From NCBI RefSeq assembly GCF_019711355.1, contig NZ_CP081297.1, forward strand, positions 1,550,001 through 1,614,000: a stretch of 64,000 bases of DNA. The letters run 5' to 3'. Under the pieces are notes generated by a model that saw nothing but the letters and a program-made list of their open reading frames with translations, did not search any database and was not told where the DNA came from. Position 1 is the stretch's first letter; every line of letters starts with the position of its first letter. Both the position numbers and the translations under genes were made by a program. Origin of the DNA: Qipengyuania psychrotolerans. Lineage in GTDB: Bacteria > Pseudomonadota > Alphaproteobacteria > Sphingomonadales > Sphingomonadaceae. Below, piece by piece: positions 1-64,000 of the stretch.

Positions 1-235
1 CGACGAGAAATCCGAAAAACTGCCGTAACGCCGATATCTTACGCGCCATCGTCGACGCCGCGAGCGACGACCATCCCTGACCGAGTTTCGAAAGCTGCGC
101 GCTGCTGGCACCGGCCAGATTGCCGCCGACCATTTCTTCTGCCTGAGCGAGATCGCGGCCGTAGGCGAGGATCGTATTGCGCGCCGCACCGCGTTCTGCG
201 GACAGCATGGCAAGAAAATCCTCAATCGCGCTCAT
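1..235 (-). CDS. xerD: Tyrosine recombinase XerD, N-terminal part (runs off left edge)
   Basis: Only the first 78 codons are inside the window. The ATG lies at 233-235 on the minus strand and the product begins MSAIEDFLAMLSAERGAARN. The pattern of a short helix, then N-T-x-x-A-Y-x-R-D-L, then a later A-R-K-I-S-A-L-R-Q-F-F is the SAM-like core-binding domain of XerC/XerD integrases. The catalytic R-H-R-H-Y domain would lie beyond base 1. XerD pairs with XerC to resolve chromosome dimers at dif. The start is 7 bp after the stop of the exported protein gene upstream, so the two are probably co-transcribed. XerC is the alternative name; XerD is preferred because xerD is known next to aroK in related alphaproteobacteria. 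Confidence 0.75.
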   Translation of the reverse strand, partial: MSAIEDFLAMLSAERGAARNTILAYGRDLAQAEEMVGGNLAGASSAQLSKLGQGWSSLAASTMARKISALRQFFGFLV

Positions 236-242
236 GGACAGG

Positions 243-2072
243 TCAGGCCCGCGCGACCGCCTCCGCGGCGATCATTCTTGCCTCGGCCTCAAGGCCCACT
301 TTCTTCAGCGCGCCAACGATATGGTAAAGGTGCCGACCGGTCATCTGGTCCCAGCTCGTGCCCTGCATTCCCACACCGGCAAGATAGGCCACCAGCGCGC
401 GATTGTTCACCGCAGCGGCCTTGTCGATCATGGCCGTCCACCGCGTTGGCGCACCAAGATTGGAGCCCAGCCGTTCGCGATATTCAGCGCTATCCGCACT
501 TCCGACGCGCTCCAGCCCCATGAGCCCGGCGAGCAACATATGCGACTTGCGACTCCCCCTGGCATCGTCGGCATCGAAGAAAGTGTCGAGCTGGCCATCG
601 CTGACCATGCCGCCTTCGGGATTGCCGACTGCCAGCAGGGCCCAGCCTAGGCTGCCTTCCTCGACTGCATCCGCCCACCGCATAGCGTCTTTGTCGAGAC
701 CGGCCGTCAGCATCGAGGCGATGAGGTCACCGGCATCGTCCGCGAATTCCTCGCTGGGGGTGACACGCGCCGCGGCGTAAGCTGTCAGGACATAGCGACC
801 GTAATCCGTATCGCTGCCGTTCCAGACGTCACGGATCGCTGCGATCCGGTTGGCGGGAGACGGATCGACGTACGCATCGCGCAGACGCGAAGCGGTGGTG
901 AGTTCAGGCACCTCCCCTGCATCGCTGCGCGCGGCATAAAGCTGGCCGTAAAGGTCCAGAATCGCCTGGGCAGAAAGCACACCCGAAGCGGCAGCCACAT
1001 CGGCGCCGCGAATGCGCTGCTCGACAGGGAGCGCTGGTGTGATGGCTTGGGAAATCCGGTAGGGGTTGCCCAGATCCTCGTTCAAATTGTCCGGCACCTG
1101 TTCGCCCAAGGCGTTTGCCAAGGCGAACCGCCACGGCGTCATCGCACTGATGCCGTCCCATTCGATCGTAACAGCTCTTCGCCCGTCACCAGCGGCACCG
1201 GCAAAGCGCTGGGCCAGAAGCACATCGATGCGCGCGTCTTCTTCAGTTCGCCCAAGCAGCCGGCGAAGTTCGTTCTGAGCGCGCTGGCTTTCGCCCGAGA
1301 ATGCGGCGCAAATGCTTTCGAGCATTTCGTAGCGCGCGGATTTTTCATCGCTCGTTCCAAATCGGACGGACGGGCATGCGCCGACAATATCGGCAGTCCC
1401 GATGTATGCGTCGATCGCCGCCTCAGTCAGCGCTGGCGAATAGTTCGCTGTGTCGATATCCTGAACCAGCGCGCGCGATGCGGCATATTCGCCCATCTGA
1501 TTGAGTGCGCGTACGCGGAGCGTAGCGAACTCGATCGCCCCCATACCGCTTGGTGCTTCAAGCCTGCTGGCAAGTGCACGGCGCATGAGAATATGGCCCC
1601 AGCGCGACACGAGAGGTCCCTGGATGCCGCCCAGTGCAGCGCGGACGAGGGTTGCCGGCTGATTGCTGAGAGAGCCGGTCGGCAGACCGCCTTCAGCAGG
1701 ATCGATCACGCCGATCTTGCTCATCGCCCGCCGAGCTGCCGGGGGGATATCGAAACGCGGCCTGAGGCCGAGCACTTCATCGAGCTCCGACGCAGTCATC
1801 TTTTCAAGTTCGGCCACCGAGGGGATGCCGGCCAGGCTCACGCCCGACGTATCGACCGGCTCGGGCGCGGATGGCAGTGGCTGGACGACCTCGCCACCAC
1901 CAGGCTGCGCTCCTGGCGAAGCAGTCGGCTGAGGATTTGCCGGTGCAGGTGCGGGCGTTGGCGCCGGGGTAGAAGCGCCGGGCGGCAGGATGCTTTCCGG
2001 CGCGCTTTGCGCCAGAACCATACCGGATGTGAGGACGAGCGCTGCGCCGCTTAGCCAATATGCACGGTTCAT
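243..2072 (-). CDS. Exported hypothetical protein, 609 aa
   Basis: No family is recognised. The product starts with a clear signal peptide (MNRAYWLSGAALVLTSGMVLAQS, cleavage near residue 22). A low-complexity Pro/Ala stretch (about residues 32-60) follows, then a long, mostly helical region suggestive of solenoid repeats but without an obvious TPR signature. It is therefore probably periplasmic or outer-membrane associated. Its ATG overlaps the stop of a 49-aa membrane protein gene (ATGA), and xerD begins 7 bp after its stop, so a three-gene minus-strand operon diverging from aroK is likely. High-GC codon usage and the signal peptide support a real gene, although a long antisense frame also exists. 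Confidence 0.85.
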   Translation of the reverse strand: MNRAYWLSGAALVLTSGMVLAQSAPESILPPGASTPAPTPAPAPANPQPTASPGAQPGGGEVVQPLPSAPEPVDTSGVSLAGIPSVAELEKMTASELDEVLGLRPRFDIPPAARRAMSKIGVIDPAEGGLPTGSLSNQPATLVRAALGGIQGPLVSRWGHILMRRALASRLEAPSGMGAIEFATLRVRALNQMGEYAASRALVQDIDTANYSPALTEAAIDAYIGTADIVGACPSVRFGTSDEKSARYEMLESICAAFSGESQRAQNELRRLLGRTEEDARIDVLLAQRFAGAAGDGRRAVTIEWDGISAMTPWRFALANALGEQVPDNLNEDLGNPYRISQAITPALPVEQRIRGADVAAASGVLSAQAILDLYGQLYAARSDAGEVPELTTASRLRDAYVDPSPANRIAAIRDVWNGSDTDYGRYVLTAYAAARVTPSEEFADDAGDLIASMLTAGLDKDAMRWADAVEEGSLGWALLAVGNPEGGMVSDGQLDTFFDADDARGSRKSHMLLAGLMGLERVGSADSAEYRERLGSNLGAPTRWTAMIDKAAAVNNRALVAYLAGVGMQGTSWDQMTGRHLYHIVGALKKVGLEAEARMIAAEAVARA

Positions 2073-2218
2073 CGTGAACCCTCAGGCATCTCGAGCGGCT
2101 GGGCTATTGGACGGATCGGTTCTTCACCGCCGTCGATCCATGCCACTACCAGCACGGCCAATAGGGCAAACGCAGCTATCCAGATCATGCGCGAGCGTTT
2201 CACGGCCAAGATTTTCAT
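2069..2218 (-). CDS. Small single-pass membrane protein, 49 aa
   Basis: This short frame begins at the ATG at 2216-2218 with MKILAVKRSRMIWIAAFALL and ends with a TGA that overlaps the ATG of the 609-aa exported protein (ATGA, 4 nt). It has a basic N-terminus (K2, K7, R8, R10), one hydrophobic segment at about residues 11-27, and a short acidic/proline tail ending EMPEGSR. This fits an N-in, C-out membrane anchor. The function is unknown; the tight overlap suggests translational coupling with the downstream exported protein. It is too short for most gene finders, but membrane topology and coupling both support it. Confidence 0.65.
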   Translation of the reverse strand: MKILAVKRSRMIWIAAFALLAVLVVAWIDGGEEPIRPIAQPLEMPEGSR

Positions 2219-2280
2219 ATCCTCGTTCAACAATCCGTGTGGGTTGCCCGCGCTCTAGCCCATCTATAGGTCGAGCGGCA

Positions 2281-2850
2281 ATGAGCAACGCGCATACATC
2301 GCACGATATGGCCGATACGGTCCGCAGCGCCCGCAAGATCGACCGCCCTCTGGTGCTCGTCGGCTTGATGGGCGTCGGCAAGACCAGCATTGGGCGGCGG
2401 CTGGCCGCAGCCCTCGACCGCGATTTCATTGATGCCGACGAAGAGATCGAGCGTGCGGCTGATCGAACAGTTGCCGAAATCTTCGAAGCGCATGGCGAGG
2501 CGTATTTCCGGGATGGGGAGCGCCGGGTGATCGCACGGCTCATGGACGAAGGGCACGGTGTCATTGCGACCGGTGGCGGGGCTTTCATCGATGCGGAAAC
2601 TCGCGCGCTGGTACTGGAGCGCGGGCTCGCGGTCTGGCTTGACTGCGATCTCGATACTCTGGTCGAGCGAACCTCCCGCAAGAATACGCGGCCGCTGCTC
2701 AAGACCGGTGACCCGCGGCAGATATTGCGCGATCTGAAGGAACAACGCAGCCCTGCCTACGCGCAGGCCCAGATACATGTGGTGACAGACGGCGGACCGC
2801 ATGACGTTGCGGTTGCGCGGATCATTCAGGAGCTTGCTCAATGGCAGTAA
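2281..2850 (+). CDS. aroK: Shikimate kinase
   Basis: Phosphorylates shikimate to shikimate 3-phosphate with ATP, the fifth step of the chorismate pathway, in the cytosol. The 189-aa product has the P-loop GLMGVGKTS at residues 28-36. The shikimate-contacting D-A-D-E-E-I-E follows it, and the downstream glycine-rich motif ATGGGAF and the lid arginines (R-P-L-L) are present. The ATG at 2281 gives a 20-residue N-terminal extension before the core; an ATG at 2308 is an alternative start, and the frame is open further upstream without family similarity. It overlaps aroB by 10 bp, the classic aroK-aroB operon, which makes the assignment firm. Confidence 0.93.
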   Translation: MSNAHTSHDMADTVRSARKIDRPLVLVGLMGVGKTSIGRRLAAALDRDFIDADEEIERAADRTVAEIFEAHGEAYFRDGERRVIARLMDEGHGVIATGGGAFIDAETRALVLERGLAVWLDCDLDTLVERTSRKNTRPLLKTGDPRQILRDLKEQRSPAYAQAQIHVVTDGGPHDVAVARIIQELAQWQ

Positions 2851-3950
2851 TCGACGTGGCCCTGGCCGGACGCAGCTATGAGGTGCGCGTGGCCCGCGAT
2901 CTGCTGGCAGGAATTGGCGAGGAGGCCGCCGCATTCCTGCGCAAGCCCGTCGTCCCGATCGTCGCCGATGCAAATGCGCGCCGTCATTGGGGCGAAGTGG
3001 TCGAAACATCGCTGCGCTCTGCCGGCAAGGAACCGCGCTGGTACGAGGTTGCGCCCGGCGAAGGCTCCAAAAGCTGGGAAAGCCTTGCCCGGCTGACCGA
3101 CTGGCTGCTGGCCGAGGGTGTCGAGCGCGGCGACCATGTGCTGGCGCTGGGCGGCGGTGTAGTCGGCGACCTTACCGGCTTTGCGTGCGCGATCCTGAAA
3201 CGCGGTTGCGGCTTCGTGCAATTGCCCACGACATTGCTGGCACAGGTCGATTCCTCGGTCGGGGGCAAGACTGCGATCAACACATCGGCGGGCAAGAACC
3301 TTGTCGGTGCATTTCACCAGCCCAGCCTGGTGCTGGCGGACCTCTCCGCCCTCGGCACCCTGCCGGACCGCGAGATGCGCGCAGGCTATGCGGAAGTGCT
3401 GAAATACGGCGTTCTTGGCGATGCGGCTTTTTTCGATTGGCTTGACGAGAACGGGGCCGCTGTCGTGGACCGCGAACCCGCAGCGCTCGAACACGCCGTG
3501 GCGACAAGCGTCGCCATGAAAGCGCGGATCGTAGCCGAGGATGAGCGCGAGACTTCTGGTGCCCGGGCCTTGCTTAACCTCGGACATACTTTCGGCCATG
3601 CACTCGAGGCGCAAACAGGTTTTTCCGACCGGTTGTTGCACGGCGAGGGCGTCGCGCTCGGCATGGTTTTGGCAGCGCGCTACTCCGCACGGCGCGGAGA
3701 GATATCGTTGAATGATGCAGAACGGGTCACACACGCTGTTGATGCTGCGGGCCTCCCGGCCGAAATTTCCGCGCTTGGTCTGAACTGCGATGGGCGCACG
3801 TTGGCCGATCACATGCTGCACGATAAAAAGATGGATGCGGGCACCCTGCCTTTCATTTTGCTGCGCAGCATCGGTGCAGCATACCTGGCGAAGGATGTTG
3901 CGCTGGACGACGTGGCAAGCTTCCTCGACGAACAGCTTCAGGCGCATTAG
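2841..3950 (+). CDS. aroB: 3-dehydroquinate synthase
   Basis: Converts DAHP to 3-dehydroquinate, the second shikimate-pathway step, using NAD+ and a divalent metal. The 369-aa product has the NAD-binding LALGGGVVGDLTGF, the substrate-site QLPTTLLAQVDSSVGGK followed by N-x-x-x-G-K-N, and the metal ligands in LNLGHTFGHALE and LHGEGVALGM. The length is normal for the family. The start codon lies inside the end of aroK, so the two are translationally linked. The next gene begins 9 bp after the stop. Confidence 0.97.
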   Translation: MAVIDVALAGRSYEVRVARDLLAGIGEEAAAFLRKPVVPIVADANARRHWGEVVETSLRSAGKEPRWYEVAPGEGSKSWESLARLTDWLLAEGVERGDHVLALGGGVVGDLTGFACAILKRGCGFVQLPTTLLAQVDSSVGGKTAINTSAGKNLVGAFHQPSLVLADLSALGTLPDREMRAGYAEVLKYGVLGDAAFFDWLDENGAAVVDREPAALEHAVATSVAMKARIVAEDERETSGARALLNLGHTFGHALEAQTGFSDRLLHGEGVALGMVLAARYSARRGEISLNDAERVTHAVDAAGLPAEISALGLNCDGRTLADHMLHDKKMDAGTLPFILLRSIGAAYLAKDVALDDVASFLDEQLQAH

Positions 3951-3959
3951 TTTGGGGCG

Positions 3960-4730
3960 ATGACGCGCTTTATCGACCTTTCGATTCCGATCACCAACGA
4001 GGTCATCTCCGACCCCGAAGTGATGCGGCCCAAGATCCAGTACATGACCCACGAAAGCACGTGGGAACAGATCGCCATGTTCTTTCCCGGGCTAGAGAAG
4101 GACGATTTGCCGGATGGCGAAGGCTGGGCGGTGGAAATGCTGGAATTGTCCACGCACAATGGCACGCACATGGATGCCCCATGGCATTACCATTCCACCA
4201 CGAACGATGGCGCCAGCCCTGCGCCCAGCATCGATGAGGCGCCGCTCGACAGGTTCCTCCGACCCGGGGTGAAGCTGGACTTCAGCCATCTCCCGCATGG
4301 CCATGTGGTGACCGGCGCCGAAGTCGAACAGGCGTTTGACAAGATCGGCTATGATCTCAAGCCGCTCGACATCGTGCTGGTGCAATCGGGTGCAGTCTAT
4401 GGCACCGAGAACTTCACCGATCAGGGCGTGGGCCTCGGCGCGGAAGCCACCCTCTGGCTAACGCAGCGCGGTGTCGAAGTTGTCGGGACCGACGCATGGA
4501 GCTGGGATGCTCCCTTCAGCCATACCGCCAGAAGATGGGCGGAAACCCGTGATCCCGCGATCATCTGGGAAGGCCACAAAGCGGGCCGCATCCGTCCGTA
4601 TTACCAGATAGAAAAGCTGACTAATCTGGCCGCCCTGCCCGACCACGGTTTCACATTCAGCTGTTTTCCCGTGAAGATCGAACGTGCAAGTGCCGGTTGG
4701 ATTCGCGCAGTCGCGATGGTTGAAGAATGA
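3960..4730 (+). CDS. Cyclase family protein (kynurenine-formamidase-like metal hydrolase)
   Basis: The 256-aa product belongs to the cyclase / kynurenine formamidase-like fold, metal-dependent amidohydrolases acting on small amides or lactones. The family signature H-N-G-T-H-x-D-A-P-x-H is at residues 66-76, with the Zn ligands expected at H66, H70 and D72. The substrate is not predictable: members include kynurenine formamidase, isatin hydrolase and polyketide-related enzymes, and no other tryptophan-degradation gene is nearby. It starts 9 bp after aroB and its stop overlaps the following acetyltransferase by 4 bp (ATGA), so it belongs to the aroKB transcription unit. Confidence 0.85.
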   Translation: MTRFIDLSIPITNEVISDPEVMRPKIQYMTHESTWEQIAMFFPGLEKDDLPDGEGWAVEMLELSTHNGTHMDAPWHYHSTTNDGASPAPSIDEAPLDRFLRPGVKLDFSHLPHGHVVTGAEVEQAFDKIGYDLKPLDIVLVQSGAVYGTENFTDQGVGLGAEATLWLTQRGVEVVGTDAWSWDAPFSHTARRWAETRDPAIIWEGHKAGRIRPYYQIEKLTNLAALPDHGFTFSCFPVKIERASAGWIRAVAMVEE

Positions 4731-5188
4731 CTCTGCGGATCGCAAAAGCCGGTATCGACGATCCGGATGTGCGCGCTCTTGCCACGCTACATCAGCAGAA
4801 CATGCACGCGGTCTCGCCGCCGGGAACGGATTTCGCGCTGGATGTGAGCGGGCTTTCGTCGCCGGACATCACGATCGTGGGCGCATGGGATGACGGAGTT
4901 CTCATCGCAATCGGGGCGCTGAAAACGCTCGGCAACAATCACGCCGAACTGAAGTCGATGCGCACCCATCCCGACCACACGGGTAAAGGCGCAGCGCGCG
5001 GTATCCTGCAGGAGCTGATCGAGATCGCAAGGGCATCTGGAGTAACGCGCCTCAGCCTTGAAACAGGAACCTCAGCCGCGTTTCAACCAGCGGTCAGACT
5101 ATACACGACGCGAGGATTCGTGGCTGGCGAAGGTTTCGCCGAATACGCCAACGGCCCGCACAACCAGTGCTACCATCTGACGCTCTAG
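4727..5188 (+). CDS. GNAT family N-acetyltransferase
   Basis: The 153-aa protein has a GNAT fold. The acetyl-CoA pyrophosphate-binding loop reads M-R-T-H-P-D-H-T-G-K-G-A-A-R-G (about residues 83-97) and is followed by a C-terminal beta-alpha-beta with Y-T-T-R-G-F. It resembles the uncharacterised YsnE/PhnO-like putative acetyltransferases. The acceptor substrate is unknown. Its ATG overlaps the stop of the cyclase gene by 4 bp, so it is the last gene of the aroK-aroB-cyclase-GNAT operon and faces a convergent small gene. Confidence 0.85.
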   Translation: MTLRIAKAGIDDPDVRALATLHQQNMHAVSPPGTDFALDVSGLSSPDITIVGAWDDGVLIAIGALKTLGNNHAELKSMRTHPDHTGKGAARGILQELIEIARASGVTRLSLETGTSAAFQPAVRLYTTRGFVAGEGFAEYANGPHNQCYHLTL

Positions 5189-5200
5189 CTGGTCGGAAAC

Positions 5201-5461
5201 CTACCCAGCGCGAGGCTCGAGCCTGGTAACCTTAGATCCAGCGCCGATCGGCTGATAATCCTGTAACATCGTGTCATGCTCGCCAAAGAGGCGTTCGATC
5301 TCGGGCCTGCGTTCGAGCAGCATCTGCGCGATGCCCGGCGCGAGGCTGTCGCCTTCACCAATCTTGCCCAGGATCCCGGCGAGGTCGGCAATCGTCGCCT
5401 CTTCCGGTGTTTTGTGGAAGTGCCCTCTTCCGTCGAAGAACCCTGTTCCCCTGTGTGCCAT
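5201..5461 (-). CDS. Conserved small cytosolic protein, 86 aa
   Basis: A small protein (MAHRGTGFFDGRGHFHKTPE at the N-terminus) with no recognised domain and no membrane segment; predicted mainly helical and soluble. The start is supported by an AGGAG ribosome-binding site 7-8 nt upstream of the ATG. A longer upstream extension of the frame lacks this. It lies 183 bp downstream of pccA on the same strand and converges with the GNAT gene. Function unknown; it may be the tail of the propionate block or an independent unit. Confidence 0.65.
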   Translation of the reverse strand: MAHRGTGFFDGRGHFHKTPEEATIADLAGILGKIGEGDSLAPGIAQMLLERRPEIERLFGEHDTMLQDYQPIGAGSKVTRLEPRAG

Positions 5462-5644
5462 GCGAAATACTCCTGAATGTGTTGCGTCAGAAGCGAACCG
5501 AAGAAGTGCATTATCTGTCCGAAGGTGATTCGGTTAAAGCCCGTTCACCATAAATTTTCGCCGAACCCCAAAAAACGCAACGATCGGGACGCAGCGCACC
5601 CAAAAAATTTCGCTGGTTTATCCTTAACTGTGCGCGGGTCTTGG

Positions 5645-7732
5645 CTATTCGAGTTCGAGGATGACCTCGTCCACCGCGAGGCTATCTCCCTCGCCGGCAT
5701 TGATCTTGCCGACCGTGGCCTGCTTTTCAGCGCGGAGGATGTTTTCCATCTTCATCGCTTCGACCGTTGCCAAGGGCTGCCCGGGCTGAACCTCGTCACC
5801 TTCGCCCACGTGGAGTTTCACCAGCAAACCTGGCATCGGACAGATCAGCATTTTCGAAAGATCCGGCGGCTCCTTTTCGATCATGTGATCGGCAAGCGCC
5901 GCGATGCGGGTCTGCAGGATACGCAGCTGATGCGTGGCTCCGCGGGTCGTTATGGCATACCCTGTGCGGGAAGGTTTGAGCTGCAAGGTCAGCGTATCGC
6001 CGTCTTCTCCGTCTGCCCCGCCATGCTCGACCTGCACCATGGGCTCGCCCGGAGTGTACTGCATTTCGAGATCGACCGGCTCGTCATCCACCAGGATCGC
6101 GTCTTCCGTCAGCCGGACGGCATAGCTGCTCGAACCGTCAGCCTTGTCACCAATGCGGATCGTCCAATCGCCCGGCGCATAGAAGTCGCCGTCGAGCTGC
6201 TGGTCGATTCGGCGCGCGCGGTCAGCATCGGCGGTTGCAATCACGCCGCCAACCGCTGCGAGGACGCGCTTCAGTTCGTCAGACGTCGCTGCGCCTTCGA
6301 AACCATCGGGATATTCCTCGGCGATGAAGCCGGTGGTCAGTTCGCCGGACCGGAAGCGCGGATGCTGCATGATGGCGCTGAGGAAATCGACATTGTGGCC
6401 CAATCCCTCGACCCGGAAAGCGTCTAGCGCCTGGACCTGCAAATCTGCTGCCTCATCCCGCGTTTCTCCCCAGGTGATGAGTTTGGCGATCATGGGATCG
6501 TAGAACATGGAGACTTCGCCGCCTTCGAAAACGCCGTCGTCGACGCGCACGCCGTCGATGCCCCTTCGGCCGTTCGCTGTTCCGTCATCGGCCCACGGTT
6601 CGACTGGCGGCTGGTAGTGCACGAGGCGCCCTGTCGAAGGCAGGAAACCGCGATAGGGATCTTCGGCATAGACGCGGTTTTCAATCGCCCAGCCGTCGAT
6701 TGTCACATCGTCCTGCGTCATTGCGAGCTTTTCGCCCGCAGCCACTCGGATCATCTGTTCGACCAGATCGACACCGGCGATCGCCTCGGTAACGGGATGC
6801 TCCACTTGGAGACGGGTGTTCATTTCGAGGAAGTAGAAACTCTCGCCTGTCGTGTCCGCGCCCGAGACGATGAGTTCGACCGTACCGGCGCTGTGGTAGT
6901 TCACGGCCTGTGACAGGGCCACACACTGTTCGCCCATCGCCTTGCGCATCTTCGGCGTGACAAACGGCGAAGGCGCTTCTTCGACGACCTTCTGGTGGCG
7001 CCGCTGGATCGAGCATTCACGCTCGTTCAGATAGATCACATTGCCGTGCTTATCGCCGAGGATCTGGATTTCGATGTGGCGCGGATTCTCAATGAATTTC
7101 TCGATGAAGACACGGTCATCGCCGAAGGAATTGAGGCCTTCGCGCTTGGTCGCTTCGAAGCCTTCGCGCACGTCGGCTTCAGAATAGGCAAGTCGCATGC
7201 CCTTGCCGCCGCCGCCTGCACTGGCCTTCATCATCACCGGATAGCCGATGCCATTGCTGATCTCGACCGCGTGTTCGGTATCGCTGATCTCGCCGACGAA
7301 GCCGGGGACCACGTTCACGCCGGCTTCGCGGGCCAGCTTCTTCGATTCAATCTTGTCGCCCATCGCAGCGATTGCGTTCACGGGAGGACCGATGAAAGCG
7401 ATGTTTTCCGCTTCAAGCGCTTCAACGAAGCTCGCGCGTTCGGACAGGAAGCCATAGCCCGGATGCACGGCTTCGGCTCCGGTCTGCTTGCAGGCGTCGA
7501 TGATCTTCTCTGCAATGAGATAGCTGTCCGACGCTGGTGCCGGACCAATGTGAACAGCCTCGTCTGCCATGCGCACGAAAGGCGCGCGGGCATCGGCATC
7601 GGAATATACCGCCACGGTGGCTATGCCCATGCGTTTGGCGGTCTTGATGACGCGGCAGGCAATTTCGCCGCGATTGGCAATCAGGATCTTGGAAAACAAA
7701 GGGGCCTCCGATGCGGGCGAACTATTGTGCAT
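5645..7732 (-). CDS. pccA: Propionyl-CoA carboxylase alpha subunit (biotin carboxylase + biotin carrier)
   Basis: Carboxylates its own biotin with ATP and bicarbonate, then presents it to PccB to make methylmalonyl-CoA. The 695-aa product has the biotin-carboxylase N-domain (ILIANRGEIACRVI), the ATP-grasp glycine loop KASAGGGGKGMR, the ERECSIQRRHQK and EMNTRLQVEHPVTE active-site motifs, a linking BT-like region, and a C-terminal biotinyl domain with the biotin-accepting lysine in VEAMKMEN at K661. It is transcribed on the same strand as pccB, epimerase and mutase a few kb upstream. A related acyl-CoA substrate (methylcrotonyl-, acetyl-CoA) is possible in this family, but the neighbours argue for propionyl-CoA. 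Confidence 0.93.
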   Translation of the reverse strand: MHNSSPASEAPLFSKILIANRGEIACRVIKTAKRMGIATVAVYSDADARAPFVRMADEAVHIGPAPASDSYLIAEKIIDACKQTGAEAVHPGYGFLSERASFVEALEAENIAFIGPPVNAIAAMGDKIESKKLAREAGVNVVPGFVGEISDTEHAVEISNGIGYPVMMKASAGGGGKGMRLAYSEADVREGFEATKREGLNSFGDDRVFIEKFIENPRHIEIQILGDKHGNVIYLNERECSIQRRHQKVVEEAPSPFVTPKMRKAMGEQCVALSQAVNYHSAGTVELIVSGADTTGESFYFLEMNTRLQVEHPVTEAIAGVDLVEQMIRVAAGEKLAMTQDDVTIDGWAIENRVYAEDPYRGFLPSTGRLVHYQPPVEPWADDGTANGRRGIDGVRVDDGVFEGGEVSMFYDPMIAKLITWGETRDEAADLQVQALDAFRVEGLGHNVDFLSAIMQHPRFRSGELTTGFIAEEYPDGFEGAATSDELKRVLAAVGGVIATADADRARRIDQQLDGDFYAPGDWTIRIGDKADGSSSYAVRLTEDAILVDDEPVDLEMQYTPGEPMVQVEHGGADGEDGDTLTLQLKPSRTGYAITTRGATHQLRILQTRIAALADHMIEKEPPDLSKMLICPMPGLLVKLHVGEGDEVQPGQPLATVEAMKMENILRAEKQATVGKINAGEGDSLAVDEVILELE

Positions 7733-7773
7733 AGCCCATGCCGCAGCGGAAGCCCGGTATCAAGGCAAGTGCC

Positions 7774-8205
7774 TCAATCTTGGTCGATATGACCGATATG
7801 GCGTTCGCGGGTAGCTACGAGCGAATCGAATTCTTCCCAGATAGCCTTGGCGTTTGCTTCGCCGCCTGCCTGTTTGACGAATTCAGCTTCCCATTTCTTG
7901 CCTTCGGGGTTTTCCTTCCAGCCCATCGCGGCAATACCCTGGCGCATCGGCATCGCGACAATGCTGTCCCAAGCGCCGGTGTTCATGTGGATATCGACCA
8001 CGTCATTGCGGCCCAGCGCGGCATCGACTTTCTCGAACATTTCGATGATTTCGTGCGCACGTTCTGCCTTGCCCGGCTTCCACTTGATCATGTTGACCCG
8101 GTACCAATCGACTTCGGAAAGTTCCGGTGCGTGATTGTCAGCAATTGCAGGAGCTGCCGGGATGGCGAGGCCAAGTGCGGCGAGTGTGAGTGCAAGCTTC
8201 TTCAT
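7774..8205 (-). CDS. Exported hypothetical protein, 143 aa
   Basis: The product opens with a standard Sec signal peptide (MKKLALTLAALGLAIPAAPA, cleavage probably after AIA-D) and a mature domain of about 120 residues rich in Trp, Met and acidic residues. No catalytic motif is recognised. The mature part resembles a dimeric alpha/beta-barrel (ABM/EthD-like) in length and in its W-Y-R-V-N-M-I-K-W-K-P-G-K start, but this is only an impression. It sits 41 bp upstream of pccA on the same strand and may share its transcript. Function unknown. Confidence 0.8.
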   Translation of the reverse strand: MKKLALTLAALGLAIPAAPAIADNHAPELSEVDWYRVNMIKWKPGKAERAHEIIEMFEKVDAALGRNDVVDIHMNTGAWDSIVAMPMRQGIAAMGWKENPEGKKWEAEFVKQAGGEANAKAIWEEFDSLVATRERHIGHIDQD

Positions 8206-8337
8206 TTAGTCTTTCCCCCTATTCAGGAATACGACCCTGAGAAGCGATCCGGTTGTTTAAGGCTGATGTCCCCCCAGCTGCGCCGATAAGCCACTGGATT
8301 CGATTGGGAGTCAAGGAGGCGGCCTAAATCGCTGTTT

Positions 8338-9135
8338 TTATGAGATATCGCGATGTCGCTTTTTTACAAATTGGATCAGGGCATCGGCATATTGGCCTGC
8401 CCCGCGGCGGTCGCCTTCTCCATCCAGGAGGCCCTGCATAGCTTCGGATAAACGGAGCTGATTGCCGCGAGATAATGCGGCCAGCGGCGATACATAGATG
8501 CCGATAGTGAACAAGATCGCGCCTGTTTCCGGTAAGCGCCGCAGTGTTTGCCTTTCGGACCGGACGAACAGCGTTTCGCCCGCATTTTCGGGAGAAACAT
8601 GGGCGAAAGCTATTTCGGGCGGCTCGGCAACCCAGCGCCGCTCCGGCGTTGCGGCAATGAACCAATTGCACCGGCCATAGATCGCGCCGGCCTTGAGCTT
8701 CGCCATGAAGTGATCGACACCGCTCGCCAGCTGTTCCTCATAGCCCTGTATCGGCGCATGAAGGGCGCGCAGCGGTAGGCCCAGCTTGTCGGCAGGAGTC
8801 CAGTCGGAGGGCCATGCAACAGCCGCGCCGACGAGGCGGTATTGTTCGTCACCGGGGCGCAGGGTGAGCAGGCACATATCCTCGTGATGCGCTGTTGCTG
8901 CTTCGGGCAGGCCGCCCGAGAGGCCAAGCATCTTGGCTAGCTCCGCGCCGGGCACCTCACCGTCTGGCGAAATTTGGATGCCTGCGGGATAGGCCGCAAA
9001 ACCTTCAGCGCGGGCAGCAACGTCCGGGTTTGGCTGAAGCCACTCGCTCTCATCAAGCTTGGCGAGCCCCATCTTGAGTACTCCCCCACCGCGCGCTCGA
9101 GGAAGAAGGTCATCGACGGAAAAGCCGAGGATCAT
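8338..9135 (-). CDS. DUF3445 protein (heme-dependent oxidative N-demethylase-like)
   Basis: The 265-aa product matches the DUF3445 / heme-dependent oxidative N-demethylase (HDOD alpha-like) family, with the characteristic N-terminal K-M-G-L-A-K-L-D-E-S-E-W-L and a C-terminal region ending R-G-N-Q-L-R-L-S-E-A-M. In the known family this domain binds heme and can oxidatively demethylate amines; the substrate here is unknown. The start at 9135 is chosen because ATG overlaps the stop of the upstream 72-aa membrane protein (ATGA). An in-frame start 18 codons earlier would overlap that gene deeply. It is the last gene of the tightly packed mutase-bioB block. Confidence 0.78.
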   Translation of the reverse strand: MILGFSVDDLLPRARGGGVLKMGLAKLDESEWLQPNPDVAARAEGFAAYPAGIQISPDGEVPGAELAKMLGLSGGLPEAATAHHEDMCLLTLRPGDEQYRLVGAAVAWPSDWTPADKLGLPLRALHAPIQGYEEQLASGVDHFMAKLKAGAIYGRCNWFIAATPERRWVAEPPEIAFAHVSPENAGETLFVRSERQTLRRLPETGAILFTIGIYVSPLAALSRGNQLRLSEAMQGLLDGEGDRRGAGQYADALIQFVKKRHRDIS

Positions 9136-9350
9136 TTCCGCGTACCAGCTCGAAATGCGAAGAAGAAAACAAGGCTGAAGACTAGACAAACTAGCGCCAG
9201 CCCACCGTAAAGCACGCCGTAGTCACTACAGAAATCTTGGGACCACTCGCACTCCATCCTAGGGACGGCACTTCGCCAACCGAAAGCGAATGCGAGTGCG
9301 GCCGCCGCCGTGGCCAAACTGGCCACCAGCGCGAGGCCGCGCAGGATCAC
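9132..9350 (-). CDS. Small two-TM membrane protein with Cys loop, 72 aa
   Basis: A 72-aa protein started by GTG at 9350, which overlaps the bioB TGA (GTGA); a GTG 8 codons further upstream is less likely. It has two hydrophobic segments (about residues 3-24 and 46-66) separated by a short loop carrying two cysteines (E-C-E-W-S-Q-D-F-C). The C-terminus is basic (R-A-G-T-R-K). Its stop overlaps the next ATG by 4 nt. The architecture matches another small protein on the other side of bioB. No family is recognised; membrane insertion is the only confident inference. Confidence 0.7.
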
Positions 9351-10366
9351 TCGGCGGGCTCCATCACCTTGCACGCCCGCATTGGCTCTTCCTGCGCCAG
9401 CGCAGTCAGTCCCATCTTTGCAAACAGCGCGGCGTCGCTGTCGTCACCAGCATTGGGTGCGGTGAGCAGCTTGTCGCCGGTGAAGATCGAGTTCGCGCCC
9501 GCCATGAAGCACAGCGCCTGCGTCGCTTCGCTCATGCTCTCACGGCCAGCGGAAAGCCGCACCATGCTCATCGGCATGCAGATGCGCGCAACCGCCACGG
9601 TGCGCACGAATTCGATGTCGTCGATCTTGGCGAGCGGGGTGTCGGCCAGCATGTCGCCCAGCACCGTGCCCTTGACCGGCACCAGCGCGTTGACCGGCAC
9701 GCTTTCGGGATGGCGTTCCAGCGTGGCGAGCGTATGGACGAAGCCGACGCGGTCGCTACGCGTTTCGCCCATGCCCACGATCCCGCCGCTGCACACGTTG
9801 ATGCCTGCGTCGCGCACGTTTTGCAGCGTGTCGAGACGGTCCTCATACTTGCGGCTGGAGATCACGCGTTCGTAATATTCCGGCCCGGTATCGACATTGT
9901 GATTGTAGTAATCGAGGCCCGCTTCCTTGAGCATGTCCGCCTGTTTCGGCGTCAGCATGCCGAGTGTCATGCAGGTCTCCAGCCCCATCGCGCGCACGCC
10001 CTTCACGATCTCGACAATCGCTGGCATGTCGCGGTCCTTAGGGTTGCGCCATGCCGCGCCCATGCAGAAGCGCTGCGAACCCGCATCCTTGGCCTGCGCT
10101 GCGCGCTGGAGGACCGATTGCACCTCCATCAGCTTGGTCGCCTCGACCCCGCTGTCGGCCTTCACCGACTGCGAGCAATAGCCGCAATCCTCCGGACACC
10201 CGCCGGTCTTGATGGAGAGCAAGGTGCAGAGCTGGATCTGCTCGGGCGGATGGAACTCGCGGTGGACCGTAGCTGCGCGGAAGAGCAGTTCGGTGAAAGG
10301 AAGGTCGAAAAGGTCCGCGATTTCCTCGCGCGTCCAGTCGGTACGAATTTTGGTCAAAAGATCCAT
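9347..10366 (-). CDS. bioB: Biotin synthase
   Basis: Radical-SAM enzyme that inserts sulfur into dethiobiotin, the last step of biotin synthesis. The 339-aa product carries the 4Fe-4S CxxxCxxC motif in [11 protein letters not shown] and the downstream dethiobiotin/2Fe-2S residues in [23 protein letters not shown] and N-x-x-x-P-V-x-G-T. The start at 10366 gives [11 protein letters not shown]; a 10-codon upstream extension would overlap the preceding gene. No other bio genes are in the window, so bioB stands alone beside biotin-dependent propionyl-CoA carboxylase. That suggests co-regulation of cofactor and enzyme. Confidence 0.95.
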
Positions 10367-10367
10367 C

Positions 10368-10616
10368 TCATTTACTTCGGAGCGCTTGTAAGACAATCCA
10401 AGCGCAGACGCTTAAGAAAACAGCCGAGGAGGCAATCCAGAACAATACCGAAGGATTACCGCACCGCCCGGCAGTGCTGAAAACTTCTGAGACCTTCTCG
10501 CAATATGTGAGGGGGGACGTAAGCGTGAATGCCAGATAGATGCGAATTAGCCCCGCAAAAAGGACGCCGACCACACCGATACCTAGTAAAATCCCAACTA
10601 GTCGGCCGATAGTCAC
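10368..10616 (-). CDS. Small two-TM membrane protein, 82 aa
   Basis: The GTG start at 10616 overlaps the TGA of methylmalonyl-CoA mutase (GTGA), and its own TGA is followed one base later by the bioB ATG (TGAGATG). The product ([20 protein letters not shown] at the start) has two strong hydrophobic segments, about residues 6-31 and 55-78. The connecting loop has two cysteines (Y-C-E-K and R-C-G-N). It resembles the 72-aa protein after bioB in layout, though not clearly in sequence. The function is unknown. Dense coupling on both sides makes it a real gene rather than a chance frame. Confidence 0.7.
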
Positions 10617-12862
10617 TCCGCCGCCTCATCCAGATCCTCACCCGCAGGCGGCATGTTGTGACCGAGCAAGCGCAGCACGTCCGCCGCGCACTCCACGACA
10701 TTGCTGCCCGGACCGTAGATACCCTGCACCCCGGCATCGCGCAGGAAGTCGTAATCCTTCTGCGGGATCACGCCGCCCGCGATGACCTTGATGTCGGGGC
10801 GCCCTGCGTCGCGCAGATGGCCGATCAGTTCGGGGATCAGCGTCTTATGGCCCGCCGCAAGGCTGCTCGCGCCAACGGCATCAACGCCGTTTTCCAGCGC
10901 CATGTCCACCGTTTCCCGCGGGGTCTGGAACAGCGGGCCGGAGAGTACGTCAAAGCCCATGTCAGCGAAGGCCGATGCGATGACATTGGCGCCGCGGTCG
11001 TGCCCGTCCTGCCCCATCTTCGCGACCATCAGCTTGGGTTTGCGGCCAAGGCGGCGCTCCACCGCCTTCACGCCTTCGATCACCTGCTCATACCGGTCGT
11101 CACCCTCATAGGCCGCCGCGTACACACCGCGCACCGGCTTGGGCAGCGTGTTGTAGCGGCCAAAGGCGTCTTCCATCGCCTGGCTGATCTCGCCCAGTGT
11201 CGCATCGTGGCGAGCCGCCTCGACCGCCAGTGCGAGGAGGTTGATTTCGCCGCGCGCCTGCAGGTCCTTGAGGGCAGATGGGCGCAGCGGAACGCCGGCA
11301 TCGTCGCGCCCGTCGGCCTGCGCGGCGCGGTGCACCTTGGGGTCGGTCTGTGCCGCTTCGGTGAGCCGCGCAAGCGCTGCCTGACATGCGGCTTCGTCCC
11401 GTCCGGAGCGCACCTTCTCGAGCCGGGCAATCTGGCTGTCGCGCACGGCGTGGTTGTCGATATCGAGCGTGTCGATCTCGTCTTCCTTGTCGCGGCGGTA
11501 CTTGTTCACGCCCACGATCACCGTTTCGCCCCGGTCGACGCTGGCCTGCTTGGCTGCAGCGGCGCTTTCGATGGCGGCTTTGGGCTTACCGCTGGCGACA
11601 TAGGCAGTCATACCGCCTGCCGCCTCGACCTCGCCAAGCATGGCCTGGGCCTGCTCGACCAGCGCGGCGGTGAGGCTTTCGATGTAATAGCTGCCGCCGA
11701 GCGGATCGGCGACATTGGTAATGCCGGTCTCTTCCTGGATCACCAGCTGCGTGTTGCGCGCGATGCGGGCGGAGAAGTCGGTCGGCAGTGCAATTGCCTC
11801 GTCCAGCGCATTGGTGTGGAGCGACTGCGTGCCGCCCAGCACCGCCGCCATCGCCTCGATCGTGGTGCGGATGACGTTGTTGTAGGGGTCCTGCTCCTGA
11901 AGGCTCACGCCGCTGGTCTGACAGTGCGTGCGCAGCATCTTCGACTTGGGGTTTTCGGCCCCGAGGTCGGTCATGACATCGTGCCATAATGCACGCGCCG
12001 CGCGCATCTTGGCAATCTCCATGAAGAAGTTCATGCCGATGCCCCAGAAGAAGGACAGGCGCGGCGCGAAGGCATCGATATCGAGGCCCGCTTCCATGGC
12101 GCGCTTGGCGTATTCCTTGCCGTCGGAGATGGTGAAGGCAAGTTCCTGCACCGCTGTCGCCCCGGCTTCGTGCATGTGATAGCCCGAGATCGAAATGCTG
12201 TTGAATTTCGGCATGTTGGCCGAGGTATATGCGATGATGTCCGAAACGATCCGCATGCTCGGCTCGGGCGGATAGATATAGGTGTTGCGGACCATGAACT
12301 CCTTGAGGATGTCGTTCTGGATGGTCCCCGCAAGCTTGTCCTGGCTCACCCCCTGTCGCTCCGCTGCCACGATGTAGAAGGCGAGCACGGGGATCACCGC
12401 GCCGTTCATCGTCATGCTGACGCTCATGGTGTCGAGCGGGATCTGGTCGAACAGGATTTCCATGTCACGCACGGTGTCGATCGCCACGCCCGCCTTGCCG
12501 ACATCGCCGACTACGCGCGGGTGATCGCTGTCATAGCCGCGGTGGGTGGCGAGGTCGAAAGCGACGCTCAGCCCCTTCTGGCCCGCCGCAAGGTTGCGGC
12601 GATAGAACGCATTCGATTCCTCGGCGGTGGAGAAGCCTGCGTACTGGCGGATGGTCCACGGACGGCCAGTGTACATCGAGGCATAGGGGCCGCGCGTGAA
12701 GGGCGCGATGCCCGGAACGCCTGGGTCGAGGCCCTCGGTGTCCTCGCTGGTGTAAAGCGGCTTTACCGCAATCCCCTCGGGCGTGTGCCACGTCAGGTCG
12801 CGGCCCTTCACCTCCTTGTCGGCAAGGGGCTTCCAGTCGTCATAGGTGGGTTTGTCGGTCAT
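10613..12862 (-). CDS. scpA: Methylmalonyl-CoA mutase (catalytic + B12-binding)
   Basis: Adenosylcobalamin-dependent isomerisation of (R)-methylmalonyl-CoA to succinyl-CoA. The 749-aa product has the N-terminal TIM-barrel catalytic domain (for example [29 protein letters not shown]) and the C-terminal B12 domain with the cobalt-ligand motif D-G-H-D-R-G (H621), S-x-L and GG. It is full length and resembles the large MutB-type subunit. The ATG at 12862 ([10 protein letters not shown]) is used; the frame is open far upstream only because it runs antisense-like through the GST gene. It lies 8 bp after the GST gene and just upstream of the 82-aa membrane protein and bioB. Confidence 0.96.
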
Positions 12863-12870
12863 TTTCGCAC

Positions 12871-13482
12871 TCAGGCTTGTGTACTTGGGCGGGCGGACAC
12901 GCGCTCGTGCCAGCCGCGCAGGTTCTCGCAGTCTTCGGGCATCCCGCAGCCGACGAAAGTGGCGAAATCGGCGGTTGTCAGCAGGAGGATATCGGCGGCA
13001 GTAAAGCTGTCGCCGGCAAGATAGTCGCGATCTGCCAGCGCACCATCGAAGAACCGGAACGCCTCTGCCACTCGCGGAAGGTTGGTCTCGCCCCAATCGG
13101 CATTGCGGCCGGGCAGCGCGGCGGTGAACGGATGGGTGTGAACCCAGACCGCGCCAACCGGTGCCATCAGGATCATCTCGGCGCGGCGGCTCCACATCTC
13201 GATTTCCGCAATCTCGCGCGGAGAGGTGCCGAACAGCGGCGTCTCGGGGTGTACCGCTTCAAGATAGCGCATGATCGCCACGCTTTCGGCGATAATTGTG
13301 CCGTCATCCAGTTCAAGGATCGGCGTCTGGCCGCGCGGATTCTTGGCGACGAAATCCGGCGCCTTCTGCTCGCGCTTGGGGATCGAGACCTCCTGCATGG
13401 GAAGCTCGATGCCTTTCTCCGCCGCGAAGATGCGGACGCGGCGCGGATTGGGCGCGGGATTGGGGCTATCGTAGAACAGCAT
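12871..13482 (-). CDS. Glutathione S-transferase family protein
   Basis: A 203-aa GST. The N-terminal thioredoxin-like domain starts [20 protein letters not shown] and has the glutathione-binding N-P-R-G-Q-T-P-x-L and the E-S-V-A-I-M-R-Y-L motif (gamma-glutamyl contact at E-S). The all-helical C-terminal domain has F-T-A-A-D-I (N-capping box). The substrate is unknown. It sits inside the propionate block, 20 bp after the epimerase and 8 bp before the mutase, so it is co-transcribed. A role in detoxifying acryloyl-CoA-type electrophiles would be speculation. Confidence 0.88.
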
Positions 13483-13502
13483 GTCGGTCGCTTCCTTCCC
13501 GG

Positions 13503-13952
13503 TCAGTTCGACCAGTGCGCGTTATCCTTGGGTGTTTCCATGATTTCGGTGAGCTGGCCCATCATGTCCTTGGGGTGGAGGAAGAAGATCGGCGTGCCAT
13601 GCGCGCCCAGCCGCGTGGGGCCAAGGATGCGCTTGCCCAGTTCCTCGAACCATTTGCGCGCGTCCTCGATATCCTCGACCTCGTAGCAAACATGGTGCTG
13701 CGCGCCGGACGGATTCTTTTCGAGGAATTTGGCAATGGGGCTGTCTTCGCCCAGGGGCTCAATCAGCTCGATCTGGGTGCCGTTAGTCCCGTTCTGGCCG
13801 GGCGTGTCGACGAAGCAAACCTTCACGCCCTGCGCCTCAAGATCGAACGGCTTGTGGAAGCGCGTCGCGCCCATGACATCACGGTAATAGCGGATCGATT
13901 CCTCGATCGACGGCGTGGCGACGCCGATATGGTTGAGACGGCCGAGTTTCAT
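13503..13952 (-). CDS. mce: Methylmalonyl-CoA epimerase
   Basis: Interconverts (S)- and (R)-methylmalonyl-CoA, linking carboxylase and mutase. The 149-aa protein has the paired vicinal-oxygen-chelate modules. It starts L-G-R-L-N-H-I-G-V-A (first metal His), contains Q-I-E-L-I-E-P (metal Glu), A-Q-H-H-V-C-Y-E-V (second His pair) and H-P-K-D-M-M-G-Q-L-T-E-I-M-E (final Glu). The length is typical. Its ATG overlaps the stop of the upstream lipoprotein gene by 4 nt (ATGA). Confidence 0.95.
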   Translation of the reverse strand: MKLGRLNHIGVATPSIEESIRYYRDVMGATRFHKPFDLEAQGVKVCFVDTPGQNGTNGTQIELIEPLGEDSPIAKFLEKNPSGAQHHVCYEVEDIEDARKWFEELGKRILGPTRLGAHGTPIFFLHPKDMMGQLTEIMETPKDNAHWSN

Positions 13953-14368
13953 ATTGGTTCACACTTTCCCGCTCTAGCTTGAACGACCCTAAAAAGAGCC
14001 AATTCGCCGTAACTCTTTCGTAAGTCGTCAAACATGAGTGTTTCATCTTTAGCGTCTGGCTCTGTCCCAGACTTTTCGTCAAACTTCATGTTGCCTTCTC
14101 GAAGTATCGCGTCTCTGCAGGCCGCGACAACAGCGTCAGCAATTTCTCGGTTGTCGCCTTCGCTTTTAGCGAGACGATAGCCCCAGCGATGAATGCAATT
14201 CTCGGTTAAGGTCATCTGCTGCCAAGATTTTTGGGCCTTGTTTGCCGCACTAAGATCTATCGGCGTGGGTGCGTTGCAAATACGATCGTCGCCACCGCTA
14301 GCAATTTGGTTGCAGCTCGAAGCGAACAGCGCTGCGCAAAAGACGAGGCTATAGCGGAATATTATCAT
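13949..14368 (-). CDS. Small lipoprotein, 139 aa
   Basis: Begins [20 protein letters not shown], a signal peptide with a lipobox (F-A-S-S-C), so the mature protein is probably a lipid-anchored periplasmic protein of about 120 residues with several cysteines (C-N-A-P, E-N-C-I-H, A-A-C-R-D, G-K-C-E). The start at 14368 has a GGAAG ribosome-binding site inside the end of pccB; the two genes overlap by 20 bp. Its stop overlaps the epimerase start. No domain is recognised. It is a hypothetical gene wedged between two core propionate genes. Confidence 0.75.
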
Positions 14369-15881
14369 GCTTCTTCCACGGGTTCTCAAGCACCTTGCCG
14401 CGCAGCTTCCTTAGCCCCAGCGCAATGCGCCGCCGCGTCGAGTGCGGGTAGATCACCTCGTCGATATAACCGCGGCTCGCCGCCACGAAGGGGTTGGCGA
14501 AGCGGTCTTCGTATTCCTTCGTCTTCTCGGCAATCTTTTCCGCATCTCCGCGGTCTTGGCGGAAGATGATCTCCACCGCACCCTTGGCGCCCATCACCGC
14601 GATTTCGGCGGTGGGCCAGGCGTAGTTGAGGTCGCCGCGCAGATGCTTGGACGCCATCACGTCATAGGCGCCGCCATAGGCCTTGCGGGTGATGACGGTG
14701 ATCTTGGGCACGGTCGCCTCGGCATAGGCGAACAGCAGCTTCGCGCCGTGCTTGATGATGCCGTTATGCTCCTGTGCGGTACCGGGCAGGAAACCGGGTA
14801 CGTCGACGAAGGTGAGGATCGGAATTTCGAAGGCATCGCAGAACCGCACGAAGCGCGCCGCTTTCTTGGACGCATTAATGTCGAGCACGCCCGCCAGCAC
14901 CATCGGCTGGTTCGCGACAACGCCCACGGTGCGGCCCTCCACCCGGCCGAAGCCGCAGATGATATTCGCGGCATGGTTCGGCTGGATTTCGAAGAAATCG
15001 CCTTCGTCCACGGTTTTCCGAATGACTTCATGCATGTCATAAGGCTGGTTGGCATTGTCGGGGATCAGCGTGTCGAGGCTGGGCACTTCGCGGTCCCATG
15101 CGTCGGCAGTGGGGCGTTCAGGCACGTCTTCACGGTTCGACAGCGGAAGGTAATCGAAGAAGTTGCGCGTCGCGAGCAGCGTTTCGATGTCGTTTTCGAA
15201 GCTGTTGTCGGCGACCGAAGTCTTGGTCGTGTGGGTCTTCGCCCCGCCCAGTTCTTCCTGCGTGACGACTTCGTTGGTCACCGTCTTCACCACGTCAGGA
15301 CCGGTGACGAACATGTAGGAACTGTCTTCGACCATGAAGATGAAGTCGGTCATGGCGGGCGAATATACCGCCCCGCCTGCACACGGCCCCATGATGAGGC
15401 TGATCTGCGGCACCACGCCGCTGGCGAGCACGTTGCGCTGGAACACTTCGGCATAGCCGCCGAGAGAGGCCACGCCTTCCTGGATGCGCGCGCCGCCGCT
15501 ATCGTTCAGACCGATCACCGGCGCGCCGACCTTCATCGCGGTGTCCATCACCTTACAGATTTTCTCCGCATGGCGTTTCGACAATGAGCCGCCGAAGACG
15601 GTGAAATCCTGGCTATACACATAGACGAGGCGGCCATTGATCGTGCCGCTGCCCGTCACCACACCGTCGCCGGGGATCTTCTGCTCGGCCATGCCGAAAT
15701 CGACGCAGTCATGTTCGACATAGCGATCGAGCTCTTCGAAACTGCCTTCGTCGAGCAGCACGTCGAGCCGTTCGCGCGCGGTCAGCTTGCCTTTGGCATG
15801 CTGCGCATCAATGCGCTTTTGACCGCCGCCCATGCGGGCTGCTTCGCGGCGGCGTTCCATTTCGGCGATATTGGCGGACAT
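14349..15881 (-). CDS. pccB: Propionyl-CoA carboxylase beta subunit (carboxyltransferase)
   Basis: Transfers CO2 from biotin on PccA to propionyl-CoA. The 510-aa product has the two crotonase-like carboxyltransferase halves. The acyl-CoA oxyanion glycines are seen in [11 protein letters not shown] and [12 protein letters not shown], and in the C-half [10 protein letters not shown] and R-K-A-Y-G-G-A-Y. The start at 15881 ([16 protein letters not shown]) follows a GGAGAG ribosome-binding site; a start 9 codons earlier has none. It is the first gene of the minus-strand propionate block, separated from tlyA by 67 bp. Confidence 0.96.
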
Positions 15882-15948
15882 GCTCTCTCCGTTAAATCTC
15901 TCGGCCAAGCGCCTAGAGCGGCAAGAGCCGAAGCGTCAACGGCTCCGA

Positions 15949-16683
15949 TCAAACTCGATGGGCACTTATGAGGAATTCCACATTACCCTCCGGCCCTGTG
16001 ATCGGACTTTCGACGATGCCCTGAACCTCGAAGCCAAGCCCCTCGACCCATGCGCGAACCTCGTCGCACACGCGCTGGTGAAGCACGGGATCGCTGACCA
16101 CGCCCTTCTTGCCCACTTCGCCGCGCTCAACTTCGAATTGCGGCTTGATAAGTGCCAAAAGTCGGCAGTCCTTTTCGGCCAGTTCAAGCGGGCGCTCAAG
16201 CACCTTGGAAAGCCCGATGAAACTGGCATCGCAGACCACCCAGGTCACCGGGCGGTCGATCATTCCCGGGGTGAGAATGCGGGCGCTGGTCTGTTCAAGC
16301 ACCGTGACGCGCTCGTCCTGCCGCAGCTTCCACGCAAGTTGGTTGGTGCCGCTGTCGACAGCGAACACATGCTCTGCCCCGCCCTGCAGCAGGACATCGG
16401 TGAAGCCGCCTGTCGAGCTACCGATATCCATGGCGGTCACCCCGCTCGGATCCAGTCCGAAGTGTTCGATCGCATGGGCGAGCTTGATCCCGCCGCGGCT
16501 GACCCAGGGATGATCGCGACCGCGCACGTCCAGCGGTGCATCCTCGGGCAATTGCTGGCCCGGCTTGACCATCTTCTGTTCGCCAGAGAAAACCAGCCCC
16601 GCCATGACGAGCGCCTGTGCCCGCGTGCGGCTTTCCACCAGCCCCCGGTCGACAAGCATCTGGTCGAGACGTTTCTTCGCCAC
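15949..16683 (-). CDS. tlyA: TlyA family rRNA 2'-O-methyltransferase
   Basis: A 244-aa protein with an N-terminal S4 RNA-binding domain (K-K-R-L-D-Q-M-L-V-D-R-G-L, about residues 3-60) and a C-terminal FtsJ-like SAM methyltransferase. The SAM loop is D-I-G-S-S-T-G-G-F-T-D, with conserved V-D-x-G-x-x-Q-L and L-I-K-P-Q-F-E-V. In mycobacteria TlyA 2'-O-methylates 16S and 23S rRNA and confers capreomycin sensitivity; in other bacteria it is annotated as hemolysin A, though it is an RNA methylase. It is on the same strand as pccB, 67 bp upstream. Confidence 0.92.
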   Translation of the reverse strand: MAKKRLDQMLVDRGLVESRTRAQALVMAGLVFSGEQKMVKPGQQLPEDAPLDVRGRDHPWVSRGGIKLAHAIEHFGLDPSGVTAMDIGSSTGGFTDVLLQGGAEHVFAVDSGTNQLAWKLRQDERVTVLEQTSARILTPGMIDRPVTWVVCDASFIGLSKVLERPLELAEKDCRLLALIKPQFEVERGEVGKKGVVSDPVLHQRVCDEVRAWVEGLGFEVQGIVESPITGPEGNVEFLISAHRV

Positions 16684-16730
16684 TGTAAACTCCGTTTGAA
16701 ACCAACGCCGTTAGCGCGCATTGAGCCTCT

Positions 16731-17285
16731 ATGAAACCGATCTACGGACAATTTGCCGCCGCGCTCGCCCTCACCTTCGGTTTGGCCGCGTGCATCCCGC
16801 CCGCGCCGGAGCCGACCCCTGCGCCCAGCCCCGCACCCGTCCCGGCGCCATCACCCACTCCGATGCCCACCTCGGTTGCGCAGGCTCCTACCTTCGAGAA
16901 CTGGATCGACGCTCCGCAGACGGCAGGGGACTGGCAGTACCGTTCGTTCCAGTTCGGCACGCAAGCTCTTTTTACCGGCACCTCCGGCGAGGAGTTCGTG
17001 ATCCAGTGCCTGGGCGGACAGGGGCGAATCGGCTTGATGCGGCCCGGTTCAGCGAGCGGGAACCAACAGATGCAGATACGTACGGAGACGACCGACAGGA
17101 CGCTGACGGCAAGCGCGACGAGCGACGGCCCGCAAGGCTTTGTCGCCTTCATTCCCGCACGCGACCCGCTACTCGATGCGATGGCGCTGACGCGGGGCCG
17201 TTTCGCAGTTGAAAGTCCCGGCATGCCGACGCTCTACCTGCCCGCATGGGCAGAGGTAACGCGTGTAATCGAGGACTGCCGCTAG
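16731..17285 (+). CDS. Proline-rich lipoprotein, 184 aa
   Basis: Starts MKPIYGQFAAALALTFGLAA followed by C, a good lipobox (L-A-A-C). A Pro/Ala/Thr-rich spacer (about residues 22-50) of the type that reaches across the periplasm comes next, then a compact beta-rich domain of about 130 residues ending in a Cys (E-D-C-R). It is divergent from tlyA with 47 bp between starts. No function is recognised; the layout resembles small outer-membrane-anchored hypothetical lipoproteins of Sphingomonadales. Confidence 0.8.
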   Translation: MKPIYGQFAAALALTFGLAACIPPAPEPTPAPSPAPVPAPSPTPMPTSVAQAPTFENWIDAPQTAGDWQYRSFQFGTQALFTGTSGEEFVIQCLGGQGRIGLMRPGSASGNQQMQIRTETTDRTLTASATSDGPQGFVAFIPARDPLLDAMALTRGRFAVESPGMPTLYLPAWAEVTRVIEDCR

Positions 17286-17290
17286 AATCA

Positions 17291-17317
17291 AAAAGGCCCG
17301 CGCAAATCTGCCGGGCC
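17291..17317 (-). terminator. GC hairpin with U-tract on the minus strand
   Basis: A 6-bp perfect stem GGCCCG/CGGGCC (17295-17300 and 17312-17317) closes an 11-nt loop. Read on the minus strand it is followed by TTTTT, an intrinsic-terminator layout; on the plus strand it is not followed by Ts. It lies just after the lipoprotein stop, so it could stop read-through coming leftward toward that gene, although no minus-strand gene is seen to the right. Confidence 0.55.
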
Positions 17318-17453
17318 ACAAACACTTATTCTGACGTGGGAAAACTTTTTTACAAGCCTTGTTTTCGGCGCTGAAAAGCAACAAATTGTAATCAAGATCA
17401 GCGGCGCACGCGGTCTTGGATCCCGGTGAAACGGGGTTCTAGCTCACAAGCTT

Positions 17454-17468
17454 GAAAGGAGGTGATCC
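17454..17468 (+). promoter_or_regulatory. 15-nt perfect anti-Shine-Dalgarno complement
   Basis: GAAAGGAGGTGATCC is exactly complementary to the conserved 3' end of alphaproteobacterial 16S rRNA (GGATCACCTCCTTTC, known sequence). Normal sites in this window match 4-6 nt. The core GGAGG ends 7 nt before the ATG at 17470, so it is correctly spaced for the 18-codon ORF that follows. Its 3' part (GATCC) could also pair with GGATC at 17418-17422 upstream. Confidence 0.8.
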
Positions 17469-17469
17469 G

Positions 17470-17526
17470 ATGTCTCATGGTTCAGTAGCGAGGTCGGTGA
17501 AGATCCCTACGGAGCATATTCGGTAA
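17470..17526 (+). CDS. 18-residue micro-ORF behind a perfect ribosome-binding site
   Basis: ATG at 17470 to TAA at 17524-17526, encoding MSHGSVARSVKIPTEHIR. The ORF is preceded by a 15-nt perfect complement of the 16S rRNA tail at ideal spacing. It is followed by three potential hairpins: 17518-17540 overlapping the stop, 17553-17571, and 17580-17615. The peptide is basic and hydrophilic and lacks a run of any one amino acid, so it does not look like a biosynthetic-attenuation leader. It may be a real microprotein or a ribosome-loading decoy on a small RNA. Its nearest downstream gene is 170 bp away. Confidence 0.5.
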   Translation: MSHGSVARSVKIPTEHIR

Positions 17527-17579
17527 TATTCCAGCCGAGTAAGGCTTTCGTGAGCGGCACTTCCGGCCGCTGACCATGC

Positions 17580-17615
17580 GAAGGGCAGCATCACCCAAGG
17601 GTGGCGCTGCCCTTC
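17580..17615 (+). terminator. Strong hairpin ending the micro-ORF transcript
   Basis: A 10-bp perfect stem GAAGGGCAGC/GCTGCCCTTC (17580-17589 with 17606-17615) continues after one 2x2 mismatch into CACCC/GGGTG with a 2-nt loop. The downstream sequence (TCATTTGCACC) is only modestly T-rich, so termination may be partial, but it is the most stable hairpin in this gap and fits the 3' end of a short RNA starting upstream of 17454. Confidence 0.6.
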
Positions 17616-17699
17616 TCATTTGCACCTCATTTATTGATTAGAATTTGCCGAAGTATTGCCAAGCTTTTCATGGGTCTTCGAAGACGCTAAAGTATTTGT

Positions 17700-17954
17700 A
17701 TGCGTCGATATCTCCGATATTCTCCGGCTCTGTCTCTTTTGATGCTTCCGCTATTCCCAACTTTTTTTGCAACGCCTTGGCCATGGAAATTGGCTGCCGG
17801 TATTGCTCTCGGGGTAACGTTCGTTCTTGCGACTTGGCTTGCATATCTGCCGCGTAAATGCGGCCACGGGTTGGTAAGCCAAAGTCGCCTGCCGATCTTC
17901 TTCTGGCCCTATGCGCTGCGCAATTGTCCGCATTGCGAGGCAAAGGAGTGGTAG
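17700..17954 (+). CDS. Small membrane protein with C-terminal Cys pairs, 84 aa
   Basis: The product has two adjacent hydrophobic segments (about residues 10-26 and 29-49), then a cytosolic-looking tail with R-K-C-G-H-G and N-C-P-H-C, an arrangement resembling a minimal zinc ribbon. No family is recognised. The overlapping minus-strand frame at 17668-17943 has a less protein-like composition, so the plus strand is preferred. It ends 41 bp before ilvE, in the same direction. Confidence 0.6.
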   Translation: MRRYLRYSPALSLLMLPLFPTFFATPWPWKLAAGIALGVTFVLATWLAYLPRKCGHGLVSQSRLPIFFWPYALRNCPHCEAKEW

Positions 17955-17995
17955 CGCCTCTTGCGCTGACTGCCGCGAAATCCTAACCGCGCGTC

Positions 17996-19078
17996 ATGGA
18001 TTTCGAGCTCATCCCCCACCCCGCACCCGTCTCTGACGAAACGCGCCAACAGTCCCTGCAGGACCCCGGCTTTGGCAAGCTGTTCACCGATCACATGGTC
18101 GTCATCGACTATGACTCGGAAAAAGGCGGCTGGCACAAGGCAACCGTGGGTCCGCGCGAACCGATCAGCCTCGATCCGGCGGCGGCAGTGCTGCATTACG
18201 CGCAGGAAATCTTCGAAGGCATGAAAGCCTACAAGCAAGGCGATGACAGCCTTGCCCTGTTCAGGCCCGAACAGAATGCGCGCCGCTTTAATAAAAGTGC
18301 GCGGCGCATGGCGATGCCGGAATTGCCGGAAGAGCTGTTTCTTGAATCCATCCGCCAGCTGGTCGCCAAAGACCGCGCCTGGGTGCCGACCATTCCCGAT
18401 GGCGCGCTGTACCTGCGCCCCTTCATGTTCGCATCCGAGGCCTTCCTCGGCGTGCGCCCCGCGACGCAGTATAAATACATCCTGATCGCATCGCCCGTCG
18501 GCGGTTATTTCAAGGGCGGCGCGAAAGCCGTGAAGATCTGGGTCAGTCGCAACTATACCCGCGCGGCGCCCGGCGGCACTGGCGCAGCGAAGACCGGCGG
18601 CAATTACGCCGCCAGCCTCGTTCCGCAGGCCGAAGGCATCGAGCACGGCTGCGACCAGGTGGTCTTCCTTGATGCAGTCGAGAAAAAGTGGGTCGAGGAA
18701 CTGGGCGGCATGAACCTGTTCTTCGTGTTCGACGATGGCTCGGTCATCACCCCTCCCCTCACCGGCACGATCCTGCCCGGAATTACCCGCGACAGCCTGA
18801 TCCAGCTGCTGCGCGAAGAAGGCCTCAATGTGCGCGAAGAGCCTTACAGCATCGATCAGTGGCGCGCTGATGCGACCGAAGGGCGCCTGATTGAAACGAT
18901 GGCCTGCGGAACTGCCGCCGTCGTCACGCCGGTCGGAACCGTGCTCGGCCCCGATGGCGAGTTTAGCATCGGCTCGGGCGGGACCGGACAGATCACGCAC
19001 AAGATTCGCGAAAAGCTGGTCGGCATCCAGAAGGGCGTTGTCGAGGATAAGCATGGCTGGACCATGCGGCTGGACTGA
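17996..19078 (+). CDS. ilvE: Branched-chain amino acid aminotransferase
   Basis: PLP-dependent transamination of leucine, isoleucine and valine with 2-oxoglutarate. The 360-aa product is a fold-type IV aminotransferase of the longer eukaryote-like class. The substrate-pocket [12 protein letters not shown], the active-site region [11 protein letters not shown] (PLP lysine in the K of this motif), and the phosphate-binding [11 protein letters not shown] are visible. It is 2 bp upstream of trhO. Confidence 0.95.
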
Positions 19079-19080
19079 TC

Positions 19081-20019
19081 ATGTCCGAAGCTCTGCCGAT
19101 TACCGTAGCGGCCCTTTATCGTTTTGCCGCGTTTGCTGATCCTGCATCGATGCGCGAACCGCTATTCGCCAAGTGCGAGGAGCTGGGCATCAAGGGTACG
19201 CTCCTGCTTGCCCGCGAAGGGTTGAACGGCACGATTGCAGGCACGGATAACGCCATCGGTGCGATTATCGACCACCTGCGCGCTCTGCCCGACTGCGCCG
19301 ATCTTGAAGTCAAATACTCCTATGCCGCCAAAATGCCGTTCATCCGCCTCAAGGTGCGGGTGAAGCAGGAAATCGTGACCATGGGCGAACCCGATATCGA
19401 CCCGCGTGCCAGTGTCGGGCGGTATGTGTCACCGGAAGACTGGAATGCGCTGATCGCCGATCCCGATACTGTGGTGATCGACACGCGCAATGATTACGAG
19501 ACCGCCATTGGCACGTTCGAAGGTGCAGTCGATCCGCACACTGCCAGCTTCCGCGACTTTCCCGCATGGTTCCGCGAACACCGCGACGATCTGCTCGAAG
19601 GGCGCAAGAAGGTCGCGATGTTCTGTACAGGGGGCATCCGCTGCGAGAAATCGACCAGCTTCCTGCGCGCAGAAGGGGTGGACGAAGTCTATCACCTCAA
19701 AGGCGGCATCCTCAAATATCTCGAAACGGTGCCTGAAGAGGAAAGCCGCTGGCAGGGCGAATGCTTCGTATTCGACGAGCGTGTGGCGGTCGGGCACGGG
19801 TTGAAACAGGGCGACTACACGCTCTGTCGCGCATGCCGGATGCCGCTGGACGCAGACGATCGCCAGTCCCCCGACTTCGCCGAAGGGGTCAGCTGCCCGC
19901 ACTGCATCGGCGACCGCGACGAAGCACAGCGCGCCCGCTATGCCGAACGCCAGAAACAGGTAGAACTCGCTCGCAAGCGCGGTGTCGGACACGTCGGCGT
20001 CAAGCCGCCCGGGCGCTGA
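19081..20019 (+). CDS. trhO: tRNA uridine-34 hydroxylase (TrhO/YceA, rhodanese domain)
   Basis: Oxygen-dependent 5-hydroxylation of uridine 34 in tRNAs. The 312-aa product has the N-terminal acylphosphatase-like region ([14 protein letters not shown]) and a rhodanese domain with the catalytic cysteine in [11 protein letters not shown]. It also has a C-terminal C-x-x-C pair (C-R-A-C, C-P-H-C), probably a zinc site. The length and motifs match UPF0176. It overlaps the following GST gene by one base (TGATG). Confidence 0.95.
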
Positions 20020-20648
20020 TGGGCGATCTTCCCATACTCTACAGCTTCCGGCGCTGCCCCTATGCGATGCGCGCGCGCATGGCGCTGTGGATCAGCGGGA
20101 CACGGTGCGAACTGCGGGAGGTTAAGCTAGCTGACAAGCCTGCCGAAATGCTCGAGGCTTCGCCCAAGGGGACCGTGCCGGTGCTGGTACTGCCGGATGG
20201 GCAGACCCTTGAGGAAAGTCTCGACGTGATGCGCCATGCGCTTGGCCGCAGCGATCCAGAAGGCTGGCTCGCAGGTGAGGTCGAAGAATTGATCTCTCGC
20301 AATGACGGCCCGTTCAAGCATCATCTCGACCGGTACAAATACTATACCCGCCACGATACCGACCCGATGGAGCACCGCGCGGCGGCATTGGCGATCCTGT
20401 CCGAACTGGACGCGCGTCTGGAAGGTCAGGCGAACCTGTGCGGTGACACCCGCAGCATGGCGGATATCGCCCTGTTTCCCTTCATCCGGCAATTCGCAAA
20501 TCATGACCGTGCGTGGTTCGATGCCTTGCCGCTGCCCCGGCTTCAGGCATGGCTCAAACGGCATCTGCAAAGCGAACTGTTCGCCTCTATCATGATGAAG
20601 CATCCGGTCTGGCAAACAGGCGACGAGGCCGTATTGTTCCCTGCTTAA
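20019..20648 (+). CDS. Glutathione S-transferase family protein (thioredoxin-fold N-domain)
   Basis: A 209-aa GST-like protein. The N-terminus begins [20 protein letters not shown], a thioredoxin fold with a glutaredoxin-like C-P-Y-A active site, followed by K-G-T-V-P-V-L-V-L-P-D and a helical C-domain with the N-cap M-A-D-I-A-L-F-P-F. The start is the ATG at 20019 that overlaps the trhO stop; the longer open frame upstream is antisense noise inside trhO. It may use the Cys as a disulfide reductase (omega/GrxB-like) rather than a transferase. The 4-bp convergent overlap with nadE is notable. Confidence 0.85.
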   Translation: MGDLPILYSFRRCPYAMRARMALWISGTRCELREVKLADKPAEMLEASPKGTVPVLVLPDGQTLEESLDVMRHALGRSDPEGWLAGEVEELISRNDGPFKHHLDRYKYYTRHDTDPMEHRAAALAILSELDARLEGQANLCGDTRSMADIALFPFIRQFANHDRAWFDALPLPRLQAWLKRHLQSELFASIMMKHPVWQTGDEAVLFPA

Positions 20649-22939
20649 AGCGGGGGCAAGGCCCGCTTCAGGTCTTCCAGCCAGACATCGGCGACCGCAT
20701 CGCTCGGTGCGCGCCAATCCCCGCGCGGCGACAATGCGCCGCCTGCGCTGACCTTGGGGCCATTCGGCATCGCGCTGCGCTTGAACTGGCTGAGGCCGAA
20801 GAACCGTTTCACGAATTTTTCCAGCCATCCTGCAATCGTGGCAAGATCGTATTCGTTGCGGTTTTCCTGCGGGAAATCGATCGGCCACTGTCCGTCTTTC
20901 GCATCCTGCCAGGCGTGCCAGGCGAGGAAAGCGACATGGCTGGGGCTTTGGCCATAGCGGATCACATGGTGGAGGAAGAAATCGTTCAATTCATACGGCC
21001 CGATGATGGACTGCGTGGACTGGATTTCCCCGTCTTCGCCCGCAGGGACAAGCTCGGGGCTGATTTCGGTATCGAGGATCGCCAGCAATACGTCATCGAC
21101 GCCGTCGTCGAACTGGTGCGTGGTGGTGGTCCAGCGGATGAGATACTGGATGAGCGTTTTCGGGACGCCTGAATTGACGCCGTAATGGCTCATCTGGTCG
21201 CCCACGCCGTAGGTGCACCAACCGAGCGCCAATTCGGACAAATCGCCAGTACCAAGCACGAACCCGCCGTGATGGCCCGCAAGACGGAACAGGTAGTCGG
21301 TGCGCAGTCCCGCCTGCACATTCTCGAAGGTCACGTCATAGACCGGTTCTCCTTCTGAGAACGGGTGTTCGATATCTTCCAGCATCTGCCTGGCAGCCGG
21401 CTTGATGTCGATTTCCTCTGCGCTGATCGAAAAGGCTTTCATCAGCTTCCAGGCGTTCGACTTGGTGTGATCAGATGTCGCGAACCCCGGCATCGTATAA
21501 CCGCGAATATCGGTGCGGGGGCGGCCAAGCCGGTCCATCGCCTTGGCTGCAACCAACAGGGCATGGGTCGAATCCAGTCCGCCGGAAATCCCGATGGTGA
21601 GGCACTTGGCATGCGTCGCCTCGATCCGGCGCATCAGGGCATCGACCTGGATATTGAACGCTTCGTAGCAGTCCTCGTCCAGCTTTTCCCGCCGGTTGGG
21701 CACGAAGGGGAAACGGCGGACTGGACGGACGAGTCCGATATCCTTGCGTGCAGCACCATGTTCAAAACTGGCGCGGCGGTACCAATCTTCGGGCCGGTCA
21801 GCGGCGTCGGCAGCATCGCCCCAGGTCTGCATCCGCATCCGTTCGGCAAGTATGCGCCGCGTATCGATGTCCGTAACGCAAAGCTCAGGCTCGTGGTCGA
21901 ACCGCACGCTTTCGACCATCAAATCGCCAAGTTCGTAGATCATGCCCTGCCCGTCCCACGAAAGGTCGGTCGTGCTTTCGCCGTATCCGCTGGCCGAATA
22001 GGCATAGGCGCAGACGAGGCGCGAGGAACTGGCGCGGGTCAGCATATGGCGCTCGTCCGACTTGCCGATAGTGATGTTGGACGCAGACAGGTTGAGCAGG
22101 ATCGTCGCCCCTGCCAACGCCGCCCCTGTTGCGGGCGGATTGGGCGACCAGAAATCCTCACAAATCTCGATACCGAAAGTGAAGCCGGGCAGGTCCGACG
22201 CATTGAAGATCAAGTCGGTGCCGAAAGGCACGCTCTCACCGTTCACATCGATTTGTAAGCCTACGCAGTCGCGCCCGTGGCTGAACCAGCGCTTTTCGTA
22301 AAACTCGCGGTAGTTCGGCAAATAGCTCTTCGGCACCACGCCCAGGAGTTGACCGCGAGTGATAGCGATGGCGCAATTGTATATCCGCCCGTTCCTGCGC
22401 AGCGGCGCGCCGATCACCAGCACCGGAGTGAGGTCACGCGAGACGTCGACGATCTGGGCAAGATGGCGTTCGACTGATTCCAGAAGTGCGGTTTGCAGAT
22501 GCAGATCGTCGATAGCGTAAGAAGACAGGCAAAGCTCCGGATAGAGCAGCAGGTCGACGCCTTGGCCATCGGCCTTGCGCGCCTGTTCGATGATCCCTTG
22601 CGCATTATATGCGACGTCGGCCGTACGCACCTTCGGCGTAGCAGTCGCCACCCGTACGAAGCCGTGGGTGTGCATGTCGTAGAAGGGATGCGTGTCGCTC
22701 TTGGCCATTTCCTGGTGGTCTTTCTGTTGGTCTTGCGCCGGCGCAATCCAGTCTGCCGGTTCACAGATACCTAATTCGGCAAGCTTGCGCTGGGCATCGG
22801 CACGGGCAATCCGGCCCTTGCTTTCCCAGCCAAATACCGTCTGAGTCTTGAAACCGTGCTGATCGGCGAAATCCGCTGCGGACAGCGCCGGGCGCTGCGC
22901 TTGACGCCATGCCTTCAGTTTCTGTCCTGCAAGGTGCAT
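20645..22939 (-). CDS. nadE: Fusion of N-terminal HTH domain to glutamine-dependent NAD+ synthetase
   Basis: The main part, from about residue 78 (MAKSDTHPFYDMHTHGF), is glutamine-dependent NAD+ synthetase. Its nitrilase-type glutaminase domain has the Glu in L-L-Y-P-E-L-C-L-S-S-Y, Lys in V-P-K-S-Y-L-P-N-Y and Cys in E-I-C-E-D-F-W, and the synthetase domain has the ATP loop I-S-G-G-L-D-S-T. It amidates deamido-NAD+. Residues 1-77 form an in-frame extension resembling a short XRE-type helix-turn-helix (L-K-A-W-R, A-x-F-A-x-x-x-G, T-V-F-G-W-E-x-K-G-R, A-Q-R-K-L-A-E-L-G-I-C). An internal start at 22708 would give a normal 687-aa enzyme but has no clear ribosome-binding site. A 15-nt dyad abuts the upstream start. 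Confidence 0.9.
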   Translation of the reverse strand: MHLAGQKLKAWRQAQRPALSAADFADQHGFKTQTVFGWESKGRIARADAQRKLAELGICEPADWIAPAQDQQKDHQEMAKSDTHPFYDMHTHGFVRVATATPKVRTADVAYNAQGIIEQARKADGQGVDLLLYPELCLSSYAIDDLHLQTALLESVERHLAQIVDVSRDLTPVLVIGAPLRRNGRIYNCAIAITRGQLLGVVPKSYLPNYREFYEKRWFSHGRDCVGLQIDVNGESVPFGTDLIFNASDLPGFTFGIEICEDFWSPNPPATGAALAGATILLNLSASNITIGKSDERHMLTRASSSRLVCAYAYSASGYGESTTDLSWDGQGMIYELGDLMVESVRFDHEPELCVTDIDTRRILAERMRMQTWGDAADAADRPEDWYRRASFEHGAARKDIGLVRPVRRFPFVPNRREKLDEDCYEAFNIQVDALMRRIEATHAKCLTIGISGGLDSTHALLVAAKAMDRLGRPRTDIRGYTMPGFATSDHTKSNAWKLMKAFSISAEEIDIKPAARQMLEDIEHPFSEGEPVYDVTFENVQAGLRTDYLFRLAGHHGGFVLGTGDLSELALGWCTYGVGDQMSHYGVNSGVPKTLIQYLIRWTTTTHQFDDGVDDVLLAILDTEISPELVPAGEDGEIQSTQSIIGPYELNDFFLHHVIRYGQSPSHVAFLAWHAWQDAKDGQWPIDFPQENRNEYDLATIAGWLEKFVKRFFGLSQFKRSAMPNGPKVSAGGALSPRGDWRAPSDAVADVWLEDLKRALPPL

Positions 22940-22976
22940 GTTGATGCGATTATCCTAAAAAGATAAACGCATCAAC
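22940..22976 (-). promoter_or_regulatory. 15-nt inverted repeat abutting the HTH-NadE start codon (operator or RNA hairpin)
   Basis: The left arm 22940-22954 and right arm 22962-22976 are reverse complements at 14 of 15 positions (single mismatch at 22949/22967), with a 7-nt spacer containing five As. The repeat touches the ATG at 22937-22939 and ends 2 bp before the topoisomerase stop. As DNA it looks like an operator for a dimeric HTH protein. As RNA it would fold the only AGGA upstream of the start into the hairpin. Confidence 0.7.
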
Positions 22977-22978
22977 AC

Positions 22979-23983
22979 TTACGCGGCTGCAAGCAGGTCC
23001 GCAGAGTGGGGTGAACCTTCGAGGAGCGCGATCAAGCCGCGTTCCTCACGCGTATGCCAACGGGTTGAACGCGGCAAGTTCATGGTATCGCGCCATTCTT
23101 CCTGCCGCTCGACAAGGTCGATCACCGCAGGGTGGATGTAGCTTTTTCGCGTGACCGCAGGCGTATTGCCCAGCTTCGTCGCGACGCAATCGAGCAGGTC
23201 CTTGATCGGCATCCGCCCATCGCCTTCCCACAGGGCTTTGAACGCCAAAACGCTTGCGTGCCAGGTGCGGAAGTTCTTCGCGGTGAAGCGTTCGCCCATC
23301 GTTTCTTCGAGATACTCATTCACATCGCTCGAACCGACCGACCGCACATCTCCGTCGTCATCCAGATATTGGAACACGTTTTGACCCGGCAGGTCCTGCA
23401 TCTTGCGCACGATCCTGGCCAGGCTGCCATCGGTCAAAGTGACTTCGCGCATTTTACCGGACTTGCCCTTGTAGCGAAGGCTCAGCGTCTTTCCCGTCAC
23501 ATCGGCATGACGCTGGCGCAGCGTGGTGGCTCCGAAGCTCTTGTTGCGTTCGGCGTACCCTTCGTTCCCGATACGGACAGCGCCCAGGTCGAGCAGGCGA
23601 ATCACGCTGGCGATGACCCTCTCGCGGGTCAACTTGCGGCCGCGAAGATCATCTTCGACCCGCTTGCGCACCAGCGGCAATAGTTTGCCAAATGTCACGC
23701 AGCTGTCGAACTTCTCACTTTCACGCGCGGCACGAAATTCGGGGTGATACCGGTATTGCTTGCGTCCCTTCGCATCGACGCCGGTTGCCAGGATGTGCCC
23801 GTTGTGCGCCGGACAAAACCACGCATCGACATAGGCCGGCGGCAATGCGACGGCGTTGAGCCGCTGCTTCTCGGCCCGGTCGGTAATCAGCGCGCCTTGG
23901 GGATCGTAATAGGCCCAGCCCCTCCCTGCCCCCTTGCGGGTGATGCCGGGTAGGCTGTCGTCGATATAGATGAGCTTCGTCAT
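22979..23983 (-). CDS. DNA topoisomerase IB
   Basis: Poxvirus-type topoisomerase IB, which nicks one DNA strand through a 3'-phosphotyrosine to relax supercoils. The 334-aa product has the N-terminal clamp domain (R-G-W-A-Y-Y-D-P-Q-G), the catalytic-domain arginine/lysine region (L-L-D-L-G-A-V-R-I-G-N-E-x-Y, L-R-Y-K-G-K-S-G-K), F-R-T-W-H-A-S, and the nucleophile Tyr at about residue 282 (R-K-S-Y-I-H-P). The start at 23983 (MTKLIYIDDSLPG) follows the family pattern; a 35-codon upstream extension is unlikely. Its 5' part faces the divergent GST gene. Confidence 0.93.
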   Translation of the reverse strand: MTKLIYIDDSLPGITRKGAGRGWAYYDPQGALITDRAEKQRLNAVALPPAYVDAWFCPAHNGHILATGVDAKGRKQYRYHPEFRAARESEKFDSCVTFGKLLPLVRKRVEDDLRGRKLTRERVIASVIRLLDLGAVRIGNEGYAERNKSFGATTLRQRHADVTGKTLSLRYKGKSGKMREVTLTDGSLARIVRKMQDLPGQNVFQYLDDDGDVRSVGSSDVNEYLEETMGERFTAKNFRTWHASVLAFKALWEGDGRMPIKDLLDCVATKLGNTPAVTRKSYIHPAVIDLVERQEEWRDTMNLPRSTRWHTREERGLIALLEGSPHSADLLAAA

Positions 23984-24075
23984 GGCGAAGGGAAGAACCG
24001 TGGCAGGGGTGTAGCGGTTCCCCATCTTGCGACGAACGGAAGGGTGAACTAGCCCTTTGCCCAAAGGAGACCCTA

Positions 24076-24927
24076 ATGGCCGACGCAACCTATACCCCGC
24101 CCGCAGTCTGGACTCATGATGCCGAGAACGGCGGCAAGTTTGCCAGCATCAACGCCCCGACCGCCGGTGCCCGCGAACAAAAGGAACTGCCTGTCGGAGA
24201 ACACGACTTCCAGCTCCATTCACTCGCCACGCCCAACGGCGTGAAAGCTACCGTGATGTTCGAAGAGCTGCTCGAAGCGGGGCATTCAGGCGCGGAATAT
24301 GATGCCTGGACGGTCAACATCGGCAATGGCGACCAGTTCGGTTCGGGCTTTGTCGACCTCAACCCCAATTCCAAGATTCCCACCCTGCTCGACCGCAGCG
24401 GCGACACGCCGATCCGTATCTTCGAAAGCGGCGCGATCCTGATGCATCTGGCCGAAAAGTTCGGCGCCTTCCTGCCCACCGATCATACCCGCGCCGAAGT
24501 GCTCAGCTGGCTGTTCTGGCAGATCGGAAGCGCGCCGTTCATCGGGGGCGGCTTCGGTCACTTCTACGCCTATGCGCCCGAGAAGTTCGAATACCCCATC
24601 AACCGCTATGCGATGGAAACAAAGCGCCTCTTCGACGTGGCGGACCAGCGTCTGGCGCAAAGCGAATTCCTGGGCGGCAAGGATTATACCGTCGCTGATA
24701 TCGCAGCTTGGCCGTGGATGGCGCCGTTCGTCGAAGGCACGATCTACAACGAAGCCAAGACTTTCCTCTCGATCGACGAATATGAAAACGTCGCCCGGTG
24801 GGCGAAGCAGATCGGGGCGCGGCCCGCCGTGAAACGAGGCCGCATCGTCAACAAGGCATGGGGTGATGAAGACACCCAGCTGCTCGAGCGTCATTCGGCC
24901 GCCGATTTCGAAGGCAAGAAGCTCTAG
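24076..24927 (+). CDS. yghU: YghU-type glutathione-dependent disulfide-bond oxidoreductase
   Basis: The 283-aa product matches the YghU/YfcG nu-class GSTs. It has a long N-terminal arm (Y-T-P-P-A-V-W) before the thioredoxin fold, G-D-Q-F-G-S-G-F-V-D-L-N-P-N-S-K-I-P in the glutathione-binding loop, E-S-G-A-I-L-M-H-L-A-E-K, and a C-domain ending Y-T-V-A-D-I-A-A-W-P-W. Known members bind two glutathiones and reduce organic hydroperoxides and disulfides. The ATG is preceded by AAAGGAGA. It is divergent from topoisomerase IB and convergent with argE. Confidence 0.9.
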   Translation: MADATYTPPAVWTHDAENGGKFASINAPTAGAREQKELPVGEHDFQLHSLATPNGVKATVMFEELLEAGHSGAEYDAWTVNIGNGDQFGSGFVDLNPNSKIPTLLDRSGDTPIRIFESGAILMHLAEKFGAFLPTDHTRAEVLSWLFWQIGSAPFIGGGFGHFYAYAPEKFEYPINRYAMETKRLFDVADQRLAQSEFLGGKDYTVADIAAWPWMAPFVEGTIYNEAKTFLSIDEYENVARWAKQIGARPAVKRGRIVNKAWGDEDTQLLERHSAADFEGKKL

Positions 24928-24951
24928 TTCGTTTGAGCGATGCGCTGAGCG

Positions 24952-26109
24952 TCAGGCTAATTGTCCGGCCAGACGGTCCATGAAGCGCGCTCCGGCCTCG
25001 AACTGCTCCGAAGCGATCCATTCATCGGGCTGGTGCGCCTGTTCGATCGAGCCCGGCCCGCAGATCAAGGTCGGAAATCCAGCCTGTTGAAACTGCCCGC
25101 CTTCCGCCGCGTAAGCGACCCGGGAGGCGGGCGCATTTTCGCCGGTTAGCCGCCGAACGAACGCTACAGCATCGTCGCTTCCGTCCGGCGTCATCGGCGG
25201 AGCGCTGGCGATCTGGGTCAGCTTGACCCCTGTGCCCGCAAAGCGCGCCTTCATCGAAGCATCAAGCGCAGCGCATTGGTCCTGCAAGGGCGCCAGAACG
25301 GCCGCAGTATCGACGCCGGGAGGCGCCCGGAGATCAAACACGAACCGCGCATGTCCGGCCAGGATATTGGCCGCGGTCCCGCCTTCCATCTCGCCGATGG
25401 TGAGCGTCGCCTGCGGCGGGTCGAAACCATTCTCCACATCGGCCTCGGCCTCAAGCTTGCGAGCGATGTCGCTGAGGTGCGACATGATTTCCACGGCGAC
25501 CATATTTGCAGAAATGCCGTGACCGGTAAGCGAGCTGTGCGCTTCGTGGCCGCGAATTCGCACCTCGAAAACGCTGATCCCCTTGTGACCAGTGATGATC
25601 CTCATGCTGCTGGGTTCACCGATGATCGCTAGACGCGGTGCAGGAATGCTCGCAGCCATCCGTTCGATCATGGCAGGCGCGCCCTGGCAGCCGACCTCTT
25701 CATCATAGCTGATGGCGAGATGCACGGGACTGGCGCCCTTCACAAAGCGAGGGACATGCGCCAGCGCCAGTGCGAGAAAGCCCTTCATATCGGCCACGCC
25801 GCGGCCATAAAGGCGTCCCTCAGCCTCGCGCACCGCCCACGGATCGCTGCTCCACGCCTGTCCTTCCACAGGCACAACATCGCTATGGCCTGAAAGAATC
25901 ACTCCGCCTGCCACGGATGGTCCGCAAGTGGCGAAGAGATTGGCCTTGTTGCCCGCCTCGTTCGCGACGCGCTCTGCCTGCACCCCGAATTGCGCGAGAT
26001 AATTTTTCACCCATTCGATCAGAGCCAGATTGCTGCGCGACGAGGTCGTGTCGAAGGCGACAAGCGTGTCGAGGATAGAGCGGGCAACAGCGGTGTCGGT
26101 CATGGCCAT
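24952..26109 (-). CDS. argE: Acetylornithine deacetylase (ArgE, M20 family)
   Basis: Hydrolyses N-acetylornithine to ornithine and acetate in arginine biosynthesis. The product is about 385 aa, an M20 metallopeptidase with the metal ligand His in S-G-H-S-D-V-V-P-V-E-G, the bridging Asp in Y-G-R-G-V-A-D-M-K-G, catalytic Glu-Glu in Y-D-E-E-V-G-C, and Asp/Glu in G-E-P-S-S-M. The dimerisation domain (G-H-E-A-H-S-S) is also present. Two ATGs (26109 and 26103) are equally possible starts. The reading frame is open much farther upstream, across the tRNA, which is not coding. Confidence 0.9.
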   Translation of the reverse strand: MAMTDTAVARSILDTLVAFDTTSSRSNLALIEWVKNYLAQFGVQAERVANEAGNKANLFATCGPSVAGGVILSGHSDVVPVEGQAWSSDPWAVREAEGRLYGRGVADMKGFLALALAHVPRFVKGASPVHLAISYDEEVGCQGAPAMIERMAASIPAPRLAIIGEPSSMRIITGHKGISVFEVRIRGHEAHSSLTGHGISANMVAVEIMSHLSDIARKLEAEADVENGFDPPQATLTIGEMEGGTAANILAGHARFVFDLRAPPGVDTAAVLAPLQDQCAALDASMKARFAGTGVKLTQIASAPPMTPDGSDDAVAFVRRLTGENAPASRVAYAAEGGQFQQAGFPTLICGPGSIEQAHQPDEWIASEQFEAGARFMDRLAGQLA

Positions 26110-26184
26110 GCTATCGCTTATCGCGCGCTGCGCTGCTACCCCCTTCACATTCCTGCCGAGCGCGTTATAGGAGCGCCCGCCTGC

Positions 26185-26259
<75 letters not shown>

Positions 26260-26284
26260 TTTTCTTTCATTTGCGAAAATCCGC

Positions 26285-27817
26285 ATGGCGGCTAACCGTG
26301 TAGTCATGACTGCACTCGGCCCAGCAAACACACCTGTTATCATCGGCGTTGGCCAAATCAACGACCGGCCCGGCGATCCCGCGGACGGGCTCGACCCCAT
26401 CGGCCTGATGGCAGAGGCGCTGCGCCGCGCCGATGGCGACGCTGGCGGCGGCTGGTTACAGGACTGCGATTCGCTGGCCGTGGTGGCGCAGCTTGGCTGG
26501 CCCCATTTGAACCCGGTTGATGGCAAGCTGGCCGAAACGCTCGGCATTGATCCGGCCCACCGCGAGCAGACGGCGATACCCAGCGGCGATAGCCCGATCC
26601 TGCTCCTCCATGAAGCAGCTAACCGGATCGCGGCGGGCGAAGCTGTCGTTTGCGCCGTAGTTGGGGCAGAAGCCTTGCGCACAGCCGCCCAGCTGGCCGC
26701 TTTGAAACCGCGCAAAGACAAGGCTAAGCCGAACGCCCTTCGCGATGCGAAACACCGTCAGACCATAGGATACGGCCAAAGCTTCGGCCTTGTGGTCCCG
26801 ACCGATGTCTATCCGCTCTATGAAAACGCCTGCCGCGCTGCCTACGGACAGACCTTGGAGGAAGGCCAGGCAGAAAGCGGTGCGATCTGGGAGAAAATGA
26901 GCGAGGTCGCATCGCGCACGCCGAGCGCCTGGCTCCGCACGCCGGTCACAGCCGAAGAAGTCGTGACGCCGACAGAGAATAACCGCCTCATCGCGTTCCC
27001 CTACACCAAGCTACAGGTGGCAAATTCGTCGGTGAACCAAGGCGCGGGCTTTCTCGTTACAAGCCTCGCGGAGGCGCGCAGGCGCAATGTTCCGGAAGAT
27101 CGACTGGTTTACCTTGGCTACGGCGCTGCGGCGCGCAAGGACGGCGATTTCCTCGCCCGTGATAGATACGACGCGTCCTTCAGCCTGACTGTCTCGATCG
27201 AGGAAACGCTGAAGTTGAACGAAGTGTCAGCTGACGATCTTGCGCATGCCGAACTCTATTCCTGTTTCCCCTGCGTCCCGAAAATGGCCCGCAGGGTCCT
27301 GAACTGGCCGCTCGACAAACCGGCGACTGTCTTCGGCGGACTGACGTTCGGCGGAGGACCTATCGGCAATTACATGAGCCATGCTGTTGCCGAAATGGTC
27401 GAACTGCTGCGCGGGACGAAGGACAAGGGTCTGCTCTTCGCCAATGGCGGCTATGCCACCTATAGCCACACGATCATGCTGTCGGGTGCACCAACCGGTG
27501 CGACCTTCCCGCAAGACTTCGACTTTCAGAAAAAAGCCGACGAAAAGCGCGGCCCCATTCCGGACATGGACGAAAACTATGCCGGCCCTGCGACAGTGGA
27601 AACCTATACCGTTTTCTACAATCGGGATGGCAGCGTTCGCGGCGGAGTTGTCGTGGCTCTGACACCGCAGGGCGCCCGCACGCTTGCAGAAATTCCCGGT
27701 GGTGATGAGGCGATGATCGCCTTTTTCACCGATGGCTCAGCAGAGCCCGTTGGCACACAGGGGACCATCTCAACCGGTGATGGCGGTCTCGCGCAGTGGC
27801 ATATGGCTTCGCAATAG
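26285..27817 (+). CDS. Acetyl-CoA acetyltransferase-like thiolase family protein
   Basis: A 510-aa thiolase-superfamily protein of the group annotated as acetyl-CoA acetyltransferase (PRK08257-like). It has N-terminal P-V-I-I-G-V-G-Q-x-N-D-R-P, D-P-I-G-L-M-A-E-A-L, a middle Y-S-C-F-P-C-V-P, G-G-L-T-F-G-G-G-P-I-G-N-Y, and a C-terminal OB-like extension (T-Y-T-V-F-Y-N-R-D-G). These proteins are longer than classical thiolases and their acyl substrate is uncertain; a role in fatty-acid or sterol-type degradation is inferred. It starts 25 bp after tRNA-Gln, with an alternative ATG at 26306, and is followed by an enoyl-CoA hydratase. Confidence 0.82.
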   Translation: MAANRVVMTALGPANTPVIIGVGQINDRPGDPADGLDPIGLMAEALRRADGDAGGGWLQDCDSLAVVAQLGWPHLNPVDGKLAETLGIDPAHREQTAIPSGDSPILLLHEAANRIAAGEAVVCAVVGAEALRTAAQLAALKPRKDKAKPNALRDAKHRQTIGYGQSFGLVVPTDVYPLYENACRAAYGQTLEEGQAESGAIWEKMSEVASRTPSAWLRTPVTAEEVVTPTENNRLIAFPYTKLQVANSSVNQGAGFLVTSLAEARRRNVPEDRLVYLGYGAAARKDGDFLARDRYDASFSLTVSIEETLKLNEVSADDLAHAELYSCFPCVPKMARRVLNWPLDKPATVFGGLTFGGGPIGNYMSHAVAEMVELLRGTKDKGLLFANGGYATYSHTIMLSGAPTGATFPQDFDFQKKADEKRGPIPDMDENYAGPATVETYTVFYNRDGSVRGGVVVALTPQGARTLAEIPGGDEAMIAFFTDGSAEPVGTQGTISTGDGGLAQWHMASQ

Positions 27818-27881
27818 GTTGCAATACCGCACCTGTTTGCCCAAACGGAGCCGACAACAGAATTTGAGAGGACGAGGACCC

Positions 27882-28667
27882 ATGAGCGATTTCGAAATGA
27901 TCAAGACGACCCGCGATGGCCCTGTGCTCACGATCACGCTCAACCGGCCCGAACGCCTCAATGCCTGTCCGCCGCAAATGGCCGACGAGATATTCACTGC
28001 CATTCGCGATCTTGGCGATGCACGCGCGGTGCTGATGCGCGGCGAAGGCAGGGCATTTTGCTCGGGCGCGGATCTGGCTGCCAATGCAGAGATGTCGGTT
28101 AGCGGCGGCGACCGTGCATTTGCCTCACTCAGCCAGCATTACAATCCAATGGTGCAGGCGCTCGCCGCCTTGCCCGTGCCGGTTGTATCCATGGTCCAAG
28201 GACCCGCAGCAGGTGTGGGTTGCTCGATCGCGCTCGCGGCAGATTTCGTACTGTCCGGAAAGAGCGGCTATTTCCTCCAGGCCTTCGTCAATATCGGCCT
28301 CGTGCCCGATGGCGGGTCAAGCTGGATGCTTCCGCGCCTGATCGGCACAGCCCAGGCCACGCGCATGATGATGCTGGGCGAGAAGATCCACGGCGAAGAG
28401 GCAGAGCGAATCGGCCTCATCTACAAATGCGTCGAAGATGATGCCTTGGCTTCCGAGGCGGAAGCGCTGGTGAACAAGCTTGCCAATGGCCCGACAGTGG
28501 CGCTTGGCCAGATGAAGCGAACTTTGCGCGACGGCCTTCAAGCCGACTTTCCCGCCACCCTTGCATCTGAAGCCAACGGCCAACGCATAGCGGGCAGCAC
28601 GCAAGATGCTGTCGAAGGAGCCATGGCTTTCCTGCAAAAGCGCAAAGCCGAATTCAAGGGCGCATAG
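27882..28667 (+). CDS. Enoyl-CoA hydratase/isomerase family protein
   Basis: A 261-aa crotonase-fold protein. The oxyanion-hole segments are G-R-A-F-C-S-G-A-D-L and V-Q-G-P-A-A-G-V-G-C-S-I-A-L-A-A-D, and the trimer helix near P-D-G-G-S-S-W-M-L-P-R is present. The second catalytic region has G-L-V-P-D-G-G, consistent with a hydratase or isomerase. The start follows a GAGG-rich ribosome-binding site (GAGGACGAGGACCC). It lies 64 bp after the thiolase-like gene, so the pair probably works on the same acyl-CoA. Confidence 0.88.
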   Translation: MSDFEMIKTTRDGPVLTITLNRPERLNACPPQMADEIFTAIRDLGDARAVLMRGEGRAFCSGADLAANAEMSVSGGDRAFASLSQHYNPMVQALAALPVPVVSMVQGPAAGVGCSIALAADFVLSGKSGYFLQAFVNIGLVPDGGSSWMLPRLIGTAQATRMMMLGEKIHGEEAERIGLIYKCVEDDALASEAEALVNKLANGPTVALGQMKRTLRDGLQADFPATLASEANGQRIAGSTQDAVEGAMAFLQKRKAEFKGA

Positions 28668-28727
28668 CCATCGCCTTGGCTGCTCCGCGTCTGTCTGCGT
28701 GATAGCGATCCAACAGCACCTCTCATG

Positions 28728-28755
28728 AAAAAGGCGGCCCTCAGGCCGCCTTTAA
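28728..28755. terminator. Bidirectional intrinsic terminator
   Basis: AAAGGCGGCC and GGCCGCCTTT form a 10-bp perfect stem with a 4-nt loop, flanked by As on the left and Ts on the right, so it can terminate both the enoyl-CoA hydratase transcript and the convergent lipoprotein transcript. Confidence 0.85.
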
Positions 28756-28778
28756 CATCATGCACTTGGCCCTGCTTT

Positions 28779-29159
28779 TTAAGCAGGTGTCACGGTGACA
28801 GTTTCGCCAGAGTCACTCGTCGAGGAGAAGCTACCGTCTTCGGCTGTCGCTTCATTGAGCCAGCATTCTGCTTCGTCTTCGCCGGTATCTGTGAAGCAAA
28901 TCTTGCCATCGACAACTTCGGATGTGCCGCTCGATGGATTGCCGTCATCGTCAACGCCGGTCCAGTTGCCATCCGCGTCAATCGAGAAAGGTGAACTGTC
29001 ATCGCCGCTTTGGACAATGTAGTCGCCGGGAGCCACGCCGCCGGGTACGACAGCAACTTCCTCTACCGCTGGTTCGGCCGCCGGCTCAGCCTCTGGCTCT
29101 GCTGCTGGCGAACAGGCCATGACTGCAAGACTGGCCGCGAGTGTGACATAAAATTTCAT
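28779..29159 (-). CDS. Small acidic lipoprotein, 126 aa
   Basis: Begins MKFYVTLAASLAVMACSPAA, a lipobox (A-V-M-A-C) followed by a repetitive P/A/E spacer (about residues 20-40). The C-terminal domain is acidic, rich in D, G, S and T, with two cysteines (K-I-C-F, A-E-C-W). The start at 29159 has an excellent AGGAGG ribosome-binding site; a 12-codon upstream extension has none. It is probably an outer-membrane-anchored periplasmic protein of unknown role. The low-complexity spacer is typical of surface lipoproteins. Confidence 0.8.
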   Translation of the reverse strand: MKFYVTLAASLAVMACSPAAEPEAEPAAEPAVEEVAVVPGGVAPGDYIVQSGDDSSPFSIDADGNWTGVDDDGNPSSGTSEVVDGKICFTDTGEDEAECWLNEATAEDGSFSSTSDSGETVTVTPA

Positions 29160-29315
29160 AATACCCCTCCTGTTTGAAGGGTTGTGACTTATCACACAGG
29201 CTGATGGCGGCCAAATCGCCCACGCAACCGATTGATGCAGATATGATTTCCGATCTCGGTCTCGTGCAATTGACGTGCGAATCTAACCTCGACAATGGAG
29301 AGAATCTATCGTTGG

Positions 29316-30536
29316 CTATTCCCGAGGCGGCATCAGCTTCAATGTTTCTGCCGCAACCGTCCGCCCAATGTCTTCAGCGGCATCGTTTGAGAAACGGTAG
29401 TGAACGCCGCCAACAATTCGTGAAAATGAAACCTCTTCCACCCATTGATCAAAGGTAGGCAGAACCTGCACCACGGCATAGTCGAGAGACCGCGAGCCAA
29501 CTTGCACTCCGCCAGGGGGCGCATCACCCACCTCCGCCTTCAATACCTCAGCTACCGCTGAAGCCCAGCTGCAGTGCGCGCAAGGATACTCAGGATGGTT
29601 TGGAGTGCGGATATAGGGCTCCCAGCCTGGGTCCATTTCCGTTTCCGGACTTCCGTCAATATCAGCGTTCCGGATAGCGGTAATCGGCCGCCAGAAGTTA
29701 TTCCGCAATTTTGCCAGGCCGGTAATTACGCCGGTGTCATCTGTCGCCATGTAAAGCAGTGCTATCATCCGCGCATTGGTCGACGTGCTCCGACCAGGCA
29801 TGTCCGCGATAGCTTCCAGCGTAGGCATGATAATCGGAGTGATCCGGTATCGGGCGATCCGGCTTTGCAGTGATGTTCTTTCAGTGCTTTCTTTTCCGCC
29901 AAGTCGTTTGACTTCGTTGAAGTCTCGCGCCCAGACTTCGCTGCTCAAATCAGGCGGCGGGGGCGGCATGTAGGCTTCAGGATCTTCGAGCGACCAGAAC
30001 GGCAAATTCGCATACCAATCGGGAAATACGGGCAATTGAACAGGGACCCAGGTGCCTGGCGCTGTAACTGGCCGATAGGGGGTCGCGACCCGCTCCGGAT
30101 CGACAGCTCCAGCCATCAATGCAGCAGCCCCTGCGCGTTTGCCAACCGCTACTCCACGCTCCAATTCGTCGCCCTGAGGAAGCGTTGCCAAGGCGAGTTC
30201 ATAGCTGCGCTCGATATCTTCGCTTCTCGAACTGAAATGTGCCAGCAAGACGTGTTTCGCAGCGGTCATTACAGCCGCTTCTACGGAAGCTTCGGCCTCC
30301 TCTGGAGGAAACGATAGATGGCTTTCATAATCCTGCTCGATCGCGTTCGCAGCTTCGAACATCGCCAATGCAAGCTGGGTTTGAGCAAAGAAACGCTCGG
30401 GCGAACTGGACGATTCTTCCCCGCTCGCGATTGTGCGGCCGAACTCGGCCCAATCTGTAACAACGTCAGCATGCGCCGTGGTGCCAGCGCCTAGTGTTCC
30501 AAGCATAGCCGCAACGGCCACGAACTTCTTCATCAT
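29316..30536 (-). CDS. Vanadium-dependent haloperoxidase-like exported protein
   Basis: A 406-aa protein with signal peptide (MMKKFVAVAAMLGTLGAGTT, cleavage near A-H-A) and the PAP2/vanadium-haloperoxidase motifs. The first is K-x-x-x-x-x-R-P in K-L-R-N-N-F-W-R-P, then the catalytic-His loop H-P-E-Y-P-C-A-H-C-S-W-A-S, and S-R-x-x-x-G-x-H in S-R-I-V-G-G-V-H-Y. Known relatives either halogenate with H2O2 or act as phosphatases. The Pro-Cys-Ala-His-Cys loop replaces the canonical Pro-Ser-Gly-His. The ATG at 30536 follows GGGGGGTGG, a usable ribosome-binding site. Confidence 0.82.
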   Translation of the reverse strand: MMKKFVAVAAMLGTLGAGTTAHADVVTDWAEFGRTIASGEESSSSPERFFAQTQLALAMFEAANAIEQDYESHLSFPPEEAEASVEAAVMTAAKHVLLAHFSSRSEDIERSYELALATLPQGDELERGVAVGKRAGAAALMAGAVDPERVATPYRPVTAPGTWVPVQLPVFPDWYANLPFWSLEDPEAYMPPPPPDLSSEVWARDFNEVKRLGGKESTERTSLQSRIARYRITPIIMPTLEAIADMPGRSTSTNARMIALLYMATDDTGVITGLAKLRNNFWRPITAIRNADIDGSPETEMDPGWEPYIRTPNHPEYPCAHCSWASAVAEVLKAEVGDAPPGGVQVGSRSLDYAVVQVLPTFDQWVEEVSFSRIVGGVHYRFSNDAAEDIGRTVAAETLKLMPPRE

Positions 30537-30810
30537 CAGTCCACCCCCCGATATGAACGAGGAGACTAACACTGCTCTGCACACTTGCAATTGCTACATT
30601 GGGGTACAGCTGGCTTTCAAACCCCGGCATAATCAGCGGGGCCGCTAACAAGACTTGGGCTGATCGGCATCTGCGAATATCGAGCCGCGTATCGCCCCGC
30701 CCTATCTCGCCATCCTTCCCCGATGACCAAGAACATCAAAGTTCACGTCAGCAATGGATGGCATAGCTGCGTCTCTCGCGACGCATCAGCTATCCACGCC
30801 CCTGAGTGCA

Positions 30811-32646
30811 TTACTCCTTCGCAGGGGAAGCTAAACTGGTCGCAATCCATGCATCCACCCGCCTCTCCAGAACGTCGAGCGGTACGGGGCCGGAGAGCAA
30901 TACCACATCGTGAAATTCCCGGATGTCGAATCGCTCACCCAAAGCTTCCCGCGAGCGTTCGCGGAGTTCCATGATCTTGAGCTTCCCGATCATGTAGGCG
31001 GTCGCCTGACCTGGATACACGATGTAGCGCTCGATCGCTTTCCGAACGTCCCCTTCAGGATTTGGCGTGTTGGTTTGCAGCCATTCAATCGCCTGTTCCC
31101 GCGACCAGCGCTTGTGATGGATACCGGTGTCCACGACCAGCCGCGCCGCTCGCCATAATTCCATGCCAAGGCGGCCGAAATCGGAATAGGGATCGGTATA
31201 GAAACCCATGTCCTTGCCCAGCTCTTCCGAATAGAGACCCCAGCCCTCGGTATAGGCAGTCACACCGCCGAACCGCCTGAACGGCGGAACGTCGCCTAGT
31301 TCTGTCTGCACAGCGCGCTGCAAGTGGTGACCTGGCACACCCTCGTGATAAGCGAGTGCTTCCAGCTCGTTCTTCGACATGTCTCGCAGATTATAGAGGT
31401 TGACGTAGTATGTGCCCGGCCGGGACCCGTCAGGTGTAGGTGACTGGTAGAATGCCTTGCCCGCCGATTTCTCACGAAATTCCTCGACCGGTTTGACGCG
31501 CAGTTCTGCTTTGGGAAGCGTATTGAAATAGCGGGGAAGCTCGGCTTCCATGGCTCCAAGCACCTTCGCTACATCTGCGAGGTAAGCCTCCCTCGTGGTA
31601 TAGAAATACTGATCGCCGCCGCGCAGGTGGGCGAAGAATTCCTGCAAGGTGCCTTCGAACCCGACTGTCTGCATGATCGCCCGCATCTCTCCGTGGATGC
31701 GTTCAACCTCCCGCAATCCCAGCGAGTGAATCTGATCGGCGGAAAGATCAGTCGTCGTGTAATTGGCCAATCGCTCGGCATAGTATTCAGCTCCGCGAGG
31801 GAGGCGCCAAATGCCATCGTCTGTCGGAGCGTTCGCTTGCTGGCGTTCCATCTCGGCGATCATTCGGCGATAGGCCGGCGCCATATCGTCAACCATCGCC
31901 GCAGCGCCGGCAGCTATCAGCCGATTCTTCTCGGTATCGGAAATCTCAAGCGCGCCGACCTTTTCCTTGAGATCGGCGAAAATCGGTGAATCATCGCCCG
32001 CTTCGAAAGGGGTACCTTTGATGACATTCTTGGCGTCGCTGATCACATAAGCATAGACCCAGCGCGGCGGCGTGACGCCAGCCGCAGCCCTCTCCGCGCT
32101 CTCAGAGATCGCCTGGTCAATCAGTGTATCTGCAGACTGCAAACGGCTGATATAAGCTTCGGCGGTCGCGAGGTCGGACACGCGGTGTATGTTGATGAGG
32201 AAGCTTGGGACAAAACTTTGCAGCCCATTCATCTGGTCGAAGAGGAAATAATTCTCGCGGAACTCGTAGGCTGCGGTGCTCCGGGCGACCTTCGCTTCGA
32301 AAAGATCATACGACAGGCGATCTTCCGTGTTGAGGCTGGCGCGGTCAAACTGATCACGCATTTGCGATACTGTAGCGATGTCGAGCGCCCGGCTCTTTGC
32401 ATCAGCAGCGTCCGACAGCTCGTTCCACTGTCCATAACTTTCATCGACAATGCCGCGATAGGCTTTCGAAACCGGCGACATGGCCAACTGCGCCGTATCG
32501 TAATCTTCGAAAAGCTGAGCGAGCTGAGCACTCTTGTTCGCTTCAGGAGCAATCGCTTCACTCGGGGAACTAGCCACCCCGACCGGCGTCGGAGCTGTCG
32601 CGCAAGCGGAGAGCAATGCAGTGGTGCTGAGCAGCAAAAGGCGCAT
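30811..32646 (-). CDS. DUF885 family lipoprotein (putative metallopeptidase)
   Basis: A 611-aa DUF885 protein. The start MRLLLLSTTALLSACATAPT gives a lipobox (L-L-S-A-C), so it is probably lipid-anchored in the periplasm. The core family signature is visible: Y-H-E-G-V-P-G-H-H-L-Q (HExxxxHH-type metal site), followed by A-Y-T-E-G-W-G-L-Y-S-E and Y-P-G-Q-A-T-A-Y-M-I-G. DUF885 proteins are presumed peptidases or amidases, but the substrate is unknown. It is divergent from the selenium-binding-protein-like gene with a 285-bp gap. Confidence 0.88.
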   Translation of the reverse strand: MRLLLLSTTALLSACATAPTPVGVASSPSEAIAPEANKSAQLAQLFEDYDTAQLAMSPVSKAYRGIVDESYGQWNELSDAADAKSRALDIATVSQMRDQFDRASLNTEDRLSYDLFEAKVARSTAAYEFRENYFLFDQMNGLQSFVPSFLINIHRVSDLATAEAYISRLQSADTLIDQAISESAERAAAGVTPPRWVYAYVISDAKNVIKGTPFEAGDDSPIFADLKEKVGALEISDTEKNRLIAAGAAAMVDDMAPAYRRMIAEMERQQANAPTDDGIWRLPRGAEYYAERLANYTTTDLSADQIHSLGLREVERIHGEMRAIMQTVGFEGTLQEFFAHLRGGDQYFYTTREAYLADVAKVLGAMEAELPRYFNTLPKAELRVKPVEEFREKSAGKAFYQSPTPDGSRPGTYYVNLYNLRDMSKNELEALAYHEGVPGHHLQRAVQTELGDVPPFRRFGGVTAYTEGWGLYSEELGKDMGFYTDPYSDFGRLGMELWRAARLVVDTGIHHKRWSREQAIEWLQTNTPNPEGDVRKAIERYIVYPGQATAYMIGKLKIMELRERSREALGERFDIREFHDVVLLSGPVPLDVLERRVDAWIATSLASPAKE

Positions 32647-32931
32647 GGTATAATCCTCGAATTCTAAAGTTGGCCGACCCTAGCTAGAGTTGAAGCGACA
32701 TGGCCAGCCCCCATGCCTGCTCTCATTGCCACTACCTGCGAACAACATCGGATTTCTGCGGCGCCGTGTCAGGACACCGCCGCCCACCGCGTAAGGTGAA
32801 TATCGGCCCTACAAATAAAGGCGCTCTCGATTCCAGCGGCGAGAAGTCGTTGGCCGGGTGGCAACGATTGGCAAATCCACGGTTCGGATGTTAGGCACCG
32901 TCCACCGGGTCGCAAGCTTGGGGACAATGCA

Positions 32932-34146
32932 ATGTTTCGAAAACTTCTAGCCGTCCTCGGTGCTCTGTCGGCATTCGCCATCAGCGGGCAGTCCGTGGCC
33001 CAAGATGATACCGGGAAATATCTTTACGTCTGGGTTGGCGATCGCGCCGGTGAGGGAAACGACTTCATCGCGGTTATTGATGCCGACCCGGGCTCCACAA
33101 ACTACGGCCGGATCGTCACAAGCAAGGCTTCCGACCAACAGAGCGTGAATGCGCATCACACTGAATATGAGATGCCCGCAAGCGGCATGCTGTTCGCAAA
33201 TGATCACGACGCGAACCGGACGGTAATTTTCGATCTCACGAACCCGTTGGAGCCGCGCCAGGCCGCGGCATTTACGAGCCTTGGCGGCTATAACATGCCG
33301 CACAGCTTCGCTCGCCTGCCGAATGGCAACGTCCTCGCGACATTCCAACACGCAAAACACCAGGCTGGTATGAAGATGCCGATCTTGAGCGGCGGGATCG
33401 TGGAAATTAACGACGCAGGCGAGATGGTGCGTGCGGTCGGGAACGCTGATCCTGCATTCGCCGACGAAGGCCTGCTGCCCTATGGCTTGGCAGTCCTCCC
33501 TGAGATTGACCGGGTACTCGTCACCAACTCCCCCATGGGCGACGACTGGCTGATGACCAGCAACACCTACCAGGTCTTCCAGCTATCAAATCTCGCACTT
33601 CTCGGTACATATCGCCTTGATCCCGGCCCCCGCCTCAATGGTCATATCTCCCCGGAAGAACCGCGGGTCGGGCCGGATGGCGCAGTCTATGTGCACACCC
33701 TGTCATGCGGATTGCAGCGCGTGACCGGCCTCGACGGCCCAGCTCCCCAAGCGCAGTTGGTGCACCAATATCCGGGAAACTGGTGCGGCGTTCCCACGAT
33801 AATGGGCCGATACATGGTGCAGGCCGTGCCCGACATCCATTCCTTCGTTGTCCTCGATATTTCAGACGGGGCTCAACCGGTGGAGGTCTCTCGCCTCGAC
33901 ATGGGAGAGGACTTCGATCCTCATTGGACAGCTTGGGACACCGAAATTCGCAGGCTCGTTGTGACCCCCAGCAAACCTGGCCAACGGATGTATCTTCTCG
34001 AGCTCGATGAAGCGACGGGAGCACTGACGATAGATGATCGCTTCCGCGGCGAAGACAGCGAGGTAGGTTTTAGCTTCGGAAGGCGAAACTGGCCTCACGG
34101 GTGGACCGGGGAAGGCGCACCTCACGGTGCCGTCTTTTCGCGCTGA
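32932..34146 (+). CDS. Exported SBP56/methanethiol-oxidase-like beta-propeller protein
   Basis: A 404-aa protein with a signal peptide (MFRKLLAVLGALSAFAISGQ, cleavage near S-V-A-Q) and sequence features of the selenium-binding-protein 56 / methanethiol oxidase family: Y-L-Y-V-W-V-G-D, N-M-P-H-S-F-A, H-Q-A-G-M-K-M-P-I-L-S-G-G, L-P-Y-G-L-A-V-L-P, D-P-H-W-T-A. It is shorter than typical members (about 460 aa) and shows no C-x-x-C pair. The enzyme activity (methanethiol oxidation) is inferred only. It ends immediately before the tRNA-like fragment. Confidence 0.75.
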   Translation: MFRKLLAVLGALSAFAISGQSVAQDDTGKYLYVWVGDRAGEGNDFIAVIDADPGSTNYGRIVTSKASDQQSVNAHHTEYEMPASGMLFANDHDANRTVIFDLTNPLEPRQAAAFTSLGGYNMPHSFARLPNGNVLATFQHAKHQAGMKMPILSGGIVEINDAGEMVRAVGNADPAFADEGLLPYGLAVLPEIDRVLVTNSPMGDDWLMTSNTYQVFQLSNLALLGTYRLDPGPRLNGHISPEEPRVGPDGAVYVHTLSCGLQRVTGLDGPAPQAQLVHQYPGNWCGVPTIMGRYMVQAVPDIHSFVVLDISDGAQPVEVSRLDMGEDFDPHWTAWDTEIRRLVVTPSKPGQRMYLLELDEATGALTIDDRFRGEDSEVGFSFGRRNWPHGWTGEGAPHGAVFSR

Positions 34147-34153
34147 ACGAAAA

Positions 34154-34190
34154 TGGTAGCGGAGAGGGACTCGCCCCTAGAAACGCGGAT
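34154..34190 (-). repeat. Degenerate 3' half of tRNA-Met (att-like remnant)
   Basis: On the minus strand this segment reproduces the T-arm, acceptor 3' strand and CCA of the intact tRNA-Met at 41629-41705, then diverges. Exact blocks shared are TGGTAGCGGAG, then (after a 1-2 nt deletion) GGGACTCG, and ACGCGGATT. The 5' half of a tRNA is absent, so it cannot be a functional gene. Same orientation as the intact tRNA, as an attachment-site copy would be. Confidence 0.75.
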
Positions 34191-34313
34191 TTGCATTCGA
34201 AACGAATAGGCCTAGTGTGGCGAGCACAGGGGCCCAAAAAAAATCAATAACTGAGGTCGCCTTCTCCCTGTTGGAAGCCCAGGCAATTCGCCGGGCCAGA
34301 TAAGGGATCTTTT

Positions 34314-34778
34314 ATGCGAACTGTTAAATTCGCCATCACTGCTTTCGCATTGGGTGCGTTTGCGGCACCGCTAAGCGCACAGCAGTGGACCGACAACCAG
34401 ACCGAAGTGTGGACTTATGTCTCGGAATCGTGGTCAGAACACGTCGATCCCGGGACTTGGTCCGAAGAGCTCGACCCCAACGGTTATGGCTGGAACACTG
34501 ATTATCCAGTTCCAACCTCGCGCGATCAGATGGCGGCGCGCACCCGCGTTTTCGGCGCCGAGGGCAAAGTGCTCCACTACCAACTGGATCCCATCAAGAT
34601 CGCTGTTAGCGGCGATACCGCTATTGCCTTTTATTACGCCAACGTTGTTGAAACCAATTACGAAGGCAAGCGTGAGAACAGCACGGAACGTTGTGCCGAT
34701 ACCTTGGTAAAGCGAGGTGGCCAGTGGCGTTTCCTCGGTTGGTTCTGTGAAACCAAGAGCTCGGGATCGGACGACTAA
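34314..34778 (+). CDS. Exported NTF2/SnoaL-like protein, 154 aa
   Basis: A small secreted protein: signal peptide MRTVKFAITAFALGAFAAPL with cleavage near L-S-A-Q, then a single domain resembling DUF4440/SnoaL-like NTF2 folds (E-V-W-T-Y-V near the start and W-R-F-L-G-W-F-C at the end). The start follows AAGGGATC (RBS). Such proteins are mostly of unknown function. It is the first gene after the tRNA-like fragment and is followed by an inverted repeat. Confidence 0.75.
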   Translation: MRTVKFAITAFALGAFAAPLSAQQWTDNQTEVWTYVSESWSEHVDPGTWSEELDPNGYGWNTDYPVPTSRDQMAARTRVFGAEGKVLHYQLDPIKIAVSGDTAIAFYYANVVETNYEGKRENSTERCADTLVKRGGQWRFLGWFCETKSSGSDD

Positions 34779-34793
34779 TTCGATAGGTTGCAG

Positions 34794-34827
34794 CGGTTCG
34801 CCCGGCAAAGCGCCAGCCGGCGAACCG
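34794..34827. terminator. Convergent inverted repeat (12-bp stem, one bulge)
   Basis: CGGTTCGCC-C-GGC and GCC-GGCGAACCG form a 12-bp stem with one bulged C and a 9-nt loop, placed between the NTF2-like gene and the end of the truncated hydrolase. There is no U-tract on either side, so terminator activity is only suggested by position. Confidence 0.45.
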
Positions 34828-34870
34828 TTCGATTTGGCGAGATCGAAACAAAGAAAAAGAGCAGTCGAAT

Positions 34871-35548
34871 CTACTGAAATGCGCAGAATTCGGGTCGCGA
34901 GCCATGAGGGGCTACGCTTATGATTCTGGAGAAGAGCGCAGGATTGCGCGGCCATTTGACTGACCCGTCTGCCGCAAATGGCGCACCCGTCGATGATCCT
35001 TCGAGCACCATTGATGCATAAGCACCGGGCATTTCGTGTGCCGCTGCGAGCACTGTCCAGCCGCCCATGCTGTGCCCTTCCAAGCCGATCTGAGTTGTAT
35101 CGACCATCGGCAAGGATCGAAGATATTTCAGACCATCCGGGCCGCCAATACCATTCGAGAATGCTGCGCCGCCGCTATATCCGTGCCCGGTCTGATCGAG
35201 CGAAAGAACAACGTAACCGCGGCGGGCGAATTCAATGGCGAAACCGTCCTGTGTCTCGCGTGAATTGATGTAACCATGAACTGCAAGAACACCTGGGGCG
35301 GGCGTGTCGGCAGTGGCGTTTTTGGGCACGTACAGCAGAGCGCTCATGACGGTACCGTTCGTGCCGGTAAACCGTATGTCCTGAACAGTAGTGCCATCGG
35401 TTGTGCGGATAGTGTGCGCAAGAAATGCACCTGCCAGGACAATGGCGAATCCGGCGACGATCAGCCACCAGCGCCGCTTGGGGGCTACGGTCTTAGCTGT
35501 AGCTTGAGCCGAGATTGTCAATCGAGCTTCCCCCTCGTTAATCCCCAA
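34871..35548 (-). CDS. Alpha/beta hydrolase, C-terminally truncated (probable pseudogene)
   Basis: The 225-aa frame has an N-terminal membrane segment (about residues 27-46) and an alpha/beta-hydrolase domain with oxyanion V-H-G-Y-I-N and nucleophile elbow G-H-S-M-G-G at about 156-161. Homologues known to me run on for several hundred residues, continuing after W-P-R-N with the catalytic Asp/His and a membrane domain. Here the homologous region stops at W-P-R-N-P-A-L-F and is followed by an unrelated 15-residue tail (ending R-P-E-F-C-A-F-Q) that runs toward the inverted repeat. The catalytic Asp and His are therefore missing. It is probably inactive or an inactivated remnant. Confidence 0.7.
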   Translation of the reverse strand: MGINEGEARLTISAQATAKTVAPKRRWWLIVAGFAIVLAGAFLAHTIRTTDGTTVQDIRFTGTNGTVMSALLYVPKNATADTPAPGVLAVHGYINSRETQDGFAIEFARRGYVVLSLDQTGHGYSGGAAFSNGIGGPDGLKYLRSLPMVDTTQIGLEGHSMGGWTVLAAAHEMPGAYASMVLEGSSTGAPFAADGSVKWPRNPALFSRIISVAPHGSRPEFCAFQ

Positions 35549-35634
35549 AGCGATCGCTGAAGAGAATGCCGTTCAATTTGCATTTGTCGCTGCGGGTGGC
35601 AGCAGAAGCGAAGTCTCAACAATATGCAGGCTGA

Positions 35635-35976
35635 TCAGCGCTGCTTTTTTGCCGTAGTCGCGGTGAAATCAGGATCTTTTTTCGCTACCCAGTCGACAAA
35701 TTTTCGCACCTTGGGGTTTGCCAGCAGTGCATCCACATCCATCGCATGGCGTTCCAGTTCGGAGTTGGTGAAATTGGTTGTCAGAGTGTTCTGGCAAATA
35801 GGATGCATCGGCACGACATCGCGCCCGCCCCGGCTTTTTGGCACGGGATGGTGCCAGATAATGGTCTTCCCGGTGGGCCGGCCGCACAGCCAGCAGGTAA
35901 CCGGCATCGCCGGAGCCTCGACTTCATCGCGGTTGAGGTCTTCTCGGGGACCATGTTTGGAATATTTGCGCGCCAT
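35635..35976 (-). CDS. HNH-type zinc-finger nuclease-like protein, 113 aa
   Basis: A small protein with an HNH layout: C28-W-L-C31, then W-H-H at 41-43, P-V-P-K-S-R-G-G, H58 and C61 (P-M-H-P-I-C-Q-N). The Cys pairs would bind zinc and H42/H43 would be catalytic. HNH proteins include homing endonucleases, restriction enzymes and tRNA-cutting toxins; this one has no partner gene. Its ATG directly follows the fadJ stop (TGAATG), so it is co-transcribed with a metabolic gene, an arrangement seen for some Sphingomonadales. Confidence 0.75.
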   Translation of the reverse strand: MARKYSKHGPREDLNRDEVEAPAMPVTCWLCGRPTGKTIIWHHPVPKSRGGRDVVPMHPICQNTLTTNFTNSELERHAMDVDALLANPKVRKFVDWVAKKDPDFTATTAKKQR

Positions 35977-38013
35977 TCAGTTGAACCGTTCGCCCGCTTC
36001 CGCTTTGCGCCGAAGATAGTCGCTGACCGGCAGGCCGTGCTTTTCGAGGCCCGCTAAAACAACATCAAGCCCGACCGTGTCGGCCCAGAACATAGGGCCG
36101 CCGGTGGTCAGCGGCCAACCATAGCCGTTGATCCAGACCACATCGATGTCGCTCGCGCGCTGCGCCATACCCTCATCCAGGATCATCGCGCCCTCATTGA
36201 CCATGGGATAGAGCAATCGCTCACGGATTTCGTCGGTCGAGATCTCACGCTGCTCGTGACCCTCTTTCCTGGCGAAATCCGCGATGATGGACTGCACTTC
36301 ATCTGACGGGGTGCGATTGCGCGCCTCGTCGTAATCGTAAAAACCCTTGCCGTTTTTCTGGCCGAAACGGTCTGCCGCGCACAGTGCCTCGCGGATATTG
36401 GTGACCTTGGACGGATCCCGGTGCCAGCCGATGTCGATCCCGGCGAGGTCAGCCATCTGGAATGGCCCCATAGGAAAACCGAACTCCAGCAATACGTCAT
36501 CTACTTCCCAGTACTTGGCCCCTTCCATCAGCAGGGCATTGGCCTGAACCTGCCGCGGGCTGAGCATACGGTTGCCGATAAAGCCGTGGCATACACCTGA
36601 CACCACGGCGACCTTGCCGATTTTCTTGGCCAGTTTCATTGCCGTCATCAGAACATCGTCGCGCGTTTCAGCACCCCGCACGATCTCCAGCAGCTTCATG
36701 ATGTTGGCGGGCGAGAAGAAATGCAGACCCAGGACATATCCTGGCCGCTTGGTAGCCTGCGCGATCTCGTCGACATTCAGATAACTGGTGTTGGAAGCCA
36801 GGATCGCGCCCTGCTTGACCACCTCATCAAGCTTACCGAACACATCGATCTTCACTTCCATGCTTTCGTAGACTGCTTCGATCACCAGATCGCAATCGGC
36901 CAGATCCGCATAGTCGAGCGTGGTAGTTAGCAGGCCCATCGCCTGGTCAACCTGCTCCGGCTTCATCCGTCCGCGCGCCGCGGTACGCTCGTAATTCTTG
37001 CGGATTACGCCGGTCCCGCGATCGAGGGCATCCTGCTTCATTTCCAGGATGGTGATCGGAATTCCGGCAGACAGGAAATTCATCGCGATCCCGCCGCCCA
37101 TCGTGCCCGCTCCGATCACGCCAACCTTGGCGATTTCGATCGTCTTGGTCTGGGGATCGATGTCGTCGATCTTGTTGGCGGCGCGTTCAGCGAAGAAATA
37201 ATGACGCATTGCTGCGCTCTGGGTACCGGACATCAGTTCGACGAAGAGTTCGCGTTCTTTCTTCACGCCATCGGCATAGTTCAATCGCGTCGCTGCCTGG
37301 ACCGCTTGAATGCCAGCCTCAGGCGCATGCACACCGCGTATCCGGCGTGCGTTCTTGGCGCGAAATTCGTCGAACAGGCCGGGATTCTTCACTCCATCTT
37401 GTTGGGCGGTTCCTTCAGAACTGCGTTTCACTGGCTTGCCGATTTGCGCGCGGGCAAAGGCGATGGCATCCGCCTCCAAACTGTCTTCTCCCACGATCTG
37501 GTCGAGCAATCCGATTTCCAATGCCTTCTTGGCTGTAATCGGATTACCCTGAACAACCATGGGCAAGGCGTTCTCCACGCCGACGACGCGCGGCAGGCGC
37601 TGTGTTCCGGCAGCGCCTGGGATCAGCCCCAGCTTGACTTCGGGTAGTCCCATCTTCGCACTCGGCACAGCAACGCGGTAATGGCATGCAAGAGCGACTT
37701 CACATCCACCGCCGAGGGCAGTTCCATGGATCGCAGCTACCACCGGCTTGTCACTTGCCTCCATCTCATCGAGAGTTTCAGGAAGGTTCGGGCCGACCGG
37801 AGGCTTGCCGAATTCGGTGATGTCGGCACCCGCAAAAAAAGTCCGTCCGTCACAGCGTATGACTACTGCTTTGACGCTGTCATCGGACAAAGCCTGTTCG
37901 ATCCCGTCTTTCAGTCCCTGGCGCACCTTATGGCCCAGCGCATTGACCGGAGGATTGTCGGAGATGATTACCAAGACATCATCGTGACGTTCGGTACGAA
38001 TTGGAGAAGTCAT
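35977..38013 (-). CDS. fadJ: Fatty-acid beta-oxidation multienzyme (enoyl-CoA hydratase / 3-hydroxyacyl-CoA dehydrogenase)
   Basis: A 678-aa bifunctional protein. The N-terminal crotonase domain (about 1-190) has R-T-F-F-A-G-A-D-I and [14 protein letters not shown]. The dehydrogenase domain has the NAD-binding [13 protein letters not shown] at about 297-309, the catalytic H-F-F-S-P-A (His of the His-Glu pair) and C-terminal dimer repeats. It carries out hydration and NAD-dependent oxidation of acyl-CoAs. It follows a beta-lactamase-family esterase gene (46 bp) on the same strand and immediately precedes the HNH gene. Confidence 0.95.
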
Positions 38014-38058
38014 CGGGGTACTCCTTGAATGTGCTGAACTGGTCTTTCCGGCGGGGCT

Positions 38059-39303
38059 TCAGGCCCGGCTTTCAGTCAATGCGGAATAGATTAAAGTCTT
38101 GAGCTGGCGGCGAATGGGATAGGTGCTGGACGGGTAAACCTGGGTCATAAAGACCATCGTAATCGCCTCCACCGGATCAACAAAAAAAGCGGTTGAATAA
38201 GCACCGCCCCAATAGAATTCCCCCATGCTGGAAGGCATCAGCGTCTTTGCCGGGTCGATGACCATCGCGAAGCCAAGGCCGAAGCCGGTTCCAGCATTAT
38301 TGGCTTCGGAAAAGAGGCTGCTCGACATGTCCGTCAAGTCTGCACCGCCTGGCAGATGATTGGTACGCATCAGTCGTAGCGTCTTCGGACTGAGGATGCG
38401 GGCATTTCCAAGCTTCCCGCCATTAAGCAGCATTGTGGCGAAGCGGTGATAATCCGCGATCGTTCCGCACAAGCCTCCGCCGCCGCTGTCAAATAATCCT
38501 TCCTGTGCCAGCCGACTGCCTTGTCCAGCATCGATCATCTTGGGCGGTTTGCCGGGTAGATACTGATAAGCATCGACCAGCCGGTCACTGTCCTGACTGC
38601 GGACACCGAAGGCGGTGTCTGTCATTCCAAGCGGGCCAAAGATATGTTTCTCGAAATACTCGCCCAGCCGCATGCCCGAGATGCGCTCTACTGCGACGCC
38701 AAGCACGTCGGTGGCGACCGAATAATTCCAGCCTTCCCCGGGCGCAAACTCCAGCGGCATTTTCGAGAGAATATCGATGTAGGTATCAGAATCGTGCGAA
38801 TTGCGTGCAAAATCGAGGTTATGTTCGCGGTAGACGGCGTCGATATTGGTCCGGTTCTGCAACCCGTAAGTAAGCCCGGACATATGGGTAAGCAGATCGA
38901 CGAAACGCATCGGCGCGGCCTTCGCACCTGGAGCGAACGGTATGGAACCGCCGCCGCCGGCATAGACGCTCAAATTGCCGAGTTCGGGAATGACCTTGCT
39001 GACGGGGTCTTCCAAAGCGACCGCGCACTTTTCCACCAGCTGCATGAAGGCCACCGAAGTGACCGGTTTGGTCATCGACGCTATCCGGAAAATCGCGTCG
39101 TGCCGCAGATCTTCGCGGTTTTCGCCCATCGTTCCTTGCGCATCGTAGAATACGGGCTGCTTGTCCCGCGCAACGACCAGCTGGGTCATCGGGAGGCGGC
39201 CATTGCCAACATACGTGCTTTGCAAAAATTCCGGGATGCGCGCGAGCCGCTCGGAATCGAAGCCCAGTGAAGCAGGGTCGGCGCAATGAAACGGTGTCGG
39301 CAT
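38059..39303 (-). CDS. Serine hydrolase, beta-lactamase (class C/EstB) family, 414 aa
   Basis: Class C-like serine hydrolase with S-x-x-K at residues 76-79 (S-M-T-K), the Y-x-N-equivalent Y-S-V, and a C-terminal G-G-A-Y-S-T-A-F region near the end. No signal peptide is evident, so it may be cytosolic and act as an esterase or lactonase rather than a beta-lactamase. The ATG at 39303 has a GGGGAGAGAG ribosome-binding site; the longer open frame upstream is not coding. It is upstream of fadJ and divergent from an acyl-CoA synthetase, which suggests the group processes one class of acyl ester. Confidence 0.85.
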   Translation of the reverse strand: MPTPFHCADPASLGFDSERLARIPEFLQSTYVGNGRLPMTQLVVARDKQPVFYDAQGTMGENREDLRHDAIFRIASMTKPVTSVAFMQLVEKCAVALEDPVSKVIPELGNLSVYAGGGGSIPFAPGAKAAPMRFVDLLTHMSGLTYGLQNRTNIDAVYREHNLDFARNSHDSDTYIDILSKMPLEFAPGEGWNYSVATDVLGVAVERISGMRLGEYFEKHIFGPLGMTDTAFGVRSQDSDRLVDAYQYLPGKPPKMIDAGQGSRLAQEGLFDSGGGGLCGTIADYHRFATMLLNGGKLGNARILSPKTLRLMRTNHLPGGADLTDMSSSLFSEANNAGTGFGLGFAMVIDPAKTLMPSSMGEFYWGGAYSTAFFVDPVEAITMVFMTQVYPSSTYPIRRQLKTLIYSALTESRA

Positions 39304-39392
39304 TCTCTCTCCCCAGCACGACGCTTGAGCGCGCTGCCAAACCGACCTAGCATCGGTTGCAGAATAAAACATACCCCATTGGGAGAGATGGT

Positions 39393-41144
39393 TTGAACGG
39401 AATTGAGGCGGGCGCCGAAGCACCGTGGCATTGGCAGCCACCTGCAGGCTGGCCGGCCAAATCATTAGCGCAGATCGAAAAGGAGCTCTGCGCGGCGGGC
39501 CAGACCTTCGAAATGGAAACGCTCGATATTCGCGGTATCCCGACCCGGACGTGGAAGAATGCACCGCCGTCACTGCGGGCTCTGGCTGATCATGCGCGTG
39601 GGCATGGCGAACGGTTGGTCACCATCTACGAAGATGAACGGATTTCATACGATGCTTGGTACCGCGCGGTAGCCAGGCTTGCCGCCGAATTGCAGCACTG
39701 CGGAATTGATAAGGGGGACAGAGTTGCCCTTGCCATGAGGAACCTGCCCGAATGGCCAGTCGCATTCTTTGCAGCGACTGCGATCGGCGCGATTTGCGTG
39801 CCCCTCAACGCATGGTGGACGGGGCAGGAACTCGCATTCGGCCTTGCCGATTCTGGTGCAAAGGTGCTGATTTGCGATGCCGAGCGCTGGGAGAGAATCG
39901 CGCCGCATCAGGCTGAATGCCCGGATATTGAGACGGTGTTCGTCGCGCGCTCCGACAGCGAAGATCAGACTGCTAGGAAACTCGAAAGCGTCATCGGCTC
40001 TCCGCGCGAGTGGGCTGGTCTACCCGATGCCGTTATCCCGGAGGTTAGCATCTCGCCCGATGATCCGGCGACCATTTTCTATACTAGCGGCACCACGGGC
40101 AAACCGAAGGGCGCGCTCGGCAGCCACCGCAATTTGACCACCAACATATTCTCAAGCGCCTATGCCGCAGCCCGCAATCTGCTCCGCCGCGGAGACCCGA
40201 TCCCCGCGCCAGCGCCCAAAGTAGGGCTTACCGTGATCCCGCTGTTCCACGTCACAGCGTGTTCGGCAGGGCTGATGGGGCAATTATATGCCGGCCACAC
40301 GATCATCTATATGCATCGCTGGGAAGCCGTCGAAGCCTTCCAGATTATCGAGCGCGAAAAGGTCAACATAACAGGCGGCGTGCCAACCATTGCCTGGCAG
40401 ATGATCGAGCATCCTGAGCGTGAAAAATACGACCTCTCAAGTCTGGAGGCTATCGCTTACGGCGGCGCGCCTGCGGCACCCGAACTAGTCCGCAAGATCT
40501 ACGAAACTTTCGGTTCCATGCCCGGCAATGGCTGGGGCATGACCGAGACGATGGCTACCCTCACCGTCCATTCAGCCGAGGATTATCTGAACCGGCCACA
40601 AAGCGCCGGTCCGCCCGTGCCGGTAAGCGATGTGAAGGTAACGGATGATCAGGGAAACACTCTCCCGGCTGGCCAGGTCGGCAACCTTTACGCGCGCGGC
40701 CCGCAGGTCGTCATTGGCTATTGGGGCCAGCCAGAAGCAACTGCGGCAACTTTCGCCGACGGCTGGGTCGATACCGGTGACCTCGCCCGTCTCGACGAGG
40801 AGGGTTTCTGCTACATCGTCGACCGCGCCAAGGACATGGTCATCCGCGGCGGAGAAAACATCTATTCTTCCGAGGTGGAGAACGTCCTTTACGATCACCC
40901 AGCGGTAACTGATGTCGCGGTACTGGGAATCCCGCATAGGACACTAGGAGAAGAGCCCGCAGCGATGGTGCATCTGGCACCGGGTATGAAGGTGAGCGAG
41001 GAAGAGCTGAAACAGTGGGTGGCGGATCGACTGGCGAAATTCAAAGTGCCAGTCCGCATAATTTTTTCTGCGGAAACTCTGCCTCGCAACGCCAATGGCA
41101 AAATTCTCAAGAAGGATCTGAAAGCAGGGTTCGAGCAGGATTGA
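39393..41144 (+). CDS. Acyl-CoA synthetase (AMP-dependent)
   Basis: An adenylate-forming ligase of about 583 aa. Motifs: P-loop T-I-F-Y-T-S-G-T-T-G-K-P-K-G, G-W-G-M-T-E-T, D-T-G-D-L-A-R, hinge R-A-K-D-M-V-I-R-G-G-E-N-I-Y, and the catalytic Lys in N-A-N-G-K-I-L-K-K-D-L. It activates a fatty or aromatic acid as acyl-AMP then acyl-CoA; the chain length is not predicted. The start is set at TTG 39393, which has GGGAGAG 7-11 nt upstream; a TTG at 39357 is possible but lacks a ribosome-binding site, and no ATG lies nearby in frame. Divergent from the beta-lactamase-fadJ-HNH operon. Confidence 0.9.
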   Translation: MNGIEAGAEAPWHWQPPAGWPAKSLAQIEKELCAAGQTFEMETLDIRGIPTRTWKNAPPSLRALADHARGHGERLVTIYEDERISYDAWYRAVARLAAELQHCGIDKGDRVALAMRNLPEWPVAFFAATAIGAICVPLNAWWTGQELAFGLADSGAKVLICDAERWERIAPHQAECPDIETVFVARSDSEDQTARKLESVIGSPREWAGLPDAVIPEVSISPDDPATIFYTSGTTGKPKGALGSHRNLTTNIFSSAYAAARNLLRRGDPIPAPAPKVGLTVIPLFHVTACSAGLMGQLYAGHTIIYMHRWEAVEAFQIIEREKVNITGGVPTIAWQMIEHPEREKYDLSSLEAIAYGGAPAAPELVRKIYETFGSMPGNGWGMTETMATLTVHSAEDYLNRPQSAGPPVPVSDVKVTDDQGNTLPAGQVGNLYARGPQVVIGYWGQPEATAATFADGWVDTGDLARLDEEGFCYIVDRAKDMVIRGGENIYSSEVENVLYDHPAVTDVAVLGIPHRTLGEEPAAMVHLAPGMKVSEEELKQWVADRLAKFKVPVRIIFSAETLPRNANGKILKKDLKAGFEQD

Positions 41145-41628
41145 GCTTGCGGCCCAAAGCGACACGTTTTTTGATCGCTGGCGGATAGCATCAGCTAAAG
41201 TGTCTGTAGTCCTTAAGCGACCTCATGGCTTGGCATACTGTAAATTGGACGGCCTTGTATCGGCCAGAAGCAGATATTTATGCACCATTTCCGTACGACC
41301 GGTTTCCACCCATTTGAGGACGGATTTACCGCACGATCGATGTGCCATGAGCGGACGGGCAGCCAACGACCCGATTACGGACATTGAATGCCGCGCTTTT
41401 TAGTAGGAAGTAGCCACAAGGATTTCAGCGACCATAGGCATAGTTGAGCAGAGTTCGGCTATGTTGCCTCCGCTCAGTGCCACACGCTTCGCTTGCCAGA
41501 GCGGCAATAGGCTGCTGGCGTCAGAGCAAGCATCGAAGGGATGGCAATCTCTGCGCGCCAACCTCGTGCCAAACTTGAAACATTAGCATTGGGAAGCTGA
41601 AGCAAGCGAACCGATGAGGATCCGTCTA
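41145..41628. other. 484-bp gap without a supported gene
   Basis: Between the acyl-CoA synthetase stop and the 3' end of tRNA-Met there is no convincing coding frame. A 53-codon minus-strand frame at 41223-41384 has no ribosome-binding site or known motif. No integrase remnant can be recognised by eye, though this is the side of the tRNA where an integrated element would sit. Confidence 0.6.
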
Positions 41629-41705
41629 TGGTAGCGGAGGAGGGACTCGAACCCCCGACACGCGGATTATGATTCCGCTGCTCTAACCAGCTGAGCTACT
41701 CCGCC
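41629..41705 (-). tRNA. tRNA-Met (CAU, elongator type)
   Basis: A 77-nt tRNA on the minus strand with encoded CCA (TACCA at the 3' end, 41629-41633 on the plus strand as TGGTA). The acceptor is GGCGGAG, the anticodon stem GCGGA/TCCGC encloses the loop ATCATAA giving anticodon CAT, and the T-loop is TTCGAGT. The non-initiator acceptor pairing favours elongator Met. A CAU tRNA-Ile modified by TilS cannot be excluded by eye but is less likely. Confidence 0.95.
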
Positions 41706-41793
41706 CCAAAGGGCCGTGATGCGAGCCTTGGCCGTTGTGGCCACCCGCTCGGCAGGCGGCGCATTTAGGGCGCGCAGGCCTATCGGTCAACAC

Positions 41794-42312
41794 TCATTTC
41801 CCGCGAAATGCGAAGCGCCGCAAGAACTCCCACGGACCGCCGCGATATGCATGGAGTGCAAGCCCCGGAAAAGCGAAGTCGTGCGGCTCTATCTGGCCCG
41901 CCAACTCTGCCTGCAAAGCCTTGGCTTCTTTGGACGTTACCTTGTTCTGGATCGTCACGTGAAGCCGCGGTCGGTGCTGATCCTGGGCCGTCAGCATGCC
42001 ATGGAAATGATCGGCAATCTCGTCACGAAGAGCTAGCAGATCAGGACTGGTAAGCTTGATGGCAGTGCCGCCGCCCAGCGACATCAGGCCTTCCACTCGT
42101 CCCGAGATGGGCGGCACTTCGCCGGCAAGCCGCGCAAGGTAGCTCCGCGCCTCGCCCTCGCACTGGGCAGGCAGCGCGTGAAACAGCGTGACGTGCGCCT
42201 CGAGATAGTTGCGTTCAGGCGGGAAATGTTCAGTGCGCAGCCCGGTGTAGCGCCGGTGGAGGTCCGCCGGCAGTTCGGCTGTCAGGATGAGCGGGGCATC
42301 GCTCTGTGTCAC
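41794..42312 (-). CDS. 2'-5' RNA ligase / 2H phosphoesterase family protein
   Basis: A 172-aa protein with the two H-x-T motifs of the 2H phosphoesterase fold: H40-V-T-L and H118-V-T-I (with Arg-rich R-P-R-L before the second). This domain is found in ThpR-type 2'-5' RNA ligases and cyclic phosphodiesterases. The substrate is unknown. Its ATG overlaps the stop of mltG by 4 nt (ATGA), so it is the end of the acpP-fabF-mltG unit. Confidence 0.8.
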   Translation of the reverse strand: MTQSDAPLILTAELPADLHRRYTGLRTEHFPPERNYLEAHVTLFHALPAQCEGEARSYLARLAGEVPPISGRVEGLMSLGGGTAIKLTSPDLLALRDEIADHFHGMLTAQDQHRPRLHVTIQNKVTSKEAKALQAELAGQIEPHDFAFPGLALHAYRGGPWEFLRRFAFRGK

Positions 42313-43283
42313 ATCTCACCACGTTCACGGCGCAGGGCAAACCACTTTTCGACGTTGGCGTTATGCTCTGCCAAAGTTTCCGCGAAGGCATGACCGCCGG
42401 TGCCATCCGCCACCATGTAGCGAGCTTCAGTGGCCTCGGGGTCGAGGACGGCGGCAATCGATTCGCGCCCCGGATTTGTGATCGGTCCCTTGGGAAGACC
42501 TACCATCGAATAGGTGTTGTAATCATTGACCGCTGCGATCTCGGACTGGCGAATGCGCCGCCCCAGCGGCTTGCCCTTGGTGATCGGATAAATGATCGTC
42601 GGATCGGCTTGAAGCAGCATTCCGTCCTTCAGGCGGTTTGAATACAGGCCCGCGACCATGCGACGCTCCCGCGCAACACCCGTTTCCTTCTCGACAATCG
42701 AGGCCAGGATCAGCGCATCCCTGATATTGTCTACTGCAATGTCGTCTTTGCGCTTGGGCCAGGCTTCGGCGAGGTAGTTTTGCATAGCCGCCTGCATCCG
42801 GGCGAGGACGTCGGCGCGGTCTTCGCCGCGCTCGAAGTCATAGGTGTCGGGAAGGATGCTGCCTTCCTGCGGCACAGGTATGTCGCCGGTCAAATGATCC
42901 TGCGCCATCAGGCGCTCCCAGACGAGGATCGAGGGCATGCCTTCTGGAATGGTCACGAAGCGGCGGATCACGTCCCCGCTCTGGAACATGCCGAGCAGTT
43001 GCGCCTGGCTCGCTCCGGCGGGCAAGAGGAATTCTCCGGCCTGGATCGGATCGCTGCCGCCAAGGATCTTGGCGCGCAGGAGGAAGGCGTCGGCAGAACC
43101 GATCACGCCTTCTTCCTCCATCCGTTTGGCCACCGATGTCAGTGTCGAGCCGGAGGGCACGATGAATGCGGTTTCCTCCTCGATCACGGCCGAACTCCAC
43201 CATCCGCTGGCGAACCAGATGCCGCCGATAGCGACCAGCAACGCGGCGACCGCGCCGAGGATCAGCGCGGTCTTGCGCATCAT
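42309..43283 (-). CDS. mltG: Endolytic transglycosylase MltG
   Basis: A 324-aa inner-membrane lytic transglycosylase that cuts nascent peptidoglycan. One N-terminal TM helix (about residues 7-27), a LysM-like and YceG domain with the catalytic E in I-V-E-K-E-T-G-V-A-R-E-R, and the Y-S-N-R-L, P-T-I-I-Y and N-T-Y family motifs. The fabF stop is 1 bp upstream. The gene order fabF-mltG is conserved in proteobacteria and links fatty-acid synthesis to envelope growth. Confidence 0.93.
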   Translation of the reverse strand: MMRKTALILGAVAALLVAIGGIWFASGWWSSAVIEEETAFIVPSGSTLTSVAKRMEEEGVIGSADAFLLRAKILGGSDPIQAGEFLLPAGASQAQLLGMFQSGDVIRRFVTIPEGMPSILVWERLMAQDHLTGDIPVPQEGSILPDTYDFERGEDRADVLARMQAAMQNYLAEAWPKRKDDIAVDNIRDALILASIVEKETGVARERRMVAGLYSNRLKDGMLLQADPTIIYPITKGKPLGRRIRQSEIAAVNDYNTYSMVGLPKGPITNPGRESIAAVLDPEATEARYMVADGTGGHAFAETLAEHNANVEKWFALRRERGEM

Positions 43284-43284
43284 A

Positions 43285-44544
43285 TCAATCGACCTTCTTC
43301 ACGATCAGCGAGGCATTGGTGCCGCCGAAACCGAAGCTGTTATTGAGCGCGGCTTTGACTTCGCGTTTCTTGGCTGTGTGCGGCACGAGATCGACGCCCT
43401 CGGTTCCTTCATCAGGATCGTCGAGGTTGAGCGTTGGCGGCACCACCTGATCGCGGATCGCGAGGATGCAGAAAATCGCCTCGACCGCACCTGCACCGCC
43501 CAAAAGGTGGCCAATGGCGGACTTGGTGCTGCTCATCGATGCTCCGCTGAGATCGTCGCCCAATACACGCTTCACCGCTGCCAGTTCGATCGTATCGGCC
43601 ATCGTCGATGTGCCATGCGCATTGACGTAATCGATATCGCCCGGGCCAAGGCCGGACTTCTTGAGCGCCATGCGCATGGAGAGTTCCGCGCCCTTGCCTT
43701 CGGGATGCGGTGCAGTCACGTGGTAGGCATCGCCTGACAGTCCGTAACCGACGACTTCGGCGTAAATCTTCGCGCCGCGCGCTTTGGCGTGTTCGTATTC
43801 TTCCAGCACCACGACACCGGCGCCCTCGCCCATGACGAAGCCGTCACGGTTCTTGTCGTAGGGACGGCTGGCCTTTTCGGGCGTGTCGTTCATGCTCATG
43901 TTGAGCGCACGGGCCTGTGCAAAGCCAGCCACGCCGAGCGGGTTGACAGTGCCTTCCGCGCCGCCTGCCAGCATGATGTCGGCATCGTCCAGCGCGATCA
44001 TGCGCGCCGCATCGCCGATGGAGTGCGCACCTGTCGAGCAAGCCGTCACAACCGCGTGGTTGGGGCCCATGAGGCCGTATTTGATCGAGACCTGGCCGCT
44101 GATCAGGTTGATCAGGCGCCCGTGAACGAAGTGCGGCGAGACACGGCCCGGGCCGCGTTCATGAAGATTGATTGATTCAAGTTCGATGCCCGGCAGTCCG
44201 CCGATGCCCGAGCCAATCGAAACGCCAGTGCGTTCCTTGGTCGCCTGATCCATGCCTTCAAGCCCGGCATCCTCGAATGCCTGGCCAGCTGCATCAATCC
44301 CGTAAATAATGAAGGGATCGACCTGGCGCTGGACCTTGTGATCGACACGCTTGTCGGGATCAAAACCGTATTCGTGGTCCTTGCCCTTCACTTCACAGGC
44401 GATCCGCGCCTTCTGATTCGAGGCATCGAAGCGGGTGATAGGCCCTGCCCCGCTCTTGCCTGCGATAAGGTTGGACCACGTTGTTTCGACATCGCCGCCC
44501 AAGGGGGTGACGAGGCCAAGTCCGGTTACGACCACACGACGCAT
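43285..44544 (-). CDS. fabF: 3-oxoacyl-ACP synthase II
   Basis: Condenses malonyl-ACP with acyl-ACP in fatty-acid elongation. The 419-aa product has the Cys-His-His triad: C in T-A-C-S-T-G-A-H-S, H in N-A-H-G-T-S-T, and H in I-G-H-L-L-G-G-A-G. The N-terminus (V-T-G-L-G-L-V-T-P-L-G) and C-terminus (N-S-F-G-F-G-G-T-N-A) are typical. It follows acpP, separated by a hairpin-containing 94-bp gap. Confidence 0.97.
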   Translation of the reverse strand: MRRVVVTGLGLVTPLGGDVETTWSNLIAGKSGAGPITRFDASNQKARIACEVKGKDHEYGFDPDKRVDHKVQRQVDPFIIYGIDAAGQAFEDAGLEGMDQATKERTGVSIGSGIGGLPGIELESINLHERGPGRVSPHFVHGRLINLISGQVSIKYGLMGPNHAVVTACSTGAHSIGDAARMIALDDADIMLAGGAEGTVNPLGVAGFAQARALNMSMNDTPEKASRPYDKNRDGFVMGEGAGVVVLEEYEHAKARGAKIYAEVVGYGLSGDAYHVTAPHPEGKGAELSMRMALKKSGLGPGDIDYVNAHGTSTMADTIELAAVKRVLGDDLSGASMSSTKSAIGHLLGGAGAVEAIFCILAIRDQVVPPTLNLDDPDEGTEGVDLVPHTAKKREVKAALNNSFGFGGTNASLIVKKVD

Positions 44545-44566
44545 GAAATTCTCCGCATAAAAGACA

Positions 44567-44598
44567 ACAGGCCCGGCCCGCTATCGGGTCGGGCCTGT
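44567..44598 (-). promoter_or_regulatory. Long GC hairpin between acpP and fabF
   Basis: ACAGGCCCG-G-CCCG pairs with CGGG-T-CGGGCCTGT, a stem of 14 bp (one G-T pair) closing a 4-nt loop. On the minus strand it is followed by TTGTCTTTTATG, moderately U-rich. It is probably a partial terminator or 3' RNA stabiliser that lets acpP be expressed far above fabF. Confidence 0.7.
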
Positions 44599-44638
44599 CC
44601 GGTCCCGCTCTGGGCGGGAAACTGAGCCTTGGAGGGGA

Positions 44639-44875
44639 TTAGCCCTTATGCTCTTCGATGTACTTCGTGGCATCGCCGACGGTGGTGATCTTCTCAGCCG
44701 CATCATCGGGGATTTCGACGCCGAATTCTTCTTCGAACGCCATGACCAGCTCGACGATGTCGAGGCTGTCAGCGCCAAGATCATCGATGAAGCTGGCTTC
44801 TTGTGTCACCTTGTCGGCTTCAACGCCGAGGTGCTCAACAACAATCTTCTGCACGCGGTCGGCAGTATCGCTCAT
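44639..44875 (-). CDS. acpP: Acyl carrier protein
   Basis: A 78-aa acidic protein with the phosphopantetheine attachment Ser in the D-S-L motif ([11 protein letters not shown]). The N-terminus is [11 protein letters not shown]. The start at 44875 is the family one; the frame is open far upstream without similarity. It carries growing acyl chains for FabF and others. Confidence 0.97.
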
Positions 44876-45024
44876 TTTTATCCCTCTCGAATTCCTGGGG
44901 GTTTGCAAATTGGGTTTCGCCCTAATGAACGGCGCGATGTAGCGCAAGGGGGGACAGTGTGTTAGTGACACGCACAACGGTTCGCCCACGATAAAACAAC
45001 GACTTCGTCGATAGGGAGAGAACC

Positions 45025-46995
45025 ATGAAACCTGCCCGTAGTATTTTTGCAGCCTTGCTGATCGCGACTGCACCGGTTGCCCTTTCAGCGCAGGATGCAG
45101 TCCCTCCTGAAAAGATGGCGGTCGGCTCGGGAGCGGAAATGAACCCGATCCCTGGCTGGACCAGCGCACAACGGGGCAGTGCTACGGTGTTTACCGCGCC
45201 AGAGGGTGACGCGACGATCGCGCTTCTTCCGGTGGAAACGGCGGCCGACGCAAGTGATGCGGTCAAATTGGCGTGGCAGCAGTTCGATCCAGCATTCAAC
45301 CGGGAGGTTCGGCTGGCACAGGATGGCAGTCCGCGTGACGGCTGGGACCAGATCACCAATATTTCCTACGAGATATCTCCGGCAGAAAAACTGGCCCTTG
45401 TCGGAGTGGCCTTGCGCAAGGGTGATGCTTGGACCGTTGTCCTGGTTAGAGGCGCGCAAGCTACGATGGCCAAACGCGGCGCGCAGATTTCACAGGCAGC
45501 CGGATCGCTCAGACCCTCCGGCTTCGAGAAAGAGACATTTGCGGGCAAGCAGGCCAATCCAATGACGCCTGAACGCATGGCTGAACTGAAGGGCTTCGTA
45601 GAATCCACGATGGAGAATGTCGGCGTGCCCGGCGTTGGCCTTGCCCTGATTGAAGACGGCAAGGTTATTTTTGAAGGCGGTCTGGGCGTTCGTGACCTCC
45701 AGACCGGGGAGGAAGTGGATAAAGACACCCGCTTCATGATCGCATCCAACACCAAGGGCATGGCGACATTGTTGCTGTCGACGCTGGTCGCAGAGGGGCG
45801 CCTGGACTGGAACAGGCCGGTGACGGACTATTACGCGGACTTCCGCCTGGGCAGCGATTCAACCACTTCCAAGACGTTGGTCAAACACCTCGTGTGCGCC
45901 TGCACCGGTCTCCCGCGCAAGGACATGGAGTGGATTTTCAATACCCCGCCCGGAACGCCGGCACGAAACACGTTCATGCAGCTTGCCGCAACCGAGCCGA
46001 CCACCGAATTCGGTGAGACATTCCAGTACAACAACCTCATGGCCTCGGCCGCCGGATTCCTTGGCGGTCATATCATCTACCCTGACATGGAATTGGGCGA
46101 GGCATTCGACCGTGCAATGGACGAGCGCGTTTTCGAACCTCTCGCGATGACCCGGACCACTTTCGACAATGCACTGGCAATGCAGGGCAATTGGGCGTTG
46201 CCGTATGATTACGACATCACCGACGAGCTGGTTCAGGCACCGATGGACCTGAACTACACCATCGAGCCTTACCGCCCCGCCGGTGCGGCCTGGTCGACGC
46301 CTCATGATATGGCGAGATACGTCATGAACGAGCTATCGGGCGGACTCTTGCCCAATGGCGAACGCTATATCGACGAGGATGCCTTGCTCGAACGGCGCAA
46401 GCACAACGTCAAGACGTCCGAAAATGCCTGGTATGGCATGGGTCTGTCGGATGACCGGAGCAACGGTATCTCGATCATCGGCCATGGCGGCAGCCTCGTC
46501 GGCTACAAGAGCAACTGGTTCGCAATTCCGGAAGCGGGGGCCGGTATCGTGATCCTCACCAACTCCGACACCGGCGGCCGTCTGGTCGGTGCAGTCCAGC
46601 GCAAGTGGCTGGAGATCCTGTATGACGGCCAAGACCGCGCTGCTGATGAGTTGGCAAATGGCCTGGCCCGCCGCGAGGAAGGCCGGTCCAAGTTCATAAG
46701 CGAACTGGAAACAGCTCCGGACGAAGAAATGATGGCGGAGCTCGCGGGTCGTTACACCAACGACGATCTCGGACCGCTGACCTTGGCGCGCAAAGGCGAC
46801 GCGTGGCATCTCCAGTCGACTTCGATCGGTTCAGAACTTGCCACCCGCAAGAATGAGGATGGATCGCAATCTTTGGTGATGACCGCGCCTGGCATGTTCG
46901 GCTCATCGATCCTCGTGTCGCAGCGTGATGGCGGGACAGTTCTGGTGCTTGACGATGGGCAGCATGAGTACGTGTTCACTCGCCTTCCGGGCTGA
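45025..46995 (+). CDS. Exported serine hydrolase (beta-lactamase family, two-domain), 656 aa
   Basis: A signal peptide ([20 protein letters not shown], cleavage near S-A-Q) is followed by an N-terminal domain of about 150 residues and a class C-like serine hydrolase domain with S-x-x-K at 241-244 (S-N-T-K), the tyrosine motif Y-N-N in F-Q-Y-N-N-L-M-A-S, and G-H-G-G-S-L-V-G-Y (KTG equivalent H-G-G). A beta-rich C-terminal extension follows. Periplasmic peptidase or esterase of the PBP4*/Pab87-like group; the substrate is unknown. Confidence 0.85.
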
Positions 46996-47020
46996 TCGGA
47001 GCCTTTAGAGCGACATACGG

Positions 47021-47054
47021 AAAGGTCCGGGCGAATTATCCCGGACCTTTTTCC
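47021..47054 (+). terminator. Intrinsic terminator after the serine hydrolase gene
   Basis: AAAGGTCCGGG pairs with CCCGGACCTTT (11 bp, 8-nt loop) and continues into TTCC, so the U-tract is TTTTTCC. It can act on the plus strand and, with AAA on the left, partly on the minus strand. Confidence 0.9.
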
Positions 47055-47104
47055 TATTATCCCCGTTGGTAGGTCATAACTCATTCAAAAAAGGTAATAA
47101 TGTT

Positions 47105-47536
47105 ATGACCAGCACCGTGTTCAAGAGCCTGACCGACACCGCTTTCGATTCTGTCGAAGGCTATCGTCAAGCAGCCGAAAAGGCCGACAGCCCGCAGCTC
47201 AAGCAGGCTCTCCAGCAGCGCTGCCAGCACCGCGAGCAGACGCTTCAGCAGATGAATGCCGAGCTGCAGCGCCAGGGTGACGAACTCGTAACCAAGGGCA
47301 CCATGGCCGGCGAAGCGCACCAGATGTGGGCGAGCATCACGAGCGCATTCGAAAACAACGATGAAGCCGCAGCGGAGCGCGTCGAAGAAGGCGAAGATTA
47401 CATCAAGGGCAAGTTCAAGTCAGCGCTCGACGACACCCAGATGGAAGCGCAGGAGCGCGCCATCGTGCAGCAGTGCTACGCTGAAATCTGCGAAGGCGAA
47501 CGGTTTGGCGACATGATCGAAAAGCAGTTCGATTGA
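47105..47536 (+). CDS. DUF2383 / PA2169 family four-helix-bundle protein
   Basis: A 143-aa all-helical acidic protein (start MTSTVFKSLTDTAFDSVEGY) that fits the PA2169-like DUF2383 family, ferritin-like bundles of unknown function linked to stress. Repeated E/Q/H (C-Q-H-R-E, E-A-H-Q-M-W, E-E-G-E-D-Y) could support metal binding, but this is not established. The start at 47105 has AAAAAAGG upstream; a TTG at 47066 is out of favour. It is insulated between two strong terminators and so probably has its own promoter in the 50 bp between them. Confidence 0.8.
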   Translation: MTSTVFKSLTDTAFDSVEGYRQAAEKADSPQLKQALQQRCQHREQTLQQMNAELQRQGDELVTKGTMAGEAHQMWASITSAFENNDEAAAERVEEGEDYIKGKFKSALDDTQMEAQERAIVQQCYAEICEGERFGDMIEKQFD

Positions 47537-47556
47537 TCCGCTAAAAAACTAATCGA

Positions 47557-47592
47557 GAAAAAGGGCGTGGAGTGATCCGCGCCCTTTTTTTA
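47557..47592. terminator. Bidirectional intrinsic terminator
   Basis: AGGGCG pairs with CGCCCT, with a possible further G-C, around a loop of about 10 nt, flanked by AAAAA left and TTTTTTT right. It ends the DUF2383 transcript and the convergent exported-protein transcript; the latter's stop lies within its right edge. Confidence 0.88.
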
Positions 47593-48573
47593 TGGTGCGC
47601 CGCTTTCACCGCGACCATCCGAAGCCAATGTTTCCTCAGCCAGCGCTTCGTCCGCAAAGTGGGCTGCCAGTTGCTGTTCGGCCAGCCGCGTGGCTGCGAT
47701 GCGGGTAATTCCGCCCCGTGAGCGCGCGTGACCAGCGTCGCTCTCCAGAACCTTGTTGTAATAGGCAACAGCCTGTTCGAAGTTGCCGTCCGCCTCGGAA
47801 CACAGCGCGATATTGAACAGCACCGACGCGTGCGCTGGGTATTCGGCTTCGAGTTCGCGGAACGTCATGCAGGCACCAATCGGGTCGTGTTCGACCAGTT
47901 TGATCGCTTGCTTGAATTGTTCGCGCCCTTCGCCCTTCATGCCTTCGCGGCGCTCCAGAATCCGCTGATCTGTGCGCACCTGCCGCGGTGCCAACTCACG
48001 GCGTAGATCGCTGACGGTCGATGAAAGCAGGCGTTCACCGATGCCGTCACTCGATGGCAAGGAATGCCTCGAACAATGGGTAACGCCATTCGTACGGTAA
48101 TCCGAGAACGCAAAAATCAGCTCGGCGTCATCAGCTTCGCGGATATGCAATTCGGGGGAAATGGACACGTCGAGGCGGTTGCACGGGATGACCTTGCGAA
48201 CGCGCTTGATGCATTTGTCGTCATCGTCGCGCTCCACGCACTTTTTCGTAATTTCGGGCTCGACCGAATAGATGGTCTGATCCCAGCCGAGCCGCCCACC
48301 GATCACGATGTCAGCATCGTCGCGGTCGAAACCGTTCCTTATTTCGAACAGCGGCTGACCGTCGACATTGGCACTTGCCAGTGAAGCGATCATGCGCGCG
48401 CGGAAATCGTCTCCGCCAAGGCCAAGGAAGGGTTCGACCGCGATAGTGCGCACTCCGATGAGCGCTTCACTACCGGCGGGTTCGATGCTTTCGATGGACA
48501 GGGTCTCCGCGACGACAGGCGCGGCTGCCAAAAGCGCGAGTGCAGCGATCGGAAATGCCAATGCGGACTTCAT
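47590..48573 (-). CDS. Exported hypothetical protein with C-terminal TPR-like repeats, 327 aa
   Basis: A signal peptide (MKSALAFPIAALALLAAAPV, cleavage near V-V-A-E) is followed by an N-domain that resembles CsgG-like fold starts (I-A-V-E-P-F-L-G) and contains a Cys-rich loop (K-K-C-V-E-R-D-D-D-D-K-C). The C-terminal region has at least one TPR-like unit (A-S-V-L-F-N-I-A-L-C-S-E-A-D-G-N-F-E-Q-A). Periplasmic, function unknown. It converges with the DUF2383 gene on a shared terminator. Confidence 0.78.
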   Translation of the reverse strand: MKSALAFPIAALALLAAAPVVAETLSIESIEPAGSEALIGVRTIAVEPFLGLGGDDFRARMIASLASANVDGQPLFEIRNGFDRDDADIVIGGRLGWDQTIYSVEPEITKKCVERDDDDKCIKRVRKVIPCNRLDVSISPELHIREADDAELIFAFSDYRTNGVTHCSRHSLPSSDGIGERLLSSTVSDLRRELAPRQVRTDQRILERREGMKGEGREQFKQAIKLVEHDPIGACMTFRELEAEYPAHASVLFNIALCSEADGNFEQAVAYYNKVLESDAGHARSRGGITRIAATRLAEQQLAAHFADEALAEETLASDGRGESGAP

Positions 48574-48659
48574 GATAACCCCCTTGATCTGGGGTCACTT
48601 GTATTTTCGTCAGTCTAAACGAGGCATGAAGCCGCTTGGCAGTATCCAGTCATCAACTC

Positions 48660-50480
48660 TTACGCGTCTCCGGCATGGTCCACACGCGTTGATTCCGCGC
48701 CTTCGGGCTTGGGCGCATCCACGGTGCGAATGTGAACATCGCGTAGCTGGCGCGGGCTGACGAGATTGGGCGCACCCATCATCAGGTCCTGTGCCTTCTG
48801 GTTTAGCGGGAAAGCGATCACTTCGCGAATGTTCGGCTCGTCGGCCAGCAGCATCACGATGCGGTCGATGCCCGGTGCAGACCCGCCGTGCGGCGGTGCG
48901 CCCAGCTTGAACGCTTCAATCATGCCGCTGAAGTTTTCGTCCACGTCGGCCTGCGAGTATCCGGCCAGTTCGAACGCCTTGTACATGATGTCCGGACGAT
49001 GATTACGGATGGCACCGCTGGACAACTCGTACCCGTTGCAGACGATGTCGTACTGCCAAGCAAGAATATCGAGCGGGTCCTGCGTTTCCAGCGCTTCCAT
49101 CTCGCCCTGCGGCATCGAGAAGGGGTTGTGGCTGAAATCGACCTTTTTGAGCTCTTCGTCATATTCGAACATCGGGAAGTCGACGATCCAGCAGAACTTG
49201 AAGCAACCTTCTTCGATCAGTTCGAGCACTTCGCCAACGCGGGTACGTGCGGCACCTGCCAGCTTGGCGGCGTCCTTTTCCTTGCCAGCGGCAAAGAACA
49301 GACCGTCGTTTTCGCCCAGGCCCAGTTCGGCATAAAGCTTTTCCATGCCTTCCGTGCCGTGGTTCTTGGCAATCGGACCGCCGAACTCGCCGCCCTTGCG
49401 AGTGACATAGCCAAGGCCAGCGAAGCCTTCGCGGCGCGCCCAGTCGTTCATTTCGTCGAAGAACTTGCGGCTCTTCTCGTTGGTGTTCGGAGCCGGAATG
49501 ACGCGTACACGTCCGCCGCCGCCGACGATCTTCTCGAACAGGCCGAAACCGCTCGTTTCGAAATGATGGGTCACGTCCGAAATGATCAGCGGGTTGCGCA
49601 GGTCAGGCTTGTCGGTGCCGTATTTAAGCATCGATTCGGCATATGGAATGCGTGGGAATTCACCAGCCGGGGTCACGGTCTTGCCGCCGGAAAACTCTTC
49701 GAACACGCCCGCGAGAACCGGCTCGATTGCCTGGAAGACGTCTTCCTGCGTCACGAAGCTCATTTCGAAGTCGAGCTGGTAGAATTCGGGCGAACGATCT
49801 GCGCGCAGGTCTTCGTCGCGGAAACAGGGCGCGATCTGGAAGTAGCGGTCGAAACCGGCGACCATCAACAGCTGCTTGAACATCTGCGGTGCCTGCGGAA
49901 GGGCATAGAACCGGCCCGGATGCAGGCGGCTGGGCACGAGGTAATCGCGCGCGCCTTCGGGGCTGGATGCGCCAAGGATCGGCGTCTGAAATTCGGAGAA
50001 GCCCTGCGCCGTCATGCGCTGACGCAGCGAAGTGATCACGCGGTTGCGCAGCATGATGTTGTTGTGAACCCGCTCGCGGCGCAGATCCACGAAGCGGTAC
50101 TTCAGGCGGGTTTCCTCCGGATAATCTTCCGCCTGGTTCACGATCAGCGGCAAATCTTCTGCCCGGCTCTGGACGGTGATCGAGCGGGCGAACACTTCGA
50201 TTTCGCCGGTCGGCAGGTTCTTGTTCACCGCCACATCGTCGCGCGCCTTAACATCGCCGTCGATAGTGATGACCGATTCCAGCTTCAGCCGTTCCAGCAC
50301 CGGCAGAGCTTCGCTGTCGCTGTCGGCAACGATCTGGGTGATGCCATAATGGTCACGCAGGTCGACGAAGAGCACGCCGCCGTGGTCTCGCTTATTGTGC
50401 ACCCAGCCCGACAGACGGACTGTTTCGCCGACATTTGTCTTGGCCAGCTGTGCGCAGTTGTGGGTACGATAGGCGTGCAT
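48660..50480 (-). CDS. aspS: Aspartyl-tRNA synthetase
   Basis: A 606-aa class II synthetase. It has the N-terminal OB anticodon domain ([14 protein letters not shown]), motif 2 [14 protein letters not shown], the bacterial GAD insertion, and motif 3 [10 protein letters not shown]. In many alphaproteobacteria lacking AsnRS this enzyme is non-discriminating and also charges tRNA-Asn with Asp for the GatCAB route; which is true here is not visible. It is divergent from rnd. Confidence 0.97.
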
Positions 50481-50633
50481 CTAAAATCTTTCCATTTTCG
50501 GAGTTATACCGCTAGGGGCGCGAGCGCCGCGCTCCTCTAGCAGGAATCGCGCGCGCTAACAGGGCAAGGGCGGATTTTTGTCAAGTCCAACCGGGCCGAG
50601 AGCGGTACTCCGCTCAGGATAAGAAAAGATACG

Positions 50634-51836
50634 ATGAAAATACATGATCTGATTACCACTTCCGATGCGCTGGCCCATCTATGCGAGCGCCTTGCGAAAA
50701 GCGACTTCGTCACCGTCGATACCGAATTCATGCGTGAGAACACGTACTGGCCGGAACTGTGCCTCATCCAGATCGCGAATGAGGAAGAAGCTGCGGCCAT
50801 TGATCCGCTGGCGAGCGGGATCGACCTGGGCCCGCTCTGGGACCTCATGTGCGACAACGAGGATGTCCTGAAGGTCTTCCACGCTGGCGGGCAAGATGTT
50901 GAAATTGTCTACAATTTCACCGGCAAGACGCCCCACCCCATCTTCGATACGCAAATCGCGATGATGGCGATCAGCCAGTCGGAGCAGATTGGATATGCCA
51001 ATCTGGTCGAAAGCTGGCTCGGCTTCACGGTCGACAAGGGAGCGCGCTTCACCGACTGGAGCCGCCGCCCCCTGACCGACCGACAGATCGAATATGCCAT
51101 CGGCGATGTCACGCATCTGTCGGAAATCTTTCCCAAGATACTCAAGAAGCTGATCAAGACCGATCGCGGCGGCTGGCTTAATGCGGAAATGGAAAAGCTC
51201 GCCAATCCGGCCAATTACGCGAATGACGCGGACCTTGCGTGGAAGCGGATTCGTTCTTCCGGCCGCAATCCTGCCGTTCTGGGCCGTCTGAAAGCGCTCG
51301 CCGCATGGCGCGAAGGCGAAGCGCAGCACAAGAACATTCCGCGCGGCCGAATCATGCGCGACGAAACTCTGGCGGATATTGCCAGCCATCCGCCCAAGAA
51401 ACAGGCCGACCTCACCAAGGTTCGCGGCCTGTCCAATGCGTGGCGTGACAATGACATAGGCAAACGGCTGCTGAAGGTGCTCGACAAGGCAGAGCCGCTG
51501 CCAAAGGACGAAATGCCCGACAAGCCCAAGCGCGGCGCACCGCTGGGCAAGGAAGGCGCATTGGTCGCCGACCTGCTCAAGCTGCTCCTCAAGATCCGGG
51601 CCCGCGAGATCGACGTTGCAGCCCGCCTCCTGACCCGTTCCGACGAGATGGAAGCGCTGGCTGCCGGCGTGCGCAAGCTGCCGATCCTCGAGGGTTGGCG
51701 CTACGAAGTCTTCGGCAAGGACGCGCTCGAACTCGTCGAGGGCCGCCTCGCCTTCGCGGTCAAGGACGGCAAGCTGCTGATGACCCACATCGACGACATG
51801 GAGAGCGAACTGAGCGACGCGCAGGCCGCAGAGTGA
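50634..51836 (+). CDS. rnd: Ribonuclease D
   Basis: A 400-aa 3'-5' exonuclease for tRNA 3' processing. The DEDDy motifs are seen: D-T-E-F-M (Exo I), H-A-G-G-Q-D (Exo II), and Y-A-I-G-D-V (Exo III); the HRDC domain (about 205-290) follows. The start follows a purine-rich GGATAAGAAAAGA. Its TGA overlaps a GTG start of oxyR by 4 nt, so both are on one transcript. Confidence 0.95.
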   Translation: MKIHDLITTSDALAHLCERLAKSDFVTVDTEFMRENTYWPELCLIQIANEEEAAAIDPLASGIDLGPLWDLMCDNEDVLKVFHAGGQDVEIVYNFTGKTPHPIFDTQIAMMAISQSEQIGYANLVESWLGFTVDKGARFTDWSRRPLTDRQIEYAIGDVTHLSEIFPKILKKLIKTDRGGWLNAEMEKLANPANYANDADLAWKRIRSSGRNPAVLGRLKALAAWREGEAQHKNIPRGRIMRDETLADIASHPPKKQADLTKVRGLSNAWRDNDIGKRLLKVLDKAEPLPKDEMPDKPKRGAPLGKEGALVADLLKLLLKIRAREIDVAARLLTRSDEMEALAAGVRKLPILEGWRYEVFGKDALELVEGRLAFAVKDGKLLMTHIDDMESELSDAQAAE

Positions 51837-52729
51837 GCACTTACCTCCCCACGCTCAAGCAACTTCAATATCTCGTTGCGCTTCATGAACATGGTCACTT
51901 CGGCCGTGCGGCAGAGGCGAGCTTTGTGTCCCAGTCAACGCTGTCGGCAGGCATTCGCGAGTTGGAATCGCTCCTCGGCGTGACCTTGGTCGAACGCAGC
52001 CGCCGCGTCGTGCGATTTACGGCGCTGGGCAATCAGGTGGTCGAAAAAGCGCACCGCATCCTGCGTGAGGCAGAAGAGCTTTCCGATCTGGTCCAAGCCG
52101 CAGGTAAACCGCTTGTCGGCCAATTGCGGATGAGCGTGATACCCACAATCGCGCCCTTCATGCTGCCGCGTTTCTTGCCGCGCTTGCGCAAGGAACGCCC
52201 CGATCTTGAACTGTTCCTGCGGGAAGAGACGAGCCAGGATGCCGTCGAATCGCTCCAGCATGGACGGGTCGATTGCGTGCTGCTTGCCCTGCCCTTTGCC
52301 ACTGGCGAGGTAGAGCAAGCGCATATTGCGGACGATCCGCTCTATGTTGCCTTTCCCAAGGACGATCCGCGCGATCCGCCCGCAACGATCTCCGCTGACA
52401 TGATAGACGAAGGCCGTCTGCTGCTGCTCGAAGACGGTCATTGCCTCAAAGAACACACCTTGGCTGCGTGCAACCGGCCTGAACTGCGCGGCAGCGCGAC
52501 CATGATCGGCACCAGCCTGCACACGCTGGTCCAGATGGTCGACAATGGCCTTGGTCTGACGATGCTGCCGGAAATGGCGGTGAAAGCAGGTATATTGAAC
52601 GGCACCGAAGTGGTTTCCCGCCCGCTAAAAAGCAAAGCGGCCAGCCGCGAAATAGCGCTCATCTGGCGCAAGAATTCCCCGCGCCGGGACGACTTCGAAT
52701 TGTTGGCTGAAGAACTGCGCGCCGGTTAG
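51833..52729 (+). CDS. oxyR: OxyR, LysR-type peroxide regulator
   Basis: A 298-aa LysR-type regulator. The N-terminal HTH is L-K-Q-L-Q-Y-L-V-A-L-x-E-H-G-H-F-G-R-A-A (residues 8-27). The redox pair G-H-C204-L-K-E-H-T-L-A-A-C213 has the same spacing as Cys199/Cys208 of E. coli OxyR, so it can form the peroxide-induced disulfide. The GTG start overlaps the rnd TGA. The peroxide response is therefore tied to RNase D expression, at least transcriptionally. Confidence 0.93.
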   Translation: MSTYLPTLKQLQYLVALHEHGHFGRAAEASFVSQSTLSAGIRELESLLGVTLVERSRRVVRFTALGNQVVEKAHRILREAEELSDLVQAAGKPLVGQLRMSVIPTIAPFMLPRFLPRLRKERPDLELFLREETSQDAVESLQHGRVDCVLLALPFATGEVEQAHIADDPLYVAFPKDDPRDPPATISADMIDEGRLLLLEDGHCLKEHTLAACNRPELRGSATMIGTSLHTLVQMVDNGLGLTMLPEMAVKAGILNGTEVVSRPLKSKAASREIALIWRKNSPRRDDFELLAEELRAG

Positions 52730-52995
52730 GCAGCGAGCGGTTCGCTGTCCTGTTTCGCTTTCGATTTCAGGACTTTGTCGAGCTTTTTTACGGCAAACAT
52801 CGGCACGATCACACTCAGCGCTATACCCCCAAGCGAGCAGAACGCGAGCCATATTGCCATGGCAGTTCCGCCGGACAGATACAGGCCATAAAGCACTGGC
52901 ACCGCGAGGACGAGCCCGCGGATCTCGTTGAAGATGATCGCCACAGCGCCAATCTTGAGCAGCGCAGCCAGAGCTAGATGTAGTGTTGCACTCAT
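52726..52995 (-). CDS. Small membrane protein, 89 aa
   Basis: The protein (MSATLHLALAALLKIGAVAI at the start) has about three hydrophobic segments (roughly residues 6-20, 25-43, 47-68) and a charged tail K-K-L-D-K-V-L-K-S-K-A-K. No family is recognised. Its stop overlaps the oxyR stop convergently. The start at 52995 is chosen because the upstream frame extension lacks similarity, but no clear ribosome-binding site is seen. Confidence 0.65.
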   Translation of the reverse strand: MSATLHLALAALLKIGAVAIIFNEIRGLVLAVPVLYGLYLSGGTAMAIWLAFCSLGGIALSVIVPMFAVKKLDKVLKSKAKQDSEPLAA

Positions 52996-53152
52996 GTGAG
53001 CGGTTCTAATCGCCGATGGTAAAGGAACCGTTGACCACGCGTCTGGCAATCCCGCGCAGCCCAAACTAAAGGTGGAGCGGTCTGGTCATCGCCAATCAAG
53101 ATGACCTCTGGGGAATCATGCGGGTAAGCAAACAGACAGTCGCGGCCGATCG

Positions 53153-54619
53153 ATGAGCGGAGAAGCTGGGAAACCGCGCGGCGTTTACCGCGGCGCCGCT
53201 GTCGCGGTTGGGCTGACCTGGGTCCTGCGCGCTATCGGCCTGGTATCGGTCTTTATTCTCGCGCGCCTGCTGACGCCGTCGGACTTCGGTGTCGTGGGCC
53301 TTGCCATGACCGCTGTCGCCCTCGTCGAGACATTTTCCTATCTCGGCATGAAGCAGGCCCTGCTCCGGATGGATCGTCTCGAGCGGGATTATTACGACAC
53401 CGCCTGGACCATACAGATCGTGATGTTCGCGCTGCTCGCGCTGGTATTGTTTGCGATTGCTGGTCCGGCGGCAGCGTTTTTCGCCGAACCGCGCGTCGAG
53501 CCGGTGATCTATGCGCTTTCTTTGCGCTTCCTGATGCTTGGACTGATGAATATCGGCGTGGTCGAGTTCGAACGCGATTTCGCCTTCGGGCGCGATCTGA
53601 AAATGAAGGGGACGGCGCGTATCGTCTCCTTCTTCGTTACGGTCGGCCTTGCCCTGTGGCTGCGTTCCTATTGGGCGCTGGTTGCCGGAATGATCGTACA
53701 ATCGCTGCTGCTGACGATCCTTTCGTACACGATGCAGCCTTACCGGCCGCGCCTGTCGCTCGCCCGCCGGGCAGAATTGCTCGGGGTTTCACTGTGGATT
53801 TTCGTCGGCGTCGTAGCGCAGACAATCTACAGTCAGGTCGAGCGGATCGTGATTGGCCGGACCGCCGACACCGGCACTGTCGGCGCTTTTTCGGTCAGCA
53901 AGGATGTTTCCAACATCCTGACGCAGGAAATTGCCATGGCGCTTAACCGCGTCACCTTCGTAACTACCGCGCGCAGCGGCGCATTCTCAGAGCAAGGTGA
54001 ACGCATAAGCAGGTCACTTGGCGGATATGCGATGATGGCTGCTCCGATGGGCCTGGGGCTCGCCGCGGTCGCCGAATTCTTCATCCGCGTCTTTCTCGGG
54101 GATCAATGGGGTGCCGCGGTGCCGCTTGTCGCACCCATCGCGGTCGCAACCGCTCTCATGGCAGTGTTCCGCTTAATCGCCTCATCTCTGCAGGCCGGCG
54201 GGCACGAGCGCGCTTCCGGGCTAGTGTCACTTGCCGGGTTGGCCGGGATGCTTGCGGCGGTCATTGCGGTAGCTGACGCAGGTGGCTCACCTCTCCGGAT
54301 CGCGCAAACCGGCCTCGGCGTGAGCATCGCGACCTTGCTGCTGGGTCTGTTCGTGATGGCGTATTATGCGCGCCACAGCATCGTCCAGTTCGTGGTCGCC
54401 GTCGTCAGGCCATTCTTTGCCGCAACGATCATGTATTTCGCCGTTCGCGCTCTACCGGGTCTGTCGCCCTCGCCCCTGCTCGAACTGGTCTGGCGTGCGA
54501 CAGTCGGCGCGGCACTTTATGGCGTAATGCTGTGGGTGTTGTGGTTTGTGTCAGGTCGCCCGAAATCGAGCGAGAGCGAACTGTTTCGTGTGGCGCGAAA
54601 ATTTGCGCGCCTTGGCTAG
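53153..54619 (+). CDS. Oligosaccharide flippase (Wzx / polysaccharide biosynthesis family)
   Basis: A 488-aa protein with 12-14 predicted TM helices of the MATE-like Wzx/PST exporter fold. It begins in family style (G-L-T-W-V-L-R-A-I-G-L-V-S, A-R-L-L-T-P-S-D-F-G-V-V-G, then Y-L-G-M-K-Q-A-L). It would move lipid-linked polysaccharide repeat units across the inner membrane. No glycosyltransferase or polymerase gene is nearby, so the substrate cannot be stated. It overlaps pgsA by 4 nt convergently. Confidence 0.88.
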   Translation: MSGEAGKPRGVYRGAAVAVGLTWVLRAIGLVSVFILARLLTPSDFGVVGLAMTAVALVETFSYLGMKQALLRMDRLERDYYDTAWTIQIVMFALLALVLFAIAGPAAAFFAEPRVEPVIYALSLRFLMLGLMNIGVVEFERDFAFGRDLKMKGTARIVSFFVTVGLALWLRSYWALVAGMIVQSLLLTILSYTMQPYRPRLSLARRAELLGVSLWIFVGVVAQTIYSQVERIVIGRTADTGTVGAFSVSKDVSNILTQEIAMALNRVTFVTTARSGAFSEQGERISRSLGGYAMMAAPMGLGLAAVAEFFIRVFLGDQWGAAVPLVAPIAVATALMAVFRLIASSLQAGGHERASGLVSLAGLAGMLAAVIAVADAGGSPLRIAQTGLGVSIATLLLGLFVMAYYARHSIVQFVVAVVRPFFAATIMYFAVRALPGLSPSPLLELVWRATVGAALYGVMLWVLWFVSGRPKSSESELFRVARKFARLG

Positions 54620-55209
54620 TCCATGTGCTTCAGGCCGACCCTGAGATAATCCCAGCCGGTAATCACCGTCAGCATTGCGGCGGCCCACAAGGTGATGAGA
54701 CCCACGGTATGCGGGACGTTGGCCGCGAGATCGCCGATCATTACCGTCCAGCGCGGCAGGCCCTGACCAAGAATAAGTGATCCCAGCGCCATCAATTGGA
54801 ACGTGGTTTTCCATTTGGCCAATTTGCTCACCGGGACCGATACTTGAAGCCCGCCCAGGAATTCGCGCAGGCCTGAAACGGCGATTTCCCGGACCAGTAT
54901 GATAAGTCCGGCAATCACGTGCATATCGCCGACATACGGACCGCGGAGGACGCCCTGCGCAGCGAGTACGAGGATGACCGAAGCCACCATGATCTTGTCC
55001 GCAATCGGATCGAGAAAAATGCCCAGCTTCGATACCGCACCGCTTGAACGGGCCAGCATTCCGTCGAAGTAATCGGTAATGCCCATCGCGCAATACAGCA
55101 CGAATGCAGCAAGATAGCCGGTTTCCCAACCTGGCCACCATAACAGGAAAGCCAGGAGCGGGATCGCGACAATGCGCGAGAGCGTGAGGACGTTGGGCAG
55201 GCTCAACAT
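54616..55209 (-). CDS. pgsA: CDP-diacylglycerol-glycerol-3-phosphate 3-phosphatidyltransferase
   Basis: A 197-aa integral membrane enzyme making phosphatidylglycerol phosphate. The CDP-alcohol phosphotransferase motif D-x2-D-G-x2-A-R-x8-G-x3-D-x3-D is seen in D-Y-F-D-G-M-L-A-R-...-K-L-G-I-F-L-D-P-I-A-D-K. Several TM segments and a typical start (MLSLPNVLTLSRIVAIPLLA). It is divergent from the MFS transporter gene. Confidence 0.95.
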   Translation of the reverse strand: MLSLPNVLTLSRIVAIPLLAFLLWWPGWETGYLAAFVLYCAMGITDYFDGMLARSSGAVSKLGIFLDPIADKIMVASVILVLAAQGVLRGPYVGDMHVIAGLIILVREIAVSGLREFLGGLQVSVPVSKLAKWKTTFQLMALGSLILGQGLPRWTVMIGDLAANVPHTVGLITLWAAAMLTVITGWDYLRVGLKHMD

Positions 55210-55323
55210 GATAGCATCCCCCTAACCGCAAACTCTCCGCCGCAAAAGCCGCACAATTACCTTGTCCGCGCCTCTGTTGTTCCTCACAAGGGCGCCGAGA
55301 CGCGAAGTTGCGCGCGGGGGGTC

Positions 55324-56667
55324 ATGCTTACATCTACGCATTTGCTGCGCAGCAGACGGTTTCTACCGCTGTTCATCACTCAGCTTTTCAATGCTTTTAA
55401 CGACAATCTCTACAAGACCGCCATGGTGCTGTTTGTAGTGTACAGCATTTATAATTCCGAAGAAGCCGAAGGGCAGTTCAGCGCAATCGCTTCGGGACTG
55501 TTCATCCTGCCCTTCTTCCTGCTTTCCGCACTTGCCGGGCAACTGGCCGACATGCGCGACAAGGCTGCGATCATCCGCAAGGTGAAGTTTTGCGAGATTA
55601 TCCTGATGCTGATCGGGGCAAGCGGGCTCTACTTGGCCTGGAAGGGCTATGACCTTCCGCTCAACCTTTTCGGCATCGAGACTACGCTACCGATCGCGTT
55701 GATGCTGTTTGCCCTGTTCTTGACCGGCGTCCAGTCGACATTCCTTGGCCCGATCAAATATGCGATCCTGCCGCAACATCTCAGGAAAAACGAAGTCCTG
55801 GCTGGCACGGGCCTGGTCGAGGCAGGCACCTATATCGCCATCCTTGCAGGCACCATCCTGGCAGGTTGGATCCCGGTAGAAATTGCAGCGGTCGGGATCA
55901 TCCTGACGTCCGTCGTGGCCTATTTCGTCAGCAGGCAAGTGCCCGACGCGCCGCCCCAAGGCGCTCCCGAGAAGCTTGATTGGCACATCCTTCGCGCGTC
56001 GATCCAGCTCGTGCGCGAAACGATGCATTCGCGCGAAGTATTCTTCGCGATCATCGCCATCAGCTTTTTCTGGACCATCGGTGCGGTGCTGTTCATCCAG
56101 TTTCCCCCGCTTGCCAAGAATGTAATCATGGCGAGCAAGGAGGTGGCCAGCCTGTTCCTCGTAGTGTTCTCGGTCGGGATTGCCATCGGTTCGATTGCAA
56201 TCAACGCCTTGCTCAAAGGCGAGGTTTCGGCCCGCTATGCACCGCAGGCAGTCATCGTCATGGGCCTGTTCGTGGTTGCATTCTATCTGGTAGCCAAGCT
56301 GTGGCAGGCGGATCAGCCGACAGAATTGCTCGATGTGGCTGGGTTTCTCGCCTGGCCGATGGCGACTGTGCTGCTGCTTTGTCTGCTCGGCATATCGGTG
56401 GCCGGCGGGATGTTCGTGGTGCCGCTTTACGCATTTCTCACCACGCGGGTCGCGCCGGAAAAGGCGTCGCGCACGATTGCAGCAAACAACATCGTCAATT
56501 CAGGGGCCATGGTTTGCGGCTCGCTGCTCGCCATGGCGATGAGCGCTGCGGGCGTGCCGATCGTTGAGCAAGTGCTCATCAGCGCATTGATGTGCGTGAT
56601 ATCCGCCTGGCTGGCGCGCAAGCTCTTGGTCGCAGAACGCGACGCAATTGCGGAACGGATGTTCTAG
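55324..56667 (+). CDS. MFS transporter, LplT-like
   Basis: A 447-aa, about 12-TM MFS protein with the LplT-type N-terminus (F-L-P-L-F-I-T-Q-L-F-N-A-F-N-D-N-L-Y-K-T). LplT moves lysophospholipids for re-acylation, and many alphaproteobacterial homologues are fused to an acyltransferase that is absent here. Proximity to pgsA fits a phospholipid role but is not proof. Confidence 0.82.
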   Translation: MLTSTHLLRSRRFLPLFITQLFNAFNDNLYKTAMVLFVVYSIYNSEEAEGQFSAIASGLFILPFFLLSALAGQLADMRDKAAIIRKVKFCEIILMLIGASGLYLAWKGYDLPLNLFGIETTLPIALMLFALFLTGVQSTFLGPIKYAILPQHLRKNEVLAGTGLVEAGTYIAILAGTILAGWIPVEIAAVGIILTSVVAYFVSRQVPDAPPQGAPEKLDWHILRASIQLVRETMHSREVFFAIIAISFFWTIGAVLFIQFPPLAKNVIMASKEVASLFLVVFSVGIAIGSIAINALLKGEVSARYAPQAVIVMGLFVVAFYLVAKLWQADQPTELLDVAGFLAWPMATVLLLCLLGISVAGGMFVVPLYAFLTTRVAPEKASRTIAANNIVNSGAMVCGSLLAMAMSAAGVPIVEQVLISALMCVISAWLARKLLVAERDAIAERMF

Positions 56668-56671
56668 ACTA

Positions 56672-56866
56672 TCAGGCGATAAATGTGAGTACGGCAGCGA
56701 AGGTCGCAAAATAGACGGTCGCTGCGCCGCGCACGTCGGAAGCGGTCAATCGCCAGTCTACCGCCTGTTCCTGCGGAACGTCGGCAAACATTGCCCGGCG
56801 ATGGGGTAGACTTGCCCGCAGCCAGTGGCGGGCGGCTTCGCTGTTAAGGACTAGTGCGCGTCTCAT
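56672..56866 (-). CDS. Small hypothetical protein with C-terminal hydrophobic segment, 64 aa
   Basis: The product (MRRALVLNSEAARHWLRASL at the start) has a basic amphipathic N-half and a hydrophobic C-terminal tail (A-A-T-V-Y-F-A-T-F-A-A-V-L-T-F-I-A). It looks like a tail-anchored small protein. No function is recognised. The codon composition is in line with neighbours, and it converges with the MFS gene with a 4-bp gap. Confidence 0.55.
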   Translation of the reverse strand: MRRALVLNSEAARHWLRASLPHRRAMFADVPQEQAVDWRLTASDVRGAATVYFATFAAVLTFIA

Positions 56867-57015
56867 GATGTGGCTTTTAACGCATTTTTAACCATCCGGG
56901 TTCCGCAGAAATGGCCTTGTCGCAATTCGGGACAATAAGGGCGTTTACCAAGGATACCCACAGCATAGACGACGCCGATTGCGCGCAGCATCGCTCGGGG
57001 CTAATCGGCATAACC

Positions 57016-58686
57016 ATGACATCACGCCCCACGCCCGCCGCTTCGAAGCTCCTCGTCGACTGCCTTATCGAGCAGGGATGCGAACGGATTTTCACCGTTC
57101 CCGGCGAAAGCTTCCTGCAAGTGCTCGACGCGCTGGGGCAGCAGGACACCATTGAGCTCGTCACCTGCCGTCAAGAAGGCGGCGTTGCGATGATGGCGTG
57201 CGCAGACGGCGCAATGACGGGTACGCCGGGGGTGGCTTTCGTCACGCGCGGTCCCGGTGCGACCAATGCCAGCATCGGCATCCATGTGGCGCAGCAGGAT
57301 TCGCAGCCGATGATCATGTTCGTGGGTGATGTCGATTCCGGCATGAGAGACCGTGAAGGCTTCCAGGAAGTCGACTTTGCAGCGTTCTTTGGGCCGATTG
57401 CCAAATGGGCGGCACGGATCGACAGCGCTGACCGTATTCCGGAATATATTGCGCGCGCTTACGCGACCGCGATCTCGGGCCGCCCCGGACCTGTCGTGCT
57501 CGCCCTGCCCGAAGACATGCTCAGCCATGACACGCAGGCTGCGCCGCGCAAGCGGATCGAACGTCCGGCGCAGGCACCGTGTCCCGACGCCATGCAAGCG
57601 ATGATGGCGCTCATCGCCGACGCAGCCTCGCCCGTTGCAATTGTCGGCGGCGCTGGATGGAATGCGAAGGCCCGCGAACATTTCCAGCTTTTCGCCGAAC
57701 GGCTCGGCATTCCAGTTGCCACCGCTTTCCGCAGGCAGGACGCGATCTCGCCTTCCAGCCGCGTCTATGCCGGCTCGCTTGGCTATGGCCCCAATCCCAA
57801 GCTGGTCGAGCGTGTGAAAAATGCCGACCTCGTGCTGGCAGTGGGTGCCCGGTTGGGGGAGGCGACGACCGATGGATATACCGTCCCGCCGCTGGAGGCT
57901 GAGGACCGCACGCTGATCCACATCCATCCCGACCCGGAAGAACTTCACCGGGTATATCCCACTGATCTAGCAATCTGTGCGGAGATGGATGAATTCGCCG
58001 AAAGCGCAGCCTTGTGGGACGACGGTGAGGCCATCGATTTCGACGCTGGAGCGCAGGCCAATGCAGAGTGGCAGGAATGGGCCACCGCCGTGCCGAACGA
58101 TTTCACGCTCGACATGGGAGCATGTGTCCAATTCATGCGCGACACACTGCCCGCGGACAGCATCATCTGTAACGGAGCGGGCAATTTCGCCGGATGGTGG
58201 CATCGTTACTGGCGGTATGAAGGATACCCAAGCCAGCTCGCTCCGACGTGCGGCGCAATGGGTTACGGCGTGCCTGCTGCGGTGGCAGCGTCATTGCGTT
58301 TCCCCGAGCGAACCGTTGTTGCCGTCGCCGGTGACGGCGATTTCATGATGAACGGGCAGGAACTCGCCACCGCCGTCCAGCACGGCGCCGACCTGATTGT
58401 GATCGTCGTGGACAATGGCGCTTACGGCACGATCCGCATGCACCAGGAGCGCGAATTTCCGGGCGAAGAACGGATCAGCGGGACGCGGCTGGCCAACCCC
58501 GATTTCGCGGCGCTCGCCACTTCCTACGGCGGCTGGTCTGCCCGTGCGGAAACGACCGCTCAGTTCAAGGACGCCCTCGTCGCCGCGCAGGGCCGCAGCG
58601 GACTGCGGCTTATTCACTGCCTGATCGAAGTCGAACAGCTCGCAGCCAGCGGCGCGACGGTCAGCGGACTGCGCGCTCGCAGTTAA
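57016..58686 (+). CDS. ThDP-dependent acetolactate-synthase-like enzyme
   Basis: A 556-aa thiamine-diphosphate enzyme. The PYR domain has the catalytic Glu in V-P-G-E-S-F; the central FAD/ADP-like domain follows; the PP domain has the ThDP-Mg motif G-D-G-D-F-M-M-N...V-V-D-N. It resembles acetolactate synthase large subunits, but there is no ilvN beside it, and benzoylformate- or oxalyl-CoA-decarboxylase-like activity is possible. The start at 57016 (MTSRPTPAASKLLVD) is chosen over a 35-codon extension without similarity. Confidence 0.88.
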   Translation: MTSRPTPAASKLLVDCLIEQGCERIFTVPGESFLQVLDALGQQDTIELVTCRQEGGVAMMACADGAMTGTPGVAFVTRGPGATNASIGIHVAQQDSQPMIMFVGDVDSGMRDREGFQEVDFAAFFGPIAKWAARIDSADRIPEYIARAYATAISGRPGPVVLALPEDMLSHDTQAAPRKRIERPAQAPCPDAMQAMMALIADAASPVAIVGGAGWNAKAREHFQLFAERLGIPVATAFRRQDAISPSSRVYAGSLGYGPNPKLVERVKNADLVLAVGARLGEATTDGYTVPPLEAEDRTLIHIHPDPEELHRVYPTDLAICAEMDEFAESAALWDDGEAIDFDAGAQANAEWQEWATAVPNDFTLDMGACVQFMRDTLPADSIICNGAGNFAGWWHRYWRYEGYPSQLAPTCGAMGYGVPAAVAASLRFPERTVVAVAGDGDFMMNGQELATAVQHGADLIVIVVDNGAYGTIRMHQEREFPGEERISGTRLANPDFAALATSYGGWSARAETTAQFKDALVAAQGRSGLRLIHCLIEVEQLAASGATVSGLRARS

Positions 58687-58699
58687 TTCGAAAGCCGGA

Positions 58700-59110
58700 T
58701 CAGACCCCGGCCATTGACATGATCACCGACCATTCCTCGGGCTTGATCTCGGCAACGGACAGGCGCGACAGTCGAACCAGTTCGCAATCTTCCAGCATTG
58801 GTTCGGCCTTGATCTGCTTGAGGGTCACAGGGCTCGGCAGTTTCGTCTTGGGCACAACCTTGACCGCCGCCCATTTGCCTTCGGGATCGGTCGGGTCTGT
58901 TATACCTGCTACGCTGACCTCGCAAATGCCGACGATTTCCAGCCCTTCACGCGAATGGTAGAAGAACACCTGGTCGCCAACTTCCATGGCCGCCAGATTG
59001 TTCTTGGCGCGGTGATTGCGCACACCGTCCCAGGTTCCCTCTTTTTCCGCGACAAGGTCGTCCCAGCTATATTTGAACGGTTCGGATTTCATCAGCCAGT
59101 GACGGGCCAT
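58700..59110 (-). CDS. EVE domain protein
   Basis: A 136-aa EVE (PUA-like) domain protein, beginning M-A-R-H-W-L-M-K-S-E-P and with the fold signature W-D-G-V-R-N-H-R-A-K-N-N and F-F-Y-H-S-R-E-G-L-E-I-V-G. EVE domains read modified bases in DNA or RNA (thymocyte nuclear protein 1 family). The bacterial role is unknown. It converges with the ThDP enzyme gene. Confidence 0.92.
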   Translation of the reverse strand: MARHWLMKSEPFKYSWDDLVAEKEGTWDGVRNHRAKNNLAAMEVGDQVFFYHSREGLEIVGICEVSVAGITDPTDPEGKWAAVKVVPKTKLPSPVTLKQIKAEPMLEDCELVRLSRLSVAEIKPEEWSVIMSMAGV

Positions 59111-59271
59111 TGTACGTCTGCTCCTCAGGGAAATTTGTCTGTCCGGGCGCTGCCTAGCGCGCCGGAAAGCTCAAGGCCAGAAAGCCTGTAAACTCTTGCG
59201 GTTCCGATTAACCGGTTCTTAGATTTCGCGCCCTATCAGTAACCCTCGATCTAAAGTGTCCGGGGGACGAA

Positions 59272-60969
59272 TTGGGCCTTAAACCGTCAAAAGAGCGGCA
59301 AAAGCAATTAGACGGCAAGACCCGGGGTCCTGCCGCCACCCCACGTCACGACCTGGTTACACAGGGCATCGCCTTTGCAGCCATGATACTATTCGTAGGC
59401 ACGGCGGGCGTTGCAATGCCGGTCGTCTTCAAGACCTTGATGAGCGGCGTGGGCGGGCCGGATGTCATCCTTACCAACGCGCTGATCTTGAATATCGCGC
59501 TGATCTTGCTGGGTTGGCACCGATACAAGGACCTCAACACCGAACTCCAAGCCCGCCGGATCAGCGAAGAAAAAGCGCGGCGCCTTGCTGAAATCGATGA
59601 CCTCACGGGTTGTCTGAACCGCCGCAGTTTCGCGGAGCGTCTTTCGATCCTGCTAGAGACCGGCTGCACCGAAGACCGCTCCCTTGCGGTTGTTGCAGTC
59701 GACCTCGACAATTTTAAACGCGTGAACGACCTGAACGGACACCTGGCCGGCGATGCCGTCCTGCGCGCCACCGCCCAGCGGATCGAGCGTGTCCTGCCCG
59801 CAGGCGGCGTGCTTGCCCGCATCGGCGGGGACGAATTTCTTTGCGTCCTGCCGTATCACGCCAATGCCCCCGACCGGATCGAAAACCTCGTTACGCGGAT
59901 GATCGAACAGGTCGCGAGCAGTGTGAAACACGAAGGCTCGGCGCTTGAAGTGACCGTATCCATCGGTATCGCCAGTTCCATTCACCTGGTGGGCGATGAT
60001 CTCGGGGATCAGGCCGCGCAGAACCTGATGCACAAAGCGGATATCGCGATGTATCACGCCAAGAAGCAGGGCAAGAACCGCTTCTACTGGTTCGAACCGC
60101 CGATGGAAAACGAGCTTCGCTTCCGCAACAAGCTGGAGGCGGGCATTCGTGATGGCATCGCGAACGGCGAATTCGTCCCCTATTACGAACAGCAGATTGA
60201 CCTCGAAACCGAGGAACTGGTCGGCTTTGAGATGCTCGCCCGCTGGGTATCGCCTGAGCTGGGCATCGTCGGTCCCGATATTTTCATCCCGATCGCCGAG
60301 GAAATCGGCGCAATCGGCGAGCTGTCGGAAAGCCTGATCGCCCAATCTTTCGAAGATGCGAAAGAATGGGACCCAACCCTCACGCTGTCGGTCAATATCT
60401 CGCCGGTGCAGATGCGCGATCCCTGGTTTTCACAGAAGATCCTCAAGCTGCTGGTCGCGCACCGCTTCCCGCCGGATCGGCTCGACATCGAAATCACCGA
60501 GACGTGCCTGCACGAAAACATCGGTATGGTCCGTTCGATGATCACGTCGCTGCGCAATCAGGGCGTTCACGTCAGCCTCGACGATTTCGGCACCGGCTAT
60601 TCCAGCTTGGCACAGCTGCGCAGCTTGCCGTTCGACCGCCTGAAAATCGATCGCAGCTTCATCAGCGAATTGAAGCAGGAAGAAAACGGTTCTGCCTTGG
60701 TGGACGCCATCATCTCGATGAGCGACGGCCTGAAGCTGCCAATCACCGCGGAGGGCATCGAAAACGAGGCTGTCCTCGAAGTCCTGAAAAGCATGGGTAA
60801 GATGAAGGGCCAAGGCTACCACTATGGTCGGCCCGAACCGGCCGATAAGGTGGTCGAACGTCTCGCAGCGCGGGGTATGCTGGCAGGATCGCACCAGAAT
60901 GTGGCCGACCTTGCCAAGGCCCGCGAGATACGGAACGAAAAAGCCGCCAGCGACAAGCTTACCGGCTGA
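59272..60969 (+). CDS. Membrane GGDEF-EAL protein (diguanylate cyclase / phosphodiesterase)
   Basis: A 565-aa membrane-anchored cyclic-di-GMP protein: two TM helices (about 29-53 and 66-82), GGDEF at 185-189 with no R-x-x-D inhibitory site, then an EAL domain. The signature is E-M-L at 320-322 instead of E-A-L, but the metal/catalytic residues are kept: N in L-S-V-N-I-S, E-x-T-E in I-E-I-T-E-T, D-D in L-D-D-F-G-T-G-Y, K in L-K-I-D, E in A-E-G-I-E, and Q in G-Q-G-Y. Both activities are plausible. The start is a TTG with GGGGGA 6 nt upstream. Confidence 0.9.
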   Translation: MGLKPSKERQKQLDGKTRGPAATPRHDLVTQGIAFAAMILFVGTAGVAMPVVFKTLMSGVGGPDVILTNALILNIALILLGWHRYKDLNTELQARRISEEKARRLAEIDDLTGCLNRRSFAERLSILLETGCTEDRSLAVVAVDLDNFKRVNDLNGHLAGDAVLRATAQRIERVLPAGGVLARIGGDEFLCVLPYHANAPDRIENLVTRMIEQVASSVKHEGSALEVTVSIGIASSIHLVGDDLGDQAAQNLMHKADIAMYHAKKQGKNRFYWFEPPMENELRFRNKLEAGIRDGIANGEFVPYYEQQIDLETEELVGFEMLARWVSPELGIVGPDIFIPIAEEIGAIGELSESLIAQSFEDAKEWDPTLTLSVNISPVQMRDPWFSQKILKLLVAHRFPPDRLDIEITETCLHENIGMVRSMITSLRNQGVHVSLDDFGTGYSSLAQLRSLPFDRLKIDRSFISELKQEENGSALVDAIISMSDGLKLPITAEGIENEAVLEVLKSMGKMKGQGYHYGRPEPADKVVERLAARGMLAGSHQNVADLAKAREIRNEKAASDKLTG

Positions 60970-61010
60970 TACTGGACGCTGGCCCTTCCAGCGCATAGAT
61001 GCGCGCCATA

Positions 61011-61820
61011 ATGCGCGTACCGTTCATCAAGATGCATGGCCTTGGCAACGACTTTGTCGTGCTGGACGCACGCGCGCAGGAATTGCCCGATCTCGGCCAG
61101 GCACTGGTCCGCAACCTTGCCGATCGGTTCACGGGAATCGGCTGCGATCAGCTAATTCTGCTGCAACCCAGCGAAACCGCTGATTTTCGGATGCGGATTT
61201 ACAACCACGATGGCGGCGAAGTGGGCGCCTGCGGCAATGCAACGCGCGCAGTCGCGCTGCTGCATGGCAGCGAAGCACGCATCGAGACAGCTGGCGGGGC
61301 GCTGTTGGCTTCGCCAACGGATGACGGCGCGAGCGTCGACATGGGCCCGCCGCACTTCGATTGGGACGCAATCCCCCTCGCCTATCCCATGGACACTCTG
61401 TCGATGCCGGTGGGCTGGGAGATGCTGGAAAACCCCGGCGCGGTGAACGTCGGCAATCCGCACGTCGTACTCTTTGTCGACGATACCGATGCCGTCCCGC
61501 TCGATCGGATTGGCCCGGAAATCGAGAACGACCCGCTGTTTCCCGAGCGTGTGAACGTGAATGTGGCCACCATCGTCAGCCCGTCGCATATTCGGTTGCG
61601 GGTGTGGGAACGCGGTGCCGGCCTGACAAGGGCATGCGGAACAGGGGCCTGTGCCACGGCCGTCATCGCCATGCGCCGCCGACTTGTCGATCGTGAAGTC
61701 ACGGTTACCCTTCCCGGCGGCGACCTCCAGATCGGCTGGTCCGAGGGTGAAAATATCCGCATGACCGGCCCGGCGAGCGAAAGTTTCCGCGGTAGTTTCG
61801 AATGGGACGATTACGCATGA
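61011..61820 (+). CDS. dapF: Diaminopimelate epimerase
   Basis: Epimerises LL- to meso-diaminopimelate for lysine and peptidoglycan. The roughly 269-aa product has both catalytic cysteines: the first in G-A-C-G-N-A-T-R and the second in R-A-C-G-T-G-A-C-A-T. It begins V-P-F-I-K-M-H-G-L-G-N-D-F. An ATG 12 bp earlier adds four residues. Its TGA overlaps the mtaB ATG by 4 nt. Confidence 0.95.
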   Translation: MRVPFIKMHGLGNDFVVLDARAQELPDLGQALVRNLADRFTGIGCDQLILLQPSETADFRMRIYNHDGGEVGACGNATRAVALLHGSEARIETAGGALLASPTDDGASVDMGPPHFDWDAIPLAYPMDTLSMPVGWEMLENPGAVNVGNPHVVLFVDDTDAVPLDRIGPEIENDPLFPERVNVNVATIVSPSHIRLRVWERGAGLTRACGTGACATAVIAMRRRLVDREVTVTLPGGDLQIGWSEGENIRMTGPASESFRGSFEWDDYA

Positions 61821-62992
61821 ACGCGCCCCGTGTCGTGTCGCTCGGTTGCCGTCTGAACATTTCGGAAAGCGAGCGGATCCGCGCCATGCTGGCCGGCGAA
61901 GACAATCTTGTCGTCGTCAATAGCTGCGCAGTCACGAGCGAAGCGGTTCGCCAGACACGGCAGGCAATCCGCCGTGCGCGGCGCGACAATCCCACAGCGC
62001 GGTTGCTGGTAACCGGTTGCGCCGCAGAGATCGAACGCGAACAGATTTCCGCCATGCCTGAAGTCGATGGCTTGATTGCCAACGAGGCGAAACTAGACCC
62101 GCGCGCCTGGAATGTGCCGCCACAAGCCCCGCCGGTCGCCAAGCAGCGCACGCGCGCCTTCGTGGCCGTACAGAATGGCTGCGATCACGCCTGCACCTTT
62201 TGCGTCATTCCCCAAGGCCGAGGAAAAAGCCGATCGCTCAGCGTCGAAGAAGTCCTGAGCGAAGTCGCACGCCATGTCGACGAAGGCGCGAGCGAAGTGG
62301 TGCTCACGGGGGTCGATGTGACTTCCTGGGGCCACGACCTGCCCGGCGAACCCTCGCTTGGAAGCATGGTCCGCGCCGTGCTCAATGCGTTTCCCGAACT
62401 TGCGCGCCTGCGCATGTCATCGCTCGACGGCATTGAGATCGACGAGGAACTGTTCGAACTTTTCGCTGCAGAACGGCGTATGATGCCGCACCTCCACCTC
62501 TCGTTGCAGCACGGCCACGACCTGATCCTGAAGCGCATGAAGCGCCGCCATTTGCGCGCCGACGCAGTCGATCTAGTTGCTAGGCTGAAAGAATGCCGGC
62601 CGGAATTGGCTGTAGGCGCCGATTTGATCGCCGGTTTCCCTACGGAAACCGAAGACCATCATCAGGCGAACCTCTCGATCATTCGCGAGCTTGGCATCGT
62701 GCACGGCCATATTTTCCCCTATTCGCCCAGGCCCGGAACCCCGGCCGCGCGGATGCCCCAACTCGACCGGACAACGATCAAGGACAGGGCATCGCAATTG
62801 CGCGCAGCTGTGGCTGATACGCGGGCCGAGTGGCTGGCGTCACTCGTCGATAAGCCGCTCAGTATCCTCGCAGAGCGCGACGGTACCGGCTATGCGGAAA
62901 ACTTCGCGCGGGTGGACCTGCCCGTAGGCACCGAGCCGGGGCAAATCCTGACCATCACCCCGACCAAATTCGAGGACGACCTCCTGGCATGA
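61817..62992 (+). CDS. mtaB: tRNA t6A methylthiotransferase MtaB
   Basis: Radical-SAM enzyme adding a methylthio group to t6A37 of tRNA. The 391-aa product has the N-terminal UPF0004 cysteines (L-G-C-R-L-N, N-S-C-A-V, T-G-C-A-A), the radical-SAM C-x-x-x-C-x-x-C in N-G-C-D-H-A-C-T-F-C, and a short C-terminal TRAM-like region. The GCRLN signature distinguishes MtaB from MiaB. The start overlaps the dapF stop; the stop overlaps ftsY. Confidence 0.93.
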   Translation: MNAPRVVSLGCRLNISESERIRAMLAGEDNLVVVNSCAVTSEAVRQTRQAIRRARRDNPTARLLVTGCAAEIEREQISAMPEVDGLIANEAKLDPRAWNVPPQAPPVAKQRTRAFVAVQNGCDHACTFCVIPQGRGKSRSLSVEEVLSEVARHVDEGASEVVLTGVDVTSWGHDLPGEPSLGSMVRAVLNAFPELARLRMSSLDGIEIDEELFELFAAERRMMPHLHLSLQHGHDLILKRMKRRHLRADAVDLVARLKECRPELAVGADLIAGFPTETEDHHQANLSIIRELGIVHGHIFPYSPRPGTPAARMPQLDRTTIKDRASQLRAAVADTRAEWLASLVDKPLSILAERDGTGYAENFARVDLPVGTEPGQILTITPTKFEDDLLA

Positions 62993-63912
62993 GTAAACCC
63001 AGCTGGACCGAGCGCCTGTTCGGCGGCTTCAAGAAGACTTCCGAACGCCTGACGGAAAACCTCACCGAAGTGGTGAGCAAGGCCAAGCTCGACGATGCAA
63101 CGCTCGACGATGTCGAAGATGCGCTGATCATGTCGGACCTTGGCCCGAGCGCCGCAGCGCGCATCCGAGCCAAGCTCAAGGAAAAACGTTTCGGCCTGGA
63201 AATCAGTGCGGACGAGTTAAAGGAAGCAGTGGCCGAGGAAATCGCGGCCATCCTGCGCCCGGTTGCAAAGCCGCTGGAAATCACCGCTTTTCCGCGTCCC
63301 CAAGTGGTGCTGGTGATCGGTGTGAACGGCAGCGGGAAAACCACCACGATTGCCAAGCTGGCTCACTTGTTTGTCGAGGACGATTACAACGTCATGCTGG
63401 CCGCTGGGGACACGTTCCGTGCGGCAGCGATTGGCCAGCTCCAGACATGGGCGGACCGGGTCGGCGTCCCCATCGTTCGCGGCGCAGAGGGCGGCGATCC
63501 GGCCTCTATCGTCTTCGACGCGGTCAAGAAGGGCACGGAAATTGGCACCGATGTGCTGATCGTCGACACTGCCGGACGCCTGCAAAACAAGCGCGAATTG
63601 ATGGACGAGCTTGCCAAAATCAGAAAGGTTCTCGGCCGCCTCAACCCCGAAGCGCCCCATGACGTGGTACTCGTGCTCGATGCGACAAATGGCCAGAACG
63701 CACTTTCGCAGATCGACGTCTTCAAGGAAGTGGCCGGCGTGACCGGCCTCGTGATGACCAAGCTCGATGGAACCGCCCGCGGCGGTGTCCTGGTTCAGGC
63801 GGCCGAACAATACGGCTTGCCGATCCACGCAATCGGAGTGGGTGAGAAAATCGACGACCTGCGCCCCTTCGATCCAGACCTGGTCGCGCGCGTAATTGCG
63901 GGAATTGCATGA
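62989..63912 (+). CDS. ftsY: Signal recognition particle receptor FtsY
   Basis: A 307-aa SRP-type GTPase receptor. The N and G domains are visible: G1 G-V-N-G-S-G-K-T-T-T, I-box D-T-F-R-A-A-A, G3 D-T-A-G-R, G4 T-K-L-D. The acidic A domain is essentially absent, as in many alphaproteobacteria. It targets membrane proteins with Ffh. Its ATG overlaps mtaB and its TGA overlaps ispZ. Confidence 0.96.
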   Translation: MSKPSWTERLFGGFKKTSERLTENLTEVVSKAKLDDATLDDVEDALIMSDLGPSAAARIRAKLKEKRFGLEISADELKEAVAEEIAAILRPVAKPLEITAFPRPQVVLVIGVNGSGKTTTIAKLAHLFVEDDYNVMLAAGDTFRAAAIGQLQTWADRVGVPIVRGAEGGDPASIVFDAVKKGTEIGTDVLIVDTAGRLQNKRELMDELAKIRKVLGRLNPEAPHDVVLVLDATNGQNALSQIDVFKEVAGVTGLVMTKLDGTARGGVLVQAAEQYGLPIHAIGVGEKIDDLRPFDPDLVARVIAGIA

Positions 63913-64000
63913 TGAGCGAACAAGCCAAGCCCAAACAGAAAACCGGCTGGTTGCACACGCTGGTCGATTATGGCCCGCTGCTCGTGTTCCTGGGTGTCTA
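63909..64000 (+). CDS. ispZ: Septation protein A / IspZ family, N-terminal fragment
   Basis: The first 30 codons start at ATG-ATG (63909 or 63912), giving MMSEQAKPKQKTGWLHTLVD and continuing Y-G-P-L-L-V-F-L-G-V-Y to the window end. This is the N-terminus of the intracellular septation protein A (YciB/IspZ) family, inner-membrane proteins linked to envelope synthesis. The 4-nt overlap with ftsY supports the start. Truncated only by the window edge. Confidence 0.75.
   Translation, partial: MMSEQAKPKQKTGWLHTLVDYGPLLVFLGV

Follow-up and report, generated by a model that had tools for sequence, protein, structure and literature searches.

A Cro-type helix-turn-helix domain fused to NAD synthetase as a probable autorepressor of nadE in Qipengyuania psychrotolerans

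Few enzymes also act as transcription factors. NadR joins a helix-turn-helix (HTH) domain to NMN adenylyltransferase and ribosylnicotinamide kinase, and the DNA-binding domain of PutA is a ribbon-helix-helix. In the excerpt of PMC8249747, PutA, BirA and NadR of E. coli are trigger enzymes with DNA-binding domains, PutA being a single-target trigger enzyme and autorepressor and NadR and BirA multi-target regulators; the five E. coli trigger enzymes that the excerpt names do not include NadE. At the locus described here, an HTH domain is fused to NAD synthetase (NadE). PutA seems by analogy to be the closest system in logic; that excerpt gives it as a metabolic enzyme that also has a DNA-binding domain and represses the gene encoding it. 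However, PutA catabolises its own inducer, whereas HTH-NadE places a Cro-type HTH on a biosynthetic enzyme. NadR and BirA, too, are single chains that unite an enzyme with a DNA-binding domain, and they control cofactor genes, but NadR carries NMN adenylyltransferase, whereas HTH-NadE has only NadE domains besides the HTH; a domain search of the protein found neither the NadR enzyme domains nor an NrtR-type winged helix. NrtR and NadQ share the theme of NAD biosynthesis control but are separate proteins with a different HTH, and the NadQ consensus in the excerpt of PMC5343134, ttATRCTCannntGAGYATaa, is unlike the operator reported below. Phage Cro, P22 c2 and 434 repressor resemble the HTH in fold, in the use of helix 3 as reader and in having a palindromic operator; the CI-like partner of the phage Cro family matches stand-alone relatives of the domain, whereas the HTH studied here is fused to a housekeeping enzyme. 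The phosphonate enzymes HppE and MPnS also bear an HTH-fold domain, and we know of no DNA binding by either. Among the papers listed by searches of the open-access literature, none reported an HTH fusion to NadE or to DAHP synthase in its title or abstract opening.

The analysed DNA (the window) is a stretch of 64,000 nucleotides from Q. psychrotolerans. As the earlier note had proposed from the sequence, it places an HTH domain in frame with a complete glutaminase-synthetase NadE in a single 764-residue open reading frame plus stop (20645..22939, minus strand; ORF call and domain searches), which starts with ATG and has no internal stop codon. The type 1 glutamine-dependent enzyme occupies residues 85–764 (20648..22687, minus strand). 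Residues 85–760 match the NCBIfam model for NAD(+) synthase, PRK02628, at 1052 bits, Pfam identifies CN_hydrolase at 96–321 and NAD_synthase at 431–595, and the M. tuberculosis enzyme 3dla aligns with the NadE body end to end (3dla residues 4–678, E=1.3e-253). The alignment with the M. tuberculosis-type enzyme is full-length and includes both type 1 NadE domains, and one chain combines, by sequence and predicted fold, a complete enzyme and an added DNA-binding-type domain. The upstream gene on the same strand (22979..24088, minus strand) encodes a bacterial DNA topoisomerase IB (Pfam Topoisom_I and Top1B_N_bact), and its stop codon lies 39 nt ahead of the HTH start.

The HTH domain comprises residues 1–64 (22748..22939, minus strand) and is of the lambda-repressor/XRE type. 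Its fold was assigned from structure and not by a family model; no Pfam HTH model passes its cut-off. The N-terminal 79 residues reached no curated cut-off in Pfam or NCBIfam searches, the best matches being HTH_Tnp_1 (E=0.026, 15.2 bits versus a cut-off of 24.1) and IS66 TnpA (E=0.005), respectively; a stand-alone relative, L070, scores 26.6 against HTH_31, for which the Pfam cut-off is 27. The AlphaFold2 model of the domain is a confident five-helix fold (block means of 91–94 over residues 11–60) of lambda-repressor-like architecture with the HTH in helices 2 and 3. Its Foldseek/VIA matches are P22 c2, SinR, HigA and C.AhdI, all Foldseek matches having E values above 0.05. The predicted recognition helix (residues 32–40, TQTVFGWES; 22820..22846, minus strand), placed by the model and by operator covariation, includes residues 33 and 36 of helix 3. 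The full-length model is mediocre (pLDDT 73) and was used for the linker alone, of which residues 65–80 are predicted to be disordered (pLDDT below 50). From this prediction and a linker survey the linker spans about 20 residues (65–84; 22688..22747, minus strand), not the 12 first claimed, and it contains an internal ATG at 22706–22708.

In the window and 11 close relatives, dN/dS is 0.078 for HTH codons 1–64 and 0.038 for codons 29–48, compared with 0.102 for the first 160 NadE codons from the HTHG motif and 2.8–3.0 when the HTH is read in either shifted frame. Purifying selection acts on the HTH, which is therefore translated as a constrained part of the protein.

The earlier note had suggested looking for the fusion, and for interrupting stop codons, in relatives. 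The NadE extension occurs in 25 of 37 genomes of the genus, including that of the window, with no stop codon in the matched part of any of the 25, and in 60 of 397 genomes of the family, in many genera and in many marine Erythrobacteraceae; several Qipengyuania genomes have a nadE without the HTH. Judged from this recurrence in genus and family sequences, the extension is not a chance frame. A scan of named-species genomes returned 124 relatives, and the best 80 of the 124 consist of 73 NadE fusions (in Qipengyuania, Erythrobacter, Altererythrobacter, Alteraurantiacibacter, Aurantiacibacter, Croceibacterium, Parerythrobacter and MAGs) and seven fusions to DAHP synthase in Sphingomonas. Protein-database searches gave NadE in 35 of 35 matches, DAHP synthase in 66 of 66, and three small proteins. 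A profile search of 385 genomes of the class, taking the best 14 candidates per genome, matched in six genomes: NadE fusions, one DAHP synthase fusion and two weak matches within HTH plus peptidase-S24 repressors. A NadE tree of 80 rows (67 fused, 12 non-fused, all of the window's genus, and a single distant outgroup), built without nine fusion loci on short contigs, has fused proteins on its earliest branches; parsimony counts nine label changes, five of them forced by starred branches. An old gain followed by several losses appears the likeliest among the possible histories, but the tree does not firmly establish it because its non-fused NadE sequences come from the window's genus and one outgroup.

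Directly upstream of the fusion is a putative operator, TTATCT-TTTTA-GGATAA (22950..22966, minus strand), with 10 nt between its right half-site and the HTH ATG. It lies within a longer inverted repeat (22939..22977, minus strand; 16-nt arms, 94%, 7-nt spacer), the arms of which were found in the window alone among the upstream sequences compared. The TTG of a −35-like element (22973..22975, minus strand) is 6 nt before the left half-site, and in 94 of 109 loci a TTG lies 6–7 nt ahead of that half-site, mostly as CTTGC; a strict sigma-70 scan of the window returned no promoter. In this presumed promoter the palindrome would take up both the −35/−10 spacer and the −10 region, an arrangement that points to repression and to an mRNA that is leaderless or nearly so. 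An SD-like core 4–16 nt ahead of the HTH start is seen in just 23 of 97 fusions, which would agree with a leaderless start and equally with a weak one.

Relatives have their site in the same place, as GTATCC-n5-GGATAC, GTAGCC-n5-GGATAC or ATTATC...GATAAT. A class site is found beside the HTH start in all 60 family NadE fusions, 4–12 nt from the start in 50; the other ten are G383, G107, G286, G380 (11 of 12 matches), G205 (GTAGCC class) and five of the TTATC class. Among the best 80 of 124 loci, 69 have an exact class match within 45 nt, always 8–12 nt before the start, ten are one position off and L232 is degenerate. Palindromic matches at 5–6 of 6 positions were obtained for 106 of 109 loci versus 4.1% of shuffled upstreams, with scoring and shuffles both confined to 5–13 nt before the start; the 109 are the 80 named loci, 25 further DAHP synthase loci, the window, L021, L070 and L152, with some species present twice. 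Searched for anywhere in the genome, perfect GTATCCn5GGATAC is present in 53 of 60 genomes with the fusion and in 21 of 337 without it (Fisher 1.1e-40), and the seven fusion genomes without it have a site at the same position (five TTATC class, G205 GTAGCC, G380 with one mismatch). When the 160 nt upstream were scored for the best class site, 73 of 75 NadE fusion loci reached 11–12 of 12 (the exceptions being L232 at 9 and L021 at 8), whereas all 13 nadE loci without the HTH, 12 from the genus and one (G051) from another family, reached 7–9, with L253 (G010) the only one at 9. Left half-sites are degenerate in L232, L021 and L027. The operator and the HTH are missing together in the HTH-less relatives examined. 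The exact motif TTATCn7GATAA occurs once in the 2.74-Mb genome of the window, and with one mismatch at 19 places versus 13 for a reversed control. The motif is short and is also present in 30 of 38 genus genomes, some lacking this HTH class; taken alone, its single exact occurrence is poor evidence.

Residues 33 and 36 of helix 3 predict half-site bases 1 and 4. R33/Y36 accompanies GTATCC at 57 loci (all with G..T in the right half, nine with a deviating left half), Q33/F36, the pair in the window, accompanies TTATC at 15 of 15 loci, and S33/Q36 accompanies TTACCC at 32 loci (right half T..C in 31). In the right half, base 1 is T at the three Q33/Y36 loci, and the stand-alone L152 has G33/Q36 with C..C. 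L226 has an R-class long-loop backbone, yet carries Q33 and a TTATC site. All 71 NadE fusions that were scored pair a class of residue 33 (Q or R) with the matching operator class (TTATC or GTATCC); the 71 come from 76 rows, of which four truncated ones (including L226) and L027, a misfit to the helix expression, were left out. Independent contrasts on starred branches of the NadE tree agree in 6 of 6 cases (p=0.031), some of which could be explained by co-transfer of the cassette because HTH and operator lie within ∼150 bp. In E. vulgaris (L206), for instance, an R-class HTH and GTATCC site are found on a NadE body nested among Q-class bodies.

An HTH cassette of the same family, with what its operators indicate is another DNA specificity, is fused to class II DAHP synthase, an enzyme of aromatic amino acid synthesis (PF01474, 687 bits), in 25 of 61 Sphingomonas genomes (genus of G150), G840 being a 26th case cut by a contig end. 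TTACCCn5GGGTAA is present at 10 or more of 12 positions in 32 of 32 HTH-DAHP synthase loci (25 plus 7), a score that shuffled upstreams of these loci reach in 19 of 6400 cases, and the TTACCC operator was found at none of the 16 non-fusion DAHP synthase loci examined. A second TTACCC site is present in 23 of the 32; its distance upstream of the first is 32–65 bp at 18 loci and 24 bp at the other five.

The separate HTH homologues about which the earlier note had asked were also found. The stand-alone relatives L070 and L071 adjoin genes for CI-like HTH proteins and primase/Toprim genes, and L152 adjoins a CI-like HTH gene. A palindrome lies close to the start in L070 (TTATTC-n5-GGATAA) and L152 (CTTCCC-n5-GGGTAG), and no clear operator was seen before the start of L071. 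Because these relatives adjoin CI-like genes and two of the three have a palindrome, a plausible source of the domain is a cro gene that brought along the promoter it autoregulates. The window gene does not have the Cro arrangement of a small HTH gene with a CI-like repressor and replication genes, and its HTH would relate to prophage Cro by descent only. A search of viral contigs returned five stretches, none confirmed, and phage records gave no good match, 15 weak ones at E values of 0.04–0.08 being left unused. We lean slightly towards a portable autorepression cassette, in which a mobile-element cro gene and its leaderless promoter-operator would have been captured at least twice, by nadE and by the DAHP synthase gene, with transcription set by the concentration and the ligand or oligomer state of the fused protein.

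The palindrome might instead work as RNA, either as a hairpin in the nadE leader or as a terminator of the topoisomerase gene, with the HTH a bystander or an oligomerization domain. The window repeat would form a strong hairpin (z −4.2) covering the ATG, a weak terminator-like site overlaps it, and Foldseek lists HppE, an enzyme of the same fold with, to our knowledge, no role in transcription regulation. We nevertheless consider this very improbable, since the class of the site tracks the recognition-helix residues, the site and the HTH are missing together, and the 16-nt arms are peculiar to the window among the compared upstreams. Moreover, the stem pair is broken in the seven GTAGCC-GGATAC loci, and the second copies at 23 of 32 DAHP synthase loci lie above a −35-like TTG in 18 cases and overlap it in five. 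Even less probable is an annotation artefact, with NadE starting at the internal ATG and the HTH frame either yielding a cro-like product of its own or going unused. The ATG that the earlier note gave at 22708 (residue 78) does exist, non-fused NadE proteins start near its position, few HTH starts are preceded by an SD-like core, and 60 of the 65 fusions scored have a Met in the linker. The other five lack one, so an internal start is not available in every fusion, and the 25 genus matches span HTH and NadE without a stop in the matched part, in a frame under strong purifying selection. Dual starts giving both fused and free NadE are possible.

It is similarly very improbable that HTH-NadE activates nadE, or regulates it dually together with further genes as a small NAD regulon. 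Some XRE proteins are activators, and second GTATCC sites are present in nine fusion genomes; against this, the site would cover the −35/−10 spacer and −10 region, as is typical for repressors, and the exact TTATC motif occurs only once in the window's genome, a count of exact sites beside which degenerate ones may exist. The extra GTATCCn5GGATAC sites were considered as regulon members and rejected: seven of the eight listed lie inside a PmbA/TldD-type gene (GILKGY codons), a family assignment checked on L113 and L120, and the eighth (G076) lies inside an ATP-grasp gene.

We therefore return to autorepression, which the earlier note had raised as something an enzyme with its own DNA-binding domain could do, and which the promoter palindrome, its covariation with the helix and its absence where the HTH is absent now support at the level of sequence. 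The operator palindrome, the cro-like relatives, the HTH-DAHP synthase fusions and the HTH-less genomes of the genus are additions to that note. With considerable confidence, we propose that NadE is an autorepressor acting through its Cro-type HTH at its own promoter, the HTH having probably been captured as a cro-like cassette with its operator and lost later in several lineages. A cro-like gene and operator from a prophage or other mobile element would have come to lie ahead of nadE at an early stage among the Erythrobacteraceae sampled, then been fused to it in frame, retained by selection and lost several times; the mobile-element source and the direction of gain and loss are the presumed parts of this history. 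Type 1 NadE is an octamer according to the excerpt of PMC7196632, and several HTHs could therefore meet DNA as dimers. An HTH dimer within the NadE oligomer would bind the palindrome over the spacer and −10 region and repress the nadE promoter, which would probably be its main target, such that a high NadE level lowers nadE transcription in a one-gene autorepression loop. Modulation of binding by NAD+ or a substrate is possible, if on balance doubtful; NAD+, NaAD, ATP, glutamine and the state of the oligomer are candidate modulators.

For synthetic biology, the arrangement could offer a ready-made expression cassette that limits itself. Nature supplies many sequence replicates of the fusion, on two unrelated enzymes and with a DNA-recognition code that can be read, which opens to testing both the domestication of a repressor domain from a mobile element and the reading of an enzyme's state at a promoter. 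For Q. psychrotolerans, in whose genome no match to NrtR_WHD (the NrtR/NadQ-type winged helix) was found, with 4 of 14 control genomes scoring, autorepression by HTH-NadE offers a proposal for how nadE may be controlled where no regulator of that type was found.

Sphingomonas has class II DAHP synthases with a fused HTH of the family found at the N terminus of NadE (L063:2029-3618, L122-L146 and L237-L243), and these loci each carry one or two predicted operators of the TTTACCC-n5-GGGTAAA type. At G886:C1:49143-50696 the DAHP synthase match begins at residue 10 and is interrupted by a TGA and a TAA; this is possibly a decaying HTH-DAHP synthase fusion. Unfused cro-like relatives adjoin CI-like repressor genes (L070:3480-3701, L071:3746-3973 and L152:941-1249), and at two of the three, L070 and L152, a palindrome resembling the fusion operators lies close to the start.

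In Erythrobacter vulgaris (L206) the NadE body nests with Q-class bodies, yet the protein carries an R-class HTH and the gene a GTATCC operator, an apparent swap of the HTH-operator cassette as a whole. The HTH-less nadE of genome G010 (L253) encodes a body placed among Q-class fusions, with a TTATCC-like site (9 of 12 positions) ∼11 nt 5′ of its start, which is either a chance match or a decayed operator remaining once the HTH was lost. Variant recognition helices (GQTVYNW or AQAVYNW) occur at L021, L027 and L232, where the left half-site is degenerate.

The GTATCC-n5-GGATAC matches at L111-L118 are chance sites within a PmbA/TldD-type gene, at GILKGY codons, and are a warning for motif scans.
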